Source of the DNA: Armatimonadota bacterium | Lineage (GTDB): Bacteria; Armatimonadota; Hebobacteria; CAIYQO01 | DNA: 64,000 bases | Assembly (NCBI GenBank): GCA_029553475.1 | Contig: JAKPKV010000166.1 | Span: 67,520-131,519, forward strand | Direction of reading: 5' to 3' | Shown: piece after piece, positions 1 to 64,000 of the stretch | Position numbering within the stretch: position 1 is the stretch's first letter | How the letters are laid out: each line of letters begins with the position of its first letter | Made by a program: the position numbers and the translations under genes | The notes under the pieces: model-generated | What the model was told of the DNA's origin: nothing | Databases searched by the model: none | Seen by the model: the letters and a program-made list of their open reading frames with translations, nothing else

Positions 1-96
1 CGGGAAACGCCGCGCCTCCGCCCGGCTCCCATCAACCTCTGTGGGGTTAGAAACGGGAGAGCGGGGTTTGTTCCGTGCGATGGGGAGACCGTGCCA

Positions 97-597
97 CTAT
101 GGGGCGATGGTGCCGTAGAGCATCGCGACGACGATGAGGGCGATGTTCTCCAGCGTCACGATGCTGCCGATGATGATGCCGGTGAGGGCGTGGGCCTTCC
201 CGACGCCGGTCCGCGCGACGTTCCGCAACCCGAGGATGCCGAGCACCACCGCGGCCGGCCCCAGCGTAGGCAGCGGAAAGATGCAGCAGAGCAGGCTGAA
301 GATGCCGGCGTAATAGGCCCACAACGCCAGCGGATTCGCCGCCGGGATGAGCTGGTTCATGCCGGAGGGCGGCACGCGCGCCGCCGCCGCCGCGCCGGGC
401 GTCCCCGGCATGGGCGGCGGCGTGACGGCCAGCGCCGGGAAGTCGCGCGCCGGTCGCTCCTCGCCGCTGGCGGCATCCACGATGACCCCATCCACCGGCA
501 CCCGCCCCTGCTGGTGCCACTGCACCAGCTCGTGAAACGGCACGGGCCCATACTGCTGCCCGTCCCGCGCGCGCAGATACACCTGTTCAAATGCCAT
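97..597 (-). CDS. GYF_2/DUF4190-type membrane protein
   Basis: A 166-residue protein. Residues 1-50 resemble the GYF_2 domain found at the start of many bacterial membrane proteins (pattern DGQQYGPVPFHELVQW). A Pro/Ala linker follows, then a two-helix DUF4190-like membrane module at about residues 87-160 (ALWAYYAGIFSLLCC, then TGIIIGSIVTLENIALIV). It should sit in the inner membrane with the GYF domain in the cytoplasm; no enzymatic role is predicted. The ATG at 597 is supported by GGGAGG seven bases upstream. It is the last gene of a minus-strand run after the beta-glucosidase. The family is recognised from sequence pattern; its function is unknown. Confidence 0.75.
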   Translation of the reverse strand: MAFEQVYLRARDGQQYGPVPFHELVQWHQQGRVPVDGVIVDAASGEERPARDFPALAVTPPPMPGTPGAAAAARVPPSGMNQLIPAANPLALWAYYAGIFSLLCCIFPLPTLGPAAVVLGILGLRNVARTGVGKAHALTGIIIGSIVTLENIALIVVAMLYGTIAP

Positions 598-647
598 GAG
601 AAACCTCCCTGTGTGAAGTGAGCGGTACGTCGGGAATCAGCCTTCCC

Positions 648-2030
648 TCATCGTCCAAATGCCCCCGCGTCTTCCAGATTCTCGCCGTTCGCGCGGATCG
701 TCTCGCCGTACCAGCGGGCGGAATCCTTGGGGAGGCGCCGACCGCTGGGGTAGTCCACGTAAATCAGCCCGAAACGCTCTTTGTAGCCTTCCGCCCACTC
801 GAAATTGTCCAGCAGCGACCACTGGAAATAGCCGGCCAGCGGCACGCCGTCCTCGGCGGCGCGGCGATACTCCCGCAGGTAGCGCGCCAGAAAATCAATG
901 CGCTGGGCATCGTGCACGCGGCCGTCGCGCATCGGCCAGTCGGCGTTGGACATGCCGTTCTCGGTGACGTAAATCGGCAGGCCGTAGCGCTCGTGGTAGA
1001 ATTTCGGCGCCCAGTAGAGCGCTTCCGGCGTCACGTACCAGTTGAAGCGGGTGATGGGGTAGCCGGTCGGCATCGGCACTTCGGCCGGCGCGCCGTCCTC
1101 GCCCATGCGCACGCGCGAGGCGCTGTAGAGGTTGAAGCCGAAGAAATCGAGCGGCTGGTGAATCGTCGCCAGGTCGGCCTCGAAGCCCGCCGGCATGTCG
1201 CGGCCATACAGCGCCAGCCCGTCTTCGGGGTAGCGGCCGAGATAGACGGGGTCCATCCACCAACTGCTCGCCCAGAAGTCGCCGTAGCGCGGCATGTCGA
1301 AGGTGGCCCGCTTCGCGGCGGCGATATCCGCCGGGCTGTCGGTGGCCGGGGTGCGCATCACCCCCATCGGCGCGTAGCCGATGTGCGCCGGCTGTTTCGT
1401 CGCCGCGCGGATGGCCTGCACGGCGGCGCCGTGCGCGAGCAGCGCGTGGTGCGCCACCCGCAGGTACTCGGTGGGGAAGGCCAGCTTCACCCCCGGCGCG
1501 TGCACGGCGGCGCTGTGCCCCAGCGTCACGAAGCACTGCGGCTCGTTCAGCGTCATCCAGTGGCGCACGCGGTCGGAGAGGCGCTCGGTCACTACCCGCG
1601 CGTACTCGGCGAACCACGCCGCGCTGTCGCGGTTGAGCCAGCCCCCCTTGCAGTACAGTTCAAAGGGGAAATCCCAGTGAAAGAGGGTGATGTACGGCGT
1701 CACGCCGGCGGCGAGCAGGCTGTCCACCAGCCGGTCGTAGAACGCCAGCCCCGCGTCGTTCACCCGGCCCACGCCCTCCGGCAGCACCCGCGGCCAACTG
1801 ATGGAGAAGCGGTAGCCCGTCAGCCCGATGTCCCGCATCAGCGCCACGTCTTCCGCGTAGCGGTGGTAGTGACCGCAGGCGACGTCGCCGTTCTGCCCGC
1901 CGTGCACCGCGCCCTCGCGCCGGCAGAAGACATCCCACACGGACAGCCCGCGCCCGTCCTCATGCGCCGCGCCCTCGATCTGATACGCCGCGGTCGCCGC
2001 CCCCCAGACGAAATCATGCGCAAATCCCAT
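648..2030 (-). CDS. GH1 beta-glucosidase
   Basis: A 460-residue family 1 glycoside hydrolase, the usual length for a cytoplasmic GH1 enzyme. It hydrolyses terminal beta-glucosyl or beta-galactosyl residues by a retaining mechanism. The acid/base Glu163 is in TLNEP and the nucleophile Glu357 in YVTENG. The N-terminal FVWGAATAAYQIEGA and the C-terminal NFEWAEGY aglycone/glycone motifs are also present. There is no signal peptide, so the substrate is an imported oligosaccharide. A perfect 16-bp palindrome lies 16 bases upstream of the start and is a candidate repressor site. Family assignment is secure; sugar specificity is not readable from sequence. Confidence 0.96.
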   Translation of the reverse strand: MGFAHDFVWGAATAAYQIEGAAHEDGRGLSVWDVFCRREGAVHGGQNGDVACGHYHRYAEDVALMRDIGLTGYRFSISWPRVLPEGVGRVNDAGLAFYDRLVDSLLAAGVTPYITLFHWDFPFELYCKGGWLNRDSAAWFAEYARVVTERLSDRVRHWMTLNEPQCFVTLGHSAAVHAPGVKLAFPTEYLRVAHHALLAHGAAVQAIRAATKQPAHIGYAPMGVMRTPATDSPADIAAAKRATFDMPRYGDFWASSWWMDPVYLGRYPEDGLALYGRDMPAGFEADLATIHQPLDFFGFNLYSASRVRMGEDGAPAEVPMPTGYPITRFNWYVTPEALYWAPKFYHERYGLPIYVTENGMSNADWPMRDGRVHDAQRIDFLARYLREYRRAAEDGVPLAGYFQWSLLDNFEWAEGYKERFGLIYVDYPSGRRLPKDSARWYGETIRANGENLEDAGAFGR

Positions 2031-2045
2031 GGAAACCCCTCGTCA

Positions 2046-2061
2046 ATAACGGTACCGTTAT
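2046..2061. promoter_or_regulatory. Perfect 16-bp palindrome upstream of the GH1 gene
   Basis: ATAACGGTACCGTTAT is a perfect palindrome 16 bases before the GH1 ATG. Its size and position suit a LacI/GntR-type operator controlling sugar-dependent expression. No regulator gene lies in the window, so the binding protein is unknown. This is inference from symmetry and position only. Confidence 0.5.
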
Positions 2062-2158
2062 GGTACGGCGGGCAGGGGTCAGCTTCCTGCCGCCTGGAAA
2101 GCCGGATGTGCGGATAGCCACAATATCTGAAAAGCTCTCTGGCGGTGCGTGGTGGGTG

Positions 2159-3388
2159 TTATGGCTTCGCCGCGTACCGTTGCGCCCATTCCGCCAGGAA
2201 GGTGTCGAACGGTTCACCGGCGGCGTCGCGGTAGGCGGTGGGCAGCGGCACCCCGGCGGCCAGCGCGTCCAGCAGCGCCAGCAGTTTTTCCCGGCCCAGC
2301 GCGCGCGTCAACACGGCGGCCATGGCGTGCGCCTGGGCGTAGGCGGTCTCTTGGCGGCCGCGCGCGCTGCTCATAAACGCGGCATTGAGCTCGCGCGGGG
2401 CGAGCGGCGGGTCCGGAATGCGGCCGGTGGCGAAACCCGCGGTGCCGCCGTAGTGGCAGGCCAGCGCCTCGTGCAGCCACAGCGGCACCCCCTGCCCGCC
2501 GGTGCGCAGGTTGATGGCGAGGTGCGCCATCTCGTGGCGCAGCAGCGCGGCCAGCGCCCGGCGGGCGCCCTCCTGCTCCGGCCACGCGTCCGGCAGGCGC
2601 ACCACCAGCGTATTGCCCAGGCAGTAGGCGTGGGCGGCGGGCGCCGCTTCCTCGCCGCGGTGGGCGCGGGCGTAGGTCTCATAGGCGCCTTTGGCGAGGA
2701 AGGCGATCACCCGAAAATCGCGCATCTCCACCCCGAAGGCCGCGCTGATCTCCTCGCGCACGTCATCCACCTCGTCCAGCAGCGCGCGCAGCATCCACGC
2801 GGAGGCGTCGCAGCGCAGCTCGAAGTGGACGGTGCGCCGGGCGAGTTTCGGCTCCACCGCCACGGGGCGGACGGCGAGCGCCTTCGTCCACTCGTCCACG
2901 GTGGCGCGCAGCGCCGGCGAGGCATCCCGCGCGGTGAGGCCGTGCAGCGCCGCCAGCGCGTCATGCGTGCGCCCGGCCATCACGCAGGCGGCGGCGTATT
3001 CGGTCACCAGCTCGGTGTCGGCGGGGAAGCGCGCCAGGAAGAAGGGCAGCACCAGCAGCGCGTCCTCCACCCGCCCGGCCATGCGCAGCGCGCGGGCGTA
3101 CCAGTAGCAGGCGTCGCGGTCGCGCGCGTCCCGCTTCACCGCCTCGCCCAGGCGCTCCGCCGCCAGCCCGTAAAAGCGCTGGCCGTAATACGCCCGGCCC
3201 AGCCAGTACTGGCAGGCCGCGTCGAACGGCCGCGCCGCCGCCAGCGGGTAGAGCGCCAGCACCGCGGCGTCATACTCGCCCCGCGCCACCAGCGCCATGC
3301 CGTCCGTCAGCGACGCCGGCGCCTCCGCGCGCGACAGCGCCGGCAGCAGCCCGACGAGGAACAGGATCAGCAGGCCGATCATCCGCAT
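2159..3388 (-). CDS. Exported TPR protein with peptidase MA-like (gluzincin) domain
   Basis: A 409-residue protein starting MRMIGLLILFLVGLLPALSRA, a clear signal peptide. Residues about 25-165 form TPR-like helical repeats. The C-terminal half holds HEMAH followed about 20 residues later by LHEALA, the HExxH...E zinc arrangement of gluzincin metallopeptidases of the peptidase-MA-like group. It is likely periplasmic, with TPRs for partner binding and a zinc protease or protease-like domain. An in-frame open stretch extends upstream to 3769, but that part overlaps the neighbouring hydrolase and lacks a signal peptide, so the start at 3388 (or the ATG at 3382) is preferred. Substrate is unknown. 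Confidence 0.8.
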   Translation of the reverse strand: MRMIGLLILFLVGLLPALSRAEAPASLTDGMALVARGEYDAAVLALYPLAAARPFDAACQYWLGRAYYGQRFYGLAAERLGEAVKRDARDRDACYWYARALRMAGRVEDALLVLPFFLARFPADTELVTEYAAACVMAGRTHDALAALHGLTARDASPALRATVDEWTKALAVRPVAVEPKLARRTVHFELRCDASAWMLRALLDEVDDVREEISAAFGVEMRDFRVIAFLAKGAYETYARAHRGEEAAPAAHAYCLGNTLVVRLPDAWPEQEGARRALAALLRHEMAHLAINLRTGGQGVPLWLHEALACHYGGTAGFATGRIPDPPLAPRELNAAFMSSARGRQETAYAQAHAMAAVLTRALGREKLLALLDALAAGVPLPTAYRDAAGEPFDTFLAEWAQRYAAKP

Positions 3389-3497
3389 TTCGCGCTTATT
3401 ATACCCGGAAACGGGCGGCGCGCGCGACGGTGGGCATGGCAAGAGACAACGTGACGACCCGCGCCGCCTCTCCCGTCCCCGTCCCCTGCCGGCGCCG

Positions 3498-4874
3498 TCA
3501 CGCCGATGAACCGGGCGCCGGCGCCGCGCTCTCCCAGAGCGCCGCCAATGCCGCCAGCGTGCGCTCCACCAGCAGCTGCCCGCCGTCGGGACCGACGAAA
3601 TTGTCGGCGGCCAAGCCGCCGTAGTGTTTGGCGACGGCTTTCTCCGTGGGCAGATAGTACCCCCAGCCGCAGGAGATCTGGCTGAGGAAGGTCTGCTCGG
3701 CCGGGCTGCGCGCCTGGATGCGCAGGGCGTAATCCAGGTACAACTCGAAGGGGCTGGTGGCGAAGGCAATATCCCCCAGGCGCACCGCGTGCAGCTCCAG
3801 GGTGAAGGGGGGCTTTTGCCCGCCGGCTTCGTACTCGGCGATCATGTTGCGCAGGCGATGCTGCGCCCAGCTCGTCTTCGGATCCTGGTCGAGCACCGTC
3901 TCCAACTCCGCCAGCGCGTAGCGGTAATCCGCCTCGGTGATGGTGCGGCCCGGCAGCGTGAGCGCTTCGACGTGGTGCCGCAGCGGCGCATCGCGCACGG
4001 CATCGTCCTTCACCGCGTGATACACGTCCTCCACCGCGACGGCGATGCGCCGGCCGATCTCCTGCCGCCGGGTGAGGCCGCGCCGGGCCAGCATGTAGGC
4101 GTCTTCTTTCTGATGCAGCAGCAGGTGGGGCGACTGGTCGCCCGCCGGCGCGCACTGCGGCAGCAGGTAGACGTCCTCACCCAGGCGGGATGCCAGCTCG
4201 ACCCGCACCTCGTGCCAGAAGTCGGCGGAGAGGGTGTAGTCGTTCTCCGTCTCCTGCGAGGGGCAGGACAGATTCGCCACCACGCCGGTGAGTGTTCCAC
4301 CGGCGTCGAAGGTATAGAGCAGGTTGACGCCGGGGTCCGCGGACCCCTCGAGGTGGCTGAAATTCGGGGTATGCGTCTGCCCATACATGCGGGCGGTGCC
4401 GTCCAGGTAACTGGCGCGGCGGTTATGCCCGACCACCGCGTGCCCATAGCCGCGGGCGATGGCGCCCGGCGCGCGGGCATGCCACGCCGCCGCCGCCGCG
4501 TCGGCGAGGCGCGCGACGAGGAAGGCGAACACCGCGTCGGGCAGCATGATATCGGCGCCCTCCGGCGCCGTGTAAAATGCATCGGTGAACACCGGGCCGG
4601 TGTGCGTGTGGGTGGCCATGAGCATCAGCCGCATGCCGTCGAACCCCGGCAGCAGCGCCGCCAGCCGCTCGCGCACCGCCGCCATCAGCGCCTCGGGAAT
4701 GAAGGCGAGGTCGCAGGAGACAAAGAGCGCCCCCTCCCCGCCGGATTCCACCGCCAGCGCCGTCGCGAGGAGCGGATTCTCCACCCCCCGCGAGATGCGC
4801 ACGTGCATCTGCCCTTGCAGCATCACCGCCCGCTCCGGCGTGATGCTGGTCTTCGCCCAACCGATGGTCAACAT
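3498..4874 (-). CDS. Neutral/alkaline ceramidase-like hydrolase
   Basis: A 458-residue protein of the neutral/alkaline non-lysosomal ceramidase-like family. ATHTHTGPV supplies zinc-ligand histidines, GHNRRASYL matches the conserved Asn-Arg region, and GDQSPH resembles the catalytic-Ser GDxSPN loop. It is much shorter than true neutral ceramidases (about 670-760 residues), as is common in soil bacteria, where many such proteins have unproven substrates. The start MLTIGWAKTSITP at 4874 has AGGAG seven bases upstream. Longer in-frame sequence to 5081 is repeat DNA and not part of the protein. No signal peptide is visible. Confidence 0.85.
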   Translation of the reverse strand: MLTIGWAKTSITPERAVMLQGQMHVRISRGVENPLLATALAVESGGEGALFVSCDLAFIPEALMAAVRERLAALLPGFDGMRLMLMATHTHTGPVFTDAFYTAPEGADIMLPDAVFAFLVARLADAAAAAWHARAPGAIARGYGHAVVGHNRRASYLDGTARMYGQTHTPNFSHLEGSADPGVNLLYTFDAGGTLTGVVANLSCPSQETENDYTLSADFWHEVRVELASRLGEDVYLLPQCAPAGDQSPHLLLHQKEDAYMLARRGLTRRQEIGRRIAVAVEDVYHAVKDDAVRDAPLRHHVEALTLPGRTITEADYRYALAELETVLDQDPKTSWAQHRLRNMIAEYEAGGQKPPFTLELHAVRLGDIAFATSPFELYLDYALRIQARSPAEQTFLSQISCGWGYYLPTEKAVAKHYGGLAADNFVGPDGGQLLVERTLAALAALWESAAPAPGSSA

Positions 4875-4908
4875 AACTTGCTCCTTTTTGATGCACCGCT
4901 TTGATGCA

Positions 4909-5110
4909 CCGCAGAGAACGCGGAGGACGCAGAGCGAATAAAAAAATCTTCTCTGCGCTCTCTGCGCCCTCTGCGGTGCATAATCATCTACACCCCCGCC
5001 AGTGCAATCGCCGTCGAAACCGACTGCGCGCACACGTCCTCGGCGCTGACTTCGTGGCCGAGTCAGCAGTGTCACTCTCACCGCAGAGAACGCAGAGGCC
5101 GCGGAGAAGT
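4909..5110. repeat. CCGCAGAG hairpin repeat plus copied tail of the Gfo/Idh gene (copy A)
   Basis: 4909-4978 is an imperfect inverted repeat whose arms read CCGCAGAG...CTCTGCGG. It is followed at 4988-5062 by a 75-bp copy of the 3' end of the oxidoreductase gene whose own end is at 5866-5940. A further half-arm of the hairpin lies at 5081-5110, directly before the stop of the GxxExxY gene. The same hairpin recurs at 5616-5681 and 5786-5854. Confidence 0.85.
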
Positions 5111-5578
5111 TTATTTTCTTGGCAAAGAGATGGCGCCTGGATCTGCGGGCATCGAGACGGTTTTTCGACCTTCGAGGCTTGGCAGGCCATTGGCGAAGCG
5201 GCGCACGCCCGTATGCAGATACTTGACGTTGAAATTCATCAACAACCCCAGCTTCATGCCTGAGAGCTTGAGATAGGAGATAAGCTGGGCTTCGTGAATC
5301 GCGAGAAGTCGTTCAACAGCCTTTAGCTCAATAACCACCAGTTCATCAACAAGCATATCGAGCCGATACCCACACTCGACCACTACATCGCGATACACCA
5401 CCGGCAGCGGCTTTTGCCGCTCAACATGGTGACCGGCATCCATTAACTCGAAGGCCAAACATGCTTCGTACGCGGATTCCAGCAAGCCTGGGCCGAGCGC
5501 CCTGTGCACCGTGATCGCCGCGCCGATAATGTCATGCGTCAGTGCCGTATATCGTTTCTCTTCCGACTGTAGGTTCAG
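5111..5578 (-). CDS. GxxExxY protein (PD-(D/E)XK nuclease-like)
   Basis: About 155 residues. The name-giving motif GPGLLESAYEACL lies near residue 30, and GYRLDMLVDELVVIELKAVE gives the Asp...Glu-x-Lys arrangement of the PD-(D/E)XK nuclease superfamily (PF13366). The usual cellular role is unknown. No ATG, GTG or TTG lies in frame between the flanking repeat and the domain. The chosen start is a CTG at 5578 with GAGGAG about seven bases upstream; the only alternative is an ATG at 5692 or 5686 inside the hairpin repeat, which would add a repeat-encoded arginine-rich leader. The gene sits between arms of the CCGCAGAG repeat. Confidence 0.8.
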   Translation of the reverse strand: MNLQSEEKRYTALTHDIIGAAITVHRALGPGLLESAYEACLAFELMDAGHHVERQKPLPVVYRDVVVECGYRLDMLVDELVVIELKAVERLLAIHEAQLISYLKLSGMKLGLLMNFNVKYLHTGVRRFANGLPSLEGRKTVSMPADPGAISLPRK

Positions 5579-5615
5579 CCTGAACTCCTCTGTGCGCTCA
5601 ACAGTTGCATTCTCA

Positions 5616-5854
5616 CCGCAGAGAACGCGGAGGACGCAGAGCGAATAAAAACCTTCTCTGCGCTCTCTGCGCCCTCTGCGGTGCATAATCATCTACATCC
5701 CCGCCAGTGCAATCGCCGTCGAAACCGACTGCGCGCACACGTCCTCGGCGCTGACTTCGTGGCTGAGTCAGCAGTGTCATTCTCACCGCAGAGAACGCGG
5801 AGGACGCAGAGCGGATAAAAAAAATCTTCTCTGCGCTCTCTGCGCCCTCTGCGG
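5616..5854. repeat. Two further CCGCAGAG hairpins flanking a second copied gene tail (copy B)
   Basis: Hairpins at 5616-5681 and 5786-5854 bracket 5693-5767, a 75-bp copy of the oxidoreductase 3' end differing from the original at two positions. Copies A and B are each followed by the same 18-bp tail (TCAGCAGTGTCA...), showing that a unit of hairpin plus gene tail was duplicated. The genuine gene end follows at 5866. Confidence 0.85.
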
Positions 5855-5865
5855 TGCATAATCAT

Positions 5866-6975
5866 CTACACCCCCGCCAGTGCAATCGCCGTCGAAACCG
5901 ACTGCGCGCACACGTCCTCGGCGCTGACTTCGTGGCCGAGGCGGTCGGAGAGGTAGATGCCCTCGGAGATGAGCATGGTGTCCAGCGCGATCTTCGCGGT
6001 GGGGAGCAGCGGCACGCGCCCCTGCTGCACGGCGACCCAATGGTGCTGCGAGCTGTCGTAGGCGTCGGCGTTCTCGCGGAGCTGGTGCCAGCGGTAGCTG
6101 GTCTCGCCCAGGTTCACCGTGCTGCTCAGCGAAAAGTCGCCTAGGCTGGTGAAGAAGCCAAAGGGTTCCAGGCGGATGCCGCCTGTGCTGCCGACGATGC
6201 TGGAGCTTTCAAAACCGTCGAGCTGGATGGCCCAGGACTCGATGATGTCCAGCGTCACCCCGCCGGCGAATTTGACAAACCCCATGCCCAGCTCTTCCAC
6301 GTCGTAGAGGTGCGCGTCGGGGCGGGTCATGTCGTAGTCGGTCTCCTGATACACCTTGCCGCTGATGCGCGCCACCGGCGGGCAGCCCAGCAGGTGCAGC
6401 ATGCAGGCGATGTGGTAGACGCCCATATCATAAAACGCCCCGCCGCCGGCGATGGCCTTCTGCACGAAGGAGGAGGTGCCGTAGCCGTCCACGTAGGGGC
6501 GGCCGCGCCGGCGAAAACCGGTGGAGCGGGCGTGGTAGATATGGCCGAGGTGTCCGCCGTCAATGAGCGCTTTCGCCGCGCGCGTCTCGTTGGAGTAGAG
6601 GGTGGAGAGCTGGATGTGCAGCCGGCGCCCCAGCGACGCCGCCGCCTCGAACATCGTCAGCGCGTCGCGGTAGGAGCCGGCCATCGGCTTCTCGCAGTAG
6701 GCGTCCTTGCCCGCCTCCATTACCGCCACGCTCACCGGCATGTGCAGGTTGTTGTGCAGGCACACGTCCACCGCCTGGATGTCGTCCCGCCGCAGCAGCT
6801 CGCGAAAATCGGTGTAGACGTGCGGGATGCCGAACTCCTCGCTCACCCGCCGGCCTTCCGCCGCGTCAATATCCGCCAGCGCCACCAGCTCCACGCCGGG
6901 GATTTTCTTGTAGGCGTGCAGATGGGCTTTGCCGATCTGCCCGACGCCGATAATGCCGATACGTACAGGGTCCAT
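5866..6975 (-). CDS. Gfo/Idh/MocA family oxidoreductase
   Basis: A 369-residue NAD(P)-dependent sugar or cyclitol dehydrogenase-like protein. Residues 5-30 are a Rossmann fold ([14 protein letters not shown]), and AYCEKPM carries the EKP motif with the substrate/cofactor lysine. The C-terminal part is the usual alpha/beta domain. The start is supported by GGAGG eight bases before ATG 6975. It lies just downstream (minus strand) of a sugar-isomerase-like TIM barrel, a common pairing in inositol and polyol catabolism. The exact substrate cannot be read. Its last 75 bases have been copied twice downstream within repeat units. Confidence 0.93.
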
Positions 6976-7020
6976 GCGGTGCCTCCGTTGTGATCGTAGT
7001 CGTACTCGTGCTCGAAATGC

Positions 7021-7040
7021 GCTTACCCGAAGAGGTAAGC
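7021..7040. other. Small perfect hairpin between the sugar genes
   Basis: GCTTACC and GGTAAGC form a 7-bp perfect stem with a 6-base loop, 46 bases upstream of the oxidoreductase start and downstream of the TIM-barrel gene. It could attenuate readthrough or be chance. Nothing else is recognisable between the two genes. Confidence 0.3.
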
Positions 7041-7181
7041 CTCGATATCATCAGGTCGAACCTTGCGGTCCCGTGCCCATAGATTCCGGCACCACGCGCC
7101 GCGGAGGGCGCGGCGACGGGACATGGTACAGCGTGACGACCTGCGACAATTACTGATTACTGGTCACTGATCACTCCCCCA

Positions 7182-7973
7182 CTACTTACTCGCCGCCGCC
7201 GCCCGCTCCAACTCCCACCGCTTCACCACGCGCGCCACCTCGCTTATCTGCCAGGCCACCTCGGCGTATTCGTTCGTGCCGCTGTGGTGCTCCACGCCCC
7301 AGTAGCCCTGGTAGCCGGCGTCGCGGAGGATGGCCATGCGCGCCTCCAGGCCGGTGCGGGTGATGCGGGCATCCACGTGGGTGTGCATCGTCCACCCGGC
7401 CACCGCGGCGTCGTTGGTCGCTTCGTCGCCGGCGTTCCAATGGCCGATGTGCAGCAGCAGGCCATAGGCGGGGTGGTCCACCGCCGCGTGCAGGCGCCGT
7501 TGGTTCTCCAGGAAGAGGGACGCGCCCCAGTGGGTCTCCGGGCCGACCAGAAAGCCGTGATCGGCGGCGAAATCCGCGTATTCGCGGTAGCGCTGCACGA
7601 TGTAGTCGAAGGCTTCGTCGCTGATGTCGTCCGCGCGCACCCCCACGTCCAGCCGCACTGTGCGCGCGCCGAGGATGACCGCCGCCCGCAGGTGGGCGAG
7701 GGCATTTTGGTAGAGGCGCTCCCGTTCCGCCGGGTCGGGATCCCACAGGTGCGCGCCGTCCACGCACAGGTTCGCCAGCCCCATCTCTTTTTCGTCCATC
7801 GCCTGCCGTACCTTGCGCAGGAAGTCCGGCTCGGTGCTGGGCAGCATGCCGTTCCAGATATCGGCGGCGTCCACCCGGTAGCGGTATTTACAGCTCTCCA
7901 GGTAGCCGAAGACGTCCATCTTGCCCTCGGCCAGCAGGCCGTGAAAGGCATACGAGGCAATCGAAATCTTCAT
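7182..7973 (-). CDS. Sugar phosphate isomerase/epimerase-like TIM barrel
   Basis: A 263-residue protein of the AP-endonuclease-2/xylose-isomerase-like TIM-barrel superfamily. It begins MKISIASYAFHGLL; conserved barrel-strand elements include LCVDGAHLWDPDP, RLDVG, GPETHWG, LLHIGHWN and WGVEHHSG, whose Glu/His/Asp residues normally bind a divalent metal. Such proteins isomerise or epimerise sugars, inososes and ketoacids. The start has GGAGGA upstream. It precedes the Gfo/Idh/MocA gene on the same strand, which fits a shared catabolic route. The reaction is not identifiable. Confidence 0.88.
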   Translation of the reverse strand: MKISIASYAFHGLLAEGKMDVFGYLESCKYRYRVDAADIWNGMLPSTEPDFLRKVRQAMDEKEMGLANLCVDGAHLWDPDPAERERLYQNALAHLRAAVILGARTVRLDVGVRADDISDEAFDYIVQRYREYADFAADHGFLVGPETHWGASLFLENQRRLHAAVDHPAYGLLLHIGHWNAGDEATNDAAVAGWTMHTHVDARITRTGLEARMAILRDAGYQGYWGVEHHSGTNEYAEVAWQISEVARVVKRWELERAAAASK

Positions 7974-8218
7974 GGGTCCTCCCCCGGGGATGGAATCAGG
8001 GTGAAACTTCGCGCCGGGGGGAGGTTCTCCTGCCGGGGACGGGGAGGCGCGGAAAAAAATATGCGTGACCGCGTCCGCTGCCGCGACGTAGCCGCTCGGT
8101 CATGCCGGTCGGGGATTCGCGCCCATCCACGGCCTCCCCCAGAAAAATCATCAGCGCGGCCACTTCTCGCAACAGGCGGCCGCCCTCCGGTGTCGAAACG
8201 AGGTGATGGAGCGGCGTG

Positions 8219-8746
8219 ATGACGACGACGGAACAGCGGGTCACCATACGGGAGGCGGTGCCGGCGGATGCCGAGCGGCTGTTGACGTATATGCGGCAGT
8301 TGCTGGCGGAACCGGAGATTGATTTCATCCTCTCCGCCGGCGAGTTCACCGTATCGGTGGAGCAGGAGCGGCAGCTCATCGAGCGCTATGCCCTGCTGGA
8401 GAACTACAGCTTCCTGCTGGCGGAGGCCGAGGGGCGCATCATCGGCGTGCTGCACTGCCAGGGGGGCACCCTGGCGGCCACCCGCCACGTGACGCGGCTG
8501 GCGATCTCGGTGCGCCCGGAGTGGCGCGACCGGGGCGTGGGCGCGCGGCTGATGCGGGCGGCGCAGGCGTGGGCGCGCGGGGCAGGCATCGTGCGGGTGG
8601 AGCTGGAGGTCTTCGCGCGCAACGCGCGCGCCATCCATCTCTACGAAAAATGCGGCTTTCAGCACGAGGGACGGCGGCAGTGCGCCGTGTATCGCTACGG
8701 GCAGTACCATGATCTGCTGCTGATGGCGTGGCTGGTGGAGGGATAA
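8219..8746 (+). CDS. GNAT family N-acetyltransferase
   Basis: About 175 residues forming one GNAT fold. RPEWRDRGVGARLM is motif A, the acetyl-CoA pyrophosphate loop; NARAIHLYEKCGFQHEG is motif B. It probably acetylates a small molecule or a protein N-terminus; the substrate is unknown. The ATG at 8219 follows GGAG with a seven-base gap; a GTG three bases earlier is possible. It ends two bases before the ketoacyl synthase gene, whose ribosome-binding site lies in its last codons, so the two are translationally linked. Confidence 0.9.
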   Translation: MTTTEQRVTIREAVPADAERLLTYMRQLLAEPEIDFILSAGEFTVSVEQERQLIERYALLENYSFLLAEAEGRIIGVLHCQGGTLAATRHVTRLAISVRPEWRDRGVGARLMRAAQAWARGAGIVRVELEVFARNARAIHLYEKCGFQHEGRRQCAVYRYGQYHDLLLMAWLVEG

Positions 8747-8747
8747 G

Positions 8748-10016
8748 ATGCGGCGAGTGGTGGTCACCGGCATGGGGATCGTCTCCTGCCTGGGCAATGA
8801 CGTGGAAACGGTGTGGCAGGGGCTGCTCGCGGGCCGCAGCGGCATCGCGCCGATGACGCGCTGGAATCCGGACGGCCTGCGCAATCCGCGCATGGGCGAG
8901 GTGAAAGATTTTCCCTGGGACGACGAGCACGACGAAGCCACCCAGTTCGCGCTGTACGCCGCAGGGCGGGCGCTGAATGACGCCGGACTTTCCTGTTCCG
9001 AAAATGGGGACAGTCCCGGTGGTAACCGGGTGAATCATCCGGTCACCGCCGTCAGGGGGACAGTCCCCATTTTCGCGCGCATCGGCCTGGTCTCCTCCAC
9101 CAATTTCGGCGGGGCGTCGGCGTGGGACCAGTACCTCGCCTGCCTGCGCGCGGGGGCGGTGAACGCGGAGACGGCGGAGTTGTTCACCGAGTTCACCTTC
9201 AGCCGCACCGCCGCGCTCATCCGCGAACGCCACGGGCTCGCCGGCCCGGCGCGCGTGCTCTCCCTGTCCTGCTCCTCCGGCACCGCCGCCATCGGGCAGG
9301 GGCTGGATCTCATTCGCCTGGGCAAGGCGGACGCCGTGCTCTGCGAGGGGCATGACAGCCTGGCGGTGCCCAGCCTGGCGGGGCTGTCCATCCTGCGCAC
9401 CATCACCGCCGAGGAGCTGCGTCCCTTCGACGCCCGGCGCAGCGGCACTATCTTCGGCGAGGGCTGCGGCGCGCTGGTGCTGGAGAGCCTGGAGCGCGCG
9501 GAAGCGCGCGGCGCGGCCATCTACGGCGAGGTGCTCGGCTACGCGGTGAACAACAACGCCTACCACCTGACGGCACCGGACAAAGCGGGGGACGGCATCG
9601 TGGCCGTGCTGCGCGCGGCGCTGCGCGACGCCGGGGTGACGGGCGATGCGGTGGACTACGTGAATGCCCACGGCACCGGCACCGCCTATTTCGATGTGAC
9701 GGAGACGACGGCGGTGAAAACGGTGCTCGGCGACCGCGCCTACCGCATCCCCATCAGCAGCATCAAGCCCGCCATCGGGCACATGATGGCCGCCGCCGGC
9801 AGCGCCGAAGCCATCGCCACCCTGTGCGCCCTGCGCGACGGCATCATCCCCCCCACCCTCAACCACGAGCAGCCCGACCCGGACTGCGACCTGGATTACG
9901 TCCCCGGCCGCGCCCGCCGCCAGCCCATCCGCACCGCCCTCTCCATCAGCAGCGGCATCGGCGGGAATAACGCGGCGGTAGTGCTGCGCCGGTGGGATGA
10001 CACATCGTCATCGTAA
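8748..10016 (+). CDS. Beta-ketoacyl-ACP synthase (KAS II/FabF-like) with an in-frame palindromic insertion
   Basis: A 422-residue decarboxylating ketoacyl synthase. Cys175 (LSCSSGTA), His308 (NAHGTGT), Lys340 and His345 (KPAIGH) complete the catalytic set of a condensing enzyme, so it should add malonyl units to an acyl chain on ACP. Residues about 84-109 are abnormal: they are encoded by a 77-bp hairpin element of a repeat family found elsewhere in the window, inserted in the loop between AGL and RIGLVSSTNFGG. The reading frame stays open. It may be a specialised paralog rather than the housekeeping FabF, since no acpP/fabD/fabG genes are near. Confidence 0.93.
   Translation: MRRVVVTGMGIVSCLGNDVETVWQGLLAGRSGIAPMTRWNPDGLRNPRMGEVKDFPWDDEHDEATQFALYAAGRALNDAGLSCSENGDSPGGNRVNHPVTAVRGTVPIFARIGLVSSTNFGGASAWDQYLACLRAGAVNAETAELFTEFTFSRTAALIRERHGLAGPARVLSLSCSSGTAAIGQGLDLIRLGKADAVLCEGHDSLAVPSLAGLSILRTITAEELRPFDARRSGTIFGEGCGALVLESLERAEARGAAIYGEVLGYAVNNNAYHLTAPDKAGDGIVAVLRAALRDAGVTGDAVDYVNAHGTGTAYFDVTETTAVKTVLGDRAYRIPISSIKPAIGHMMAAAGSAEAIATLCALRDGIIPPTLNHEQPDPDCDLDYVPGRARRQPIRTALSISSGIGGNNAAVVLRRWDDTSSS
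8999..9075. repeat. 77-bp hairpin element inside the ketoacyl synthase gene
   Basis: Terminal arms CGAAAATGGGGACAGTCCC and its near-complement at 9056-9075 enclose an inner stem of about 12 pairs (GGTGGTAACCGG with CCGGTCACCGCC). The same GGGGACAGTCCCC core occurs at 24112-24179 and 41371-41384, outside genes. Confidence 0.88.
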
Positions 10017-10062
10017 TCGCAATGTCTCACGCCAAGGCGCAAAGACGCAAAGGCGCGAGGTT
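10004..10062. repeat. ATC/GAT simple repeat and single arm of a CGCAAAG-type repeat
   Basis: The ketoacyl synthase gene ends in CATCGTCATCGTAATCG, followed by ACGCCAAGGCGCAAAGACGC, which resembles one arm of the dispersed hairpin repeats common in many environmental bacterial genomes. No matching second arm is visible here. Confidence 0.45.
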
Positions 10063-10070
10063 ATGATGGA

Positions 10071-10520
10071 TCAGGATTCGAGGCGTCGGTCGTAGAATCC
10101 CCTCCACGATCTGATACACACCCGGACGCCAGGATGCTCCTTTTGATACGCGTATGCTTCAGTAACTGGACAAACCCAACCACCTCGAACGTTACCATCG
10201 TGGTCGAAATACATCACTACAACGACTGTTTCGCTTAAAATATCATGAATCATACTCATCGCTTGCTGGTAGGCTTCTTCATCACTAATACCTAACCAGC
10301 GGCCGAAGTGCGTATGCCAGCCACACCATCCAACAGTCACTTCTTCGTCTTCAGTCCAGATATAGAGGCGCTTTGTGTCATCGGGATGCGGGATGATGAG
10401 GTATATCGTTCCAGCGGGAACGCCCTCGGTATCGTCATACCGAGCATACGCCCGCCATGCCGGGAATGCGTCGAAGAGGATGTCGGCAAAACGGTGTGAA
10501 AAGGCATCCAGATGGTTCAT
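10071..10520 (-). CDS. Hypothetical protein, possibly acquired
   Basis: A 149-residue soluble protein without a signal peptide or membrane segment that I do not recognise. It is rich in Trp, Tyr, His and acidic residues (for example VTVGWCGWHTHFGRW, DEEAYQQAMSMIHDIL). Its base composition is clearly less GC-rich than its neighbours, which suggests horizontal transfer. It stands alone between a repeat arm and the lipoprotein gene. The alternation of strands and helices would suit a small alpha/beta immunity- or SMI1-like protein, but this is only a resemblance of style. Confidence 0.6.
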   Translation of the reverse strand: MNHLDAFSHRFADILFDAFPAWRAYARYDDTEGVPAGTIYLIIPHPDDTKRLYIWTEDEEVTVGWCGWHTHFGRWLGISDEEAYQQAMSMIHDILSETVVVVMYFDHDGNVRGGWVCPVTEAYAYQKEHPGVRVCIRSWRGFYDRRLES

Positions 10521-10596
10521 GAACGCTCGCTTTCACTCCATCGGTAGTCCGTCCGCTCCCTCCGGGATCTGGTTAACCCAACGGCCGCAAGTTGCC

Positions 10597-11934
10597 TCAC
10601 CGCGGCCAGTATTCGCCGAGCCAGCGCTGCACGTCGCCGGTCATGTCCGCGCCGGCGCGGCGGTCGAAGGCGAGGAGGATGCCGCGCTGGGCGGCGAGGG
10701 AGGCGGCGAGGGCGCGGGTGTCCTCCGCGATGCGCGCGGCCATGGCCGCGCGCTCGGCCGTCAGGCGGGCGATGACGCGATCCACCGCCTGCACCGCCGC
10801 CGCGCCGCCCTGGCGCGCCGCCGCGTCGGCGTGCATCACCGCGTCGCGCAGGTCGGCCGTCTCCAGGCGCAGCTCGCCGGCGGGCACGGCGTTGAAGGCG
10901 ACGCGCACCGGGGGGGCGGGGGGAAGTTCGCGCAGGCGCTCCTGCGCCAGGCGGTCCGCCTCGTGCGTCACCTGCTGCGCCATGGTCTGTTTCGCGCGGG
11001 CGCGCAGCGCGGCGAGGGTGTCGTTCAGGCGTGTCGCGCTGTCCGCGACGGCGGCATCCACGTCGCGCTGATACGCCGCGTCCAGCGCGTTCAGCCGGGC
11101 GCGCAGCCGGGCGCGCGCCCGGCCTAGGTCGCGGGTGATGGTCTCCAGGCGCGCCGTCGCCGCGCGGGCATCCTCCTGCAGCACGTCCATGCGCCGGGCG
11201 GTATATTTCGCCCACGCCTCCGTCTTCTCGGCGCGCTCCCGCGCGCGCTTGTCGCCGGGATAGGCGTCGGCGTAGGTGCGCGCGGCCTTCGCCTGCGCGT
11301 CGGCGCCGGCGTCTTTCCGCTGCAGGTCGGCGATGAGCAGGAGCTTCGTCTTCACCTGCTCCTGGGCCACGGTGCGGCGGATGTCCAGCGCCTGCACGGC
11401 GAAACCGTCTTCGCGGGCCGCGCGCTCGATGGCCGTGTCCGTCTCCGCGCGCAGACGCTCTCGCGCGGCCGCGACCTGCCGGGCGGCGTCGGCGCGCAGC
11501 GCCTGTTCCTCACGCAGGAGGTCGCGGTCCGCCTGGCGCTCGAGGGTGCGGAGCAGCGCGGCGAGCTGCCGGGCATGGATGGTGGCGGTGGGTGAGGGGG
11601 GCGCGGCCGCGCTCTCCGCCGCGGGGGGGGCGGGCAGCGCGGGCGTGTCCTGCGCGATGTCGGTGGGCGGCGGCGCGCCGCCCGCGTCGCCAAGCAGGCG
11701 CGCGCGCTGGGCGGAGAGCCCTGCCAGCCGGCGGTCGAGGTCGTCGAGCATGGCGCCGTTCGGATGGCGAGCCGCGAGTTCAGCGACGCGCGCCCACCCC
11801 TGCCGCGGGGTGGGCGACGCTTCCTGTTTCCGGCAGCCGGCCACGAGCAGCGCGCCGAGGAGCAGCAGCGCCGCGGCGCCGGCGCCCCATTTACAGCGGC
11901 TTGATCTCCAGCATGGTGTCTTTGAAGGTATCAT
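10597..11934 (-). CDS. Coiled-coil lipoprotein of the bamA-skp operon
   Basis: A 445-residue protein with a lipoprotein signal (LLLLGALLVAGC, lipobox Cys near residue 34), so it should be lipid-anchored in the envelope. After a Pro/Ala stretch, most of residues 115-430 is highly charged, Ala/Arg/Glu-rich and predicted to be long coiled coil. The start overlaps the end of the skp-like gene by 44 bp, so translation is probably coupled. It is unrecognised by family; position and Skp-like helical character suggest a periplasmic chaperone or scaffold for outer-membrane proteins. A shorter start before the signal peptide is possible. Confidence 0.75.
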   Translation of the reverse strand: MIPSKTPCWRSSRCKWGAGAAALLLLGALLVAGCRKQEASPTPRQGWARVAELAARHPNGAMLDDLDRRLAGLSAQRARLLGDAGGAPPPTDIAQDTPALPAPPAAESAAAPPSPTATIHARQLAALLRTLERQADRDLLREEQALRADAARQVAAARERLRAETDTAIERAAREDGFAVQALDIRRTVAQEQVKTKLLLIADLQRKDAGADAQAKAARTYADAYPGDKRARERAEKTEAWAKYTARRMDVLQEDARAATARLETITRDLGRARARLRARLNALDAAYQRDVDAAVADSATRLNDTLAALRARAKQTMAQQVTHEADRLAQERLRELPPAPPVRVAFNAVPAGELRLETADLRDAVMHADAAARQGGAAAVQAVDRVIARLTAERAAMAARIAEDTRALAASLAAQRGILLAFDRRAGADMTGDVQRWLGEYWPR

Positions 11935-12625
11935 TGAGCACCTTCACCACGTCGGCGGTGATGTCCATTCCCCCCCAGATGACGAACCGCTCGGTGCGGA
12001 TGCGTTGGGAGGCGGGGTCGGGGACCTGGATGTCGCGGCTCACCACGATCGTCAGCTTCTTCTCCGCGGCGACGCCGGCCAGCGCTTTGTCGAGTTCGGC
12101 GAGGAGCGCCCGGGTGTAGGCGGAGGCGCGCTCGTTATACTGGCGGTCATACACGTCGCGCTTCTCGTTCAGCTTCGCGATGGCGATATTGAACGTCTTG
12201 TTCAGCTCGGCCAGGCGGGCTTTGTCGGCGTCGGTGGGGGTCTGCTTGCCGCGCAGCGCGTCATACTCGTCGCGCACGGTTTTCGCCTTCTTCTCCAGTT
12301 CTTCGATGCGCGCCGGGTTCACTTTCACCTTGCTGCCGGCCAGCCGCTGGTACTCCTCGAACTCCTCGGCCTCCAGGCCCAGCCCCTTGGCCTCCAGCTC
12401 ATCCAGAATGCCCTGGTTATCCTGGTAGAACGCGCTGAGCAGGTCCTGCGCCTTCTGCCAGCCCTGATAATCCTTCGTGACGGTGTCCAGCGAGATCACG
12501 CCGACGGCGGACAGCGGCGCCGGCGCGTCGGCCGGTTTCGCCGGCGCGGCCAGCGCGAGGCCGGCCGCCAGCAGCGCGAGGAGGATGACGGCGCCCAGGC
12601 GCCCGCCGCGAAAATCCTGTGTCAT
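11891..12625 (-). CDS. Periplasmic chaperone, OmpH/Skp family
   Basis: A 244-residue exported protein with signal peptide at residues 1-27 (VILLALLAAGLALA). A small beta body (VGVISLDTVTKDYQG) is followed by two long charged helices (about 60-175), then the C-terminal strand and the typical MDITADVVKVLN ending. Skp/OmpH binds unfolded outer-membrane proteins on the way to BamA. It lies directly downstream of bamA on the same strand, the classic order. It is longer than E. coli Skp (161 residues). Family is clear. Confidence 0.88.
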   Translation of the reverse strand: MTQDFRGGRLGAVILLALLAAGLALAAPAKPADAPAPLSAVGVISLDTVTKDYQGWQKAQDLLSAFYQDNQGILDELEAKGLGLEAEEFEEYQRLAGSKVKVNPARIEELEKKAKTVRDEYDALRGKQTPTDADKARLAELNKTFNIAIAKLNEKRDVYDRQYNERASAYTRALLAELDKALAGVAAEKKLTIVVSRDIQVPDPASQRIRTERFVIWGGMDITADVVKVLNDTFKDTMLEIKPL

Positions 12626-12707
12626 ACCGATGCTCCTTCAGAAGGTGAGTGACGATCAGTGTATTGTTCCCGCTGACCCGCCCGGCAAACAGGCGGCGGG
12701 GAGGCGC

Positions 12708-12733
12708 GCGGGCGCGGCAGGCGCCGCGCCCGC
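12708..12733 (-). terminator. GC-rich hairpin between bamA and skp
   Basis: A perfect 11-bp stem (GCGGGCGCGGC) with a four-base loop lies 19 bases downstream of the bamA stop. It lacks a U tract, so it may slow or partly end transcription or stabilise the upstream mRNA, setting the bamA:skp ratio. Confidence 0.5.
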
Positions 12734-12752
12734 GCTGGGCGATGGCGTCCGA

Positions 12753-14486
12753 TCAGAAGGTGGGCCCGACGCCGAAGTGGAACTCGTTGCCGCCATCGCT
12801 GCCGAAGCCGTAGTCCAGCCGCAGCGGACCGATGGGGGTGATGATGCGGATGCCCAGGCCGTAGCCGGTGTGCAGCTTCAGGCTGGTATCGCCGAATTGG
12901 CGGGCGAAATCGCCGCCCCAGGCGTCGCCGATATCTAGGAAGCCGACGACCTGCAGCGAGTCGGTGATGGGGATGCGCAGCTCGTTGTTGAGCATGAGCA
13001 TGTTCTCGCCGGGGAAGCGATCTTCCTGATAGCCGCGCAGGGTGTCGGCGCCGCCCACCAGGAACTGATCCAGGAAGGGCGGCGCGCCGGCGATGCTGCC
13101 GGCCGAGAGGCGGGAGGCGACCACCCAGGGGGTGGGCACTTTGCCGGCTTTCTCCTCGGTCTCCGTCGGTTTCCGCTGGCGCACGTTCCAGTAGCGGCGC
13201 ACCTCGGCGGAGTATTTGGTGAAGGTGGCGCCGCCGAAGCCGGCGTACTCGATGCCGGTGGACGTATAGGAGCCGTTGGAGGGATTGGCGAAAGAGTTGC
13301 GCGTGTCGCGGATATTGGAGAGCGCCAGGCTGCGCACGTCGGCGCCGGTGAGCAGCGCGGGCGGCACGGGATTATTGTCCTCCTGGGCGGCGCGCACGCG
13401 GTCATTGCGCAGGGTGAGATAGGTGCGGGTGAATTTCGCGGTGGGGCGCCCGAAGGTGATGTTGCCGCCGCTGCGCTCCTCGTTATAGAGGAACGTCTGG
13501 TTCGCCTGCACGGCCTGGCGCAGGATGGTGCGGTCGTAGACGTTCATGGTGAAGCTGGTGCGCTTCGCGTCAATGTGCGGGTTGGTGTACGACAGCGAGT
13601 AGCTGCTGTCCGCGCCGAACTGCACGCGGGCGCTGATGCGCTGGCCGGTGCCGCTGAGATTGGTATCGGCCACGTCCACGAAGCCGATGAGCCCCTGGAT
13701 ATTGCTGTGGCCGATGCCGATGGAGGCGAGGCCGGTGCGGCGCTCGACCACGCGGATGGTGACGATGAGCGTGCCCGGCTGATCGCCCGGCTCCACCACG
13801 CGGGAGACTTCCTGGAAGATGCCCAGGCGGTCCAGGTTGTGCAGCGATTCGCGGATGACGAGCTCGTTATACACGGCGCCGGGGGCGAAGGTGAGCTCGC
13901 GGCGCACCACGTATTCGCGCGTTTTCCGATTCCCTTCGATGCGGATTTCGCTGATCTTCGGCTCGAAGATGACGAAGTCCAGCGTGCCCTCCGGCGAGAT
14001 GCCGATATCCACCACGTCCACCAGCACGTAGCCCTGCTCGGCGTAGGCGCGGCGGATGCGCAGCGCGTCCTCGATGACCATGGGGCGGTTGAGCACCATG
14101 CCGACGGTGCTCTGCAGCGCCGCCTGCAACCGCTCATCGCTGAGCACCGTGTTGCCGACGAAGTTGATCTCGATGATGACCGGGTTCTCCACCACCAAAA
14201 AGACCAGGCGCACGCCGTCGTCCATCGTCTCGGTGCGGGCGTCCACGCGCAGGAACCACCCGGACTCCAGGAGGGTATCCACGTCCGCCTGCACCGTCTC
14301 GCGCACGGCCGGCTCGTTCACTTGCGACTTCAGCCGCTCCCGCAGCCCATCCAGCGCCGCTTGCTCCACGCGCTGTGTGCCGCGGAAGATGATCTCGCGA
14401 ATGATGGGCTGGCCGTCCGGCACCTGCGCGAGGGCCAGCGTGCCGTACAGCGTGAGGATCAGCAGCAATAACCCTATCTGTTTCAT
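12753..14486 (-). CDS. bamA: Outer membrane assembly factor BamA
   Basis: A 577-residue Omp85 protein with signal peptide (residues 1-21). POTRA domains occupy about 25-260 (IREIIFRGTQRVEQAAL, VIIEINFVGNTVLSDERL, ISEIRIEGNRKTREYVV). The C-terminal 16-strand barrel ends in Phe, the outer-membrane signature, and contains the VGGADTLRGY lid-lock-type motif (VRGF in E. coli). It folds and inserts beta-barrel proteins. It has about three POTRAs instead of five, a common reduction outside Proteobacteria. The start ATG overlaps the sigma-factor stop by four bases, so the two are co-translated. Confidence 0.95.
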   Translation of the reverse strand: MKQIGLLLLILTLYGTLALAQVPDGQPIIREIIFRGTQRVEQAALDGLRERLKSQVNEPAVRETVQADVDTLLESGWFLRVDARTETMDDGVRLVFLVVENPVIIEINFVGNTVLSDERLQAALQSTVGMVLNRPMVIEDALRIRRAYAEQGYVLVDVVDIGISPEGTLDFVIFEPKISEIRIEGNRKTREYVVRRELTFAPGAVYNELVIRESLHNLDRLGIFQEVSRVVEPGDQPGTLIVTIRVVERRTGLASIGIGHSNIQGLIGFVDVADTNLSGTGQRISARVQFGADSSYSLSYTNPHIDAKRTSFTMNVYDRTILRQAVQANQTFLYNEERSGGNITFGRPTAKFTRTYLTLRNDRVRAAQEDNNPVPPALLTGADVRSLALSNIRDTRNSFANPSNGSYTSTGIEYAGFGGATFTKYSAEVRRYWNVRQRKPTETEEKAGKVPTPWVVASRLSAGSIAGAPPFLDQFLVGGADTLRGYQEDRFPGENMLMLNNELRIPITDSLQVVGFLDIGDAWGGDFARQFGDTSLKLHTGYGLGIRIITPIGPLRLDYGFGSDGGNEFHFGVGPTF

Positions 14487-15142
14487 GGCGTTCTCCTTTT
14501 TTCCGTGTCTGGTTCGAATGGGTCAACGTCCGTCTCGGCATCCGTCGGCCGCAGGTGCGGGCCGAGCACCCGCCGTAAATGGCCGCGCGCGCGAAAGATG
14601 CGGCTTTTCACCGCTTCGACCGAACAGCCGGTGATCTCGCCGATCTCCTGATAGGACAGGCCCTGCACGTCGCGCAGCAGGATCACCGCGCGCAGGTCCG
14701 GCGACAGCTCGCTGATGGCGCCCCGCAGCAGCTCCTGCACGTCCCGGCCCTCGGTGAGCACTTCCGGCGACTGGCTGTAATCTTCGATGTCGCGCTCGAC
14801 CTCGTCGCCGTCCGCCTGCAGCGGCGCGTCCAGCGAGATCAGTTGGTAGCGGGCTTCGCGGTCGCGCTTGCGGAAGTGGTTCTTGCACAGGTTCACGGCG
14901 ATGCGGTAGAGCCAGGTGTAGGCCTGCGCCTCGCCGCGAAAGCGATGATAGGCGCGCAGGGCGTGCAGGAAGGTTTGCGAGGTCAGGTCCGTCGCGTCCT
15001 CGATGTCGCCGACCATACGGAAGATGAGCGTGTAAATCCGCTTTTCGTAGCGCTCAAACAGCACCTCGAAAGGAGGAATGGTCGTGCCCGTCTGCTCAGC
15101 GCTCGCGCGGTGCTCGCCATCAGCCATAGACACGTCCCGCAC
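14483..15142 (-). CDS. ECF-type RNA polymerase sigma factor
   Basis: A 219-residue sigma-70 family protein of the ECF group. Region 2 is at about residues 22-95 (FEVLFERYEKRIYTLIFRMV, DLTSQTFLHALRAYHRFRG, YTWLYRIAVNLCKNHFRKR); region 4 is at about 133-190 (LSPDLRAVILLRDVQGLSYQEI with helix-turn-helix GCSVEAVKSRIFRAR). It directs RNA polymerase to a special promoter set. It is the first gene of the bamA operon and shares a 4-bp overlap with bamA, pointing to envelope-stress control. No anti-sigma gene is adjacent. The start is uncertain: GTG 15142, GTG 15133 or ATG 15127. Confidence 0.93.
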   Translation of the reverse strand: MRDVSMADGEHRASAEQTGTTIPPFEVLFERYEKRIYTLIFRMVGDIEDATDLTSQTFLHALRAYHRFRGEAQAYTWLYRIAVNLCKNHFRKRDREARYQLISLDAPLQADGDEVERDIEDYSQSPEVLTEGRDVQELLRGAISELSPDLRAVILLRDVQGLSYQEIGEITGCSVEAVKSRIFRARGHLRRVLGPHLRPTDAETDVDPFEPDTEKRRTP

Positions 15143-15273
15143 ACTCCCTCACTCGTGCCGCGCAACCCGGCGTGCAATCTCACCGGCATCCGTCGGGGGC
15201 GACGCCGGTCCCTGACAGTGTAACAACTTTTCGGTGGGTTTACAAGGTGAAATGCCGTCGGCGTGGTCCCGCC

Positions 15274-15495
15274 GGGACTGACTCCGCATGGCCAAATCTG
15301 CACATGCCTCCACAAGCCCCACATACGCCCCGTCAGCAGCCCCACGCCGCCAGGCGGAGTCTGTCCCTTCCGCGCCGCTCTCGAGCGAAAAAGAGACGCA
15401 CGGGACAGACTCCGCCTGGCGGCGCGGAGTGCTCCCCGCCTCGCTGGCCTTGCGTTTACTCTCGTGTGCGGACTCGGCCATGCGGGGTCAGTCCC
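15274..15495. repeat. Nested inverted-repeat element upstream of the sigma-factor gene
   Basis: The 470-bp gap 15143-15613 holds no gene. It contains an outer imperfect 20-bp inverted repeat (GGGACTGACTCCGCATGGCC, 15274-15293 with 15476-15495, one mismatch) enclosing a perfect 22-bp inverted repeat (15346-15367 with 15402-15423, core GGCGGAGTCTGTCCC). The region could fold into a long hairpin and looks like a small non-autonomous repeat of the same style as others in the window. Confidence 0.8.
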
Positions 15496-15613
15496 AGTGG
15501 GAGCATCATCTGACGATGCCGGAGAAGATGCTATCGGGACTCTCGACCATCCCGCCGTGCCCGCCACGACCATCCCGTCGCGATCCGACACCGCCGACTG
15601 CTGACACCGTTGC

Positions 15614-16672
15614 TTATGCCGCTTCGGCCTGTCCGCCGGCAATGCCGAGGAGCTGGCCGCCGTCGCCGCAGAGGCCGGCGGTGACGCGCCCGCCCGCCTG
15701 GGCATACCGGCCAATGACGGAGCTGATGACCACGCTGTCGCGCAACACGCGCGCGCCTTCCCAAATGATGCTGTCTTCTACGCGGGCATAGGGCAGCACG
15801 GCCACGCCGCGGCCCAGCACGGTCATCGGCCCCACCACGGCGCCCCGGCCGATGCGCGCGCCCGCGCCGATGAGCAGCGGCGGGCGCAACAGCGCGTCGT
15901 CGGCGATGTCCACGCGCTCGCCCGCCCAAATGCCGGGGAGGATCTCCCGCGTGCCGAGGGGGATGCGCACGCGGCCGTCCAGGATGTCGCGGTGCGCCTG
16001 CAGGTAATCGCCGGGGGTGCCCAGGTCCGTCCAGTACTGCGGCGCGCGGTAGCCGTGCATGGGCAGCTCCGCGCGCAGCAAGGCCGGAAAAATGTCACGC
16101 TCGACCGAGCACGGGCCGTCGGGAAAGTGCGCGAGCACCTCGCGCTCGAAAAGATAAATGCCGGCGTTGATATCGCGGCTGCGCGCCAGATGGCGCGGCG
16201 GTTTTTCCGTGAAGGTGTGAATGCGCCCGTCGGCATCCGTTTCGATGACCCCGAAGCGGCTGGGATCCTCCACTTCGTTCAACGCGATGGAGATCCGCGC
16301 GCCGGTGTCGCGATGGGCGCGCAACATCTTCGGCAAATGCAGCGTGGTAAAAATGTCGCCGTTGCAGATATACAGGCGATCGGCGCTCAGAAACGGCACG
16401 CAATTCTTGATCGCCCCGCCGGTGCCCAGCGGGGTGTCTTCGATGGCAAAGGAGATCGCGACGTCCGGCGTTTTTTGCGCGAAGTAGCGCTGAAACAACT
16501 CGGCATTGTAATGCAGACTCAGGATAACATGGTCCACGCCGGCCTCGCGCAGCCAGGCGATCTGCCGTTCCACGAAGGGGATATTGGCCAGCGGAATCAG
16601 CGGCTTGGGCAAACGTTGCGTGAGCGGCATTAACCGCGTCCCGAATCCCCCGACGAGTAAAATGGCATCCAT
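15614..16672 (-). CDS. NDP-sugar pyrophosphorylase with left-handed beta-helix
   Basis: A 352-residue nucleotidyltransferase. The signature LLVGGFGTRLMPLTQRLPKP (residues 5-24) binds the nucleotide, and YICNGDIF contains the metal-binding Asp. The N-terminal Rossmann-like domain (to about 235) makes an NDP-sugar from a sugar-1-phosphate; residues 245-340 form hexapeptide (LbH) repeats. Homologs are annotated mannose-1-phosphate guanylyltransferase or glucose-1-phosphate thymidylyltransferase, and the base specificity cannot be decided here. The product would feed cell-envelope or exopolysaccharide synthesis. GGAGG precedes ATG 16672. Confidence 0.92.
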   Translation of the reverse strand: MDAILLVGGFGTRLMPLTQRLPKPLIPLANIPFVERQIAWLREAGVDHVILSLHYNAELFQRYFAQKTPDVAISFAIEDTPLGTGGAIKNCVPFLSADRLYICNGDIFTTLHLPKMLRAHRDTGARISIALNEVEDPSRFGVIETDADGRIHTFTEKPPRHLARSRDINAGIYLFEREVLAHFPDGPCSVERDIFPALLRAELPMHGYRAPQYWTDLGTPGDYLQAHRDILDGRVRIPLGTREILPGIWAGERVDIADDALLRPPLLIGAGARIGRGAVVGPMTVLGRGVAVLPYARVEDSIIWEGARVLRDSVVISSVIGRYAQAGGRVTAGLCGDGGQLLGIAGGQAEAA

Positions 16673-16687
16673 GACACCTCCTCATGT

Positions 16688-16729
16688 CACGACCCGCTTG
16701 CCACATCCGACATTGGATGCGGGGTCGTG
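16688..16729. other. Hairpin in the divergent region before the NDP-sugar gene
   Basis: CACGACCC (16688-16695) pairs with GGGTCGTG (16722-16729), with an inner CATCC/GGATG stem. The 42-base hairpin begins 16 bases upstream of the nucleotidyltransferase ATG and could be an operator or leader hairpin. The rest of 16673-16914, up to the divergent alanine racemase, shows no further feature. Confidence 0.4.
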
Positions 16730-16914
16730 GCCGGGGAGTCCACCGCGGGTTCGATTGTCCATTATTTTCCCGCGAAAGGCCCGCGCGCGGTGTTCCATCG
16801 CCGGACATCCGCGCGCCGGAGTTTCGCGTTCCGCCACGAAAATGAGAGGAGAGCGCGCCCCGCGGCAGAATGTGGGTAATACGTAGACCAGATCCCGTTC
16901 CGGAGTGTTCCGCC

Positions 16915-18165
16915 GTGCGTCCAGCCTGGGTTGCCGTTGATCTCGATGCTATACGCGCGAACCTGCGCGCCATCCGTGCCCATCTCGGGCCGCGGACCGG
17001 CGTGATGGCCGTGGTGAAGGCCGATGCCTACGGCCACGGCCTGTCGCGGGTGGCGCGCGCCGCGCTCGACGGCGGCGCGCAGCTGCTGGGGGTGGCCATC
17101 CCCGAAGAGGTGGCGCGGTTGCGGCAGGCGGGCATCACCGCGCCCACGCTCATCATGGGCTGCTCCTACCCCGATCAGGCGGAGGACATCGTGACGCTGG
17201 ACGCCTCGGCGGTGGTCAGCTATCCCGACGCCGCGCGGGCGCTCGCCGGCGCCGCCCGCGCCCGCGGCGCCCACGCCCGCGTGCACGTGAAGGTGAATAC
17301 CGGCATGGGCCGGGTGGGCGTGCGCTGGGATGAGGCGGTCGCTTTCATTCGCCAGGTGGCGGCGCTGCCCGGCATCGAGCTGGAAGGCGTCATGACCCAC
17401 TTCGCCACCGCGGATTACGAAGACCAGACGTCGGCGCATACCCAGTTCGCCCGCTTCATGGCGGTGCTGGAGGGCGTGGCGCGCCACGGCATCACCCCGC
17501 GCTATCGCCACTGCGCCAACAGCGCGGCGCTCACCTTCCTGCCGGAGACGCAGCTGGACCTGGTGCGGCCGGGCCTCATCCTCTACGGCATCCCGCCGGT
17601 GCCGCTGGCCAGCGATATCCCGCCCGCGACGGGCCACGCCGGCATCCACCCGCCGACCAAGCGCGTGGCGTATGCCCGCGAGCGCACGGAAGAGACGCGC
17701 GACCGCTACGTGCCCTTCCCGCTGCGCCCCGCGCTGTCGCTGAAGGCGCACGTGGTGCAGGTGAATCGCCTGCCGAAAGGCGACGCGGTGGGCTACAGCC
17801 TGACCTATCGCACCACGCGCGACTCTGTCTTCGCGCTGTTGCCGCTCGGCTATGCCGACGGCCTGGCCCGCGCCCTCTCGAACCAGGGATGGGCGCTGCT
17901 GCACGGCCGGCGCGCGCCCATCGCCGGCCGCGTGAGCATGGATCAGACGCTGGTGGACGTCACCGACATCCCCGACGTCGCGGTGGGCGACACCGCCGTC
18001 CTCATCGGCGAGCAGGGCGACGCCCGCATCTCCGCCTGGGAAGTCGGCCTCGCCATGGGCAGCATCGCCTACGAAGCCCTCGTCGGCCTGGGCTCACGCC
18101 TGCCGCGGGTGTATGGGCCGGATGACGAGTCGGGGGCAGACACCGCCGACCCTGCGCGCGGGTGA
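16915..18165 (+). CDS. alr: Alanine racemase
   Basis: A PLP-dependent enzyme interconverting L- and D-alanine for peptidoglycan. The PLP lysine is in VMAVVKADAYGHG, the catalytic Tyr region in GYSLTYRT, and GRVSMDQTLVDVT near the C-terminus is conserved. The protein is 416 residues from a GTG at 16915 (VRPAWVAVDLDAIRANLRAI matches family N-termini, with CCGGAG upstream); an ATG at 16870 would add 15 unconserved residues. About 35 extra residues are inserted between LILYGIPP and LRPALSLKAHV, where most racemases have a short loop. The last 23 bases, including the stop, are part of a direct repeat. Confidence 0.95.
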   Translation: MRPAWVAVDLDAIRANLRAIRAHLGPRTGVMAVVKADAYGHGLSRVARAALDGGAQLLGVAIPEEVARLRQAGITAPTLIMGCSYPDQAEDIVTLDASAVVSYPDAARALAGAARARGAHARVHVKVNTGMGRVGVRWDEAVAFIRQVAALPGIELEGVMTHFATADYEDQTSAHTQFARFMAVLEGVARHGITPRYRHCANSAALTFLPETQLDLVRPGLILYGIPPVPLASDIPPATGHAGIHPPTKRVAYARERTEETRDRYVPFPLRPALSLKAHVVQVNRLPKGDAVGYSLTYRTTRDSVFALLPLGYADGLARALSNQGWALLHGRRAPIAGRVSMDQTLVDVTDIPDVAVGDTAVLIGEQGDARISAWEVGLAMGSIAYEALVGLGSRLPRVYGPDDESGADTADPARG

Positions 18166-18235
18166 AGGAGGACGATGACGACTACGATGACGATGACGAC
18201 TACGATGACCCGCCGACCCTGCGCGCGGGTGAAGG
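18143..18235. repeat. 26-bp direct repeat of the alr gene end around a GAT/TAC simple repeat
   Basis: CCGCCGACCCTGCGCGCGGG plus TGAAGG occurs at 18143-18168, spanning the alr stop, and again at 18210-18235. Between the copies lies a run of GATGACGACTACGATGAC units. It looks like a local duplication of the gene tail. Confidence 0.8.
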
Positions 18236-18267
18236 CGGGGGAGATGGGACGGCGCACGCTGGCCCGA

Positions 18268-19926
18268 TCATCCCGATGCACTCTCGTTCGTGGGGCCGAG
18301 AGCGGCGGCGGCGATAAACACCCCGAAGCCCACGCCGTACAGCAGCCACCAGGCCGACCAGATGTTGCCGGGAAACATCCCGCGGGCGATCAGCCCCAGC
18401 GCGGGAATGCCCCACATGACGATCAGCGTGGCGAGGGCGCGCAGGACGACCTTTTTCGTCGTGAACGCAATCGTCGTCAGGCCGCAGCCGATGCCGATGA
18501 GCAGCACGACGAGCATGACGACCGCCCAGACGATGCCGCCGAACAGGTTCGGGCCGCCGCCCACGCGCAGGACATAGTGCTGGAAGGTCAGCCAGGTTAA
18601 CCAGAGCGTGCCCGCGCTCAACAGCGCGAGCACCCAGCCGTTGAGCTGCGCCGAATACTGCTTCACCGGCGCCGGACGCGGTGCCGGACGCGCGACGGCG
18701 CGCCGCGGCGGCGTGCGCTCCTCGTGGAAAGGGACCACGATCTCCGGCTCCGCTGGTGCTTTCTTTGCGGGCGGCGGGGCATCCACGCTGCCGAAGGGGA
18801 TCTCAATCACCGGTTCCGCCGGCGCGGCTGCCGGGGGCGGCGTGCGGGGGCCGCCCCCGAAATCAATCTCGATCGCCGGCTCGGCCGCCTTTTTCGCGGG
18901 CGCGACCGCGCCGGGGCGGTCCAGGTCGAAGGGAACATGGATCTCCGGTGCCCAGGGGTCGCCATGCCCGCGCGGGTCGGAACCCTCCGGCGCGGGCGCC
19001 TCCTCCCCCGCCCACCAGGCGCGGATACTCTTCGGGCGGTCGGCGCGCTGCACCCGCAGCGCGCTGGTGAGCAAGCGCGCCCACGGCTCCCCGAGGCCAG
19101 TGGGCAGCGTCCACTCGTCCTTGGTGACGCGAAAGAGCCCGACCGGCGGCCGCGTGGCGGTGAGCATCTCCTGCAGCATCACCCCCACCTCGTAGAGGTC
19201 GCTTTCCGGACCGACTTCCAGGCCGGCGATCAACTCCGGCGGGGCGTACTCCGTGGTGAAGGCGCGGGTGGTGCTGTGGGTATGGGCGGTGACGTCCTGC
19301 TTGCAGGCGCCGAAATCAATGAGCACCACGCGGCCATCCGGGGTGAGGATGATGTTGTCGGGTTTGAGGTCGAGGTGGGCGATGTGCGCATCATGTACCG
19401 CCGCCAGCGCGTCCACCAGTTTCTCCATGATCTCGGTGACGCGGGCGGGCGCCAGGCGTCCCCCCGCGGCATCCAGCTCGTCGCGCAGCGTGCGTCCCGC
19501 TACCAGCTCCATCACCAGGTAGGCGGTGCCGAATTCTTTGAAGAGGTTATGCACGGTCACGATGCCCGGATGGCGCAGTCGCGCCAGCGTGCGTCCCTCG
19601 CGAATGAAGCGGTCCAGGCCCTTCGCGAAGGCGTCCTGCTTGGACGGCGGCACGCCCACCCGGCGCGATTCCGTCTCCCGGTGCACGTGTTCGCGCGGAT
19701 AGAACTCCTTGATGGCGACCACCTGTTCCAGCGACACGTTCATGGCGCGGTAGGTGATGCCGAAGCCGCCCTGGCCCAGCGCGTAATCAATGCGGTAGGC
19801 GTCGTCGCGCAGCAGCGTGCCGCTCGCCAGCACGTCGCGCAGCAGCGTGGGCAGGTGCGCCCCGCAGTCCGGACACACCACCGTCGCCGTCGCCACCCCA
19901 TCTTTGTGACACGATAAACACCGCAT
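18268..19926 (-). CDS. Zinc-ribbon Ser/Thr protein kinase with C-terminal membrane domain
   Basis: A 552-residue protein (ATG 19926, MRCLSCHKDG). An N-terminal zinc ribbon (CxxC...CPDC) is followed by a Hanks-type kinase: glycine loop LGQGGFGITY, VAIKEF lysine, HLDLKPDN catalytic loop and DFG. The HLD form lacks the usual Arg before the catalytic Asp (a non-RD kinase). A Pro/Ala linker has three spaced PAIEIDFG/PVIEIPFG/PEIVVPF motifs, then four membrane helices at about 425-545. It is a cytoplasmic-facing membrane kinase whose targets are unknown. It lies 73 bp after the larger kinase with the same ribbon and membrane module, so the pair is probably co-transcribed. Confidence 0.9.
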   Translation of the reverse strand: MRCLSCHKDGVATATVVCPDCGAHLPTLLRDVLASGTLLRDDAYRIDYALGQGGFGITYRAMNVSLEQVVAIKEFYPREHVHRETESRRVGVPPSKQDAFAKGLDRFIREGRTLARLRHPGIVTVHNLFKEFGTAYLVMELVAGRTLRDELDAAGGRLAPARVTEIMEKLVDALAAVHDAHIAHLDLKPDNIILTPDGRVVLIDFGACKQDVTAHTHSTTRAFTTEYAPPELIAGLEVGPESDLYEVGVMLQEMLTATRPPVGLFRVTKDEWTLPTGLGEPWARLLTSALRVQRADRPKSIRAWWAGEEAPAPEGSDPRGHGDPWAPEIHVPFDLDRPGAVAPAKKAAEPAIEIDFGGGPRTPPPAAAPAEPVIEIPFGSVDAPPPAKKAPAEPEIVVPFHEERTPPRRAVARPAPRPAPVKQYSAQLNGWVLALLSAGTLWLTWLTFQHYVLRVGGGPNLFGGIVWAVVMLVVLLIGIGCGLTTIAFTTKKVVLRALATLIVMWGIPALGLIARGMFPGNIWSAWWLLYGVGFGVFIAAAALGPTNESASG

Positions 19927-19999
19927 CGCGACCCCCCGCCGGGAGAACCGTTCCCTCCCGCTCACTCATCTCCATATACGCGCGCCCCGACACGAGCTG

Positions 20000-22765
20000 T
20001 TACCACTTCCCGCCATCCAGCAGATCTTTGACCTGCGATTCCAACCCCACGGCCCTCCCGCCGGGCGTGGGCGCGTCATCCTTCGGCGCGCCGGCGGAGG
20101 GGACATCCGCCTCGCCGTCCGCCGTCTCGGCGGTCGGCGCGATGATGGACGCGACCACCCAGATAGCCAGGCCGAGGCCGAAGACCACGAACCAGCCGGC
20201 GAAGAATGACGCCGGGTGCTGGCGCGTATTGAGCAGGCCGAGGGCCGGCACGCCCAGCGCCAGCATCGTGGCGGCGATGCCCCGCCGCGCGCCGTTCACG
20301 CCCCGCAGGCGGATGACGGTGTCAGCGGTGACCAGGCCCATGCCCAGCGCGAAGACGAGCATCAGCACGCTCCAGAGGATGGCGCCCAGGATATTCGCGG
20401 CGCCGCCGGCCTGGACGTAATGCCATGCCGTGAGGCCGATGAGCGCTAGGCTGCCGACGGTGAGGAGCGCGCGGCCCACGCGCGCCATGCCGGCGGAGCG
20501 GGGCGCGGCGGGGTGCGCGGGCGGCGCGATCGTCTCTCCGGTGGCGGCGTTCACCACGGCCACGGCCGCGCCTTCCCGCTCGAGCTGGTGCTTGATGTCC
20601 CGCGCGACCGCGAGGTCCGGGAAGCGTCCCAGCTCCGCGGGCGCACCCTCGACGAGCCGGCGGGCGTCCGCCGCGCTCAGCGCCAGCAGCGAGCGCACGG
20701 CGGTGATCACTCCCGCCTGCCGCGCAGGCTCCACGCTGAGCAGGCGCAGCGCGAATGCCGGCGGCGGGGGCGGCGGGGGCGGCAGCGCCGTCGGCGGGAG
20801 CAGCCACGCCGCGGCGCCCGCCTCGCGCAGGCCCACCGAGGCCATGCGCGCGAACTCCAGCCGCTCGCGGGCGCGCCGCGCCTCGGACTCGTCAGCGAAG
20901 ATCCACAGGACGTAGGGCAGGCTGTCCACGGCGTGCAGCGCCTCTTTCCGGCCATACTGCAAGATCTCGCAGAGCAGCATCGCCACCTCGACCATGTGCT
21001 CCGCGTCTATCGCGTCCAGCACCAGCTCAACGCGCCGCGCCGGGGCCGCGGTGGGCAGCGCGCGCGGCGGCAGCGTCCACGCGTCGGCGCCCTTCTCGCG
21101 CAGGCCCACCGCCAGCAGGCCGCCCTCTTCTAACTGCTGTTTCAGCAGGTCCGCTTCCAGCGCGTCGTCGCAGCGGCCGATCACCGCCGGGCAGCGCGCG
21201 GCCATGCGCTCGGCTTCCGCCGGCGACAGCCCCATCTTCAGCCTGAGCTGGCGCAGCGCCTCCTCGCGCCGCCCGGCGTGCATGGCGGTCAGCACCAGCT
21301 CGAAATGCTTGACGATCGGCGGCGGCGCGGGCGCTTCCGGCGCTTCTTCCCACGCGTCGCGCTCCCGGTTCCATACCCCCGCGGACGCGCCGGCGCGGAC
21401 CAGCCGGTCCTTGCGCCGCCGCACCTCGCGCGGGCCGTCACATTCCAGCAGGACATAGGGCAGCGCCCCCAGCGCGCGCCGCGCTTCCGCCGGCGTCATG
21501 CCCCAATCCTCCCGCAGGCAGCGCGCCACGTCCTCTCCTCGCGCCGGATGGATCGCCTGCAGGATCAGCCGGTACGCTTTCGCCGGCGTATCGTCGCCGG
21601 GCGGCGCGCAGCACGGACCGTGCCCGATGATGGCCACCCGGGCGCCCTCCGCCTCCAACGCGCGCTGCATCCGCTCAGCCTCCTCACGCGAGACGCCGGT
21701 GGCGGCCGCCTGGGGCAGATGCTCGACGAAGGCCATGGCGTCCATCAGGCTACGGCCCGCCAACTGGTGGATGAGCATGACGAGGCCGTGCTTGTCTTCC
21801 GGCGGGATCGCCAGTACTTGCACGTCCCAGCGCTGCTGACTCGGCGCCATGGCCCACCAGCCGCGGATATCCCCCGGGCGCTCCGTCTGGTGATAATGGA
21901 GCGCCTCCGTCACGATCATGCGCCACGCTTCCGGCACCGCGCGGGGCGTCCAGCCGGCTTGCCGCCGCGTGCCGTTGAAGGGGGGCGGCAGCTCGCCCAT
22001 CAGCACCTCGTACAGCATCACGCCCATCTCGTAGATGTCGCTTTCCGCGGTGAGCCGTTCATCGAGGTCGGCAATCTCCGGGGGGGCGTAATGCGGGCTG
22101 CCGATGCGCGTGGAGCCGGTGACCGAGGAGGCCGTGCGCTTGGCGGCGCCAAAGTCAATGAGCACGGGGCGGCCATCGCCCGCCACCATCACGTTGTCCG
22201 GCTTGATGTCCAGGTGGACCAGCCCGCTGGCATGCACCAGCGCCAGCGCGTCTACCAGTTGCGCGAAGAGCGCGATGATGCGCGCTTCCGCGAGCCGCCC
22301 GTCCGGCGCGCCGCAGAGCTCCTTGCGCAGCGTGGTGTTCGAGATGCACGGCATCTCCAGGTACGCGGTGTTGTTATCGGCGAAGATGGAGAAGACTTTG
22401 ACGATATTCGGGTGGTCGAGGGTGCGCAGGACGTTACCTTCGCGCATGAAGCGCGCCAGCACGGCATCGAACTTCGCCTGACCGTTCGTGGGCATCAACG
22501 CCGCGCCTCCGGCGACGCGGGCAGCGAGGCCGAAGGGGTAGAATTCTTTAATGGCCACCACCTCGCCATCCGCCATGCGCGTGGCCAGGTAGGTTTTCCC
22601 AAATCCCCCGCTGCCCAGCGGGCAGTCCACGCGGAAACGCGCGCGGTCGAGCAGCGTGCCGTCGCTGAGCGTGTCCGCCGTCCATTTGGGCAGCATATAC
22701 CGGCAGCGCGGGCAGTAATCGGCGCCGGAGCTGAAGCCATCCTCTTTACAGTTCGGGCAGCGCAT
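20000..22765 (-). CDS. Zinc-ribbon Ser/Thr kinase with five L7/L12 C-terminal-like domains and membrane module
   Basis: A 921-residue protein (ATG 22765, MRCPNCKEDG). Order: zinc ribbon (Cys 3, 6, 18, 21); Hanks kinase about 44-300 with glycine loop LGSGGFGKTY, Lys73, HLDIKPDN and DFG (non-RD); five tandem repeats at about 314-380, 396-463, 486-555, 577-646 and 670-738; four membrane helices about 764-875; acidic tail. The repeats match the bL12 C-terminal fold pattern, best in repeat 1 (GVSREEAERMQRALEAEGA, like E. coli GVSKDDAEALKKALEEAGA) and repeat 5 (AVRSLLALSAADARRLVEGA). In L7/L12 this domain recruits translational GTPases. What the repeats bind here is unknown. Confidence 0.88.
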   Translation of the reverse strand: MRCPNCKEDGFSSGADYCPRCRYMLPKWTADTLSDGTLLDRARFRVDCPLGSGGFGKTYLATRMADGEVVAIKEFYPFGLAARVAGGAALMPTNGQAKFDAVLARFMREGNVLRTLDHPNIVKVFSIFADNNTAYLEMPCISNTTLRKELCGAPDGRLAEARIIALFAQLVDALALVHASGLVHLDIKPDNVMVAGDGRPVLIDFGAAKRTASSVTGSTRIGSPHYAPPEIADLDERLTAESDIYEMGVMLYEVLMGELPPPFNGTRRQAGWTPRAVPEAWRMIVTEALHYHQTERPGDIRGWWAMAPSQQRWDVQVLAIPPEDKHGLVMLIHQLAGRSLMDAMAFVEHLPQAAATGVSREEAERMQRALEAEGARVAIIGHGPCCAPPGDDTPAKAYRLILQAIHPARGEDVARCLREDWGMTPAEARRALGALPYVLLECDGPREVRRRKDRLVRAGASAGVWNRERDAWEEAPEAPAPPPIVKHFELVLTAMHAGRREEALRQLRLKMGLSPAEAERMAARCPAVIGRCDDALEADLLKQQLEEGGLLAVGLREKGADAWTLPPRALPTAAPARRVELVLDAIDAEHMVEVAMLLCEILQYGRKEALHAVDSLPYVLWIFADESEARRARERLEFARMASVGLREAGAAAWLLPPTALPPPPPPPPAFALRLLSVEPARQAGVITAVRSLLALSAADARRLVEGAPAELGRFPDLAVARDIKHQLEREGAAVAVVNAATGETIAPPAHPAAPRSAGMARVGRALLTVGSLALIGLTAWHYVQAGGAANILGAILWSVLMLVFALGMGLVTADTVIRLRGVNGARRGIAATMLALGVPALGLLNTRQHPASFFAGWFVVFGLGLAIWVVASIIAPTAETADGEADVPSAGAPKDDAPTPGGRAVGLESQVKDLLDGGKW

Positions 22766-22896
22766 GATCGTACCCCTGGTCGGCGGGACCACCGGCCTGT
22801 CGGTTGCCCCGGTCCGTATTGGCAGTACTTCCTTCGGCGCCCGCCGGCCGGATTCCTACCGGGACGGCGGGGGCTTTACAGAAAAATCATGCGCGC

Positions 22897-23943
22897 TCAC
22901 CGCCGCAGGTGCTCGGTGAAAAAGGCCACCGACTTGTTGCCGCCCCAGGCGTGCTCGCCGGGGAAGAGGTCGAGGTCAATGGGCGCGCCGGCGGCGCGGT
23001 AGATGGCCTCCACCGCGCGGTAGGCGGGCAGCGCGGTGTCCAGCTTGAAGCAGGTGTCGTAGATGCCGAGATCAAACAGCAGCGGGGTGGGGGCGATGAG
23101 CCCCTGCAGGTTGGACAGGTCCACCAGGGTGAAGAGGCCGGGGGCGACCTGCATGCCGCAGTAGTTCAGGTCGCGCATGCCGAAGTAGGGCCACTGGTCG
23201 CAGTAGCACATGATCTCGGCGGCCGCGAAGCGCCGGTCGCAGAGCGCCGTCCAGGTGGTCATGGTGCCGCCGCCGCTGAGGCCCATCACCCCCAGGCGGT
23301 CGGCGTCGGCGTTCGGCTGGGTGAGCACGAAGTCGGTGGCGGCCATGCCGTGCGCCACGTTGATGGAGAGGCTGGTCATCCCCAGCATGGTGGCGTGCAG
23401 GTAGTACAGGTTGCACCAGTCGCGGCCGCCGTTGTGGGTGAGGTAGTGCGGCTTCGCCCAGTCGGCGCGCTCGCCCACGCCCATCCAGTCCAGCGCGAAG
23501 GTGACGAAGCCCGCCTGCGCCATTTGCAGGCCGTAGTTATAGTTGGCTCGCTCGATCTCCGCCCGGCGCTCCGGGTCGGAGGCGTTGCCCATCACCGAGT
23601 CCTTGCCGAATTTGCCGTGGCCGTGCCAGCAGAGCAGCGTGGGGCGTTTTTCCCCGGCGGGCAGGTCGGCGGGCCGGTTGATCTGCACCACCGCGGAGAT
23701 GGCCGGGCCGACGTCAATGAGCCAGCGCTGTTTGCGCACGCCGTCTTCCCGCCATTCCGCCACCATCTCCGGGTTCGCCGGCACCCGCTCCGGGAAGGCG
23801 CCCAGCGTGGCGATGACTTTGGGATACACCTCCGCCTTCCACGCCGCGAACGCCGCCGGCGTGCTCCCGGCGAAGTTGCACGCCGGCGTGTGCTGCACCG
23901 CCAGCTCGAAAAACATCCGCTGCGGACTCAGGTTGCGCGCCAT
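22897..23943 (-). CDS. Alpha/beta hydrolase, acetyl-xylan-esterase/dienelactone-hydrolase-like
   Basis: A 348-residue alpha/beta hydrolase. The nucleophile elbow is GLSGGG near residue 230; PTLLCWHGHGKFGKD provides the oxyanion region, and HAWGG near the C-terminus is the likely catalytic His. It resembles the large esterases often annotated acetyl xylan esterase or DUF-type dienelactone hydrolase. No secretion signal is evident, so deacylation would be cytoplasmic. GGAGGTGT three bases before ATG 23943 selects this start over 23970. A repeat-rich gap lies upstream. Confidence 0.85.
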   Translation of the reverse strand: MARNLSPQRMFFELAVQHTPACNFAGSTPAAFAAWKAEVYPKVIATLGAFPERVPANPEMVAEWREDGVRKQRWLIDVGPAISAVVQINRPADLPAGEKRPTLLCWHGHGKFGKDSVMGNASDPERRAEIERANYNYGLQMAQAGFVTFALDWMGVGERADWAKPHYLTHNGGRDWCNLYYLHATMLGMTSLSINVAHGMAATDFVLTQPNADADRLGVMGLSGGGTMTTWTALCDRRFAAAEIMCYCDQWPYFGMRDLNYCGMQVAPGLFTLVDLSNLQGLIAPTPLLFDLGIYDTCFKLDTALPAYRAVEAIYRAAGAPIDLDLFPGEHAWGGNKSVAFFTEHLRR

Positions 23944-24040
23944 ACACACCTCCGGGATGGGGAGTGACACGTGTCACGTTGCGGCCCCGCATATTGCGTA
24001 CACGCCACCGGGTGCGCCTCCGCCCCCGGCAACACCAGAA

Positions 24041-24249
24041 CCCGTTCGTCGTGAGGCACGCAGCGGAGCGGAGTGCCGTGCGAGTGTGCCGCCGGTTGCG
24101 TCCACGCACCAGGGGGACAGTCCCGGTGCAGCCCCTGTGGATCACCTGAGCACGACGTTCAGGGGGACAGTCCCCATTTGACGGCACTCCCCCCTTCGCT
24201 AAAGCTACGGGGGACAAGCCGCGCTGCTGCGTGCCTCACGACGAACGGG
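24041..24249. mobile_element. 209-bp MITE-like element with 24-bp perfect terminal inverted repeats
   Basis: The arms (CCCGTTCGTCGTGAGGCACG..., 24041-24064 and 24226-24249) are perfect inverted copies. Inside lies a second element with two GGGGACAGTCCC cores at 24112-24124 and 24162-24175. There is no open reading frame of note. Related elements occur at 36624-36780 and 41351-41429. The rest of the 394-bp gap 23944-24337 shows nothing further. Confidence 0.82.
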
Positions 24250-24337
24250 ATGGTTTGAACACCTTACACCCCTAACACCCTGCCGAGCCATTCGTCGTCG
24301 CGCCGCCGCCTGCGCATTGGTCGCCTGGCGCGCGCCG

Positions 24338-25534
24338 TTACTCCTCCCGGTTCGCCGCGTTCCACACCTTCGCCGGCAGGCCCCAGAGGTCAATGAAGCC
24401 CTTGGCCAGCCCCTGGTCGAACTGGTCGCCGGTGTCGTAGGTGGCCAGCTCGAAGCGGTAGAGCGAGTGCGGCGACCGGCGGCCGGCGGCCATGCAGGCG
24501 CCTTTGTGCAGCTTCATGCGCACCTCGCCGGTGACCAGGCGCTGCGTCTCGTCAATGAAGGCGTCCAGCGCCAGCCGCAGCGGGCTGAACCAGAGGCCGT
24601 TGTAGATCAGCTCGGTGTATTTCTGCTCGATGCCCGCCTTAAAATGCGCCACCGCGCGCTCCAGGCAGAGCGTCTCCAGCTCGCGATGGGCGGCGAGGAG
24701 CGTCACCGCCGCCGGACACTCGTAGGTCTCGCGCGACTTGATGCCCACCAGCCGGTTTTCGATCATGTCAATGCGGCCCACGCCGTGCGCGCCGGCGAAA
24801 CCGTTCAGCCGCACGATGATGTCCTTCAGGCCCATCGCCTGGCCGTCCAGGCTCACCGGCACGCCGGCGTCAAAGCCGATGGTCACGTAGCCGGGTTCGT
24901 CGGGGGCGTCCAGCGGCGATGTCGTCCACGTCCACACGTCCGCGGGCGGCTCGGCCCACGGGTCCTCCAGCACGCCGGCCTCGCAGCTCTTGCCCCACAG
25001 GTTCACGTCCAGCGAATAGGGGCTCGTCTTCGTCACCGGCACCGGCACGTTGTGCCGCTCGGCGTAGGCGATCTCCTCGTCGCGGGTCATCCCCCACTCG
25101 CGCACCGGCGCGTAGATGCGCATTTGCGGGAAGAGGCACTGCCAGGTCACCTCGAAGCGCACCTGGTCGTTGCCTTTGCCGGTGGAGCCGTGGCAGAGCA
25201 CGCCGGCGCCTTCGCGCTCGGCGATTTCGCCGACGAGCTGGGCGATGAGCGGGCGGGCCAGCGCGGTGGAGACGGGATAGCGCCCCTCGTACATGGCGTT
25301 GGCCTTGATGGCGTGGGCGATATACTCGTCCGCGAAACGCTCCTTGGCATCAATCACGTAGGCCGCCTTCGCGCCGATGGCCAGCGCCTTCTGGCGGATG
25401 CCCGCGTAATCGCGCTCCTCGCCCACGTCAATCGCCACCGCGACGACGTCCATCCCCTTTTCCACCTGCAGCCAGCGGATGATGACCGAGGTGTCCAACC
25501 CCCCGGAATACGCCAGAACGACGGTCTCTGCCAT
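24338..25534 (-). CDS. argG: Argininosuccinate synthase
   Basis: A 398-residue enzyme joining citrulline and aspartate with ATP in arginine synthesis. The PP-loop AYSGGLDTSVIIRWL is at residues 8-22; GKGNDQVRFE, KTSPYSLDVNLWG and the C-terminal helix region match the family, and the length is standard. It stands alone: no argH or other arginine gene is near. A MITE-like element follows its stop, and a GC-rich repeat lies upstream. Confidence 0.97.
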   Translation of the reverse strand: MAETVVLAYSGGLDTSVIIRWLQVEKGMDVVAVAIDVGEERDYAGIRQKALAIGAKAAYVIDAKERFADEYIAHAIKANAMYEGRYPVSTALARPLIAQLVGEIAEREGAGVLCHGSTGKGNDQVRFEVTWQCLFPQMRIYAPVREWGMTRDEEIAYAERHNVPVPVTKTSPYSLDVNLWGKSCEAGVLEDPWAEPPADVWTWTTSPLDAPDEPGYVTIGFDAGVPVSLDGQAMGLKDIIVRLNGFAGAHGVGRIDMIENRLVGIKSRETYECPAAVTLLAAHRELETLCLERAVAHFKAGIEQKYTELIYNGLWFSPLRLALDAFIDETQRLVTGEVRMKLHKGACMAAGRRSPHSLYRFELATYDTGDQFDQGLAKGFIDLWGLPAKVWNAANREE

Positions 25535-25642
25535 GCCCCAACTCCTTCACAACGGTCGCTGCCGTTATTCTACCGCGAGAGGGGAGGCGGGGGCAAGGAG
25601 GGGCGGTCAACGTTGTCCGCATGCTGTGGCGTCTGTCCACCC

Positions 25643-25748
25643 ACCTCTCCCCCCGCCCCTCCCCTGAGCGGGGAGGGGAGCACCGGCTCTGCACACCCAT
25701 CACTCCCCCTTCCCGCTCAGGGAAGGGGGGTGGGGGGTTAGGTGTGCC
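25643..25748. repeat. CCCCTCCCC hairpin repeats upstream of argG
   Basis: Two adjacent hairpins, one built on CTCCCCTGAGCGGGGAG and one on CTCCCCCTTCCCGCTCAGGG with GGGGGGTTAGG, lie in the 347-bp gap 25535-25881. Repeats of this appearance are dispersed in several GC-rich environmental genomes. No gene or promoter is evident in the gap. Confidence 0.7.
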
Positions 25749-25881
25749 ATCACTCGGCGACATGCTGACAGGACTGAACGGTTACCGGTCAGCGTTGCGG
25801 TGTGCCGGGAGGCGTGTCCGGGGCTGCCCCCGCGGGGGGCGGGCGGGCGCGCGGCCCACCCCGGTCGGGGCGGCGATCGGC

Positions 25882-26880
25882 TCAAAAATCCCACGCCGGC
25901 AGCGCCGTGCCGGGCAACTGCGCGGCGAGGGCGTCGCGGAGCTGGCGGAAGAAGATCGTCTGGTCCACGCGCCAGGCGGCCGATTCGCGGACGAGGGGGA
26001 GCGTGAGGGCGCAGGTGGCCGTCACCGGCATGGGAGGCACGGCGGGGTCGGCGCCGGGCAACGTGATGATGAGCGTGAGGGTGAGCGGCGCGGTCGCGGC
26101 GTCGCCCTGTGTCGCGGCGTCGCCGGTGAGGGCGGCGGTATTCACCGTCAGCCAGCTGCCGGGCAGGCGGCGCGATTTGCTGTCGGCGGTGGCGAACTGC
26201 GCCTGCTCCACCGTGTTGCCGCTGGTGAGCGCGTTGAGGTACGCCTGCGCCACCGCCGTCGGGGTGTCCGCGCGCGGCCCCGGGCGAAAAGAAAAATACC
26301 AGATGAGGATGACGCTGACGATGAGCGCCGCCAGCGTGACGGTGATGCCGAGCAGCCACCACTCTCCGCGCCGGCTCGCGCGCGCGGCGGGCGCCGCCAC
26401 GAAGGTGAAGTCATGCGCCGACGGCGGCGCCTCCTCCATCGCTTCCGCCGGCGGGGCATCCGTGTCCGGCGGAGCCGGGAGATCGTCCGCCACCTCCTCC
26501 ACGGGCGCCTCTCCCGCGCCGGCAGCTTCTTCCGCCGGGGGGGAGACGGCACGGTTCTCGGCCTCCGCCGGCGGCGCCGTCGCGTGCTGGGCATCATCAG
26601 CGAACGCGTCGGCGGACTGATCCGGCGCGGCCAGCGCGTCCTCGGCGGCCCTATCAGGCACCGTCAGCGGGAGGAGCGCCTCCTCCGTCGGGCGTGATGC
26701 GTCTTCGACCGGCGCCGGGGGCGGCGGTTCGGACGGCGGTGGGGTGTCCGTCACCGGCGGCGCGGCGGACAGGCCGGGCGGCGGCGCGGGCGTCTCGTCC
26801 GCCGCCACGGGCGTCCAGCAGTTCCAGCAGGCGCGTCGTCCATCTTTATTCTCCGCTCCACACCGCGGACAGGTGACCAT
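25882..26880 (-). CDS. Zinc-ribbon membrane protein with exported C-terminal domain
   Basis: A 332-residue protein: N-terminal zinc ribbon (CPRCGAENKDGRRACWNC), a 140-residue Pro/Ala/Glu-rich linker, a single membrane helix at about 165-187 (WWLLGITVTLAALIVSVILIW) and an outside domain of about 140 residues. The latter (TPTAVAQAYLNALTSGNTVEQA...) resembles NTF2/DUF4878-like stalk domains of lipoproteins and membrane anchors. The same zinc-ribbon-plus-membrane plan is seen in the two kinases at 18-23 kb, but no kinase domain is present. Function is unknown. Confidence 0.75.
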   Translation of the reverse strand: MVTCPRCGAENKDGRRACWNCWTPVAADETPAPPPGLSAAPPVTDTPPPSEPPPPAPVEDASRPTEEALLPLTVPDRAAEDALAAPDQSADAFADDAQHATAPPAEAENRAVSPPAEEAAGAGEAPVEEVADDLPAPPDTDAPPAEAMEEAPPSAHDFTFVAAPAARASRRGEWWLLGITVTLAALIVSVILIWYFSFRPGPRADTPTAVAQAYLNALTSGNTVEQAQFATADSKSRRLPGSWLTVNTAALTGDAATQGDAATAPLTLTLIITLPGADPAVPPMPVTATCALTLPLVRESAAWRVDQTIFFRQLRDALAAQLPGTALPAWDF

Positions 26881-26981
26881 GCGCGCGTTCTCCCGCTACG
26901 TTGTTCCATGATAGCAGCATCTTTACACCGGGAACACCTGACGGGCGGGGCGGTCATGCGCGGCGGCGGGCAGGTCTTTCA

Positions 26982-27010
26982 TTGACGCCCCCCCGGTTGC
27001 CTCCTATAAT
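26982..27010 (+). promoter_or_regulatory. Near-consensus sigma-70 promoter of the phosphohexomutase gene
   Basis: TTGACG (26982-26987), a 17-base spacer and TATAAT (27005-27010). The predicted transcript starts near 27017, which places GAGGAG at 27032-27037 and selects the ATG at 27047 as the start codon over the TTG at 27017. Confidence 0.8.
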
Positions 27011-27046
27011 GACCCCTTGGATTCGGGTTCCGAGGAGTGTGTCCGC

Positions 27047-29488
27047 ATGTTAGATCCGCTGCTGCTCGCCGTCCGCCAGTTGCGCCGGACGTTGATGGCG
27101 CGCGCGCTGGACGGCCAGGCGCCGCCGGTGAACGCGCAGAAGAAGCTGATGGAGCTGGCGCCGCAGATGAACAAGGCGGCGCTGAACGACCGGCAACTGG
27201 CGCTGCTCTGGGGCGAGTTGCAGTTGCTGATGGTGGAGGCGGAAGGCGGGCCGGACGACGCCATGACCTGGGGCCCGATTCGCAACGCCGCCGACGCCGG
27301 GCTGGTGGCGCTGCTGAAGCGCAAGGAGTGGGTCGGGCTGGGCGAGGCGTTCGCGAAAACGATCTTCCCCCGCCTCGCCTCCGCCATCGCGCTGCCCCGC
27401 CCGCTGCGCATCACCGCGCTCATTGACGCCACCACCCGCCTGCGCGCGCTGGCCGACCGTCCCGCCGGCGGCGCGCACCGCTGGCTGCTGCGACAGCTCG
27501 CCGAGATGCAGTACCCCCGCTTCGGCACCTCCGGCTGGCGGGCGCGCATGGGGGTGGATTTCTCCTGGCGCCGCGCCACCGCGGTGGCGCAGGCCATCGT
27601 GGAATACGTGCTGGAGAGCGGCCTCGGTCACTTGCCGCTCACCATCGGCTATGACAGCCGGGTGAACGCCGACCGCGTGGCCCAGCACATCGCGGAGATC
27701 GCGGTGGCCAACGGCCTGCACGTGCACCTCGCCGCGCGCGAGACGCCGTCCCCCGCGCTCATCTTCTACATCACCGAGGTGCTGGGCGTGGGCAAAAACG
27801 CCGGCCTCATCAACTGCACGCCCTCGCATAATCCCGTGCGCGATGTCGCCACCCGCCGCTACACCGGCACCGAGTATCACGGCATCCGCTACAACATGCC
27901 CTACGGCGCCGTCGCCCCCACCCGCGCCACCGATACCATCGGCCGCCGGGCGATGGAGCTGCTGCTGGAGGATGCCGCGACGCCCGCCGAGCGCCCGCGC
28001 GGCATGGTGACCTACTTCGATCCGCTGGACGCCTACGCCGACGCCATGGTGGGCGATCTCGCCGCGACGGTGACGCTGCCCGACGGCCGCGCGGGCGACG
28101 CGGTGGCGGCGATGCGCGACTACTGGGGCGCCGAGGACGCGATGGTGGTCATTGACGAGATGCACTCCGCCTCGCGGGGCTACCTGCGCGCCATCTGCGA
28201 GCGACTGGGCATCCGCCATACCGTGCTGCACGGCGAGAAGGATCCGCTGCTCGGCGAGCTGCTTTACGCGAACCCGGAGGAGCCGCACATCGCGCGCTGC
28301 GCGGGACAGGTGCGCGCGCTGCGCACGCGCTACCCGGTGATCATCGGCTTCGGGGTGGATACCGACTCCGACCGCTTCGGGGTGGTGGACGAGCACGGGC
28401 AGTATATGCTGACGAACCAACTGCTGCCGATGCTGGCGCACTACCTGCTCACCGCCGCCTACACCGGCCAGCCGGGACGCCTCATCCGCAACATGGTCAC
28501 CACCCGCCTGCTCGACCGCGTGGCGGCGCGGCACCGCGAGAAGATCCTGCCGCCCGCCGACCCGGCGGCGATCGTGCCGCACGCGACGCTGCCCGGCTAC
28601 ACGGTGGCGCTGGGCGATCCCACCGCGCAGAGCGGCTTCCTCACCCATGTGGTGCCGGTGGGCTTCAAATATATCGCCGACGTGATGATGCCGGAGCTGC
28701 CGGCGGCGCTGGCCGGCGGCGAGCGCGACCCCGGCCGCCTGCAAAAGCTGTTCGATACCTGCCGGCACACGCTGCTGCTGGCCGGCGAAGAGAGCAACGG
28801 CATGACCTCGCGCGGGCACACGCCGGATAAGGACGGCCTGTGGGCTATCCTCCTCACCCTGCAGATGTGCGCCGTGCGCCGGCAGCTCCCCGCCGCGCTG
28901 TGGGACGAGGTGCTCGCTACCTATGGCGCGCTGGTCTCCGCCCGCCGTGACGTCTCCGCGCCCGACGTGGCGAAGGAGGCGCTGGTGGATACCTACCTGG
29001 ACCGCTGCGCCGAAGGCCGGCGCACGGTGAGCGTGCCGGAGCCGTCGCTGGCGGGGTGCACGCCCACCTACTGCGGCGGCATCCGCGGCGAGATGGTGGA
29101 GATCATCATGGCGGACGAGGAGGGGCGCGAGAGCTACCTGGCCATCCGCGCCTCCGGCACCGAGCCGATCAACCGCATCTACGTGGAAGCGCCCGACGCC
29201 GCGCTGCGCGACGCCATCCTCCTCGCCGTGGGCCGGGAGCTGGAAGCGCGCATCCTCCACGCCATCAGCGAGGCGACGGACGTGATGGCCGTCGTGGACC
29301 TGCTCGACGCGGTGGAGCTGCCCCCCGCCGGCGGCGCCGACCTCCCCGCCACCTTCACCGCGCGCATCACCGCGCCCGCCGGCGCGCGCATCCGCGCCCT
29401 CGCCGGCCCCCACGCCGCCGCCGCCCTCGCCGACGCCAACCAGGAGTTGGCGCGCCGCAACCCGGCGAAGGTCGGGACGCTGGGATAG
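27047..29488 (+). CDS. Phosphoglucomutase/phosphomannomutase-family enzyme with terminal extensions
   Basis: An 813-residue alpha-D-phosphohexomutase. The phosphoserine loop NCTPSHNP, metal loop GVDTDSDRFG, sugar-binding GEESNGM and phosphate-binding RASGTEP are all intact, so it should interconvert hexose-1- and -6-phosphates. The family is usually 450-580 residues; here about 155 mostly helical residues precede the PRFGTSGWR start of domain 1, and about 70 follow the last motif. It could link to the glycogen (glgC) and NDP-sugar genes in the window. Start and promoter are well supported. Confidence 0.92.
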   Translation: MLDPLLLAVRQLRRTLMARALDGQAPPVNAQKKLMELAPQMNKAALNDRQLALLWGELQLLMVEAEGGPDDAMTWGPIRNAADAGLVALLKRKEWVGLGEAFAKTIFPRLASAIALPRPLRITALIDATTRLRALADRPAGGAHRWLLRQLAEMQYPRFGTSGWRARMGVDFSWRRATAVAQAIVEYVLESGLGHLPLTIGYDSRVNADRVAQHIAEIAVANGLHVHLAARETPSPALIFYITEVLGVGKNAGLINCTPSHNPVRDVATRRYTGTEYHGIRYNMPYGAVAPTRATDTIGRRAMELLLEDAATPAERPRGMVTYFDPLDAYADAMVGDLAATVTLPDGRAGDAVAAMRDYWGAEDAMVVIDEMHSASRGYLRAICERLGIRHTVLHGEKDPLLGELLYANPEEPHIARCAGQVRALRTRYPVIIGFGVDTDSDRFGVVDEHGQYMLTNQLLPMLAHYLLTAAYTGQPGRLIRNMVTTRLLDRVAARHREKILPPADPAAIVPHATLPGYTVALGDPTAQSGFLTHVVPVGFKYIADVMMPELPAALAGGERDPGRLQKLFDTCRHTLLLAGEESNGMTSRGHTPDKDGLWAILLTLQMCAVRRQLPAALWDEVLATYGALVSARRDVSAPDVAKEALVDTYLDRCAEGRRTVSVPEPSLAGCTPTYCGGIRGEMVEIIMADEEGRESYLAIRASGTEPINRIYVEAPDAALRDAILLAVGRELEARILHAISEATDVMAVVDLLDAVELPPAGGADLPATFTARITAPAGARIRALAGPHAAAALADANQELARRNPAKVGTLG

Positions 29489-29544
29489 CGCACGGGTGAA
29501 TTGCGCGGCGCGCCGGCGGCGCGACCACCAGGATGACCGGCCAT

Positions 29545-32500
29545 TCATCGCACCTGTTTCAACGTCACCGCCGTGACGCCCGGCGGGACGGTGAGGATGT
29601 TCGTGCGGAACGCCACGCCTTTCATGGGCAGGGCCAGCGCCCATTGGCCGGGGGCGGTGATGGTCAGGGTGTGCGCCCGCTCGCCGGCGGGGAGGGTGAC
29701 CACGAGGCTGGTCGCATCCCGCACGCGCAGGCTGGCGGGGCCGCTGGCCGCCAGGCCGTATTCCCGATAGCGCACGGCGCCGGGCGCGCCCAAGCAGAGC
29801 ACGAGGCCGCTCTTCCGGTCCTGCACCGACCCGGCGGTGCCGTCGAACGACGCGTCATCGGCGGCTGCCTTCGTCGGGGCAAAGGCGAGGAAGCCGTAAT
29901 CCGTGCCCCACGCGCCGCTCACCGTGATGACGTGGCCGTCGCCGCGGGTCGCGAATTGCGGCGCGGGCTGCTCGCGCGGGCGCGGGTAGACGGCGACGAA
30001 ATAGGCGCCGTCCTTCGGCATCTGCACGTGCAGCAGGTCGTGGTATTCCTCGAAGCCGTGCACGGGCGAATAGCCGTAGCGCGTGCCCCAGCGCAGGGTG
30101 TGGCGCGGGGTGTCCGCCGGGCTGGCGATGAAGTATTCCACGTCCACGCCGAACTGCCCGATGGCGGTGAAGCGGTCGCCCTTCAGCTCGCGCGCCGGGC
30201 GGATGGTGTTGCCGGGCTTGGCGGCGAGGACGGCGGCGACGTCCCGCACGGCGTCCGGGGTATCCACCGCCTCGGAGATCGTCCACATCTGCCACATCGT
30301 CGGCTGGTTGCCGACGACGGTGTCGCGCAGCAGCAGGTAGGCCGGCCCGGCGGGGTCGTCGTCCTTGAGGAAGAGCGCCTGCCGGCGCCAGTCCACCGGC
30401 GCCGTGCCCTTCGGCGCCGCCGGCCAGGCGGGCAGATCTTGCACCGGCTCCCAGGCGGCGCCGCGCGCGTAGCGCATGCCGATATCCACCGCGGCGTAGT
30501 CCTGCCGGGGGAGCGCCGAGAAGGCGACGACGGCGATGAGGCCATCGCGCCCGCCGATCTCCACCGTCTCCTGCACCACGCGCTTGCCGGTGGCGGATTC
30601 CTCCAGGTTGTACGGGAAGCCGCAGTAGCCGATGAGCCTCTTGCGGTCGTCAATCGTGCCGGCGTCGCGGGCGATGAGCACCTTGCTCATCAGCAGCTCG
30701 TCGCGCTCGCCGTAGCCGCCGGCGAAGGAGCTGGAGACGGGCACGCCGTAGCTCCAGATGCCGGCGAACGCGCCGCCCTCGCCGGGGAAGATGGCGTGGG
30801 AAAAGTCGCCGCACACCAGGTTGACCTGGTGCTCGCTCGACGTGCCCAGACCGTGTCGCAGCATCACGCTGGAGAGCGGATAGACCTCGCTGCCCCAGTC
30901 GGGCGCCGCCGCCGGCAGCGTCCTGTCCAGGTATAGGTATTCCAGCCCGCCCATGCGCGAGTCGTGGACGAGGGTCGGCGCGCCGGAGTGCAGCCACGCC
31001 CACTGTAACGCTCGCGAATAGGCGGGATCGCTCGTCAGCGTGGCGCGCGCCATCACCCCCGCCAGGCTTTCGCGATTCCCCGCGCCGCCGCGGCCGTGCG
31101 GGGGCAGGGCGCGCCAGCCCGCCCGGCGGTCGCCGCCGCCGCGCGGGTCGGGCGGGGTGTATTGCTGCGTGTGCCACCGCAGCAGGCGCTTCATGCGCGG
31201 GTCGTTCACGTAGTCGTGAAAGCCGGCGTTCTTCGCGGCGATGGCGAAGACGAGCAGCGCGCTGGCGGTCACCCCGGCGTAGTTCGTCACGCTTTCCGGG
31301 AATTCCCCGGCCGGGCCCACCTCGCCGAGGATGGCGTCCGTCATGGCCAGCGCGGGCTTCACCCACTCCGTGGCCATCGGATGGGTGGGGATGGCGCTGG
31401 CGATCATGCCGACGTTCAGCACGTTCGCCACGCTCATGTTCAGGTTGTAGGAGCGGTAGCCGCGCTCGCAGGACCAGGTGGCGGGGTCGGCCAGCGTGTA
31501 CCCCAGGTAGGCAAAAAGCGCGCGCAGGCTCTCCCGCTCCGCCTCCGGGGTGAGCGGGTCGTCAATGAGCGTATCGTAATACTCCGCCACCAGGCAGGTA
31601 TAGCGCATGGTATCATACTTCCCCTGGATCTGCAGCGCGTTGCGGAAGCGCTCCAGTACCTTCGCCTCTTCGCCCACCCGCGGGTCGCCGGTGAGGAGGT
31701 AGGCGCCCAGCGCCATGGCGTCGTGATAGGAGGGGAGATAGCCGTCGCCGGATTTGTACAGGCCGCCGATCCAGAAGTTTTTCAAGCCCGCGAGCTGTGC
31801 CGGGTCGAGCTCTCGCCGCGCGCGCGTCTCCGCCATCTCCTGTTTCGTCAGGAACATGTGCGGGTGGGTGCCGGCGTCCTCCGGCCAGCTCAGCACGTAG
31901 TCCTTCACGCGATTCAGCCGGTGGCCGATGCCCGCCCCCGCGCCGCCCAGCGCCCATTTGCGCGCGCCTCGCGCGTTGTTGACGTGCAGCACGATGCCGC
32001 CATCCTCCAGCTTGCGCAGCGGCAGCAGCTTGGCCTGCCAGCCGGCCCAATCGCGCAGCGTGCCGGGGGCGGCCGGCTCCACCCAGGCGCCGGCGTCCAG
32101 GCTGTGCGCGGACAGCAGCGCCGCGCCGGCGGCGTTCGTGAAGGTCCACGCTGTCTGCGTGGTGCCGTCCCACCAGTCGCCCCACGGCGTCAGGCGGGTG
32201 ATGTCGCCGGCCGGCTCTTTCTCCAGCGCCACCGCGAGCTTCTCATTCAGCTTGCCCCACTTGTTGATGCCCCATTCGCCGACCCACGGCATCCGCACCG
32301 CTTCGCCGGGCTGGAACAGCGTGAGCTGCCAGCCGTCTTCCGGGGCATCGCCAGTGACGTTCGTCGCCCAGTGCACCCGCGTGTCGCCCGCCGCCAGCCG
32401 CGCGGTGATGGCGAGGGTGGTGCCGTCCTCATAGGTGTAGCGCAGCACCGCTTCGGCGTAGACGGGGCCGGCGGCGGTGAGCTCGCCGGCGAAGGCGCGC

Positions 32501-33039
32501 ACCTTCTTTGCGCCGAAGAGCCGGCTGCCGCTGAACTGCGCGTTCCCCAGGAACATCGCCCGCACCGGCGCGGGCGCCTGCGCGGCGGATATCGCCGGCT
32601 GGAACGTCTGCCGGCCCACCGGCAGCAGCAGGCCGAATTGCGTGGTGCGCAGCTCGACGAACTCCGGCTGGCGCACGACGATCAAATCGGCCGGCGGCGC
32701 CGGCCGCGCGACGGCTGTCCGGCCGTAACTCAGCGTGTAGGTGCTCGTGCCCAGCGGCGCCACGTCGGCGATGAACGAGACCGTCGCCGATTTGATATAT
32801 GGCGTGCGCGGCCAGCGCACCACGTCGGAGAGCTGCATCGCCTGCGGCCCGTCCGGCCCGGTGAGCCGCAATGAGTCCTGGTGGCAGGCCCCCGTTTTCT
32901 CACTGAACGGGAAGGTAACCAGCTCGCGCGACCATGCCTGGTCGAGATGCTCGCGCAGCACGAGCTGGCGCTCGGCAGCGCCGGCGGCGAGGCAGAGGAG
33001 GCACGCCAGGATGCAGGACACGGCGCGGAGAGTCGGCAT
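29545..33039 (-). CDS. Large secreted polysaccharide-lyase-like protein (paralog 1)
   Basis: 1164 residues with signal peptide (MPTLRAVSCILACLLCLAAG). It is collinear with the divergent neighbour across the full length, sharing YTLSYG-, WVEP-, DAxLTPE-, NxNMSV- and LIVVRQPEF-like blocks. The N-terminal third looks like beta sandwich, the middle (about 440-720) like an alpha/alpha toroid, and the C-terminal third like a beta sheet. That order matches heparinase II/III and related lyases. Catalytic residues are uncertain: where paralog 2 has EGSHYGYVS, this has ESVTNYAG. AAGGAG before ATG 33039 fixes the start; sequence to 33369 lacks a signal peptide. Confidence 0.7.
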   Translation of the reverse strand: MPTLRAVSCILACLLCLAAGAAERQLVLREHLDQAWSRELVTFPFSEKTGACHQDSLRLTGPDGPQAMQLSDVVRWPRTPYIKSATVSFIADVAPLGTSTYTLSYGRTAVARPAPPADLIVVRQPEFVELRTTQFGLLLPVGRQTFQPAISAAQAPAPVRAMFLGNAQFSGSRLFGAKKVRAFAGELTAAGPVYAEAVLRYTYEDGTTLAITARLAAGDTRVHWATNVTGDAPEDGWQLTLFQPGEAVRMPWVGEWGINKWGKLNEKLAVALEKEPAGDITRLTPWGDWWDGTTQTAWTFTNAAGAALLSAHSLDAGAWVEPAAPGTLRDWAGWQAKLLPLRKLEDGGIVLHVNNARGARKWALGGAGAGIGHRLNRVKDYVLSWPEDAGTHPHMFLTKQEMAETRARRELDPAQLAGLKNFWIGGLYKSGDGYLPSYHDAMALGAYLLTGDPRVGEEAKVLERFRNALQIQGKYDTMRYTCLVAEYYDTLIDDPLTPEAERESLRALFAYLGYTLADPATWSCERGYRSYNLNMSVANVLNVGMIASAIPTHPMATEWVKPALAMTDAILGEVGPAGEFPESVTNYAGVTASALLVFAIAAKNAGFHDYVNDPRMKRLLRWHTQQYTPPDPRGGGDRRAGWRALPPHGRGGAGNRESLAGVMARATLTSDPAYSRALQWAWLHSGAPTLVHDSRMGGLEYLYLDRTLPAAAPDWGSEVYPLSSVMLRHGLGTSSEHQVNLVCGDFSHAIFPGEGGAFAGIWSYGVPVSSSFAGGYGERDELLMSKVLIARDAGTIDDRKRLIGYCGFPYNLEESATGKRVVQETVEIGGRDGLIAVVAFSALPRQDYAAVDIGMRYARGAAWEPVQDLPAWPAAPKGTAPVDWRRQALFLKDDDPAGPAYLLLRDTVVGNQPTMWQMWTISEAVDTPDAVRDVAAVLAAKPGNTIRPARELKGDRFTAIGQFGVDVEYFIASPADTPRHTLRWGTRYGYSPVHGFEEYHDLLHVQMPKDGAYFVAVYPRPREQPAPQFATRGDGHVITVSGAWGTDYGFLAFAPTKAAADDASFDGTAGSVQDRKSGLVLCLGAPGAVRYREYGLAASGPASLRVRDATSLVVTLPAGERAHTLTITAPGQWALALPMKGVAFRTNILTVPPGVTAVTLKQVR

Positions 33040-33228
33040 GATGGACTCCTTTGGCTGCGGTTGACTCCTCATGTTCGGCGTTCGCGCGGGAGTTCCTGCC
33101 CACGCCATCGGTTTCAGGAAAGGCGCGCGACCTTTCCCCCGCCCGCGTGTCCAAAGAGTTATAACGTTTAACAGGTGTTGCCAATTTTGTCGCGAATGTA
33201 TCGGGTAGTTCGACCCGGAGGTATCGTT

Positions 33229-36200
33229 ATGACTCGCGTGCTCTCCCTCGTTTCCCTGTTGCTGCTCGTGCTGGGCGCGTCCGCCGCCACGAAGCAGTTC
33301 ATCATCACCGAACGGCTGAATCAACAGTACGGCGCCGAGCTGGTCAGCTATCCGTTCACCGCGGCGCAAGGCCAGTGCCTGCCCGATTCGCTGCAGCTCG
33401 CCGGGCCAAACGGCGCCGTGCCGGTGCAGCTTTCCGCGATCGAGCTGTGGCCGAAGACGAACTGGGTGAAGTCCGGCACGGTCTCGTTCATCGTGGACGG
33501 CCTGGCGCCGCTGGAGACGAAAACTTACACGCTGACCTACGGCACGAAAGCGGTGAAGCGCGCAACCGGAGACCTGGCGGTGATCAAAACCCCGCGGGCG
33601 GTGGACGTCATCGCCGGGCAGCTCGCCGCGCGTTTCCCGCTGGGCGGGGTGAGCTATCCCGAGCCAAAACCCGCCGCCGACGTGCCCGGTCCGCTAGGGG
33701 GGCTGCGCCCGGGCAAGGCCGCCTGGGCCGGCGGCAGCCGCTGGGTGAACGTCCCGGCGGTGAAAAGCTGGTCGGCGACGCTGACGGACGGCGGGCCGGT
33801 CTTCGCCCGCGTGCGCTTCGACTATGCCTTCGCCGACGGCAATATCGTCACGTTCATCGCCACCCTCGCCGCCGGCGACAGCACCGCGCGCTGGGAGATG
33901 GCGGTGAAGGACGACCGCCCCGACCAGGCGCTGCTCTTCACGCTGCCCGCGCCGCCGGGGGTGGCGCGGGCCGCCTTCCCGAAGGGCTACGGGCAGTGGG
34001 CGCGCGAGCGCACGCAGGCCCTCACCCCGTCGGAAACGCCGTTCTGCTCCCTGACGCCCGACCTGAGCATCGCCAACGCCTTCGCCGATCAGCCACAGGC
34101 GGTACAGTTCGCCGCGGAGGGCGGCCCGGCGCTGCTGCTGCGCTCGCGGGAGCCCGCCGCCTGGGTGGAGCCCGGCCCGCCCTATACCTACGGCGGCTTC
34201 CCGAAGTGGGACCTGGAGATGATCCCGAAGTCCTGGGACGCCTGGAAGCGCAAATCCATGCCCGTCAGCTACGCCGCCGACGGCACGGTGACGCTGAAAG
34301 CCACCCTGGCGAAGGGGCGGCGCGTCTGGACGGTCACCGCCGGCGCGCCCGCGGTGGGCGACCGCCTGCGGCAGATCAATGGCTATGTGCTCGACTGGCC
34401 GGCCAGCCCGCGGGCGCCAAAACACCCGCACCTCTTCGTGGACGCGGCGCGCATTCAGGACACTTGGGCGCGCGCGGACGCGGAGCTGAAGCGCGTGCTG
34501 GCCGGCGCGCCCTCCTACGCGGGGACGGCGCTGGCGGTGCTGATGAAGCCGGCCGAGCAGCGCACCCCGGCCGAGCGCGACCGCGTGGTCGGGCAACTGC
34601 GCGCTCAGCTCGCGCTGCTGGGCAATTTCGACGTGATGCGCGGGGCCATCGGCGTGACGGCGATGTACGACGCGCTCATTGACAGCGATCTCGTCACCCC
34701 CGAGGAGCGCGCGCTCTTCCGCGCGCAGATGGCCTACCTCGGCTACGTGATGGCCGACCCGAGCTGCTGGGAGATGGAGCGCGGCGCGCACTCCGGCAAT
34801 CCGAACATGAGCGTCTCCTACACGCTGTCGCTGGGCGTCATCGCTTGCGCGCTGCCCGACCACCCGATGGCGAAGACGTGGGCGGCGCGCGCCACGGGAT
34901 GGATGAACCACTGGCTGGCGACGGAAGTGGGCGCCAACGGCGAATGGGTCTGCGAGGGCTCGCACTACGGCTACGTCAGCCTGGAGCCGATGATCACCTA
35001 CGCCATCGCCGCCAAACGCGCGGGATTCCATGATTTCTCCACCGACGCGCGCTTCAAAAAGCTGCTGCTCTACTTCGCCCGCTACCACACCCCGCGCGAC
35101 GTGCAGCGCAAAAACGAGCGCGGCATCGGCGCCTACGGCCGCGGCCATTCCGGCGACCGGCTGGCGTGTTTCGGCGTGGCGGCGCCGCTGTTTGCGGAGG
35201 CGGATCCCGCCCTCTCGCGCGCGCTGCAATGGCTGTGGGCGGAAAACGGCTACCCCTACTTCATGGGCGACAACCGGCTGGGCGGTTTTGAACCCTATTA
35301 TGCCGACCGCCGCCTGCCCATGGCCGCGCCCGCCTGGGGGTCAGAACTCTTCCCGGAACTGGGGGCGCTGCTCCGCCACGGCTTCAACACGCCGAACGAG
35401 AGCTACCTGAACGTCATCAGCCACGCGCAGTCGCTGCGCAACCTGGACATCTGGACGCCGGGTATCGGCGGCATCGCCCAGTGGTTCGCCCTCGGCCGGC
35501 CGATGAGCACCTGCTTCACCTTCGACATCGGCTACAATGAGCGCCATGAGCTGCTGCGTGATGGCGTGCGGCTGGCGCGCAACTGGGGGGCGCCCGGCGA
35601 TCCGAAAACGCCGTTCGGCCACTATACCGCGACGCGGCCCGGCGCCTTCGCCGCGCAGCCGGCGGCCGACTACGTGCGCACCACCCTCGTCAATACGACG
35701 GTGGATGACCGCGACTGGTTCCCGGCGAATATGCCCGCCTTCCCGACGGTGACGCCCGCGGCGGGCACGAACCTGGAGTGGACGCGGCAGCTCCTCTTCC
35801 TGAAGGACGCCGACCCGGCGGGCACGGCCTACCTCGTGCTGCGCGACGCGACCCGCGGCGGGCAGCCCACCGCCTGGCAGTTCTGGACGAAGACGGAGAA
35901 GATCGGCACGCCGGCGCAGGCCGCCGACCGCGCCGCCTTCCTCGCCGACAAGCCGGGCTACGCCATCCTGCCGGCGCGCGCGCTGCCGATGAGCGACCGC
36001 TACACCGCGCCGGGGCAGTTCGACGTGGATATCGAATACTTCATCGCCAGCCCGGCGAACACCCCGCGCCATACCCTGCGCTATGGCGGCATGTGGGCGG
36101 GCAACCGCGTCTACGAATACCAGGATCTGCTGCATCTGCAGCTTCCCGGCGACGGCGCCTATTACGTGGCCATCGTGCCGCGCACGGCGGACGCCCCCGC

Positions 36201-36603
36201 GCCGACCTTCACCAAACTGGCCGACGGCGCGATCATCAAAGTCAGCCGGGCGACCGGCGCCGACTACGCCTTCCTGGCGACGGACGCGGCGACAGCGGAA
36301 GCGGAAGGCGCCGCCTTCGCCGGCACCGCCGCCGCCGTGCAGATACGAGAGGGGGAGATCATGCTGACGCTGGCCGCCGCCGGGTCGGTGCGCTACCGGG
36401 AGTATGGCCTCGACGCCGGACAGCCCGCCACCCTCACCGCCGCCGCGGGCACGCTGACGCTGACCGTGCCCGCCGGCGGCGCGGCGGCCGACATCACCCT
36501 CACCGCCCCCGCCGGCTACACCGGCGCCGGCGTGAAGGCGGACGGCACGCGCTACGTGGTGACCGTGCCGGCGAACGCGACCACGGTCACGCTGACGAAA
36601 TAA
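33229..36603 (+). CDS. Large secreted polysaccharide-lyase-like protein (paralog 2)
   Basis: 1124 residues with signal peptide (VLSLVSLLLLVLGASA) and GGAGG seven bases before ATG 33229. The domain plan matches its divergent paralog: beta sandwich, alpha/alpha toroid, then a long beta region with YFIASPANTPRHTLR. The toroid holds GNPNMSVSYTL and GSHYGYVSLEP, an Asn...His-Tyr arrangement like the active site of heparinase/chondroitinase-type lyases. It would act on an acidic polysaccharide outside the cytoplasm. No TonB receptor, SusC/D or sulfatase gene is adjacent. The lyase assignment is by architecture, not by a decisive motif. Confidence 0.7.
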   Translation: MTRVLSLVSLLLLVLGASAATKQFIITERLNQQYGAELVSYPFTAAQGQCLPDSLQLAGPNGAVPVQLSAIELWPKTNWVKSGTVSFIVDGLAPLETKTYTLTYGTKAVKRATGDLAVIKTPRAVDVIAGQLAARFPLGGVSYPEPKPAADVPGPLGGLRPGKAAWAGGSRWVNVPAVKSWSATLTDGGPVFARVRFDYAFADGNIVTFIATLAAGDSTARWEMAVKDDRPDQALLFTLPAPPGVARAAFPKGYGQWARERTQALTPSETPFCSLTPDLSIANAFADQPQAVQFAAEGGPALLLRSREPAAWVEPGPPYTYGGFPKWDLEMIPKSWDAWKRKSMPVSYAADGTVTLKATLAKGRRVWTVTAGAPAVGDRLRQINGYVLDWPASPRAPKHPHLFVDAARIQDTWARADAELKRVLAGAPSYAGTALAVLMKPAEQRTPAERDRVVGQLRAQLALLGNFDVMRGAIGVTAMYDALIDSDLVTPEERALFRAQMAYLGYVMADPSCWEMERGAHSGNPNMSVSYTLSLGVIACALPDHPMAKTWAARATGWMNHWLATEVGANGEWVCEGSHYGYVSLEPMITYAIAAKRAGFHDFSTDARFKKLLLYFARYHTPRDVQRKNERGIGAYGRGHSGDRLACFGVAAPLFAEADPALSRALQWLWAENGYPYFMGDNRLGGFEPYYADRRLPMAAPAWGSELFPELGALLRHGFNTPNESYLNVISHAQSLRNLDIWTPGIGGIAQWFALGRPMSTCFTFDIGYNERHELLRDGVRLARNWGAPGDPKTPFGHYTATRPGAFAAQPAADYVRTTLVNTTVDDRDWFPANMPAFPTVTPAAGTNLEWTRQLLFLKDADPAGTAYLVLRDATRGGQPTAWQFWTKTEKIGTPAQAADRAAFLADKPGYAILPARALPMSDRYTAPGQFDVDIEYFIASPANTPRHTLRYGGMWAGNRVYEYQDLLHLQLPGDGAYYVAIVPRTADAPAPTFTKLADGAIIKVSRATGADYAFLATDAATAEAEGAAFAGTAAAVQIREGEIMLTLAAAGSVRYREYGLDAGQPATLTAAAGTLTLTVPAGGAAADITLTAPAGYTGAGVKADGTRYVVTVPANATTVTLTK

Positions 36604-36623
36604 CGGGACCCGGTCGAAGCACA

Positions 36624-36780
36624 CGTTTGTTGGTAGTGCGCCACGCAGCGGAGTGGAGTGGCGCCGCGCCGCCCACGATGTTTATCCCGCGGTCCCAGTG
36701 ATGCGATTTTCGGTGGCGGTGTTCTGACTACGGCCGGGGCGGCGCCACTCCACTTTGTTGCGTGGCGCACGACCAACACG
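36624..36780. mobile_element. 157-bp inverted-repeat element, MITE-like
   Basis: Arms of about 45 bp (left core GTGCGCCACGCAGCGGAGTG, right arm its imperfect complement ending at 36780) enclose about 65 bases without a gene. The CACGCAGCGGAG core is shared with the element at 24041-24249. It occupies most of the gap between the lyase-like gene and the first of three paralogs. Confidence 0.75.
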
Positions 36781-36895
36781 CGGAGGCTATTTGCGGTAGA
36801 GTCACGAATCATTCCGCCTTCCCATGCGTGACCAGATGTTCATCCTGGGACAGTGCCATTACCCTTCCAGAGCGTGCCCCATTTTCCGCGACGGC

Positions 36896-38209
36896 TCATC
36901 GCCCCGTGGCGAACACATACACCGCCACCCCCTGCGCCGATTCCAGCACCCACGCCAGATGCGTGCCATCCCCGGTGAAGGCGAGGTGCTCCTGGTAGAG
37001 CGCCAGGTGGTAGAGCCCCAGGCTGCTGGTCATCGGTTGGCCCAGGCGCGCGACAAACGTCCCCGCCGGCTTGCCGTCGCGGTAGAGCGTCAGGACGCGA
37101 AAGATGTCGGGGCGTGGGGCGGCGCCGAAGAGGCGATGCAGCAGCTTCGTTAACCGCTCCGGGATCGGGCGCACCGTCTCGGCCGTCGCCAGCAGGCGGC
37201 CCTCCCCCCAGGCGGCCAGCGCCGGCGCGTGGGGCTGCGGCGGCATCGCGGCGGACGTGTGGAAGAACAGGGGATCAGGCGCGAAATCCATCACGCCAGC
37301 ATCCGTCGTCGCCGGCCCGCGTAGCGGCGCCAGCCGCGGCGCGCCGGTGCGCCAGTGCAGCAGGTGGTATGTTCCGGTATCCGTGCGCTCCCACACCGTG
37401 CCGTCCTCGCCCCACCACCAGCGGGAGCTGCCGCCGATGCCGACCCCCGTTCCCAGGGTGGCGAGCACCGTCCCTTTCTCCAGCACCGTCGCCTCGCCGA
37501 AATTCGGCACGATGAGGAGGCGCGCGCCGTGGGTGAAGACCATCCCCGGCGCGTGCCACGGCGCTGTGCTGCGCACCGGCAGCGTCACCGGCGTCGGCGG
37601 CCGCCGCGTCACGTCAAACAGGGTGAGCGCGCCGCCGCCGTCCACCGCGAGATAGCGCGGGTCGGCGCAGTCGTAGGTACACCCGTCGGAGCTCCAGTTC
37701 GGCAGCGTCGTCACCGTCGCCTCGCGCCCATCCGGATAAATGAAGCGCGCGAACGCCGTGAAGATCACCCCGCGGTCCGTCAAGCCGTACGGCGCGACGT
37801 AGCGGGCGCGCGCGTGCGATTGCCGCCGCGTCAGCCGTCCATTCGCGGCCCGCTCGGCGACCGCGTGGATGCCCGGGTCCGTCTCGTCCATGCTCACGAA
37901 GACCCGCCGCTGCGGGCTCACGCGGCAATAGGGCAGCCGAGCGGCGTCGCCGGGAAGCGGCCGGCACAGATCGTCGAGGATCTTCGCGCTGCGCGGCGGC
38001 GATTGCCGGCGCGTCTGCGCCGCCGGATACCCCATCTCGTTCATCGAAAAGAGGAACTCCGTCCCCGCCGGCAGCCGCCGCGCCGTCAGGGGCACGAGTT
38101 GCGGATGCGTGGCCCGATACCCCCACCACCCCCCGCCGATCACCGCGAGGAGGAGCAGCGACAGCCACCAGCGGCGGCGGATTGATCGTGTTCCTGTCGT
38201 TTTCGTCAT
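36896..38209 (-). CDS. Membrane-anchored protein of unknown function, tandem paralog A
   Basis: 437 residues: short basic N-terminus (SIRRR), one membrane helix (WWLSLLLLAVIGGGWWGYRA, about 14-33), then a large extracytoplasmic beta-rich domain. It shares with its two neighbours the LxPAGTEFLFS-GYPA start of the domain, VLTLYRDGKPAGTF, and the ending EHLAFTGDGTHLAWVLES. That ending resembles a WD40/six-bladed-propeller repeat, so a beta-propeller sensor or binding domain is likely. No catalytic motif is seen. It is the last of three tandem copies on the minus strand. Confidence 0.75.
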   Translation of the reverse strand: MTKTTGTRSIRRRWWLSLLLLAVIGGGWWGYRATHPQLVPLTARRLPAGTEFLFSMNEMGYPAAQTRRQSPPRSAKILDDLCRPLPGDAARLPYCRVSPQRRVFVSMDETDPGIHAVAERAANGRLTRRQSHARARYVAPYGLTDRGVIFTAFARFIYPDGREATVTTLPNWSSDGCTYDCADPRYLAVDGGGALTLFDVTRRPPTPVTLPVRSTAPWHAPGMVFTHGARLLIVPNFGEATVLEKGTVLATLGTGVGIGGSSRWWWGEDGTVWERTDTGTYHLLHWRTGAPRLAPLRGPATTDAGVMDFAPDPLFFHTSAAMPPQPHAPALAAWGEGRLLATAETVRPIPERLTKLLHRLFGAAPRPDIFRVLTLYRDGKPAGTFVARLGQPMTSSLGLYHLALYQEHLAFTGDGTHLAWVLESAQGVAVYVFATGR

Positions 38210-38330
38210 CCTGCACCTGGTATCGCATTATATCATGGGCGGGCGAGCGTCCCCGTGAGCCGACGCCGGGAGGAGGTGATGGTCTGTCGTGTTCGGAAGA
38301 TAGGCTATCTTGCACGCACGACGCATTACC

Positions 38331-38410
38331 GACGCGGTCATTGATCGCGTATAGCTATTATCGCGGGCTGCGCGATCGTAGATGCGTTGCATAGGGTCAA
38401 TGACCGCGTC
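38331..38410. other. Structured intergenic segment between paralogs A and B
   Basis: GACGCGGTCATTGA (38331-38344) and TCAATGACCGCGTC (38397-38410) are a perfect 14-bp inverted repeat; GATCGCG and CGCGATC pair inside it. The 275-bp gap 38210-38484 has no gene, and this folded segment could be a leader structure or small RNA. Confidence 0.4.
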
Positions 38411-38484
38411 CCAGCAGTACGTCTCAATGTCCGTCTCTAGAGATTGCCGTCCGGAGTTGGCTCGCGGGGACGTTCTCTCGCCCA

Positions 38485-39807
38485 TCACAACCCCGTCTTA
38501 AACGCATAGACCTGCACGCCTTTTCCCGCGTCAATCACCCAGGAGAGATGCTTGCCGTCCTTCGTGAAGGCCAGGTGTTCGGCATAACTCTGCGTCCGTA
38601 CCAGTGTGGCGTGTGTCACCGAGAAGCGGATACTCGCCATTTTCGGCAGGGGGTGCAGCCTGGTCTGAAAGGTGCCGATCCGTTTCCCATCCCGGTAGAG
38701 CGTCAGCACCCGGGCGCGGTACGGCATCGTCGCATCGCGTGCCACCACTCGCACCGCGCGTTCCACCAGAGCAGCCGTTCGTGCCGAAATAATGTCATGG
38801 GTCTCCGTGACGGCAATAAGGCGGCCATCTCCCCACACGGCGGGGGCAGCTTTCAACGGGGTAAAGGCTGCGATATTGTGGTAATAACGTGGCGATAATT
38901 CGACAAACGTGTCCCCCCGTGTATACGACACCGGCAGCTTCACCAAACGGGGCGTGGTGTCCCGCCAGCGCAGCAGCGAGCAGTGCCCCTTCGGGTCCAT
39001 CCCCCATACCGTGCCGTCTTCTCCCCATGCCCATTGCCAGTCGGGCGCGCCATAGCTGGCAATCAACCGCTCGTGCTGGTAGGCGGTCGGCATGTCGTCA
39101 CCCGGCACCACCAGGAATCGCTCGCGCTGTCGGTAGAACATGCCGTCATTCAGCATGCGTTTTCGACTGGCAACAGCAAGGCGTGCCACTTTCTTCGGCT
39201 TACGCGCGCTGAGGTCGAAAATGACCACATTGGGACCGGTAGCGGTGGGTTCGAATGTGGTCACCAGGCTCGGTTCGTTGGTGCCAAGTATCCCCGGCCA
39301 GACGCCTGCCGGCAACTCGATTTTCCGCCCATTTGGTGTATGGAGGAATCGGGGGACGCGGCAGACCGCGCCGGCATCCGTCAGCGTAATCATGCCCGAG
39401 AGTGGCAGCAGCACCCCGGCACTCCCGGTGTCCGGCTTTCCATCTCGCCACACCGGTGTCACCAGATAGCCATCTTTTCCCTCATATCGCCCACAGGCGA
39501 TGGTGCGCCGGGTTGGGCTCACCAGACCCAGTGTTGCCATCGGTGGCACCCCTGCCACGCGCCGGCAGCGGTCGTCCAGCAGCGCGCATACCGTCTTCCC
39601 CGCCGCATCCGTAACCGACTCCACGGCCGGATATCCCGCGCCATTCGCCGAGAAAATGATGCCTGATCCTGCCGGCAGCAGCCGCCGCGTCACCGGCGTC
39701 AGCACCGGATGCGCCACCCGATACCCCCACCACCCCCCGCCGATCACCGCGAGGAGGAGCAGCAGCAGCGCCCAGCGGCGCCGCTTACCGCACCGGGAAG
39801 ACGACAT
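38485..39807 (-). CDS. Membrane-anchored protein of unknown function, tandem paralog B
   Basis: 440 residues with a basic start and one membrane helix (WALLLLLLAVIGGGWWGYRV) followed by LLPAGSGIIFSANGAGYPA and a beta-rich domain ending AEHLAFTKDGKHLSWVIDAG. It is the same family as the copies on both sides. Its base composition is noticeably less GC-rich than paralogs A and C, especially in the middle. Its start overlaps the end of paralog C by 23 bp, so the two are translationally linked. Family not recognised. Confidence 0.75.
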   Translation of the reverse strand: MSSSRCGKRRRWALLLLLLAVIGGGWWGYRVAHPVLTPVTRRLLPAGSGIIFSANGAGYPAVESVTDAAGKTVCALLDDRCRRVAGVPPMATLGLVSPTRRTIACGRYEGKDGYLVTPVWRDGKPDTGSAGVLLPLSGMITLTDAGAVCRVPRFLHTPNGRKIELPAGVWPGILGTNEPSLVTTFEPTATGPNVVIFDLSARKPKKVARLAVASRKRMLNDGMFYRQRERFLVVPGDDMPTAYQHERLIASYGAPDWQWAWGEDGTVWGMDPKGHCSLLRWRDTTPRLVKLPVSYTRGDTFVELSPRYYHNIAAFTPLKAAPAVWGDGRLIAVTETHDIISARTAALVERAVRVVARDATMPYRARVLTLYRDGKRIGTFQTRLHPLPKMASIRFSVTHATLVRTQSYAEHLAFTKDGKHLSWVIDAGKGVQVYAFKTGL

Positions 39808-41191
39808 GCCGCACCTCCTTCCCGGTGTAGAGGAGCCAGGCCAGGTAGTGGCCGTCGCCGGTGAAGGCCAGGTGCTCCCGGCTGCCGAAGGCGCTGAAGG
39901 TGTGCGTCATGCCCGTGCGGTCGGTCAGCGTGAGATGCGTCGGGTCAATTGTAATGCTGGCGGCGCCCCGCAGCATGCCCGGCGTGGGCCGCGCCGCCAG
40001 CGCGGACGGCTCCACCGGGATGCGGTAGCGCCCGATGACCTTCCCCGCGCGATATAGCGTCAGCCGGCGCGCCTCGCGCGGCAGCGCGCGATTGATGCCC
40101 ACCAGCCGCGTCAGCCGCTCCAGGTTGCGGGCCGTGCCGTCGGGCAGCACGCGGTACGTCTCCGTGCAGGCGAGATACCGGCCGTCATCCCACAGCGTCA
40201 CCGCCGGGGCCGGCGGTGGGCAAAATACGCCCAACCAGGAGGTCGGGGCGGCGAGCCAGTCGGCCACCCGCTCATCCGACTTCAGCGTCACCGGCAGCGG
40301 CGCCAGCGCGCACGCGCCGGTTTTCCACCGCAAGACTTTCACCGTGGGGCCATCCACCTGCCAGGCCGTGCCGTCCTCCCCCCAGCGCCAGCAGCCGGCC
40401 AGGCCATGATACGTGTAGAGCGTCTTCCCACGCTCCAGCACCAGCGCGCCGCCGGTCGTGGTGAGGATCAGGAAACGCCCGTGATGGTGAAACAGCATCC
40501 CCCGGGAGCCGAGGGATTTCGGGGACGCCACCAAGCGGCGCGCGGACAAATCGAAGATGCCGACGCGGTGCTGCTGACCCGTCAGCACCACGTAGCGCGG
40601 GTCGGCGCTGCGCAGCGTCAACAGCACGGCATACCCGTCCGGCAGCGCGATCCGCTGGCCGTCCGGGCCGAAAAGGCGGGCGCCGTCATAATCCGCGTGG
40701 TAGCCGGTCGCGGTGGGGTTCATCACGCGCAGCACCAGCCGGGACGCGGCCGGGACGGCGCGCACCTGCCGCCGGCCGTCGCGCCAATTCAGGGTGAGGG
40801 TCCCGCCCCGCTGCCCGAGCGCCACCTCGCGCCGCGGGCTCGTATAGTGCGGATACCAGGAAAATGATTGTAGATCCCAGTGGACATCGAGCGGCGTGCG
40901 CCCCGGCCTGCCGTCGTCGCCCAGCCAGTGCACCCGGCAGGGCTGCGCGCGGGAGGCCGCGCGCCACGGGTACGGTGCGGAATACGGCCCCAGCGGCACC
41001 CCCTGCAGCGCGGGATAGCCGCCGTTGCCCACCGAGAACAGGAACGCCGTCCCCGCCGGCAGCGCGCGCGACGTCACCGGCCGCAGCCCGGGCCACAGCC
41101 AATGCAACACCGCCCCGCCCACCGCCGCGAGCAGCAACAACACCAGCCCCCACCGCCGCCGCGACCTCCGTTTCCCCATCATGTCACCCAT
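39785..41191 (-). CDS. Membrane-anchored protein of unknown function, tandem paralog C
   Basis: 468 residues, the first of three tandem relatives. Basic N-terminus (GKRRSRRR), a hydrophobic helix (WGLVLLLLAAVGGAVLHWLW), then ALPAGTAFLFSVGNGGYPALQG and a long beta-rich domain with LTLYRAGKVIGRYRIP and REHLAFTGDGHYLAWLLYTG at the end. It is probably anchored in the inner membrane with the propeller-like domain outside. No catalytic residues were identified. The start may be the ATG at 41191 or four codons later. Confidence 0.75.
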   Translation of the reverse strand: MGDMMGKRRSRRRWGLVLLLLAAVGGAVLHWLWPGLRPVTSRALPAGTAFLFSVGNGGYPALQGVPLGPYSAPYPWRAASRAQPCRVHWLGDDGRPGRTPLDVHWDLQSFSWYPHYTSPRREVALGQRGGTLTLNWRDGRRQVRAVPAASRLVLRVMNPTATGYHADYDGARLFGPDGQRIALPDGYAVLLTLRSADPRYVVLTGQQHRVGIFDLSARRLVASPKSLGSRGMLFHHHGRFLILTTTGGALVLERGKTLYTYHGLAGCWRWGEDGTAWQVDGPTVKVLRWKTGACALAPLPVTLKSDERVADWLAAPTSWLGVFCPPPAPAVTLWDDGRYLACTETYRVLPDGTARNLERLTRLVGINRALPREARRLTLYRAGKVIGRYRIPVEPSALAARPTPGMLRGAASITIDPTHLTLTDRTGMTHTFSAFGSREHLAFTGDGHYLAWLLYTGKEVRHVVFPVR

Positions 41192-41350
41192 CCTGTGTCA
41201 GCGACCCGCCCCCGCACTCCGGCATGGCCGGCATCCGGAATACTGATTCCCGCCGCGTCTCGAAATGCCTCTTTGCCGTGCCTAATCGTTCGTAGTAGCG
41301 CCGCAGCCTCAGCAAGGCGCGTCCGACTCCGCACCCCGGCGCCACCAAAC

Positions 41351-41429
41351 CCCGTTCGTCGTGAGCACACTGGGGACAGTCCCCTTGTTGACGGCACTCC
41401 GCGCCGCTGCGTGCCTCACGACGAACGGG
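41351..41429. mobile_element. Deleted copy of the CGTTCGTCGTGAG element with a GGGGACAGTCCCC core
   Basis: CCCGTTCGTCGTGAG (41351-41365) pairs with the end of the right arm (41406-41429). Relative to the element at 24041 the left arm is cut short and joined to a GGGGACAGTCCCC core at 41372-41384. CACCAAACC and GGTTTGGTG extend the arms outside. The rest of the 361-bp gap 41192-41552 shows no gene. Confidence 0.75.
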
Positions 41430-41552
41430 ATGGTTTGGTGATCTGGCCTGCATCCGCACCCCCCGTTTCACGAAAATGCACCAATTTGGGAGGCCTTCCG
41501 CTCCCCGGCGGAAACGTGTTACCATGACGCACTACATTCCTGGAGGTGTCCC

Positions 41553-42434
41553 ATGGCGACGTTGCTGGAGCGCGTGCAGCGCGGTGATCTGCTGATGTTT
41601 GACGGCGCCATGGGCACCATGCTGCAGGCGAACGGCCTGCAGGCGGGGGAATGTCCGGAGCTGTGGAACGTGACCCACCCGGAGGTGGTGCGGGGGATCG
41701 CGGAGGCGTATTTCGCCGCCGGCAGCGACGTGGTGAGCACCAATACCTTCGGCGGCAACGCCCTCAAGCTGCGCGAGTTCGGGCTGGAAGGGCGCGCCCG
41801 CGAGCTGAACGCCGCCGGCGCGCGGCTGGCGAAGGACGCCGCCGGCCCGGAGCGCTGCGTCGCCGCGTCCGTCGGCCCCACCGGACAGATTCTTGAAGAC
41901 GAGGGCGGCGACGCGACGGAAGCTGCGCTGTATGCCGTCTACGTCGAGCAGATCGCCGCGCTGGCCGAGGGCGGCGCCGATGCCGTCATCGTGGAGACGA
42001 TGCTCTCCACGCTGGAGGCGGCGCAGGCGGTGCGCGCGGGCAAGGCCGCCGGCCTGCCGGTCTTTGCCACCTTCACCTTCGCCCGCGGCGCGCGCGGCTT
42101 CCGCACGGTGATGGGCGCCTCCCCCGCGCGGGTGGCCGAGGAGATGGCCGACGCCGGCGCCGACGCGGTGGGCGCCAACTGCGGCGGCGGCATCCGTGAT
42201 CTGCTGGACGTGGTGCGCGAGTTCCGCGCCGCCGCGCCCGACCTGCCGCTGCTCATCCAGCCCAACGCCGGCCTGCCGGAACTGGTGGGCGGCATCACCC
42301 GCTACACCGAAACGCCCGCGGACATGGCCGCCCGCGTGCCCGACCTCCTCGCCGCCGGCGCCACCCTCCTCGGCGGCTGCTGCGGCACCACCCCGGCGCA
42401 CATCGCCGCCATCGCGACGGTGGTGAAAGGCTGA
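41553..42434 (+). CDS. Homocysteine S-methyltransferase family protein
   Basis: A 293-residue TIM barrel of the homocysteine methyltransferase family (MetH N-terminal/BHMT type). Zinc cysteines are in GANCGGG and GGCCGTTP, and FDGAMGTMLQ starts the barrel. It transfers a methyl group to homocysteine to make methionine; the donor is not visible. The cobalamin and methyltetrahydrofolate domains of full MetH are absent, so it either uses a small methyl donor or works with a separate partner. TGGAGGTG precedes the ATG. Confidence 0.92.
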   Translation: MATLLERVQRGDLLMFDGAMGTMLQANGLQAGECPELWNVTHPEVVRGIAEAYFAAGSDVVSTNTFGGNALKLREFGLEGRARELNAAGARLAKDAAGPERCVAASVGPTGQILEDEGGDATEAALYAVYVEQIAALAEGGADAVIVETMLSTLEAAQAVRAGKAAGLPVFATFTFARGARGFRTVMGASPARVAEEMADAGADAVGANCGGGIRDLLDVVREFRAAAPDLPLLIQPNAGLPELVGGITRYTETPADMAARVPDLLAAGATLLGGCCGTTPAHIAAIATVVKG

Positions 42435-42586
42435 ATCGCGCTCACACTCAACGGGGACAATCCGGCCGCGCGCGCCGGGAAACTCGTGACTGCGACGGAA
42501 ACGTCGCCCATGCCCGCGCCCGGCGGCGCGGCCGCGAAAAAGGCGCGCCCCCCGCGTGAGACTCGACGCCGGGCGCGGAATATGGG

Positions 42587-43810
42587 ATGATACCGGAGGC
42601 GCCGGCAGGCGTCTTCGCGCCCATGATGACTGTGCATGATACACAACACTTGTCTGACGCATTCGTGCGACTGCAGCAGGGATGCTTGCGTCTCGGGTAT
42701 CGCTACCTGGCGGCGGACGCCCGCGCCTGGCCGCTCACCAACCTGGTGATGGAGAAAGCGGGGCGCCTGCTGCTGCTGGCGCTCGTGCCCCGCACCCCGC
42801 CGGACCGGCTGCGCGAGGTCTACCGGCAGCTCCGCGACGCGCATGCCGGGGCCGGCGTGCTGCTCGCCGGCGCGCTGCCCGTGCATGATCCGCGCGTCAG
42901 CGATCTCTTCCTGGCGCTGCGCGACGCGCCGGTCGCCTACGTTGACCTGGAGAGCGGGCACTATCGCGGTCAGGACGGCGCGGAGGCGCGGGAAGACCTG
43001 CCCGACGCGCTCACGCCGGCGGCGCTGGACTGGCTGCTGGCGCCGGAGACCGCGGCGCGGGTGGCCGACGTGGATTGCCGGGCCGCGCTGAAGGCCCATC
43101 TCGCGGAGCAGCGGACGCCGACGCCGTGGCTCACCTATGCCATCATCGCCGCCTGCGTGGCGATGTTCGGCATCGCGCTGGCCCTCGGCGGCATGGACGG
43201 CGCGCTGCGGATGCGCGGCGAGGTGGTGCTGGCGTTGGGCGCGCTCTCCGCCGCGCACGTGGGTGCGGGCGAGTGGTGGCGGCTGCTCACCGCCGGCGCC
43301 CTGCACGGGTCGGCCTTCCACCTGTTCATGAACATGATGGCGCTGTTGTACTTCGGCGCCCCGCTGGAGGGGTGGGAGGGACGCTGGCGGCTGGGGACGC
43401 TGTTCCTCTACAGCGTGTTCACCTCGTCGGTGATCAGCCTGTACCTGCTGCCGGGCGCCCTCTCCGTCGGCGCCTCCGGCGGGCTCTTCGGCCTGCTCGG
43501 CGGCATGGTGGCGCTGCTGTGGCGCTACCGGCGGACGCTGGAGCCAGACCTGGGGAAGGGGCTGTACGACTGGTTGAAATCCATCCTCCCCATCAATCTC
43601 GTCATCTCCTTCGTGCCGGGCATCAACTGGGCGGGGCACTTCGGCGGCTTCCTCGGCGGCTTTCTCCTCGGCCTCGTCGTGCTGCGCCCGCCGTTCGTCC
43701 GCGCGCGGCTCGCGCCTTGGGAGCGCGTGGCGGTCATGGCCGTGCTGCTGCTCACGGGGGTGTTCACCGTCTACGTCATCGGACGGATACCGGCGGCGCT
43801 GTTGCGGTAG
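42587..43810 (+). CDS. Rhomboid family intramembrane serine protease
   Basis: A 407-residue membrane protease. A soluble N-terminal domain of about 180 residues is followed by six or seven membrane helices. The catalytic Ser is in GASGGLFGLLGG and the catalytic His in NWAGHFGGFLGG; HLFMNMMALLYFG is the conserved second helix with oxyanion His/Asn. Rhomboids cut membrane-anchored substrates within the bilayer. The start may lie at 42587 or at one of the ATGs near 42623. It is a single-gene unit; its substrates are unknown. Confidence 0.93.
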   Translation: MIPEAPAGVFAPMMTVHDTQHLSDAFVRLQQGCLRLGYRYLAADARAWPLTNLVMEKAGRLLLLALVPRTPPDRLREVYRQLRDAHAGAGVLLAGALPVHDPRVSDLFLALRDAPVAYVDLESGHYRGQDGAEAREDLPDALTPAALDWLLAPETAARVADVDCRAALKAHLAEQRTPTPWLTYAIIAACVAMFGIALALGGMDGALRMRGEVVLALGALSAAHVGAGEWWRLLTAGALHGSAFHLFMNMMALLYFGAPLEGWEGRWRLGTLFLYSVFTSSVISLYLLPGALSVGASGGLFGLLGGMVALLWRYRRTLEPDLGKGLYDWLKSILPINLVISFVPGINWAGHFGGFLGGFLLGLVVLRPPFVRARLAPWERVAVMAVLLLTGVFTVYVIGRIPAALLR

Positions 43811-43814
43811 CGCG

Positions 43815-44226
43815 TCACTCCGTGTCTGCGGCGACCGCGCGCTGAATAAGGGCATCTATCGCGGTGATCAGGCGCGTGGCATCGCGCAATAACGCGGCAA
43901 TCACCTCGGCCGGTGGCGTCATCATATCGGCGTAATCGCTTTCATGCCGCGCTTGAAAAAGCTGCTTGTAGACTTTCCCCAACTCCCGATCCACCAATCC
44001 TGTCTTTACAAAATGCTGGGAAAAGAGAACGGAGACCCCACGGTGTGTTGTCGAGGACAATCCCTGTGTGGCCAGCAGCGCGGAGACGGCGTAGAAGCAG
44101 GCATATATAGAGGCGGTTCACGCTGGCGAAATGTCGTCCACGGTCGAATAAGAACGTGGCATCGTCCAGCGTTTCAAGTGCACGCGAGAGCCGATAGCAG
44201 ATCAGCGAACGGTCATCAGTCATCAT
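43815..44226 (-). pseudogene. HEPN-domain toxin-like gene split by a frameshift
   Basis: Two frames together make one HEPN protein of about 137 residues. The first gives RALETLDDATFLFDRGRHFASVNRLY; after a +1 change in TATATATGCC (44100-44110) the second gives YACFYAVSALLATQGL and HRGVSVLFSQHFVKTG...QARHESDY. Removing one base restores the usual NRLYYACFYA. The RHESDY segment is the RNase-type HEPN motif region of the UPF0332-like subgroup. It overlaps the nucleotidyltransferase stop by four bases (ATGA), forming an MNT/HEPN toxin-antitoxin operon. The shift may be real inactivation or a sequencing error. Confidence 0.8.
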
Positions 44227-44543
44227 ACCGCTATTCCTTCGCGGCTGACGTTCTCATGGAATCGTGTCGTGGCCAGAGGCGGCATACTCCACTGCCGGCG
44301 ATTGCGAATGATACTGGTAATCAGTTCCGCCGTGTCCAGCTCTAATTCATAGATGGCATTCCAGACGTCCTGCCGTAGCGACCATGTCACCTCCGCATCC
44401 GTCAAGACCAAAATATCCCAGTCGGATTCCGGCGTGGCGTCGCCGCGCGCCTGTGAGCCATACAGGATCACCGTCGCGTCGGGCAGAATCTCCAGCACCG
44501 CGGCTTTGATCCGCCGCAGCAATGCCTGTTTTTCCGGCGTCAT
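44223..44543 (-). CDS. MNT-type nucleotidyltransferase (antitoxin partner of HEPN)
   Basis: A 106-residue minimal nucleotidyltransferase. ILYGSQARGDATPESDWDIL has the GSxARG...SDxD active site with both metal aspartates. In characterised MNT/HEPN pairs the nucleotidyltransferase modifies the HEPN toxin with AMP groups and silences it. AAGGAG six bases before ATG 44543 sets the start, and an extended -10 (TGGTACAAT) lies just upstream near 44570. The open frame to 45104 is antisense to larE and is not part of the protein. Confidence 0.9.
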   Translation of the reverse strand: MTPEKQALLRRIKAAVLEILPDATVILYGSQARGDATPESDWDILVLTDAEVTWSLRQDVWNAIYELELDTAELITSIIRNRRQWSMPPLATTRFHENVSREGIAV

Positions 44544-44590
44544 GCGCCACTCCTTCACGCCTATTGTACCATGATATGCCGGGGATGACC

Positions 44591-45412
44591 TCACAGCGCC
44601 TCGTTCATGCTCCCCGTCCGATACCCTTGCAGGTCCACGGTGACGTAGGTGTAGCCGAGCTCGCGCAGGCGGGCGGTGACGCGGGCGCGCAGGGCGGGGT
44701 CGAGGAGGCGGGGGATGTCGGCGGGGGCGACCTCGATGCGGGCGAGATCGGTGTGATGGCGCACGCGCACCTGCGCGAAGCCGAGGTCGCGCAGGAAATC
44801 CTCCGCCTGTTCGATGGCCGAGAGCGCGTCCGTCGTGATGGGCGTGCCGTAGGGAATGCGCGAGGAGAGGCAGGCGAAAGCGGGTTTGTCCCAGGTGGGC
44901 AGCCCGAGGGCGCGGGAGAGCTCGCGCACCTCCGCCTTCGTCATGCCCACCTCCATCAGCGGGCTGCGCACGCCCAGTTCGCGCGCCGCCTGCTGGCCGG
45001 GCCGCCAGTCGCCCAGGTCGTCGGCGTTGTTGCCGTCCAGCACGGCGGAAAAGCCTTCCGCCTCGGCGATGGCGACGAGCCGGCCAAAGAGATCGGACTT
45101 GCAATAGTAGCAGCGGTTGCTCGGGTTGGCGGCATAGCGCGGATCATTCAGCTCCTCGCTCTGCGCCACCTGGAAGCGCGCGCCCATCGCCTCCGCCAGG
45201 CGTTTGGCCGCGGCGAATTCGCGCGAGGGATAGCTGTCCGAATCCCCGATCACCGCCAGCACGGCATCCGCGCCCAGCGTGTCCACGGCGACGCGCAGCA
45301 GCAGCGTGCTGTCCACCCCGCCGGAGAAGCCGACGACCACGCGGCCCAGCGCGCGGAGGAGGGCTTGCAGGCGGGCATATTTCTCGGCGGTGGTCGGTGT
45401 GAGTGCGCGCAT
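44591..45412 (-). CDS. larE: ATP-dependent sacrificial sulfur transferase LarE
   Basis: A 273-residue PP-loop enzyme (VVGFSGGVDSTLLLRVA). It matches the LarE family through CYYCKSDLF and KPAFACLSSRIPYG, whose Cys is the sulfur donor in LarE enzymes that lose their own sulfur. LarE supplies sulfur for the nickel-pincer cofactor of lactate racemase and related LarA enzymes. No larA, larB or larC lies in the window, so its partners are elsewhere or it serves another thiolation. A good promoter (45440-45468) precedes it. Confidence 0.9.
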   Translation of the reverse strand: MRALTPTTAEKYARLQALLRALGRVVVGFSGGVDSTLLLRVAVDTLGADAVLAVIGDSDSYPSREFAAAKRLAEAMGARFQVAQSEELNDPRYAANPSNRCYYCKSDLFGRLVAIAEAEGFSAVLDGNNADDLGDWRPGQQAARELGVRSPLMEVGMTKAEVRELSRALGLPTWDKPAFACLSSRIPYGTPITTDALSAIEQAEDFLRDLGFAQVRVRHHTDLARIEVAPADIPRLLDPALRARVTARLRELGYTYVTVDLQGYRTGSMNEAL

Positions 45413-45439
45413 GGCCGGTCCTTTTCGGTAATCCGGTGT

Positions 45440-45468
45440 ATCCTATCGGAATAGCCGGCTTTTGTCAA
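45440..45468 (-). promoter_or_regulatory. Sigma-70 promoter of larE
   Basis: On the minus strand TTGACA, a 17-base spacer and TAGGAT. The -10 ends 28 bases before the larE ATG, with AAGGA near the start codon. The same intergenic region serves the divergent glycosidase. Confidence 0.72.
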
Positions 45469-45523
45469 AGGCGCACGGCGGGATGAGTAGGAACCGTCCG
45501 CTCGCCCGGCGAATCTTGGGCGC

Positions 45524-45546
45524 GGTGATGCGCTGTGCGCATCACC
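45524..45546. promoter_or_regulatory. Perfect 10-bp inverted repeat before the GH63-like gene
   Basis: GGTGATGCGC, three bases, GCGCATCACC. The repeat ends 15 bases before the glycosidase ATG. It could be a repressor site or an RNA hairpin that covers the leader. Confidence 0.5.
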
Positions 45547-45561
45547 GGAAGCGAGGCGTGT

Positions 45562-47916
45562 ATGGCGGAAATCTATGCCGGGGCGTTTGAGGGACAGGGC
45601 ATTGCCGGGGTGAGTCTCGCGCGGGGGGCGGACGTGCTGGGCATCCGGCTGGCCTGCCCGCAGGTAGCGCTGGGCCTTTTTGACGGCAAGCCGGTGCTGC
45701 TGACGCTGGACGCGCCGGAGACGCACGCCCCGGACCAGGGCTACGTGCGCTACGCGTGGCGGGCGCCGGTGACGCGCGACGGCATCAAGCGCTTCGCCGG
45801 GCGGCCCTACTCCAATGTCAACGCCCCGAATGCCTTCGATTTCGCCCCCGGCGAGGCGGTGCGGGTGACGCTGGAGTGGTATCAGGACGGCGACGTCGTG
45901 CGTGGGCGCTATACCGCCGACGGGCCGCTGCGCGCCGCGCTGGTGGCCAATGGCTGTTTTACCCCGGCGCGGGTGCATGTCGCCGATCCGGCCATCTGCG
46001 TGCTGCGGCAGGGAGAATCCGGCCTGCTGGTGACGCTGCGCGGGGAGGTCGAGGCGCCGCTGCTGGTGGATAATCTGTGGCAGGCGGAGCAGCGCTTCTT
46101 CGGCGTGGCAGGGGAGCCGGGCGGCGCCATGGCGCTGTATCCGGTGCACCTGAGTCCGGCGACGCCGCTCTATTTCACCCTGCGCCTGGCGGCGATGCCT
46201 GCGCGGATGGCGGCCATATCGCCGAAGCCCGACCCGGCGGGCATTGACGCCGCGCTGGCCGCCGGCGCCGCCGCGTATGACGCCCTGCGCATGCGCAGCG
46301 GCGGCGCGCTGGCGGGCGCGGCGGAGGCGCTGGCGGGGTTGGCGGGGTACAGCCGCGCGTATGATCCGGAGCGCCAGTGCCTGCAGACCACGGTGAACCG
46401 CACCTGGCCGGGGCCGAACCGGCCGGGCTGCATCTTCGGTTGGGACAACTTCTTCACCTCCTACCTGGCCGCCTGGGAGGATCCGGCGCTGGCGGCGGCG
46501 TCGCTGGAGCACGTGGTGCGCACCTACGGCGAGCGCGGCATCGCCCACGGGCCGATTCAGCGCAACCTCATCATCCCCATCATGTACGGCCGCACGCTGG
46601 ATATCCTCGGCGATGAGGCACTGGCGCGGCGCACCTGGCCGACGATGATGGCCTTCATGCGCTTCTGGTTTGCCGATCGCGGCGACGGCCGGCCCTGGCG
46701 CGACGGCAACGGCGACGGGCTGATCGAATCGGGCGTCTCGACCGATCCCCGCCAGACCACCCCGGGCCGGCTCATCTCCGACGCCATGGATGAGACCGGG
46801 TACGACGACAGCCCCATCTACTCGGCGGGCTTCACCGACGGCCGGCGCGGGCTGCTGGCCGACGGCGTGGAGTTCGACTGGGAGAGCCGCTGCCTCACCG
46901 TCACGCAGGTCGGGCAAAACAGCCTCTACGTCGCCGCCTGCCGGGCGATGGCGCGCTGGGCGGCGCGGCTGGGCGAGACGGCGGACGCCGGCTGGCTGCG
47001 CGCCGAGGAGGTGCGGGTGGCGGGGCGCATCCGCGAGTACCTGTATGACGCGCGGCTGGGCATCTACCAGGACCGGTTGTGGAGCGGCGCCTTCTCGACC
47101 GTGAAGACGATGACGAATTTTTACCCGCTGCTCGCGGGGATCGCCGAGGGGGCGGTGGCCGAACGGCTGCGGGCGATGCTCCTTGACCCCGCGCAGTTCT
47201 GGGGCGACAACCTCATCCCCACCGTCAGCCGCGACGACCCGGCGTATGGCGACGGCCTCGACGGCCGCGGCAACTACTGGCGCGGCAACTGCTGGCCGCC
47301 CACCACCTACATCGTCTACCTGGCGCTGAAAGAGGCCGGGTGGGACGAGGCCGCGGCGGAGTATGCCCGCCGGGTGGTGGCGCAGTTCATGGCATACTGG
47401 CGCGCCTACGGCCATGCGTATGAAAATTATCCGCCCGAAGGCAAGGTGGACCACGCCTTCCCCTACGTCGGCGGCTGGGGCGGGCGCGAGATCCGCTACA
47501 CCTGGGCGAGCCTGCTGCTCTGCTGCGGCCTGGAGGAGTGCTTTGCGCCGGAAGTTCGACAACCGGGCGTGCGATTCGGCAACCCCTATATGGAAGTATC
47601 AACCTGGGATGGTTTCACCTACCGCGGCCAGCGGTACGCGGCGGCCGCCGGCCCGGCGCGCACGCGCGTCCGTTGCGAGGCGTGGGAGTTCCTCGCCGAG
47701 CCGGGGCTGGCGGTGCGCGGCTTCGCGGCGGACGCAGAGGGTGTCCGCTTCACCGCCGCCCCCCGCGCCGAGACGCGGGTGCGCCTGCGCGCCGCACTGA
47801 CCGGGAGTGTGACCGCCACGCGCAACGGCGCGCCGCTGCCGGTGACGCGCGACGGTGACGGGCTGATGTTCTCGCTGCCGGCGGGGGAGGCGGCAGTGGC
47901 GCTGCTGCCGTGTTAG
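45562..47916 (+). CDS. GH63-like/MGH1-type alpha-glycosidase
   Basis: A 784-residue protein with an N-terminal beta domain (about 1-220) and an (alpha/alpha)6 barrel. The barrel has IFGWDNFFTSYLAAWED, DETGYDDSPIY (general-acid Asp region) and NYWRGNCWPPTTYIVYLAL, as in GH63 and mannosylglycerate-hydrolase-type enzymes, followed by a short beta tail. It is probably an inverting glycosidase acting on alpha-linked sugars such as mannosylglycerate, glucosylglycerate or small gluco-oligosaccharides. No signal peptide. The ATG at 45562 with GAGG upstream is chosen over the GTG 27 bases earlier, which lies within the inverted repeat. Confidence 0.85.
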   Translation: MAEIYAGAFEGQGIAGVSLARGADVLGIRLACPQVALGLFDGKPVLLTLDAPETHAPDQGYVRYAWRAPVTRDGIKRFAGRPYSNVNAPNAFDFAPGEAVRVTLEWYQDGDVVRGRYTADGPLRAALVANGCFTPARVHVADPAICVLRQGESGLLVTLRGEVEAPLLVDNLWQAEQRFFGVAGEPGGAMALYPVHLSPATPLYFTLRLAAMPARMAAISPKPDPAGIDAALAAGAAAYDALRMRSGGALAGAAEALAGLAGYSRAYDPERQCLQTTVNRTWPGPNRPGCIFGWDNFFTSYLAAWEDPALAAASLEHVVRTYGERGIAHGPIQRNLIIPIMYGRTLDILGDEALARRTWPTMMAFMRFWFADRGDGRPWRDGNGDGLIESGVSTDPRQTTPGRLISDAMDETGYDDSPIYSAGFTDGRRGLLADGVEFDWESRCLTVTQVGQNSLYVAACRAMARWAARLGETADAGWLRAEEVRVAGRIREYLYDARLGIYQDRLWSGAFSTVKTMTNFYPLLAGIAEGAVAERLRAMLLDPAQFWGDNLIPTVSRDDPAYGDGLDGRGNYWRGNCWPPTTYIVYLALKEAGWDEAAAEYARRVVAQFMAYWRAYGHAYENYPPEGKVDHAFPYVGGWGGREIRYTWASLLLCCGLEECFAPEVRQPGVRFGNPYMEVSTWDGFTYRGQRYAAAAGPARTRVRCEAWEFLAEPGLAVRGFAADAEGVRFTAAPRAETRVRLRAALTGSVTATRNGAPLPVTRDGDGLMFSLPAGEAAVALLPC

Positions 47917-48012
47917 CGCCGGATCGCGATACCGTGTTATCATCGTGACAATGGCGGAAACAATGAAGAAGGCGGTCGGTTACCACTCTGTTCTGGAGAA
48001 GTGGAGGATATC

Positions 48013-49293
48013 ATGGCTCTCGGTCTCTCCATCACCGCGCCCATGCTGCCGGAAGGTTTTCTTATTAAGCGCACGCCCACGCGCCAGGAGGTGCTGGACC
48101 GCCTGCGGGCGGGGATTCCGGCGCTGATCGAGGATGCGCGGCTGCGCGAGCTGCTGTGGATGGCGGTCGAGGAGGAGACGCTGCTGGTGGGGCTGCATCC
48201 CATGGAGGAGCCGGTGCGCTTCGCGTTCACCGGTGAGGCGCTGCGCTGCACGGCGCGCACCAGCGGCGCCGGGCCGGGGTACCACGCCTTCCTGGTGGAC
48301 CTGCTGCGGAACGTCGGGCAGAAGTGCCGCCTGCGCTGGCAGTGGGAGGGTGAAGACTGCGGCGATGAGACGGGCTATGCCGCGCACCGGGATTTCGCCC
48401 GGCTGCAGGAGGAGATGCTGGTCTGGCTGCGCGCCGTCTGCGCGGCGGTCGTCGAGAAAGCCGCTGACGGCGCGACGAATATCGGCATCAGCATGCCGAT
48501 GGGGTATCCCGCCGTGGCCGGCGACGATGCCCCCTTCGCGCTGACCATGCTGGGCCCGCGCACGCGGGAGTGGGTGGCGCGGGCCGCGACGGCCGAGGGG
48601 GCGGCGCTGCAGGCGGCGGGGGCGGAGTCTTTCCCCTGGTGGGGCCAGGCGCCGGACGAGGCGTTCTGGCGCAATACCGGGCTGGCGCTGGCCTGGGTGG
48701 AGCTGCCCTGGCATCCGCCGGCGGATGAGCAGGAACAGGCGGGGTACCAGCTGGCGCTGGCCTGCTGTGAATACGCCGCGGCGACGGATGCCCAGGTGGT
48801 GGGGCTGGTGAAAGAGATCCACGCCATGACGGCTGCCAGCCAGCAGGCGCCGCCCGCCCCCGCCCCCGCCGGCATCGGGTATCGCCGCCGCCTGCTGGCG
48901 TACGAGCTGCCGGGGCTGTGGCGCATCACCCTACCCGGGTACTGTTACGCCAGCGTTGACGCGAACGGCGAGCAGTACTGCTTCCGGCATGGCGGGCGCG
49001 ACGTGACCGCCTTCACCATGACCATGGCCTCGCGCAGCGAAAACGCCGCCTCAGAAGAACGCCTGCTGCAGAACATGAAGGCGCTGAGCAGTGAGGATGA
49101 GCTGCACAAGTTCCAGCGCGGCACCTTGCTCGGTCGCGCCGCGGTGGGCCGGACCGAGGAGGGGTGGTCGCTGCTCGGCTACGTCGCCGCGTCCAACAAC
49201 ATGGCCGTCGTCTACATCGCCTGCCCCGACGAGGATGACGTGCCGTGGGCGCTCGGCGTCTGGCAGTCGCTGACGCATCCGGAAGGCGCATGA
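48013..49293 (+). CDS. Hypothetical two-domain cytoplasmic protein
   Basis: 426 residues with no signal peptide or membrane helix. The first about 285 residues alternate acidic helices and strands; a Pro/Ala break (about 278-287) separates a second domain of about 140 residues beginning YRRRLLAYELPGLWRITLPG and ending VVYIACPDEDDVPWALGVWQSL. The second part has the style of small alpha/beta immunity- or PsbP/DUF1795-like folds, but I do not recognise it. GGAGG five bases before ATG 48013 fixes the start. A single-gene unit upstream of the DUF1232 gene. Confidence 0.7.
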   Translation: MALGLSITAPMLPEGFLIKRTPTRQEVLDRLRAGIPALIEDARLRELLWMAVEEETLLVGLHPMEEPVRFAFTGEALRCTARTSGAGPGYHAFLVDLLRNVGQKCRLRWQWEGEDCGDETGYAAHRDFARLQEEMLVWLRAVCAAVVEKAADGATNIGISMPMGYPAVAGDDAPFALTMLGPRTREWVARAATAEGAALQAAGAESFPWWGQAPDEAFWRNTGLALAWVELPWHPPADEQEQAGYQLALACCEYAAATDAQVVGLVKEIHAMTAASQQAPPAPAPAGIGYRRRLLAYELPGLWRITLPGYCYASVDANGEQYCFRHGGRDVTAFTMTMASRSENAASEERLLQNMKALSSEDELHKFQRGTLLGRAAVGRTEEGWSLLGYVAASNNMAVVYIACPDEDDVPWALGVWQSLTHPEGA

Positions 49294-49406
49294 CGTCCTC
49301 CCGCGCAGCGTTCCCGCGCGTCCGCGTATCTCAACCATGAGCATAGCGCGCCGCCGCCGCGGGAAAACTGCATGGGCGGCACACACCTGTGATCGAGGGG
49401 GATGTC

Positions 49407-49802
49407 ATGCATACGGAGGACCAGCCGTTTTCGCTGCGCGCGGCGCGGGAGCGGGTGCGGGACTTGGGCGCGCGGGCGATGACGCCGGCGGGGCGCCGGG
49501 AAATCATCGGCAAGCTGGAAGAGGCCATCCATCGTTCGAAAATCGGCGGCGCGCTGCTCGACAAGCTGCGGCTGATGGCTGACTATTTCCGCGATCCGGC
49601 GGAGCCGCTGCAGCCGAAGCTGCTGGTCGGGGGGGCGCTGCTCTACCTGATTCTGCCGGGCGATCTCGTGCCCGACTGGATTCCGCTGGTCGGTTTCCTC
49701 GATGACGTCACCGTCATCAGCTTCGTCTGGACGCGCCTGCAGGATATTTTCCTCCATTACGCGAAACGTCGAGAAGCGAGACGGCTCGCGGAAGAGGGGT
49801 AA
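49407..49802 (+). CDS. DUF1232 (YkvA-like) membrane protein
   Basis: About 131 residues. The centre, GALLYLILPGDLVPDWIPLVG, followed by FLDDVTVISF, is the defining DUF1232 motif, a short membrane-associated hairpin with conserved Pro-Asp and Asp-Asp. Function in the family is unsettled. The start ATG 49407 has GAGGGGG upstream (49389 would be an alternative). It ends directly against the following ketoacyl-synthase-like gene, whose ribosome-binding site (GAGGGG) is in its last codons. Confidence 0.85.
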   Translation: MHTEDQPFSLRAARERVRDLGARAMTPAGRREIIGKLEEAIHRSKIGGALLDKLRLMADYFRDPAEPLQPKLLVGGALLYLILPGDLVPDWIPLVGFLDDVTVISFVWTRLQDIFLHYAKRREARRLAEEG

Positions 49803-50552
49803 ATGCGAGAGATGCTGGTGACGGGTATCGGTCCGGTGTCGGCGCTCGGCATCGGGCGCGCGGCATGGGCGGCACGCCTGCGGGCGGGGGCGCGCGCGCC
49901 GGGCGCGATTGAAGGCTTTGCGCTGGCGGAGATTCTGCCCAGCATGAAGACGTATACCGACCGCGCGTCCGCCTTCACGCTGGCGGCCTGTCAGTTGGCG
50001 CTGGCCGATGCCGGGCTCGCGCCTGGCGCGTATGATCGCTGGCGGGCGGGCATCGTCGTGGGCAGCGTCTACGGCTGCCTGCCGACCCTCTACACCTATA
50101 CCGCCGCGCTGCAGCACAAAGGGGCGCGCTTCGCCAACCCGCTGCTCTTCAGCCATACCTACGTCAACACGCCCGCCAGCCTGGCCGCCATCGAATTCGG
50201 GCTGGGCGGGCATCATGGCACCTTCACCGGCGAACATGCCGGGCTTCAGGCGCTGGAGGCGGCGCGTGAAGCGCTCGCCCTCGACCGCGCCGATCTGCTG
50301 CTGGCGGTGGGAGTGGATGCCATCAGCGAGCCGCTCACCCGCGCGCGGGAAGCGCTCGGCGCGGACGAACCCCTCGGCGAGGGCGCCTGCGCGCTGGTGC
50401 TGGAAACCGCCGACTATGCCCGCGCCCGCGGCGCCGCCGGCCTCCCGCTGCCGGAACCCGTCCAGACCGCCTCCCTGCGCTCCCTCCTCGGCGACACCCT
50501 CGCCGCGGAACCCTTCTTCGCCGTCGCCGCCGCCCTCGCGCGAAACGCATAA
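49803..50552 (+). CDS. Degenerate ketoacyl-synthase-like protein
   Basis: A 249-residue protein with the N-terminal half of the ketoacyl synthase fold: MREMLVTGIGPVSALG, AACQLALADAGL, GIVVGSVYG, VNTPASLAAIEFGL and EPLGEGACALVLE. The active-site cysteine region is FTGEHAGLQAL in place of xxCxSGxxA, and the whole C-terminal half with both catalytic histidines is missing. It therefore cannot condense acyl chains by the normal mechanism. It may be a chain-length-factor-like or structural partner (compare the ketoacyl-synt_2 group). It is linked to the DUF1232 gene and no other fatty-acid gene is near. Confidence 0.8.
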   Translation: MREMLVTGIGPVSALGIGRAAWAARLRAGARAPGAIEGFALAEILPSMKTYTDRASAFTLAACQLALADAGLAPGAYDRWRAGIVVGSVYGCLPTLYTYTAALQHKGARFANPLLFSHTYVNTPASLAAIEFGLGGHHGTFTGEHAGLQALEAAREALALDRADLLLAVGVDAISEPLTRAREALGADEPLGEGACALVLETADYARARGAAGLPLPEPVQTASLRSLLGDTLAAEPFFAVAAALARNA

Positions 50553-50587
50553 CCCGCCCCGTCAACCTTATCACCGGAACGAACGTA

Positions 50588-50829
50588 AACACAGAGACAC
50601 GGAGGACACAGATGCGTGGTTACCGCGTGGGCTTGATTATCAACTTCAACGTTGGCGCCATTAAAGACGGTATAAAGCGCGTACGAAGCTAATCGCTGTT
50701 GACACATGCGTCTGCCTGAGTAATAGAAGCTTGATGCCACGACCAGCAGACAGCAGCCTGCACGATACGTGGTAAGGCTAACGATGACGGGTAAATAACC
50801 TCCTCGGTGTCCTCTGTGTCTCTGTGTTG
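50588..50829. repeat. CACAGAGACAC hairpin repeat enclosing a GxxExxY remnant
   Basis: The left arm (AACACAGAGACACGGAGGAC, 50589-50608) and a right arm (50801-50829, complement CACAGAGACACAGAGGACAC) bracket about 190 bases. Between them lies a 26-codon relic of a GxxExxY gene. The 307-bp gap 50553-50859 has no other gene. Confidence 0.78.
50612..50692 (+). pseudogene. C-terminal remnant of a GxxExxY gene
   Basis: An ATG-to-TAA frame of 26 codons encodes GYRVGLIINFNVGAIKDGIKR, the typical C-terminal strand of GxxExxY proteins (compare MKLGLLMNFNVKYLHTGVRR in the intact copy at 5111-5578). The rest of the gene, including the nuclease motif, is missing. GGAGGA from the repeat arm sits five bases before the ATG, so a short peptide could still be made. 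Confidence 0.75.
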
Positions 50830-50853
50830 AAATATCTCTGCTGATGGTACAAT
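50827..50853 (+). promoter_or_regulatory. Extended -10 promoter at the edge of a repeat, possibly leaderless
   Basis: TTGAAA (50827-50832) is the last part of the repeat arm; TGGTACAAT gives an extended -10 (TACAAT 50848-50853) after a 15-base spacer. The -10 ends six bases before the ATG at 50860, so the transcript should begin at or next to the start codon. Confidence 0.6.
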
Positions 50854-50859
50854 AGCCCC

Positions 50860-51978
50860 ATGCCGACTGCGTATACTCCAGGACTACAGGTGACGGATCA
50901 TACGGTGATCCGCAAGGTGCGGCGGTTGCCGTTGGCGGGCGAGGTGCTGGCGTCCGCGGGGCAGCGGGTGGCGGCCATGGAGATCGTGGCGCGCGCGCTG
51001 CTGCCGGGCAATATCACCGCCGTGCGCGCCGCCGACCAATTGGGCGTGACGCCTGACGAGGTGCTGCGCCTGCTGAAAAAAGGCGCGGGCGAGTCCGTGG
51101 AGAAAGGCGAGGCGCTGGCGGAGACGAAGGGCTTCTTCGGTCTATTCGGGGCCAAGCTGGCCGCGCCGGTGAGCGGCGTCATCGAATATATCAGCCCGGT
51201 GACGGGCACGCTGGGACTGCGCGAGCCGCCGGCGCCGCTGGATTTGACCGCCTACGTCGCCGGTACGGTGGAAGAGGTGATGCCTGGGGAAGGCGTGACC
51301 ATCGTCACCGCGGGCGCGCTGGCGCAGGGCATTTTCGGGGTGGGCGGCGAGCGGCACGGCGCGCTGCTCACCGTCAGCGACGGCCCCGCCGCCCCGTTGG
51401 ATGAGGCGAAACTCACCGCCGCCTGCGCCGGGCGCGTGCTGCTGGGCGGCGCCACCGTGAATGTGGCGCAGATTCGCAAAGCCGCCGAGGTGGGCGCGGT
51501 GGCGATGATCGTCGGCGCGGTGAGCGACGCCGTGCTGCGGGCGTACCTCGGCTACGACATCGGGGTGGCCATCACCGGGCAGGAGGACGTGCCCGTCACC
51601 CTCATCCTCACCGAAGGATTCGGGCAACTGCCGATGGCGGAGCGCACCTTCGCGCTGCTCCATCGCCTGCAGGGGTGCGAGGCGTCCGTCAACGGCGCCA
51701 CGCAAATCCGCGCGGGCGTCATTCGCCCGGAGATCATCGTGCCGCACGCCGACGACGCGCCCGCCCACGAACGGGCGGAAGCGGACAGTGCGCTGACGGT
51801 GGGCAGCCGCGTGCGCCTCATCCGCGAACCCTATTTTGGCCGCTTCGCCACCATCACCGCCCTGCCGGCCGAGCTGCACGCCATCGAGACGGAAGCCACC
51901 GTCCGCGTCGCCGAGGTGGACCTCGACGGCGACCGCGTCCTCGTCCCGCGCGCGAATCTGGAGATCATTCAGGAATAA
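50860..51978 (+). CDS. Conserved hypothetical protein with lipoyl-like hybrid barrel and C-terminal KOW-like domain
   Basis: 372 residues. Residues about 20-160 look like one or two barrel-sandwich hybrid units of the biotinyl/lipoyl type (GAGESVEKGEALAETKGFFGLFGAKLAAPVSG... without the lysine of a true carrier). The middle (about 160-300) is alpha/beta. The end (SRVRLIREPYFGRFATITALP to VLVPRANLEIIQ) matches the pattern of a KOW domain, usually an RNA- or protein-binding module. No signal peptide or membrane helix. Not assigned to a named family; function unknown. The promoter suggests a leaderless message. Confidence 0.72.
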   Translation: MPTAYTPGLQVTDHTVIRKVRRLPLAGEVLASAGQRVAAMEIVARALLPGNITAVRAADQLGVTPDEVLRLLKKGAGESVEKGEALAETKGFFGLFGAKLAAPVSGVIEYISPVTGTLGLREPPAPLDLTAYVAGTVEEVMPGEGVTIVTAGALAQGIFGVGGERHGALLTVSDGPAAPLDEAKLTAACAGRVLLGGATVNVAQIRKAAEVGAVAMIVGAVSDAVLRAYLGYDIGVAITGQEDVPVTLILTEGFGQLPMAERTFALLHRLQGCEASVNGATQIRAGVIRPEIIVPHADDAPAHERAEADSALTVGSRVRLIREPYFGRFATITALPAELHAIETEATVRVAEVDLDGDRVLVPRANLEIIQE

Positions 51979-51995
51979 CTCCGCACTCGGAAAGC

Positions 51996-52073
51996 CACCA
52001 CGAAGCCACGAAGGAAGCAAGACGCAAAGAACAATCAACCTGTGTGCCTTCCTTTCTTCCACTCTTCGTGGTG
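51996..52073. repeat. CCACGAAG hairpin repeat
   Basis: Arms CCACCACGAAG...CTTCGTGGTG form an imperfect inverted repeat between two plus-strand genes. It belongs to the same broad class of dispersed CACGAAG/CGCAAAG repeats as the sequence near 63050. Confidence 0.7.
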
Positions 52074-52105
52074 AACCCAAGAGCTCCGGCATGTGAGAAG
52101 TATGT

Positions 52106-52957
52106 ATGCCTGTCTACATCGGCCTCGATATCGGCGGCACGAAATGCATGGTGGCGGCGGCGGATGCTGCGGGGCGGGAGCTGGCCCGCGCCCGCGCGGA
52201 GACGCCCACCGGCCTGCGGGAGGGACTGGACCTCTTGCACGCGATGATCGCGCGGGTGGCGGGTGACGCGCCCATCGCCGGCATCGGCGCGGCCATCGGC
52301 GGGCCGCTGGACTACGCGACGGGCCTGGTCTCGCCGCTGCATCAGCCGGAATGGCGCGCGGTGCCGCTGAAAGCGATCATGGAGGCGCGCTACGGCTGCC
52401 CCTGCGCGGTGGACGTGGATACCAACGTGGCGGCGCTGGGCGAATACCGGCTGGGCGGGGTGACGGCCGACCGCTTCCTCTACATGACGGTGAGCACCGG
52501 CATCGGCGGCGGCTTCGTGGTGGATGGCAGCCTCTATCGCGGCGCGGGCGGCGCCCACCCGGAGCTCGGCCACCAATCCGTCCCCCCGCGCTGCGCCCAT
52601 CCCGCGCGCGTGGCCTGCGAATGCGGCGCCCCCGACTGCCTGGAAGCGCTCGCCTCCGGCAACGGCATCCGCCGCGTCTATGGCAAACCCGCCGAGGCGC
52701 TCACTGATGCCGAATGGGCGGAGGTCGCCTACCATCTCGGTCAGGCGCTGCGCAACCTCGCCGCCATCTACGCCCCCGGCGTCATCACTCTCGGCGGCGG
52801 CGTGGCGGTGGGCGGCGGCTCTCGCCTGCTCGACGGCATCCGCGCCACCATGGCCGCCCATACCAGACTCGTCCCGTTGCCGGACGTGCGCCTGAGCGCC
52901 CTCGGCTACGACACCGCGCTGCGGGGCGCAATCAGCATCGCGATGCACGGGTTCTAA
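52106..52957 (+). CDS. ROK family sugar kinase
   Basis: A 283-residue ROK kinase. The ATP-phosphate loop is IGLDIGGTKCMVAA (residues 5-18), the sugar-binding Asn-Asp region is DVDTNVAALGEY, and STGIGGGFVVDG and AHPELGHQ match the family. The zinc-binding CECGAPDCLE completes the ROK signature. It should phosphorylate glucose or another hexose at O6. No helix-turn-helix domain, so it is an enzyme and not a repressor. It fits the glycogen and glycosidase genes around it. Confidence 0.92.
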   Translation: MPVYIGLDIGGTKCMVAAADAAGRELARARAETPTGLREGLDLLHAMIARVAGDAPIAGIGAAIGGPLDYATGLVSPLHQPEWRAVPLKAIMEARYGCPCAVDVDTNVAALGEYRLGGVTADRFLYMTVSTGIGGGFVVDGSLYRGAGGAHPELGHQSVPPRCAHPARVACECGAPDCLEALASGNGIRRVYGKPAEALTDAEWAEVAYHLGQALRNLAAIYAPGVITLGGGVAVGGGSRLLDGIRATMAAHTRLVPLPDVRLSALGYDTALRGAISIAMHGF

Positions 52958-52963
52958 CCCTGG

Positions 52964-53131
52964 GACCGCCGGTAGCCTGGGAGCGCCGGTGTCCTCACCG
53001 GCCCGAATGAGCAGCAGGAACCACCCGCTTCGCCGCGAATCAATCTCACAGCGCAATACGCATGCGTATTCCGGATTGCGAAACGTGCCGGTGGGACACC
53101 GGCGCTTCCAGGCTACCGGCGCTCCCAGGAG
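52964..53131. repeat. REP cluster upstream of the transposase gene
   Basis: Two REP-type hairpins (CGCCGGTGTCCTCACCGGC and an inverted relative with CCGGTGGGACACCGGCG) flank the leader. Between them AATACGCATGCGTATT (53055-53070) is a perfect 16-bp palindrome, a possible operator for the transposase. Confidence 0.82.
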
Positions 53132-53137
53132 GGCAGC

Positions 53138-53716
53138 ATGATTCTCTGGCGGTCTCGAGGGTATTTGCCGCACTTTGACGGTGAACACACTACGCAAATG
53201 GTGACATTTCATCTTGCCGATTGTCTTCCCACGGCTCTGCTGCGGCGTTGGCGAGATGAGTTACAATACTTGCCAGTACTCGAAGCAGAGCGAGAACGCC
53301 GTTGCCGAATCGAGGAATACCTTGACAGGGGGCACGGAAATACCTGGCTTCGCGACCCACGTATTGCTGAACTTGCCGAAACAGCACTCCTCTTTTTTGA
53401 TCGCAAACGGTATAATATCCATGCCTGGGTGATTATGCCGACACATGCGCATACGCTCTTTACGCCTTTTCCACCCGACTCACTTTCGACGATCTTGCAT
53501 TCATGGAAGACCTACACCGCACGAGAAGCCAATAAGATCCTCGCTCACACAGGCGCATTCTGGTATAGGGAGTATTATGATCGCTTCATCCGGAATGAAG
53601 AACACTTCGCGCGAGCAAAAAGGTATATTGAAAGCAACCCTATCAGCGCCGGATTATGTACCCGTCCAGAAGATTGGCCATGGAGCAGCGCCTCGTGGCC
53701 TCTCCGACACCGCTGA
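53138..53716 (+). CDS. REP-associated tyrosine transposase (RAYT, Y1 type)
   Basis: A 192-residue single-domain Y1 transposase. VIMPTHAHTLF is the HxH metal motif (usual form MPNHVHLL), and FWYREYYDRFIRNEEHF contains the catalytic tyrosine (usual WQRSYYDHIIR). YIESNPISAGL and PEDWPWSS are also typical. RAYTs cleave single-stranded REP hairpins and are thought to spread REPs. REP elements lie on both sides, and the downstream one begins in the stop codon. It appears intact. Confidence 0.93.
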   Translation: MILWRSRGYLPHFDGEHTTQMVTFHLADCLPTALLRRWRDELQYLPVLEAERERRCRIEEYLDRGHGNTWLRDPRIAELAETALLFFDRKRYNIHAWVIMPTHAHTLFTPFPPDSLSTILHSWKTYTAREANKILAHTGAFWYREYYDRFIRNEEHFARAKRYIESNPISAGLCTRPEDWPWSSASWPLRHR

Positions 53717-53907
53717 ACCCGGGACCGCGGGCATCCCTGGGAGCGCCGGTGTCCTCACCGGCACGTGTTGTTCTTCGGCATATGCATAAGGACAATCTTG
53801 TACGCTTCGTTCTCCCCTGCCGACCCACAGATGCATCCACGGATCGCCTCGACCGGACTTGCCGGTGAGGACACCGGCGCTCCCAGGGACACCCACGGTC
53901 CCGGGTT
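53716..53907. repeat. Inverted REP pair (BIME) between the transposase and TatD genes
   Basis: A 47-bp REP at 53716-53762 (CCTGGGAGCGCCGGTGTCCT core) and an inverted copy at 53861-53907 flank about 98 bases. The left copy begins in the transposase stop codon; the right copy ends in the TTG start codon of the TatD gene. Confidence 0.88.
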
Positions 53908-54658
53908 GACCGATACCCACTGCCACCTCAACGATCCTGCTTTCGAGGGGCGCGTCGCGGCGGTGCTGGCGCGCGCGCGGGAGGCCGGCGTGGGGCAGGT
54001 GATCGTGCCGGGGTGGGATGCGGCGAGTTCGCGGCGGGCGCTGGCGCTGGCGGCTGAGTTCCCGGCAATCCTCCCCGCGGTCGGGCTGCATCCGTGGATG
54101 GTGGCGGCGGAGGCCGACACGAGATGGGTAGCCGTGCTGGCGGCGGAATCGCGCGCCGTTGCCATCGGGGAGATCGGCCTCGATGGCGCGGTGGAGGCGC
54201 CGCTGGCATGGCAGCTCCCGGTCTTCCGCGCGCAGCTGGCGCTGGCGCGGGAGCGAGACCTGCCCGTCCTCCTCCACTGCCGCGCGGCCTGGGAGCCGCT
54301 GCTGGCGTGCTTGCGGGAGGTTCCCGGCGTGCGCGGCGTGCTGCACGCCTTCAACGGCAGCGTGGAGGTGCTTCGCGAGTGCCTGGCGATGGGACTCTAC
54401 GTGGCCTTCGGCGGCGGCGTCACCCGCCCCAACAATCGCCGGGCGCAGCAGGCGGCCATCGCCGCTCCCGCCGACCGCCTGCTGCTGGAAACGGACGCCC
54501 CGTCCATCGGCCAGGACGGCGTGCCGCCCGCCGCGGTGGAGCCGCGCCACGTCGTGCCGGTGCTGCGCCGGCTGGCGGCGCTGCGCGGGGAGGACGCCGC
54601 CGCACTGGGGGCGCGGATTGTCGAGAATGTCCGCGCCCTGCTAAATCACCGTCCATGA
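53906..54658 (+). CDS. TatD family metal-dependent DNase/hydrolase
   Basis: About 250 residues. DTHCHLNDPAF gives the first metal ligands (HxH); AIGEIGLDG, LLHCRAA, GVLHAFNG and LETDAPS complete the binuclear metal site of TatD proteins. They are 3'-5' exonucleases or related hydrolases in DNA repair. The homologous region begins at the TTG (LTDTHCHL) at 53906; the in-frame sequence back to 53765 is REP DNA. No clear ribosome-binding site is visible. The 3' end overlaps the convergent glgC end by 18 bp. Confidence 0.9.
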   Translation: MTDTHCHLNDPAFEGRVAAVLARAREAGVGQVIVPGWDAASSRRALALAAEFPAILPAVGLHPWMVAAEADTRWVAVLAAESRAVAIGEIGLDGAVEAPLAWQLPVFRAQLALARERDLPVLLHCRAAWEPLLACLREVPGVRGVLHAFNGSVEVLRECLAMGLYVAFGGGVTRPNNRRAQQAAIAAPADRLLLETDAPSIGQDGVPPAAVEPRHVVPVLRRLAALRGEDAAALGARIVENVRALLNHRP

Positions 54659-55963
54659 CGGAATCACCGTGTGCTTGGGGATGATGACGATGCCGTCGCG
54701 GACGTAGTAGCCGTTGCCGTCTTCGTCCGGCTTGCCGGTGTGATCGGTGATGACCACGTGGTCGCCGATGCAGACGTTCTTGTCAATGATCGCGCGGGTG
54801 AGCTGGCAGTGGCGACCGATGCCGCGCGAGGGCGCGTCCCGATCGCACACGTCGTCGTCTTCATCCACCAGCGGCAGCGGCGCGGGGCGCGCGCAGGCCG
54901 GGCAGGCCTTCCCATAGGCGTCCTGTCCCAGCATCACCACCTGGTGCAGGGCGCTGCCGCGGCGCACGGCGGCGCGCACGCCGATGACCGAGTGGCTGAT
55001 CTTCGCCTGCCGGATGAAGCAGCCTTCGCTGATGATGCTGCGGATGACCTCCACCTCGTCCAGCTTGTTGTTGGGCAGGAAGCGCGGGTGGGTGAAGACG
55101 GGCTGCAACTCGTCGTAAAACTCGAACGGCGGCTTCCACGAGGTCATGTCGAGGTTCGCCTGGAAGAAGGTGCGGATGGTCCCCACGTCCTCCCAGTACC
55201 CGACGAAGGGGTGGGCGTAGACGCGCAGGGTGCGCACGCACAGCGGGATGACGTGCTTGCCGAAATCCTCCATGTCGTTGGAGAGCGCGCGGTGGAGGTT
55301 GGGCAGCGAAAAGACATACAGGCCCATCGAGGCCAGCACCACCGGGCCGCTGAGCTGGATGCCCAGCGGCGCCAGCGACTCGCCGGGCACCATGAGGTCG
55401 GCAATCTGCGCGGGCGAAGGCTTTTCCACGAAATCAATCACCCGCAGGTGCTCATCCACCTTCATCACCCCAAAACCGCCCGCCTCGTCCGGGCGTTTCG
55501 GCGTCACCGAGATCGTCACGTCGGCGTTGCGCTCGCGATGGGCCGCAAAAATGTCGCGGAAATCCATGCGGTACAGTTGATCGCCGGAGAGGATGAGCGC
55601 GTGGGTGAAGGCCGGATCATTGAGGTGCCACAGGTTGCGCCGCACCGCGTCCGCCGTGCCCTGATACCAGGTGGTATTGCGCGGGCTCTGCTCCGCCGCC
55701 AGGATGTCCACGAAGCCGTGGGTGGTGAAATCCAGCCGGTACGACTGCTGAATATGCCGGTGCAGTGAGTGGCTGTTGAACTGGGTGAGCACGAAGATGT
55801 GTGACAGCCCGGAGTTCAGACAATTGCTGATCGGCACGTCCACCAGCCGGTATTTCCCCACGAACGGCACCGCGGGCTTGGCGCGGTCCTTCGTCAGCGG
55901 AAAGAGCCGGGTGCCGGCGCCGCCGCCGAGGATGAGGGCATACACGCGTCGGGGATCTATCAC
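54641..55963 (-). CDS. glgC: Glucose-1-phosphate adenylyltransferase (ADP-glucose pyrophosphorylase)
   Basis: A 440-residue enzyme making ADP-glucose for glycogen. LILGGGAGTRLFPLTKDRAKP at the start is the nucleotide site, with the conserved KPAVPFVGKYRLVD; GTADAVRRNL, LSGDQLYRMD, VEKP and VGYWEDVGTI match GlgC. The C-terminal hexapeptide domain has an acidic/Cys insertion (CPACARPAPLPLVDEDDDVCD), as in some plant and cyanobacterial-like forms. The GTG at 55963 is preceded by GGAGG; the longer frame to 56119 is arginine-rich and unlikely. The GH57 branching enzyme lies just upstream on the same strand. Confidence 0.95.
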   Translation of the reverse strand: MIDPRRVYALILGGGAGTRLFPLTKDRAKPAVPFVGKYRLVDVPISNCLNSGLSHIFVLTQFNSHSLHRHIQQSYRLDFTTHGFVDILAAEQSPRNTTWYQGTADAVRRNLWHLNDPAFTHALILSGDQLYRMDFRDIFAAHRERNADVTISVTPKRPDEAGGFGVMKVDEHLRVIDFVEKPSPAQIADLMVPGESLAPLGIQLSGPVVLASMGLYVFSLPNLHRALSNDMEDFGKHVIPLCVRTLRVYAHPFVGYWEDVGTIRTFFQANLDMTSWKPPFEFYDELQPVFTHPRFLPNNKLDEVEVIRSIISEGCFIRQAKISHSVIGVRAAVRRGSALHQVVMLGQDAYGKACPACARPAPLPLVDEDDDVCDRDAPSRGIGRHCQLTRAIIDKNVCIGDHVVITDHTGKPDEDGNGYYVRDGIVIIPKHTVIPSWTVI

Positions 55964-56054
55964 GACGAAAGCCTCCACGTTGCTGGTGTGCGTGTTATTG
56001 TACCATGTATCGGCGCGCCGGTCGGCCCCCCAGGAGGGGATGGCGCCCGTGCGC

Positions 56055-57794
56055 TTACACCGCCGTCGGCGCCGGATCCACCCACCACGCCGGATCAATA
56101 GTCGGGAACAGGTCGTCACGGCGTTCTTCCGTCTCCAGGAAGGCCAGGTCGGCGGCGTCCAGCACGCCGGACGCGGCGTACTGGCGCGCCAGGGCGGCCA
56201 GCCGGGTGAAGACGTCCCGGTGCTCCTGCAGGCGCAGCTCGGCGTAGTCGCGGGCGCTCCAGGTGGAGATGAGGAACTGCCAGTCGGACGATTCCAGCAG
56301 CAGCAGCTCGCGCGCTGTCTGCCGCAGCAGGCGCCGCAGCGTCGCGTCCTCGCTGTGCGCGAAGTCGCGCGCCAGCGCGCGCATCGTCTCCTCCGCCTTG
56401 TAGACTTCCTTCCACGTCCAGGCCGTCCACTCGTTGAGCCAGATCCAGTGAAAGCCGCCCTGGCCCCAGGAGCCCTCGGGCAGCGCCACGCCCACGGCGG
56501 GCGGATGCTGTTCCAGGTAGTCGCCGGCGGTCCGCAGCGTCACCCGGCCGCCGTCGTGCAGCCGCTTCAACGTCCGATATATCCAGCGCGGGCCTTCGTA
56601 CCACCAGTGGCCGAAGAGCTCGGTATCATACGGCGCGGTGAGGAAGGCGGGGGCGTCCGGCTGCGGATGTTCCGCCAGCAGCGTCTCCACCAGCCAGGCG
56701 AAGTGCTCGGCGTTCGCGTCCAACCGCTGCTCCACATCCTCCGGGTAATAGATCAGCTTCTCCGCCAGGTCTGCCGTCGCCGAGGTGACTTTCCAGTACC
56801 GATGCCCGCCCGGATAGTGCTTCTTGTGGAAGTCCAGGTAGTTGCCGTCGCCGGGGTAGCCATGCTCGCCGCTCCACACCTGCAGGCCGGTGCGCTCCTC
56901 GCGCGTGTAAAAACTCACCGCCGGCCCGTCGTATTTGCCGCTGACGTAATAGGGCCGGTAGGGCGAGTGGTCGAAATGCGCCGGCTCGCCGCCCGGGGTG
57001 GCGTGCGCCTGCTCCCACAGCGCTTTCAGCGCGCCAAAGCGCTCGATGTAGACGCCCTGCGTCGAGCCGCCCATCAGCAGGTGGGTATCCACGAAGAAAT
57101 ACTGGATGCCGGAGTCGGAGAGGATCTCCTCGATTCCCGCGCGCGGCACGGGCCGCTGCGGCCCGGCGCCTTCGACCGGCGCCTTCCAGGCGTAGGCGGG
57201 GCGGTAGGCGCACTCCGGCAGCCAGATGCCGCGCGGGGCGCGGCCGTAGTGGCGCGTATAGCTTTCCACCCCCTGCCGTATCTGCGCGCGCACGCAGGTG
57301 TCATCGCCGAGCAGCGGCAGGTAGCCGTGGGTGGCGGCGCAGGTGATGATCTCCAGGTGTCCGTCATCCATCAGCTGGCGAAACGCCGCGGGGATGTCGG
57401 TGCCGTAGCAGTCGTGGAAGCGCGCGCGGATGCCGGTGAACTCGTCGCGCCAGCGCAGCGCCAGCCGCTCCAGCAACGGCTGCTGCTGCTGGCGAAACTC
57501 GCGGGCATTCTCCGCCGCCGCGGCGATGCGCTGCGCCAGATAATCGTCAAAGCCGGCCACGAAGCCGGGGTGGCGAAGCTGCTCGGTGAGCACCGGGGTG
57601 AGCCCCAGCGTCACCTGCGGTGAGATGCCGTCCTCCACCAGCGCGGTGAAGGCGTCCAGCAGCGGGAGATAGCATTCGCTCGCCGCCTCGAAAATCCAGT
57701 CCATGCCGTGCGGCCACACGCCGTGCGACAGCACGTAGGGCAGGTGGCCGTGCAGGACGAAGGTAAACGCGCCGACGGATTGCTGATTCGTCAC
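56055..57794 (-). CDS. GH57 family 1,4-alpha-glucan branching enzyme
   Basis: A 579-residue GH57 enzyme. VLHGHLPY, CAATHGYLPLL, GIWLPECAY (nucleophile Glu) and PYDTELFGHWWYEGP (acid/base Asp) are the four diagnostic GH57 regions, and the C-terminal three-helix region is of branching-enzyme type (WQFLISTWSARDYAELR). It would introduce alpha-1,6 branches into glycogen. Its position 91 bp upstream of glgC on the same strand supports this over amylase activity. The GTG at 57794 follows GGAG; the frame beyond it is a repeat element. Confidence 0.9.
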   Translation of the reverse strand: MTNQQSVGAFTFVLHGHLPYVLSHGVWPHGMDWIFEAASECYLPLLDAFTALVEDGISPQVTLGLTPVLTEQLRHPGFVAGFDDYLAQRIAAAAENAREFRQQQQPLLERLALRWRDEFTGIRARFHDCYGTDIPAAFRQLMDDGHLEIITCAATHGYLPLLGDDTCVRAQIRQGVESYTRHYGRAPRGIWLPECAYRPAYAWKAPVEGAGPQRPVPRAGIEEILSDSGIQYFFVDTHLLMGGSTQGVYIERFGALKALWEQAHATPGGEPAHFDHSPYRPYYVSGKYDGPAVSFYTREERTGLQVWSGEHGYPGDGNYLDFHKKHYPGGHRYWKVTSATADLAEKLIYYPEDVEQRLDANAEHFAWLVETLLAEHPQPDAPAFLTAPYDTELFGHWWYEGPRWIYRTLKRLHDGGRVTLRTAGDYLEQHPPAVGVALPEGSWGQGGFHWIWLNEWTAWTWKEVYKAEETMRALARDFAHSEDATLRRLLRQTARELLLLESSDWQFLISTWSARDYAELRLQEHRDVFTRLAALARQYAASGVLDAADLAFLETEERRDDLFPTIDPAWWVDPAPTAV

Positions 57795-57810
57795 GGTATG
57801 GTCTCCTTTC

Positions 57811-57978
57811 AGAAACTGTCCGAACAGTCTCGGCGCGTGCCTGCTGGTGGCTTCCGGCCTGGCTCGGCGTTGGCCGTCCTCACCCTCTCTCGCTCCCGAT
57901 AGCGCCGCGGACGTCCGCCTTGATCCAAGCCGGCATCCCCTGGAGCAGCCCCACACCGAGACTGTCCGGACAGTTTCT
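57811..57978. mobile_element. 168-bp inverted-repeat element, copy 1
   Basis: Arms AGAAACTGTCCGAACAGTCT... and their complement (57956-57978) bracket about 120 bp shared closely with 59497-59661. It starts 17 bases upstream of the GH57 start. 57979-58201 holds only a small GCGTGCC/GGCACGC hairpin and no gene. Confidence 0.88.
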
Positions 57979-58201
57979 CACGGGCGTGCCGCCGCCGGCA
58001 CGCGGACGGGCCGTCCCTGCGCCGGAGCGGCCCGCCTACTCACAGTAGCAAATATCGCCCTGCGGCGCAAGCGAGCGGTGGGCGCGCGTGTCGGCCTCAT
58101 CATACCACCCCACACACACGACGATAACCGGCGCATATTTCCAGTATGCGTCCAGCATGCGTCAGGGGATGAACGGTGTGTGAAAATACCCGGCGCGGAC
58201 G

Positions 58202-58231
58202 ACGGGGCGGGCCGTTGCTGGCCCGCCCCGT
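58202..58231 (-). terminator. Strong hairpin after the two-gene exported-protein operon
   Basis: A perfect 12-bp GC-rich stem (ACGGGGCGGGCC) with a six-base loop lies 25 bases past the stop of the 58257 gene. There is no U-run; it probably ends the minus-strand transcript. Confidence 0.65.
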
Positions 58232-58256
58232 GAGCGATGCGCCATCGCCGTGATGG

Positions 58257-58712
58257 TCAGAGATTGAAGTCAATCACCGCCGAGACCCCCACGCCGGGCA
58301 CGCGGTTGAGGCTGCCGCCGCTGGGGCTGCGGGTGGAGATGGGCACCACCAGCGCGCCGGTGAGCTGCGAGATTTCCGTCTCCACCGTCGCCACCCCTTG
58401 CACGGTGCGCACGTTCGCCGGCACGCCCACCACCTGCGCCGCGCCGATGTAGGCGCCGCGTCCCACCGAGAAGATGGGCACCACCTTCGTCGCGCCGGCC
58501 AGCGCCGCCTCCCGCTGGCCCAGCGCGTCGTTGATGAAGTCATTGAGCTGGCTGCCGAAGGTGTTCACCACCAGCACAATTCCGCCCACGAGCAGAATAT
58601 CCCCGATATCCACCGCCCGCGCCGGACGCACCAGCGCGTTGCTGATATACCCCGCCGCCAGGATGGCGACCGCCAGCAGCAGGGCCAACAGTCCGCGTCG
58701 TGTCACGCGCAT
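58257..58712 (-). CDS. Small exported protein sharing a C-terminal domain with its neighbour
   Basis: 151 residues: an N-terminal hydrophobic helix (GLLALLLAVAILAAGYISNAL), a second helix (ILLVGGIVLVVNTFG), then a domain of about 75 residues (VPIFSVGRGAYIGAAQVVGV ... LNRVPGVGVSAVIDF). The same domain ends the upstream gene (VPIVSAGSPGVRLGAAQVIG ... LNRVQGTAVSALLQY). It is likely periplasmic or membrane-anchored. The domain pattern is unfamiliar to me. GGAGG precedes the ATG, and the two genes are 14 bp apart, so they form an operon. Confidence 0.75.
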   Translation of the reverse strand: MRVTRRGLLALLLAVAILAAGYISNALVRPARAVDIGDILLVGGIVLVVNTFGSQLNDFINDALGQREAALAGATKVVPIFSVGRGAYIGAAQVVGVPANVRTVQGVATVETEISQLTGALVVPISTRSPSGGSLNRVPGVGVSAVIDFNL

Positions 58713-58726
58713 ACGCGCCTCCTTCC

Positions 58727-59455
58727 CTAAAACCGGAACAGCTCATACTGGAGCAGCGCCGAGACCGCCGTGCCCTGCACGCGGTTGAGACCGGTGAGGC
58801 TGGACGAGGGGATGAACACGCGGGCGCGCGCCGCGCGCTGGAATTCCAGGTCCACCTGGAAGACCGCCTCCACCTGGTTGATGCGCTCCTGCGGACCGAT
58901 CACCTGCGCCGCGCCCAGGCGCACGCCCGGCGACCCGGCGCTCACGATCGGCACGATCTTATTCCCCACGTTCGTCCACGCCGGCCAGCTCTCCTGGGCG
59001 CCCGCGACGACCGGCCCGCCCACGGCGCGTAGCGCGGTCTGCAGGTTCCCCTGCCATTGCGACGCCAACTGCGGCGCGGTCATGCCCTGCAGGCGCGCGG
59101 CCCGCGGGTCGGCGGTCACCAGCATGGCGGTGCCCAGATAGACGATATACTGGTTGCCGGCGCGCTCGGTGCGCAGCTCCTCCCAGGTATGCCCTTGCGC
59201 CAGCGCGTTCTGCAAGCGCGACGCGACGATTTGCGCGCGCTCGCCTTCGGTGAACCCGCCCACGCTCCCCCGGATGCGGACCACCACCGTGTCGCCCACC
59301 AGCACTTCGCCCACCGGTTGCCCGTTGAGCGTGGTGGCGCGCGCGCTGACCTGCGGCGTGGTGGGGGCCGGCTGCTGCGCCTGCAGCAGCGCGGCCATGA
59401 ACAGCCCGGCCGCCGCCAGCGCCAGCACGAACACCCCGATACGGAAATGCCTCAT
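58727..59455 (-). CDS. Exported protein with the shared C-terminal GAAQV domain
   Basis: 242 residues (ATG 59455, GGAGGT upstream) with signal peptide (IGVFVLALAAAGLFMAALLQA). Residues about 25-105 (VGEVLVGDTVVVRIRG, GERAQIVASRLQNALAQG) resemble the beta/alpha domain placed before other modules in exported stress or adhesion proteins. The last about 75 residues carry the VPIVSAG...GAAQVIG...LNRVQG domain also found in the next gene. Probably periplasmic. Function unknown. A repeat element lies 42 bp upstream of the start. Confidence 0.75.
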   Translation of the reverse strand: MRHFRIGVFVLALAAAGLFMAALLQAQQPAPTTPQVSARATTLNGQPVGEVLVGDTVVVRIRGSVGGFTEGERAQIVASRLQNALAQGHTWEELRTERAGNQYIVYLGTAMLVTADPRAARLQGMTAPQLASQWQGNLQTALRAVGGPVVAGAQESWPAWTNVGNKIVPIVSAGSPGVRLGAAQVIGPQERINQVEAVFQVDLEFQRAARARVFIPSSSLTGLNRVQGTAVSALLQYELFRF

Positions 59456-59496
59456 GCGATACCTCCTTTCCACAGCATCGTTCGCGCAAAGTCCTC

Positions 59497-59661
59497 AGAA
59501 ACCGTCCGAGAAGTCTCGGCGCGTGCCTGCTGGTGGCTTCCAGCCTGGCTCGACGTTGGCCGTCCTCACCCTATCTCTCTCGATAGCGCCTCGGACGTCC
59601 GCCTTGATCCAAGCCGGCATCCCCTCAGCAGCCCCACACCGAGACTTCTCGGACGGTTTCT
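59497..59661. mobile_element. 165-bp inverted-repeat element, copy 2
   Basis: Arms AGAAACCGTCCGAGAAGTCT... and a perfectly complementary right arm; the centre is nearly identical to 57811-57978. It differs from copy 1 at three arm positions, each changed on both sides so that pairing is kept. The 409-bp gap 59456-59864 has nothing else recognisable except the glnA leader. Confidence 0.88.
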
Positions 59662-59864
59662 TACCCGCGGCTTCTACGCCGCAACGGGAAACGCGGTAGG
59701 ATTCCGCGACATGCCGGCGCCGGTGGCGCGACCGGCGCGCATCTCCGAGATTCCGTGGAACGCTGACAGGAATCGCCGCTGCGCTCGTCGAACAGGGCGA
59801 ATAGGCGAGCAATGACACCCGTCGGAGGCGCGCGCGGGGTAGACTGGGCGTGAGGTGACAAGCC

Positions 59865-61190
59865 ATGACATCCAATGCGGACTGGGTTTGGAAGCAAATT
59901 CAGGATAACGACGTGAAATTCGTGAAGCTGTGGTTCACCGATATCCTCGGCTTCCTGAAAAGTTTCAGCATCCCGGTCGAGGAGCTGGATAAAGCGATGG
60001 GGGAGGGAATCGGCTTCGATGGCTCGTCCATCAAAGGCTTCACGCGCATTGACGAGAGCGACATGGTGGCCGTGCCCGACACCAGCACCTTCGCCATCCT
60101 GCCCTGGCGCCCGCGCGAGCGCGCGGTGGCGCGCATGTTCTGCGATATCCTCAATCCCGACCGTACCCCCTACGAAGGCGACCCGCGCCAGGTGCTGAAG
60201 CGCAACCTGCGCAAGGCGCGCGAGATGGGCTTCACCTTCTACGTGGGGCCGGAGGCGGAATACTTTTACTTCCGCAGCCCGCAGGAGCCGGAGCCGCTGG
60301 ATCAGGGCGGCTACTTTGATCTCATCCCGCGCGACGAGGCGGTGGACCTGCGCCGCGAGACGGTGCTGGCGCTGGAGGAGATGGGCATTTACGTGGAATA
60401 CAGCCACCACGAAGTCGCCCCCAGCCAGCACGAGATTGACCTGCGCTACACCGATGCCCTCACCATGGCGGATACGCTGATGACCTACCGCCTGACGGTG
60501 AAGGAAGTCGCCTATATGAACGGCGTCTACGCCACCTTCATGCCCAAACCGCTTTTTGGACAGAACGGCTCCGGCATGCACGTGCATCAATCGCTCTTCC
60601 GCGGCGAGCAGAACGCGTTCTTCGATCTCGACGGGCCGTACCACTTGAGCGAGGTCGGCCGGCACTACATCGCCGGCATCCTCACCTACGTGCCGGAATT
60701 CACCGCCGTCACGAACCAGTGGGTGAACTCCTACAAGCGGCTGGTGCCCGGTTTTGAGGCGCCCGTCTATATCTCCTGGGCGCAGCGCAACCGTTCCAAC
60801 CTGGTGCGCATCCCCATGTATAAGCCCGGCAAAGAGGACGCCACCCGCATCGAGCTGCGCAGTCCCGATCCGGCGTGCAATCCCTATCTCGCCTTCTCGG
60901 TGATGCTCGCCGCCGGCCTGCGCGGCGTCGAAGACGGGCTCGACTGCCCGCCGCCGCTGGAGATGGACCTGTACCAGCTCACCCAGGCGGAACGCGACGC
61001 CCAGGGCATCGCCACCCTGCCCGGCAGCCTGTATGAGGCGCTGTGCCGCTGTGAGCAGTCCGCCGTCGTCCGCGAGGCGCTGGGCGAGCACGTCTTCCGC
61101 GAATTCATCGCGAACAAGCGCATCGAATGGGATCGCTACCGCGCGCACGTGACGGATTACGAGCTGAAGGAATACCTGCCGCTGCTTTAG
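59865..61190 (+). CDS. glnA: Glutamine synthetase, type I
   Basis: A 441-residue GSI that makes glutamine from glutamate, ammonia and ATP. FDGSSIKGF, GPEAEYFYF, HHEVAPSQHEID, NGSGMHVHQSL and RIPMYKPGKEDATRIELRSPD are the standard active-site and metal-binding motifs. The length is that of the GSI-alpha group (about 440), and I see no adenylylation-site insertion. GAGGTGACAAGCC precedes the ATG. It stands alone, with a strong terminator after it and no PII or regulatory gene nearby. Confidence 0.97.
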   Translation: MTSNADWVWKQIQDNDVKFVKLWFTDILGFLKSFSIPVEELDKAMGEGIGFDGSSIKGFTRIDESDMVAVPDTSTFAILPWRPRERAVARMFCDILNPDRTPYEGDPRQVLKRNLRKAREMGFTFYVGPEAEYFYFRSPQEPEPLDQGGYFDLIPRDEAVDLRRETVLALEEMGIYVEYSHHEVAPSQHEIDLRYTDALTMADTLMTYRLTVKEVAYMNGVYATFMPKPLFGQNGSGMHVHQSLFRGEQNAFFDLDGPYHLSEVGRHYIAGILTYVPEFTAVTNQWVNSYKRLVPGFEAPVYISWAQRNRSNLVRIPMYKPGKEDATRIELRSPDPACNPYLAFSVMLAAGLRGVEDGLDCPPPLEMDLYQLTQAERDAQGIATLPGSLYEALCRCEQSAVVREALGEHVFREFIANKRIEWDRYRAHVTDYELKEYLPLL

Positions 61191-61245
61191 CGCGCCGGGC
61201 GACGTGTAAACCGTGCGCGTTCGTGGAATAACTGAAACAATCTTT

Positions 61246-61277
61246 CCGGCCGGGGCATGATGCCGTGCCCCGGCCGG
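61246..61277 (+). terminator. Strong hairpin after glnA
   Basis: A perfect 12-bp stem (CCGGCCGGGGCA) with an eight-base loop, 56 bases after the glnA stop and just before the sensor gene. Likely terminator, although it has no U-run. Confidence 0.72.
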
Positions 61278-61292
61278 GCTGGTGTGTGACGA

Positions 61293-61976
61293 ATGGCCGG
61301 CGAGATGCTGAACACTGATGCGGGAACGAGCGGCGCTGCGCCGCTGCTCGCCTTCTTCCACGCCTGCCCCTGGCCGCTGCTGCTGGCCGGCGCGGACCGC
61401 GTGATCCAGGCGGCGAACGTCGCGGCGGAGCGCCTGCTCGCGCGCGCGGCGGCGGAGCTGGTGGGACAATCCGTGGAGACGCTCTTTCCGGTGGAACATC
61501 CGGAGGCGCTGGCGGATGGCCGCTGGACGGTGATGATCGCCCATCCCGATGGCCCATTTCCGGTGGAGGTGAGCGCCTGCGCCGCGCCGACCGCGCCCGG
61601 CGGGGCGGCCTACGTGCTGCAACTGCACGACGGCCGCGAAGACCGCCTGCTGTTTGAGGAAAAGGTGAAAACCGCCGAGCTGGCCGGCATTTTTCGTACC
61701 ATCGCCACCGTCAACCACGAGATCAATAACCCGCTCTTCGGCCTGATGGCCACCCTGCAGCTGCTGCGCGACGAGCTGGGGCCGCAGTCGCCGTCGGTGG
61801 AGAAGAAGCTGGATCGCATGGAACAATGCGTCGAACGCATCAAGCAGATCACCGACGATCTCTCGCAGGTGATCCGCCCCGCCCGCCGTACCTACGCCGC
61901 CGATGAGAAGATGCTGGACCTGGAGCGCGCCCGGCTCGTTCCCCGCCCCCCCGCCGCGCCGCGAGGAGAGCCGTGA
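61293..61976 (+). CDS. PAS-HisKA sensor without an ATPase domain
   Basis: A 227-residue protein: a PAS-like domain at about 15-115 (PLLLAGADRVIQAANVAAERLLARA) and a HisKA dimerisation helix pair with VNHEINNPLFGL (phosphoacceptor His) to about 205. The HATPase_c domain with N, G1 and G2 boxes is absent; the gene simply ends after an Arg/Pro tail. It cannot autophosphorylate alone and would need ATP-domain help from another kinase, or act as a phosphotransfer hub. The stop overlaps the response-regulator start by one base. Confidence 0.85.
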   Translation: MAGEMLNTDAGTSGAAPLLAFFHACPWPLLLAGADRVIQAANVAAERLLARAAAELVGQSVETLFPVEHPEALADGRWTVMIAHPDGPFPVEVSACAAPTAPGGAAYVLQLHDGREDRLLFEEKVKTAELAGIFRTIATVNHEINNPLFGLMATLQLLRDELGPQSPSVEKKLDRMEQCVERIKQITDDLSQVIRPARRTYAADEKMLDLERARLVPRPPAAPRGEP

Positions 61977-62986
61977 TGGTGATGACCGACGGACAGCCCG
62001 TGCGCATCCTGGTGGTGGATGATGAGGAGATCGTGCGCGAGCCACTGGTGGAGGCGCTCGGGTGGCTCGGGTACACCGTGGACGGCGCCGCCTCGGTGGA
62101 GGAAGCGCAGGGATTGCTGGCGCGATATGCCTATGCGCTGGTGTTTTGCGACCTGGTGATGCCGCACGCCAGCGGCTTCACCCTGCTCGAAGTGGTGTGC
62201 CGGCAATACCCCGACCTGCCGGTGGTGGTGCTCACCGGGCACGCCACCGTAGAGATCACCCAGCAGGCGATTCAACTCGGCGCGCAGGACTTCATCATCA
62301 AACCCTTCAGCGTGCGCGAGCTGCCGTTCATCATCGAGCGCAACATGGAGCGCGTGCGGCTGGAAACCCAGCTTCGCGAGCAGCGCTCGGTGCATCTGCT
62401 CTTCCAGACGGTGGAGGCGCTGGTGGCGGCCATCGAGGCGAAGGACCGCTACACCGCCGGCCACTCGCGCAAGGTCTCCGAACTCGCGGTGCGCTTCGCC
62501 AGCGTGATGGGGCTGTCCGAGACGGAGATCTTCGCCGTGCGGCTGGCCGGCATGATGCATGACGTGGGCAAGATCGGCATCCCCGAGCACATCCTCATGA
62601 AGCCGTCAAAGCTCAACGCCGCCGAATGGGAGGTGATGCGCCGCCACCCGAGCATCGGCGCCGACATCGTCGGGCAGATCGCCGACCTCCGCTACGTGGC
62701 GAAAATCGTGCGCGCCCACCACGAGCGCTGGGACGGCAGCGGCTATCCCGACGGCCTGAAGGAAGACGCCATCCCCTTCCTCTCCCGCATCATGTATATC
62801 TGCGACGCCTACGACGCCCTGCGCTCCGACCGCGCCTACCGCGCCGGCATGAGCGTGGACCACACCCTCGCCATCATTCACTCCCTCGCCGGCACCCACT
62901 TCGAAGCCGATCTCGTCCAGGTCCTCGAATGCGCCGTCATCCCCGCCCTCGCCCCGGATGACTACGCCCTCCAACCGGTGGGGTGA
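61976..62986 (+). CDS. Response regulator with HD-GYP domain
   Basis: A 336-residue protein: receiver domain about 10-125 (ILVVDDEE, phospho-Asp in FCDLVMP, VVVLTGHAT, IKPF), short coiled-coil linker, then HD-GYP at about 145-320 (HDVGKIGIP with HD metal site; HHERWDGSGYPDGL with the GYP signature). HD-GYP domains hydrolyse cyclic di-GMP. The ATG at 61976 follows GAGGAG. It is probably controlled by the short sensor encoded just before it. It would lower c-di-GMP in response to phosphorylation. Confidence 0.93.
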   Translation: MVMTDGQPVRILVVDDEEIVREPLVEALGWLGYTVDGAASVEEAQGLLARYAYALVFCDLVMPHASGFTLLEVVCRQYPDLPVVVLTGHATVEITQQAIQLGAQDFIIKPFSVRELPFIIERNMERVRLETQLREQRSVHLLFQTVEALVAAIEAKDRYTAGHSRKVSELAVRFASVMGLSETEIFAVRLAGMMHDVGKIGIPEHILMKPSKLNAAEWEVMRRHPSIGADIVGQIADLRYVAKIVRAHHERWDGSGYPDGLKEDAIPFLSRIMYICDAYDALRSDRAYRAGMSVDHTLAIIHSLAGTHFEADLVQVLECAVIPALAPDDYALQPVG

Positions 62987-62993
62987 TGTGTCA

Positions 62994-63114
62994 CCATAAT
63001 CGTCATCGTCATCGTCATCGTAATCGTCATCGAATGCTCTCTTCGTACCTTCGCATCTTCGTGGTGAAGGCGCGATAACGACGATTACGATGACGAATGA
63101 CGATGACGATTAAT
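62994..63114. repeat. ATCGTC inverted-repeat element between convergent genes
   Basis: 62994-63033 (AATCGTCATCGTCATCG...) and 63076-63114 are nearly complementary arms of about 38 bp, with a CTTCGTACCTTCGCATCTTC loop. It could end transcription from both sides of the convergent HD-GYP and HEAT genes. Similar GAT/ATC runs occur at 10004 and 18175. Confidence 0.75.
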
Positions 63115-63118
63115 GGGG

Positions 63119-64000
63119 CTACTGCCCCGGCCCGATCTTCCGCTCGAACGTCGCCCGGTCAATCTCGCCGGTGATGAGCTGCAGGGCGAGGGTGGCGTGG
63201 GCGCGGGTGTTGATCTCCATGTGTTTGGTGTGGCGCCGCAGGATGGGGATGCTGCTGGGGCTGCCCAGGCGGCCAAGGGCGACGCCGAGCTGCGAGGTGA
63301 CCGGGAAGAAGTCGGTGCAGCGGGCCAGCGCCGCCTCCAGCGGGGCGACGGCGCGCGGATCGCCGATCTTGCCCAGCGCGGTGATGACGGCGCGCTTCAC
63401 CCGCCAGCGCTTCACGCTGATGGGCATCGGCAGGTCGGGGTCCCACCCCTCTTCCGCCTTCGGATTGCGCAGCATCTTGCTGGAGCGCCACCATTTTTTC
63501 AGCTCCGGGTAGGGCAGCTCCGCCTCGCCCTCGGCGAAGAGGTCGAGGAGCGCGGGCACGGCGTCGCGGATGGCGAGAAGGCCCACCACGTCCGCCGCCG
63601 CGAGCTGCACGCGCCAGTCCGCGCCGCGCAGCGCGGCGATGAACCGGTCCGCCGCCGTCTCCCCGCAGCGCTCGGCCAGCGCGTAGACTGCTGATGGTGT
63701 GGTTGGCGCGTCGCACGCCGCCGCCGCCGGGGCGAGGTCGAGCACCACCTCGGGACGGCCGGGGCCGCCCAGCGTGCCGACCACCTGGCCGTTCACCACC
63801 ACCGGGCGCGCCCGCGGGACGGTCAGGCGCAGGCGGTAGGCGCGGGCGCCGGTGTAGGTGACGGCCACGCAGCCGCCCGCCTCCACGAAGATTTTGCCGT
63901 CGCCCCAGGCGACTTCGATGCTCGCCGCCTCCACCAGCCCGGCGAGGGACAATTCCGTCGGCGTCCAGCAGAGATCGGTGGGCGACTGGCAGGTGACGCG
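63119..64000 (-). CDS. HEAT-repeat protein, 5' end outside the window
   Basis: About 293 codons are visible; the frame is open to the window edge, so the N-terminus is missing. The first visible part (VEAASIEVAWGDGKIFVEAG, RLRLTVPRARPVVVNGQVVG) is beta-rich and looks like the end of a preceding domain. From about 145 residues before the stop, HEAT/PBS-type helical repeats appear (RVKRAVITALGKIGDPRAVAPLEAAL, SQLGVALGRLGSPSSIPIL). It is probably a protein-binding scaffold, perhaps with an enzymatic N-terminal domain. Confidence 0.75.
   Translation of the reverse strand, partial: RVTCQSPTDLCWTPTELSLAGLVEAASIEVAWGDGKIFVEAGGCVAVTYTGARAYRLRLTVPRARPVVVNGQVVGTLGGPGRPEVVLDLAPAAAACDAPTTPSAVYALAERCGETAADRFIAALRGADWRVQLAAADVVGLLAIRDAVPALLDLFAEGEAELPYPELKKWWRSSKMLRNPKAEEGWDPDLPMPISVKRWRVKRAVITALGKIGDPRAVAPLEAALARCTDFFPVTSQLGVALGRLGSPSSIPILRRHTKHMEINTRAHATLALQLITGEIDRATFERKIGPGQ

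Follow-up and report, generated by a model that had tools for sequence, protein, structure and literature searches.

A palindromic repeat within a ketosynthase gene

A 73-bp palindromic repeat from a dispersed family was found in frame within a gene for a beta-ketoacyl-ACP synthase in an Armatimonadota bacterium. Distant homologs of this ketosynthase lack the insert, the other known species of the genus carries an insert at the same site in the opposite orientation, and the inserted codons are unconstrained. We consider it highly likely, with a probability of about 0.85, that the insert is a copy of a non-autonomous hairpin repeat of the REP/REPIN or MITE kind, which inserted once, was tolerated as an unconstrained, disordered loop of 25 residues, and possibly had its core flipped. 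The DNA analyzed, referred to here as the window, is a stretch of 64,000 nucleotides (positions 67520-131519 of contig C176) from the source genome G000, which comprises 5.27 Mb in 194 contigs and is 99.5% complete. The genome of the congener, G001, is a MAG with 78% completeness, and both assemblies are fragmented drafts.

The first-pass annotation had described a 77-bp hairpin encoding about 25 residues in frame in a ketoacyl synthase, and such a hairpin was found at the positions given in Table 1. The whole palindrome does span 77 bp, reading CG-AAAATGGGGACAGTCCC ... GGGGACAGTCCCCATTTT-CG, but 77 bp did not hold as the size of the repeat unit. All the aligned family copies consist of one 73-bp unit, and the CG/CG flank is particular to the copy in the window ketosynthase, being absent around the congener copy and others. 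The repeat proper runs from AAAATG to CATTTT, has the sequence AAAATGGGGACAGTCCC-GGTGGTAACCGGGTGAATCATCCGGTCACCGCCGTCAGG-GGGACAGTCCCCATTTT with CG on either side, and encodes the peptide ENGDSPGGNRVNHPVTAVRGTVPIF. As single-stranded DNA, the element was predicted to fold at -29.5 kcal/mol, compared to -16.4 for shuffled sequences (z = -5.6). No common flanking target sequence was seen among the copies aligned, an Rfam scan of the window gave no match, and a search of IMG/VR for the exact arm palindrome AAATGGGGACWGTCCCCATTT found none.

Table 1. Coordinates of the insert, its gene, and related features in the window
Feature	Position	Strand	Evidence
Palindromic repeat element (dimer), 73 bp, in frame, encoding residues 85-109	9001..9073	+	Sequence, family alignment
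Left arm AAAATGGGGACAGTCCC, including GGGGACAG, which matches GGGGWSAS	9001..9017	+	Sequence
Interior, 39 nt, reverse-complemented in the congener ketosynthase	9018..9056	+	Pairwise comparison
Right arm GGGGACAGTCCCCATTTT	9056..9073	+	Sequence
Entire palindrome, 77 bp, including outer CG/CG (possible 2-bp target duplication)	8999..9075	+	Sequence
Beta-ketoacyl-ACP synthase CDS (FabF/KAS II-like), 422 aa, insert-bearing	8748..10016	+	ORF, Pfam domains, homolog alignment, fold match
GNAT acetyltransferase CDS, 1-bp gap 5' of the ketosynthase gene (context only)	8216..8746	+	ORF and domain search
Dimer of the 73-bp family, intergenic, enclosed by a larger second-family palindrome	24108..24180	+	
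Solo core GGGGACAGTCCCC, intergenic	41372..41384	+	

The ketosynthase and its insert

A domain search found that both ketoacyl-synthase Pfam domains (PF00109 and PF02801) span the ketosynthase ORF at full length. As the first-pass annotation had claimed, the catalytic residues downstream of the insert are intact: Cys175, His308, Lys340, and His345 are all present, in columns that were invariant among 45 homologs. The Cys-His-His residues (Cys175, His308, and His345) occur together with a thiolase fold, and the protein is a FabF-like beta-ketoacyl-ACP synthase, although its precise subtype is not fixed since it scored under the NCBIfam fabF equivalog cut-off.

An AlphaFold model of the protein built with 45 sequences had a pLDDT of 89.6 and a pTM of 0.91, and its top Foldseek match was FabF of B. 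subtilis (4ls5; TM 0.91, rmsd 1.5). An earlier model built with 3 sequences was discarded because its quality was unusable (pLDDT 46). The FabF fold is predicted to be intact, with the insert as its only disordered internal segment. Residues 85-106, lying after helix 63-79 and ahead of strand 112-118, were the sole segment with pLDDT <50, so that modeling of the loop, a check proposed earlier, gave a disordered insert within a confident FabF-fold model. In this model, the insert sits in a surface loop joining the helix to the strand, distant from the catalytic residues.

Homologous ketosynthases at 43-61% identity (in G028, G041, G044, G058, and others) lack approximately 20-25 residues at this site, and the missing stretch falls between DAGL and RIG.V. 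The proposed search for an insert-free allele thus succeeded in these homologs but not in close relatives, where none was found; the genus consists of two genomes. In family member G002, a close relative was seen only as a fragment of 39 residues, and the ortholog search in named genomes returned only the congener, one cut contig (L140), and one 39% homolog. The L140 contig, which represents a third lineage, begins downstream of the insert site, cutting the ketosynthase at residue 135. This contig (CAIMEK010000010.1) is labelled Acetobacteraceae, yet its ketosynthase is 82% identical to that of the window, and it is probably a mis-binned Armatimonadota contig.

The rates of substitution were compared between the G000 and G001 ketosynthase genes, for which synonymous divergence is about 0.3. 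In the flanks of the insert, dN/dS was 0.058/0.297 and 0.057/0.349 (ratio about 0.16-0.19), whereas in the insert it was 0.568/0.583 (ratio about 1). On these comparisons, the flanks appear to be under purifying selection, and none was detected on the insert (dN = dS). The suggestion in the first-pass annotation that the element is tolerated as a protein insert agrees with the apparently intact product and with the homologs that do without it. G000 has 7 matches to other ketosynthase-family genes, and these may make the insert easier to tolerate.

The repeat family

The dimer consists of two GGGGACAGTCCC cores at a spacing of exactly 50 bp. Eight core matches were observed in the window, compared to 0.1 expected, and G000 contains 88 exact matches with both strands counted (0 for a reversed control pattern). 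Using the two-core pattern with up to 1 mismatch, we found 35 dimers in G000 and 8 in G001, again with 0 for the reversed control; overall, the family comprises about 36 near-identical dimers in G000 and 7-8 in G001. The other family member genome had zero dimers, and one of the other phylum genomes sampled (G058) showed the two-core pattern, but with a different structure. Interiors are 81% identical within G000, 70% within G001, and 73% on average between the genomes. The arms are always AA[AT]ATG/CATTTT in G001, while most of those in G000 are altered (CACTG/CAGTG, CCAGG/CCTGG, etc.), frequently in complementary fashion. Unlike the majority of G000 copies, the one in the ketosynthase gene has arms of the congener type, AAAATG/CATTTT. 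Covariation in the inner stem was uninformative because the core pairs are invariant. In G000, arm positions 3-5 beyond the core covaried above re-paired controls (P about 0.003-0.03), which is a modest sign of maintained pairing. Solo cores exist alongside the dimers. Since each core is near-palindromic, the two read as direct repeats, and slippage between them would therefore yield a solo core. The first-pass annotation had placed the core in non-coding repeats at 24.1 and 41.4 kb, and these proved to be an intergenic dimer and an intergenic solo core, respectively.

Genes were called with a codon usage model trained on 35 ORFs of the window. The ketosynthase copy was the only clear in-gene dimer among the 43 in G000 and G001; the dimer at C88:3970 overlaps a called gene only at its 5' end. 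All the other dimers lie outside genes, which makes the ketosynthase copy exceptional, and both species share this one exception. This answers the question, raised with the first-pass annotation, of how often the element lies in frame in genes. Long ORFs across other dimers were considered as further in-frame cases and were dismissed after the codon-usage gene calling. The +2 codon register, which is the G000 ketosynthase frame, was stop-free in 40/40 copies (64% of shuffled interiors), and its antisense frame, used in G001, in 38/40 (71% of shuffled interiors), with the remaining frames frequently closed; the copies are related, so these counts describe a property of the family and are not a statistical test. 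The possibility that the element is itself a protein-coding family was dismissed since variability among copies had no codon-position bias.

A second palindromic repeat, CGTTCGTCGTGAGGCACGCAGCG.. / ..CGCTGCGTGCCTCACGACGAACG, lies at 24043-24247 and 41353-41427 of the window and surrounds many GGGGACAGTCCCC copies. It was found near 27/36 of the G000 dimers, placing one palindrome family inside the loop of another. CGTC is present in this second repeat, and it may belong to the CGTC-type REPs.

Opposite orientation in the congener

The insert did not newly arise in G000, as the congener ketosynthase, which is 88% identical, has an insert of equal length at the identical base and in the opposite orientation. 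Its arms match those of the window copy, but its core centers carry T instead of A. The two interiors are 68% identical when one is reverse-complemented and about 34% identical as they lie in the gene. Across the family, pairs compared in opposite orientation had a mean identity of 14.3/39 and pairs in the same orientation 30.5/39. The ketosynthase pair gave 12/39 as lying in the gene and 26/39 in element orientation, and the cores are thus opposite in orientation. At 67%, compared to the between-genome mean of 73%, the two interiors are no closer than any two family members. This lack of extra likeness leaves a common origin of the cores unsupported and other origins plausible. The end residues ENGD and GTVPIF are conserved in both inserts because the DNA arms are conserved. 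At one intergenic site common to the two genomes (G001:C193 and G000:C126:117329), the orientation does not differ between them. The congener locus orthologous to 23.8-24.4 kb of the window (L159, G001:C421) has a palindrome of a sister family (AAATGGGGACTGCAACGAATTTC) in the position that the 73-bp dimer occupies in the window. Families thus replace one another at intergenic sites.

Origin and maintenance of the insert

The 73-bp dimers would have spread, most likely with a Y1 (HUH) REP-type tyrosine transposase mobilizing them in trans, and a single copy would have entered the ketosynthase gene in a common ancestor of the genus's two known species. The insert may have survived because it adds a multiple of three nucleotides overall, because one register, common to both strands of the element, is nearly always stop-free, and because the predicted site is a surface loop away from the catalytic residues. 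The inverted-repeat arms would permit the core to flip or be exchanged without a change of frame, giving opposite orientations. Thus, the orientations seen could stem from a flip between the inverted arms, from exchange with another copy, or from independent insertion. Two insertions in opposite orientations, one in each species at a common site that is tolerated or preferred, with no later flip, would account for ketosynthase interiors as distant from each other as from other family members. Different REPs have also been described at about one recB site in two Xanthomonas species (PMC3733652), and intergenic sites are reused in this genus, as at the 24-kb dimer. However, the boundaries and length of the two inserts are identical to the base, and the copies have no common flanking target sequence. 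The intergenic site shared in the same orientation means that old shared sites exist, and the congener-like arms of the G000 ketosynthase copy suggest that it, too, is old. We therefore find separate insertions possible but rather unlikely and favor a single ancestral insertion, since the boundaries coincide and the G000 copy has AAAATG arms of the old type.

Alternatively, the enzyme may have co-opted the loop, for instance to bind a partner or for regulation. The loop is in frame and of equal length in two species despite their synonymous divergence, and its end residues are conserved. This explanation seems improbable to us: the insert has equal dN and dS, reverse complementation of the interior makes the loop sequences of the two species unrelated, and the loop was modeled as disordered. 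We would be equally surprised if the insert were an invertible coding cassette, in which the core flips between its inverted-repeat arms within living populations and, owing to the codon register that is open on both strands, swaps 25-residue loops without a frameshift. If so, a selfish palindrome would work as a switch that diversifies a loop of an enzyme. The first-pass annotation had named distant orthologs with the same residues, and no repeat elsewhere, as the mark of native sequence, and this is not what was found. Both genomes are drafts in many contigs and one is a MAG, which leaves some room for an assembly error; nonetheless, such an error, or a chance resemblance of native ketosynthase sequence to the repeat, is practically refuted by the dozens of dispersed copies with a fixed 50-bp spacing, the same placement in independent assemblies of two species, the homologs without the insert, and the position of the copy deep within a 135-kb contig.

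Relation to known elements

The first-pass annotation had likened the insert to the palindromic elements inside Rickettsia genes while stressing an unrelated lineage. The likeness stands, but the novelty was overstated because intragenic REP dimers have been reported outside Rickettsia, with O. terrae, Thioalkalivibrio, and Xanthomonas among the examples (PMC3733652). REPs lie inside ORFs in several species, and more than half of these are dimers or groups encoding 20-30 aa (PMC3733652). Like the 73-bp element, intragenic GTAG/CGTC REPs are palindromic dimers within ORFs, encode 20-30 aa that probably form loops, and are sometimes found in the sole REP-tagged gene of a genome (PMC3733652). They differ in carrying a GTAG/CGTC tag. 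The 73-bp element has no unpaired tag, ends in AAAATGGGG/CCCCATTTT, and contains CGTC only within the interior of the opposite strand; its target is also a ketosynthase and not a repair gene. REPINs likewise have two hairpin units in one larger hairpin and are dispersed, non-autonomous, and intergenic, but the 73-bp family lacks the GTAG tag and an adjacent RAYT, and its two near-palindromic cores read as direct repeats. RPEs are also palindromic repeats in frame in protein genes and tolerated by the protein. They occur in many genes per genome (reviewed in PMC10969869), compared to one here, without recurrent in-gene insertion, and the phylum and likely mobilizer differ as well; this sets the element apart from RPEs by description, not sequence. 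With arms of 16-17 bp containing one central mismatch, the element falls within the size range of MITEs (70-300 bp, TIRs of 15-30 bp, no transposase gene of their own). The target site duplication of MITEs could correspond to the CG/CG at the window copy, which is absent at the congener copy and others.

Palindromes within genes have been documented in several phyla, and the general phenomenon is therefore not new. What is new is the sequence family and the phylum, and the opposite-orientation pair is distinctive. GGGGACAGTCCCC was not found in the literature searched, nor were reports of such elements in Armatimonadetes. The ketosynthase copy is a further case of a selfish palindrome that became part of a protein, in a phylum with no such report in that literature. 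The case is unusually well controlled, with one gene, base, and length in two species, opposite cores, and an enzyme class rich in crystal structures. Two questions thus become testable, namely the size of foreign loop that a ketosynthase can accommodate and the ability of such elements to flip in situ.

Candidate mobilizer

Ten Y1_Tnp genes or fragments were found in G000 and five in G001. None of the transposases in either genome adjoins a 73-bp copy, and the 10 G000 loci have no flanking cores. In G001, contig C469 carries a REP-type tyrosine transposase gene with AAATGGGGACAGCAACGAATTTC repeats on both sides, which scored 72.7 bits, below the NCBIfam NF047646 cut-off of 80. The repeats on either side of this gene also form dispersed dimers of 78-80 bp, a sister family ending in AAATGGGGACAGCAACGAA that is present in G001 and absent from G000. 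Its terminal sequence AAATGGGGACAG occurs likewise in the 73-bp family. Repeats flanking Y1 tyrosine transposases share the motif GGGGWSAS and form dimers (Di Nocera et al. 2013, PMC3733652), and GGGGACAG, which matches this motif, is in both arms of essentially every 73-bp copy. Our best guess from these sequence features is that the 73-bp family is mobilized in trans by a Y1 REP-type transposase. The TIR repeats of TIRtrons (TIRYT, Y1-associated; PMC3733652) are likewise self-complementary, often dimers, moderately abundant, and mostly intergenic, with GGGGWSAS, although sequence likeness was compared at this motif only. As in TIRtrons, repeats border a REP-type transposase gene in the congener, where they belong to the sister family, whose ends are the same. 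The 73-bp copies flank no Y1 gene directly and thus are classed not as TIRYT members but only as working like one.

The window itself contains an ORF for a REP-associated tyrosine transposase at 52976-53713, with an NF047646 score of 89.3 bits, above the cut-off. The inverted repeat on its two sides, CCTGGGAGCGCCGGTGTCCTCACCGGC, is 27 bp long and has no relation to the 73-bp element, and this transposase was dismissed as the mobilizer because of these different flanks. Elsewhere in G000, a Y1 transposase gene (L038, 1287-2300, in C131) lies between 129-bp exact inverted repeats, and a homolog with the same end sequence was found in the congener (L145, G001:C621).
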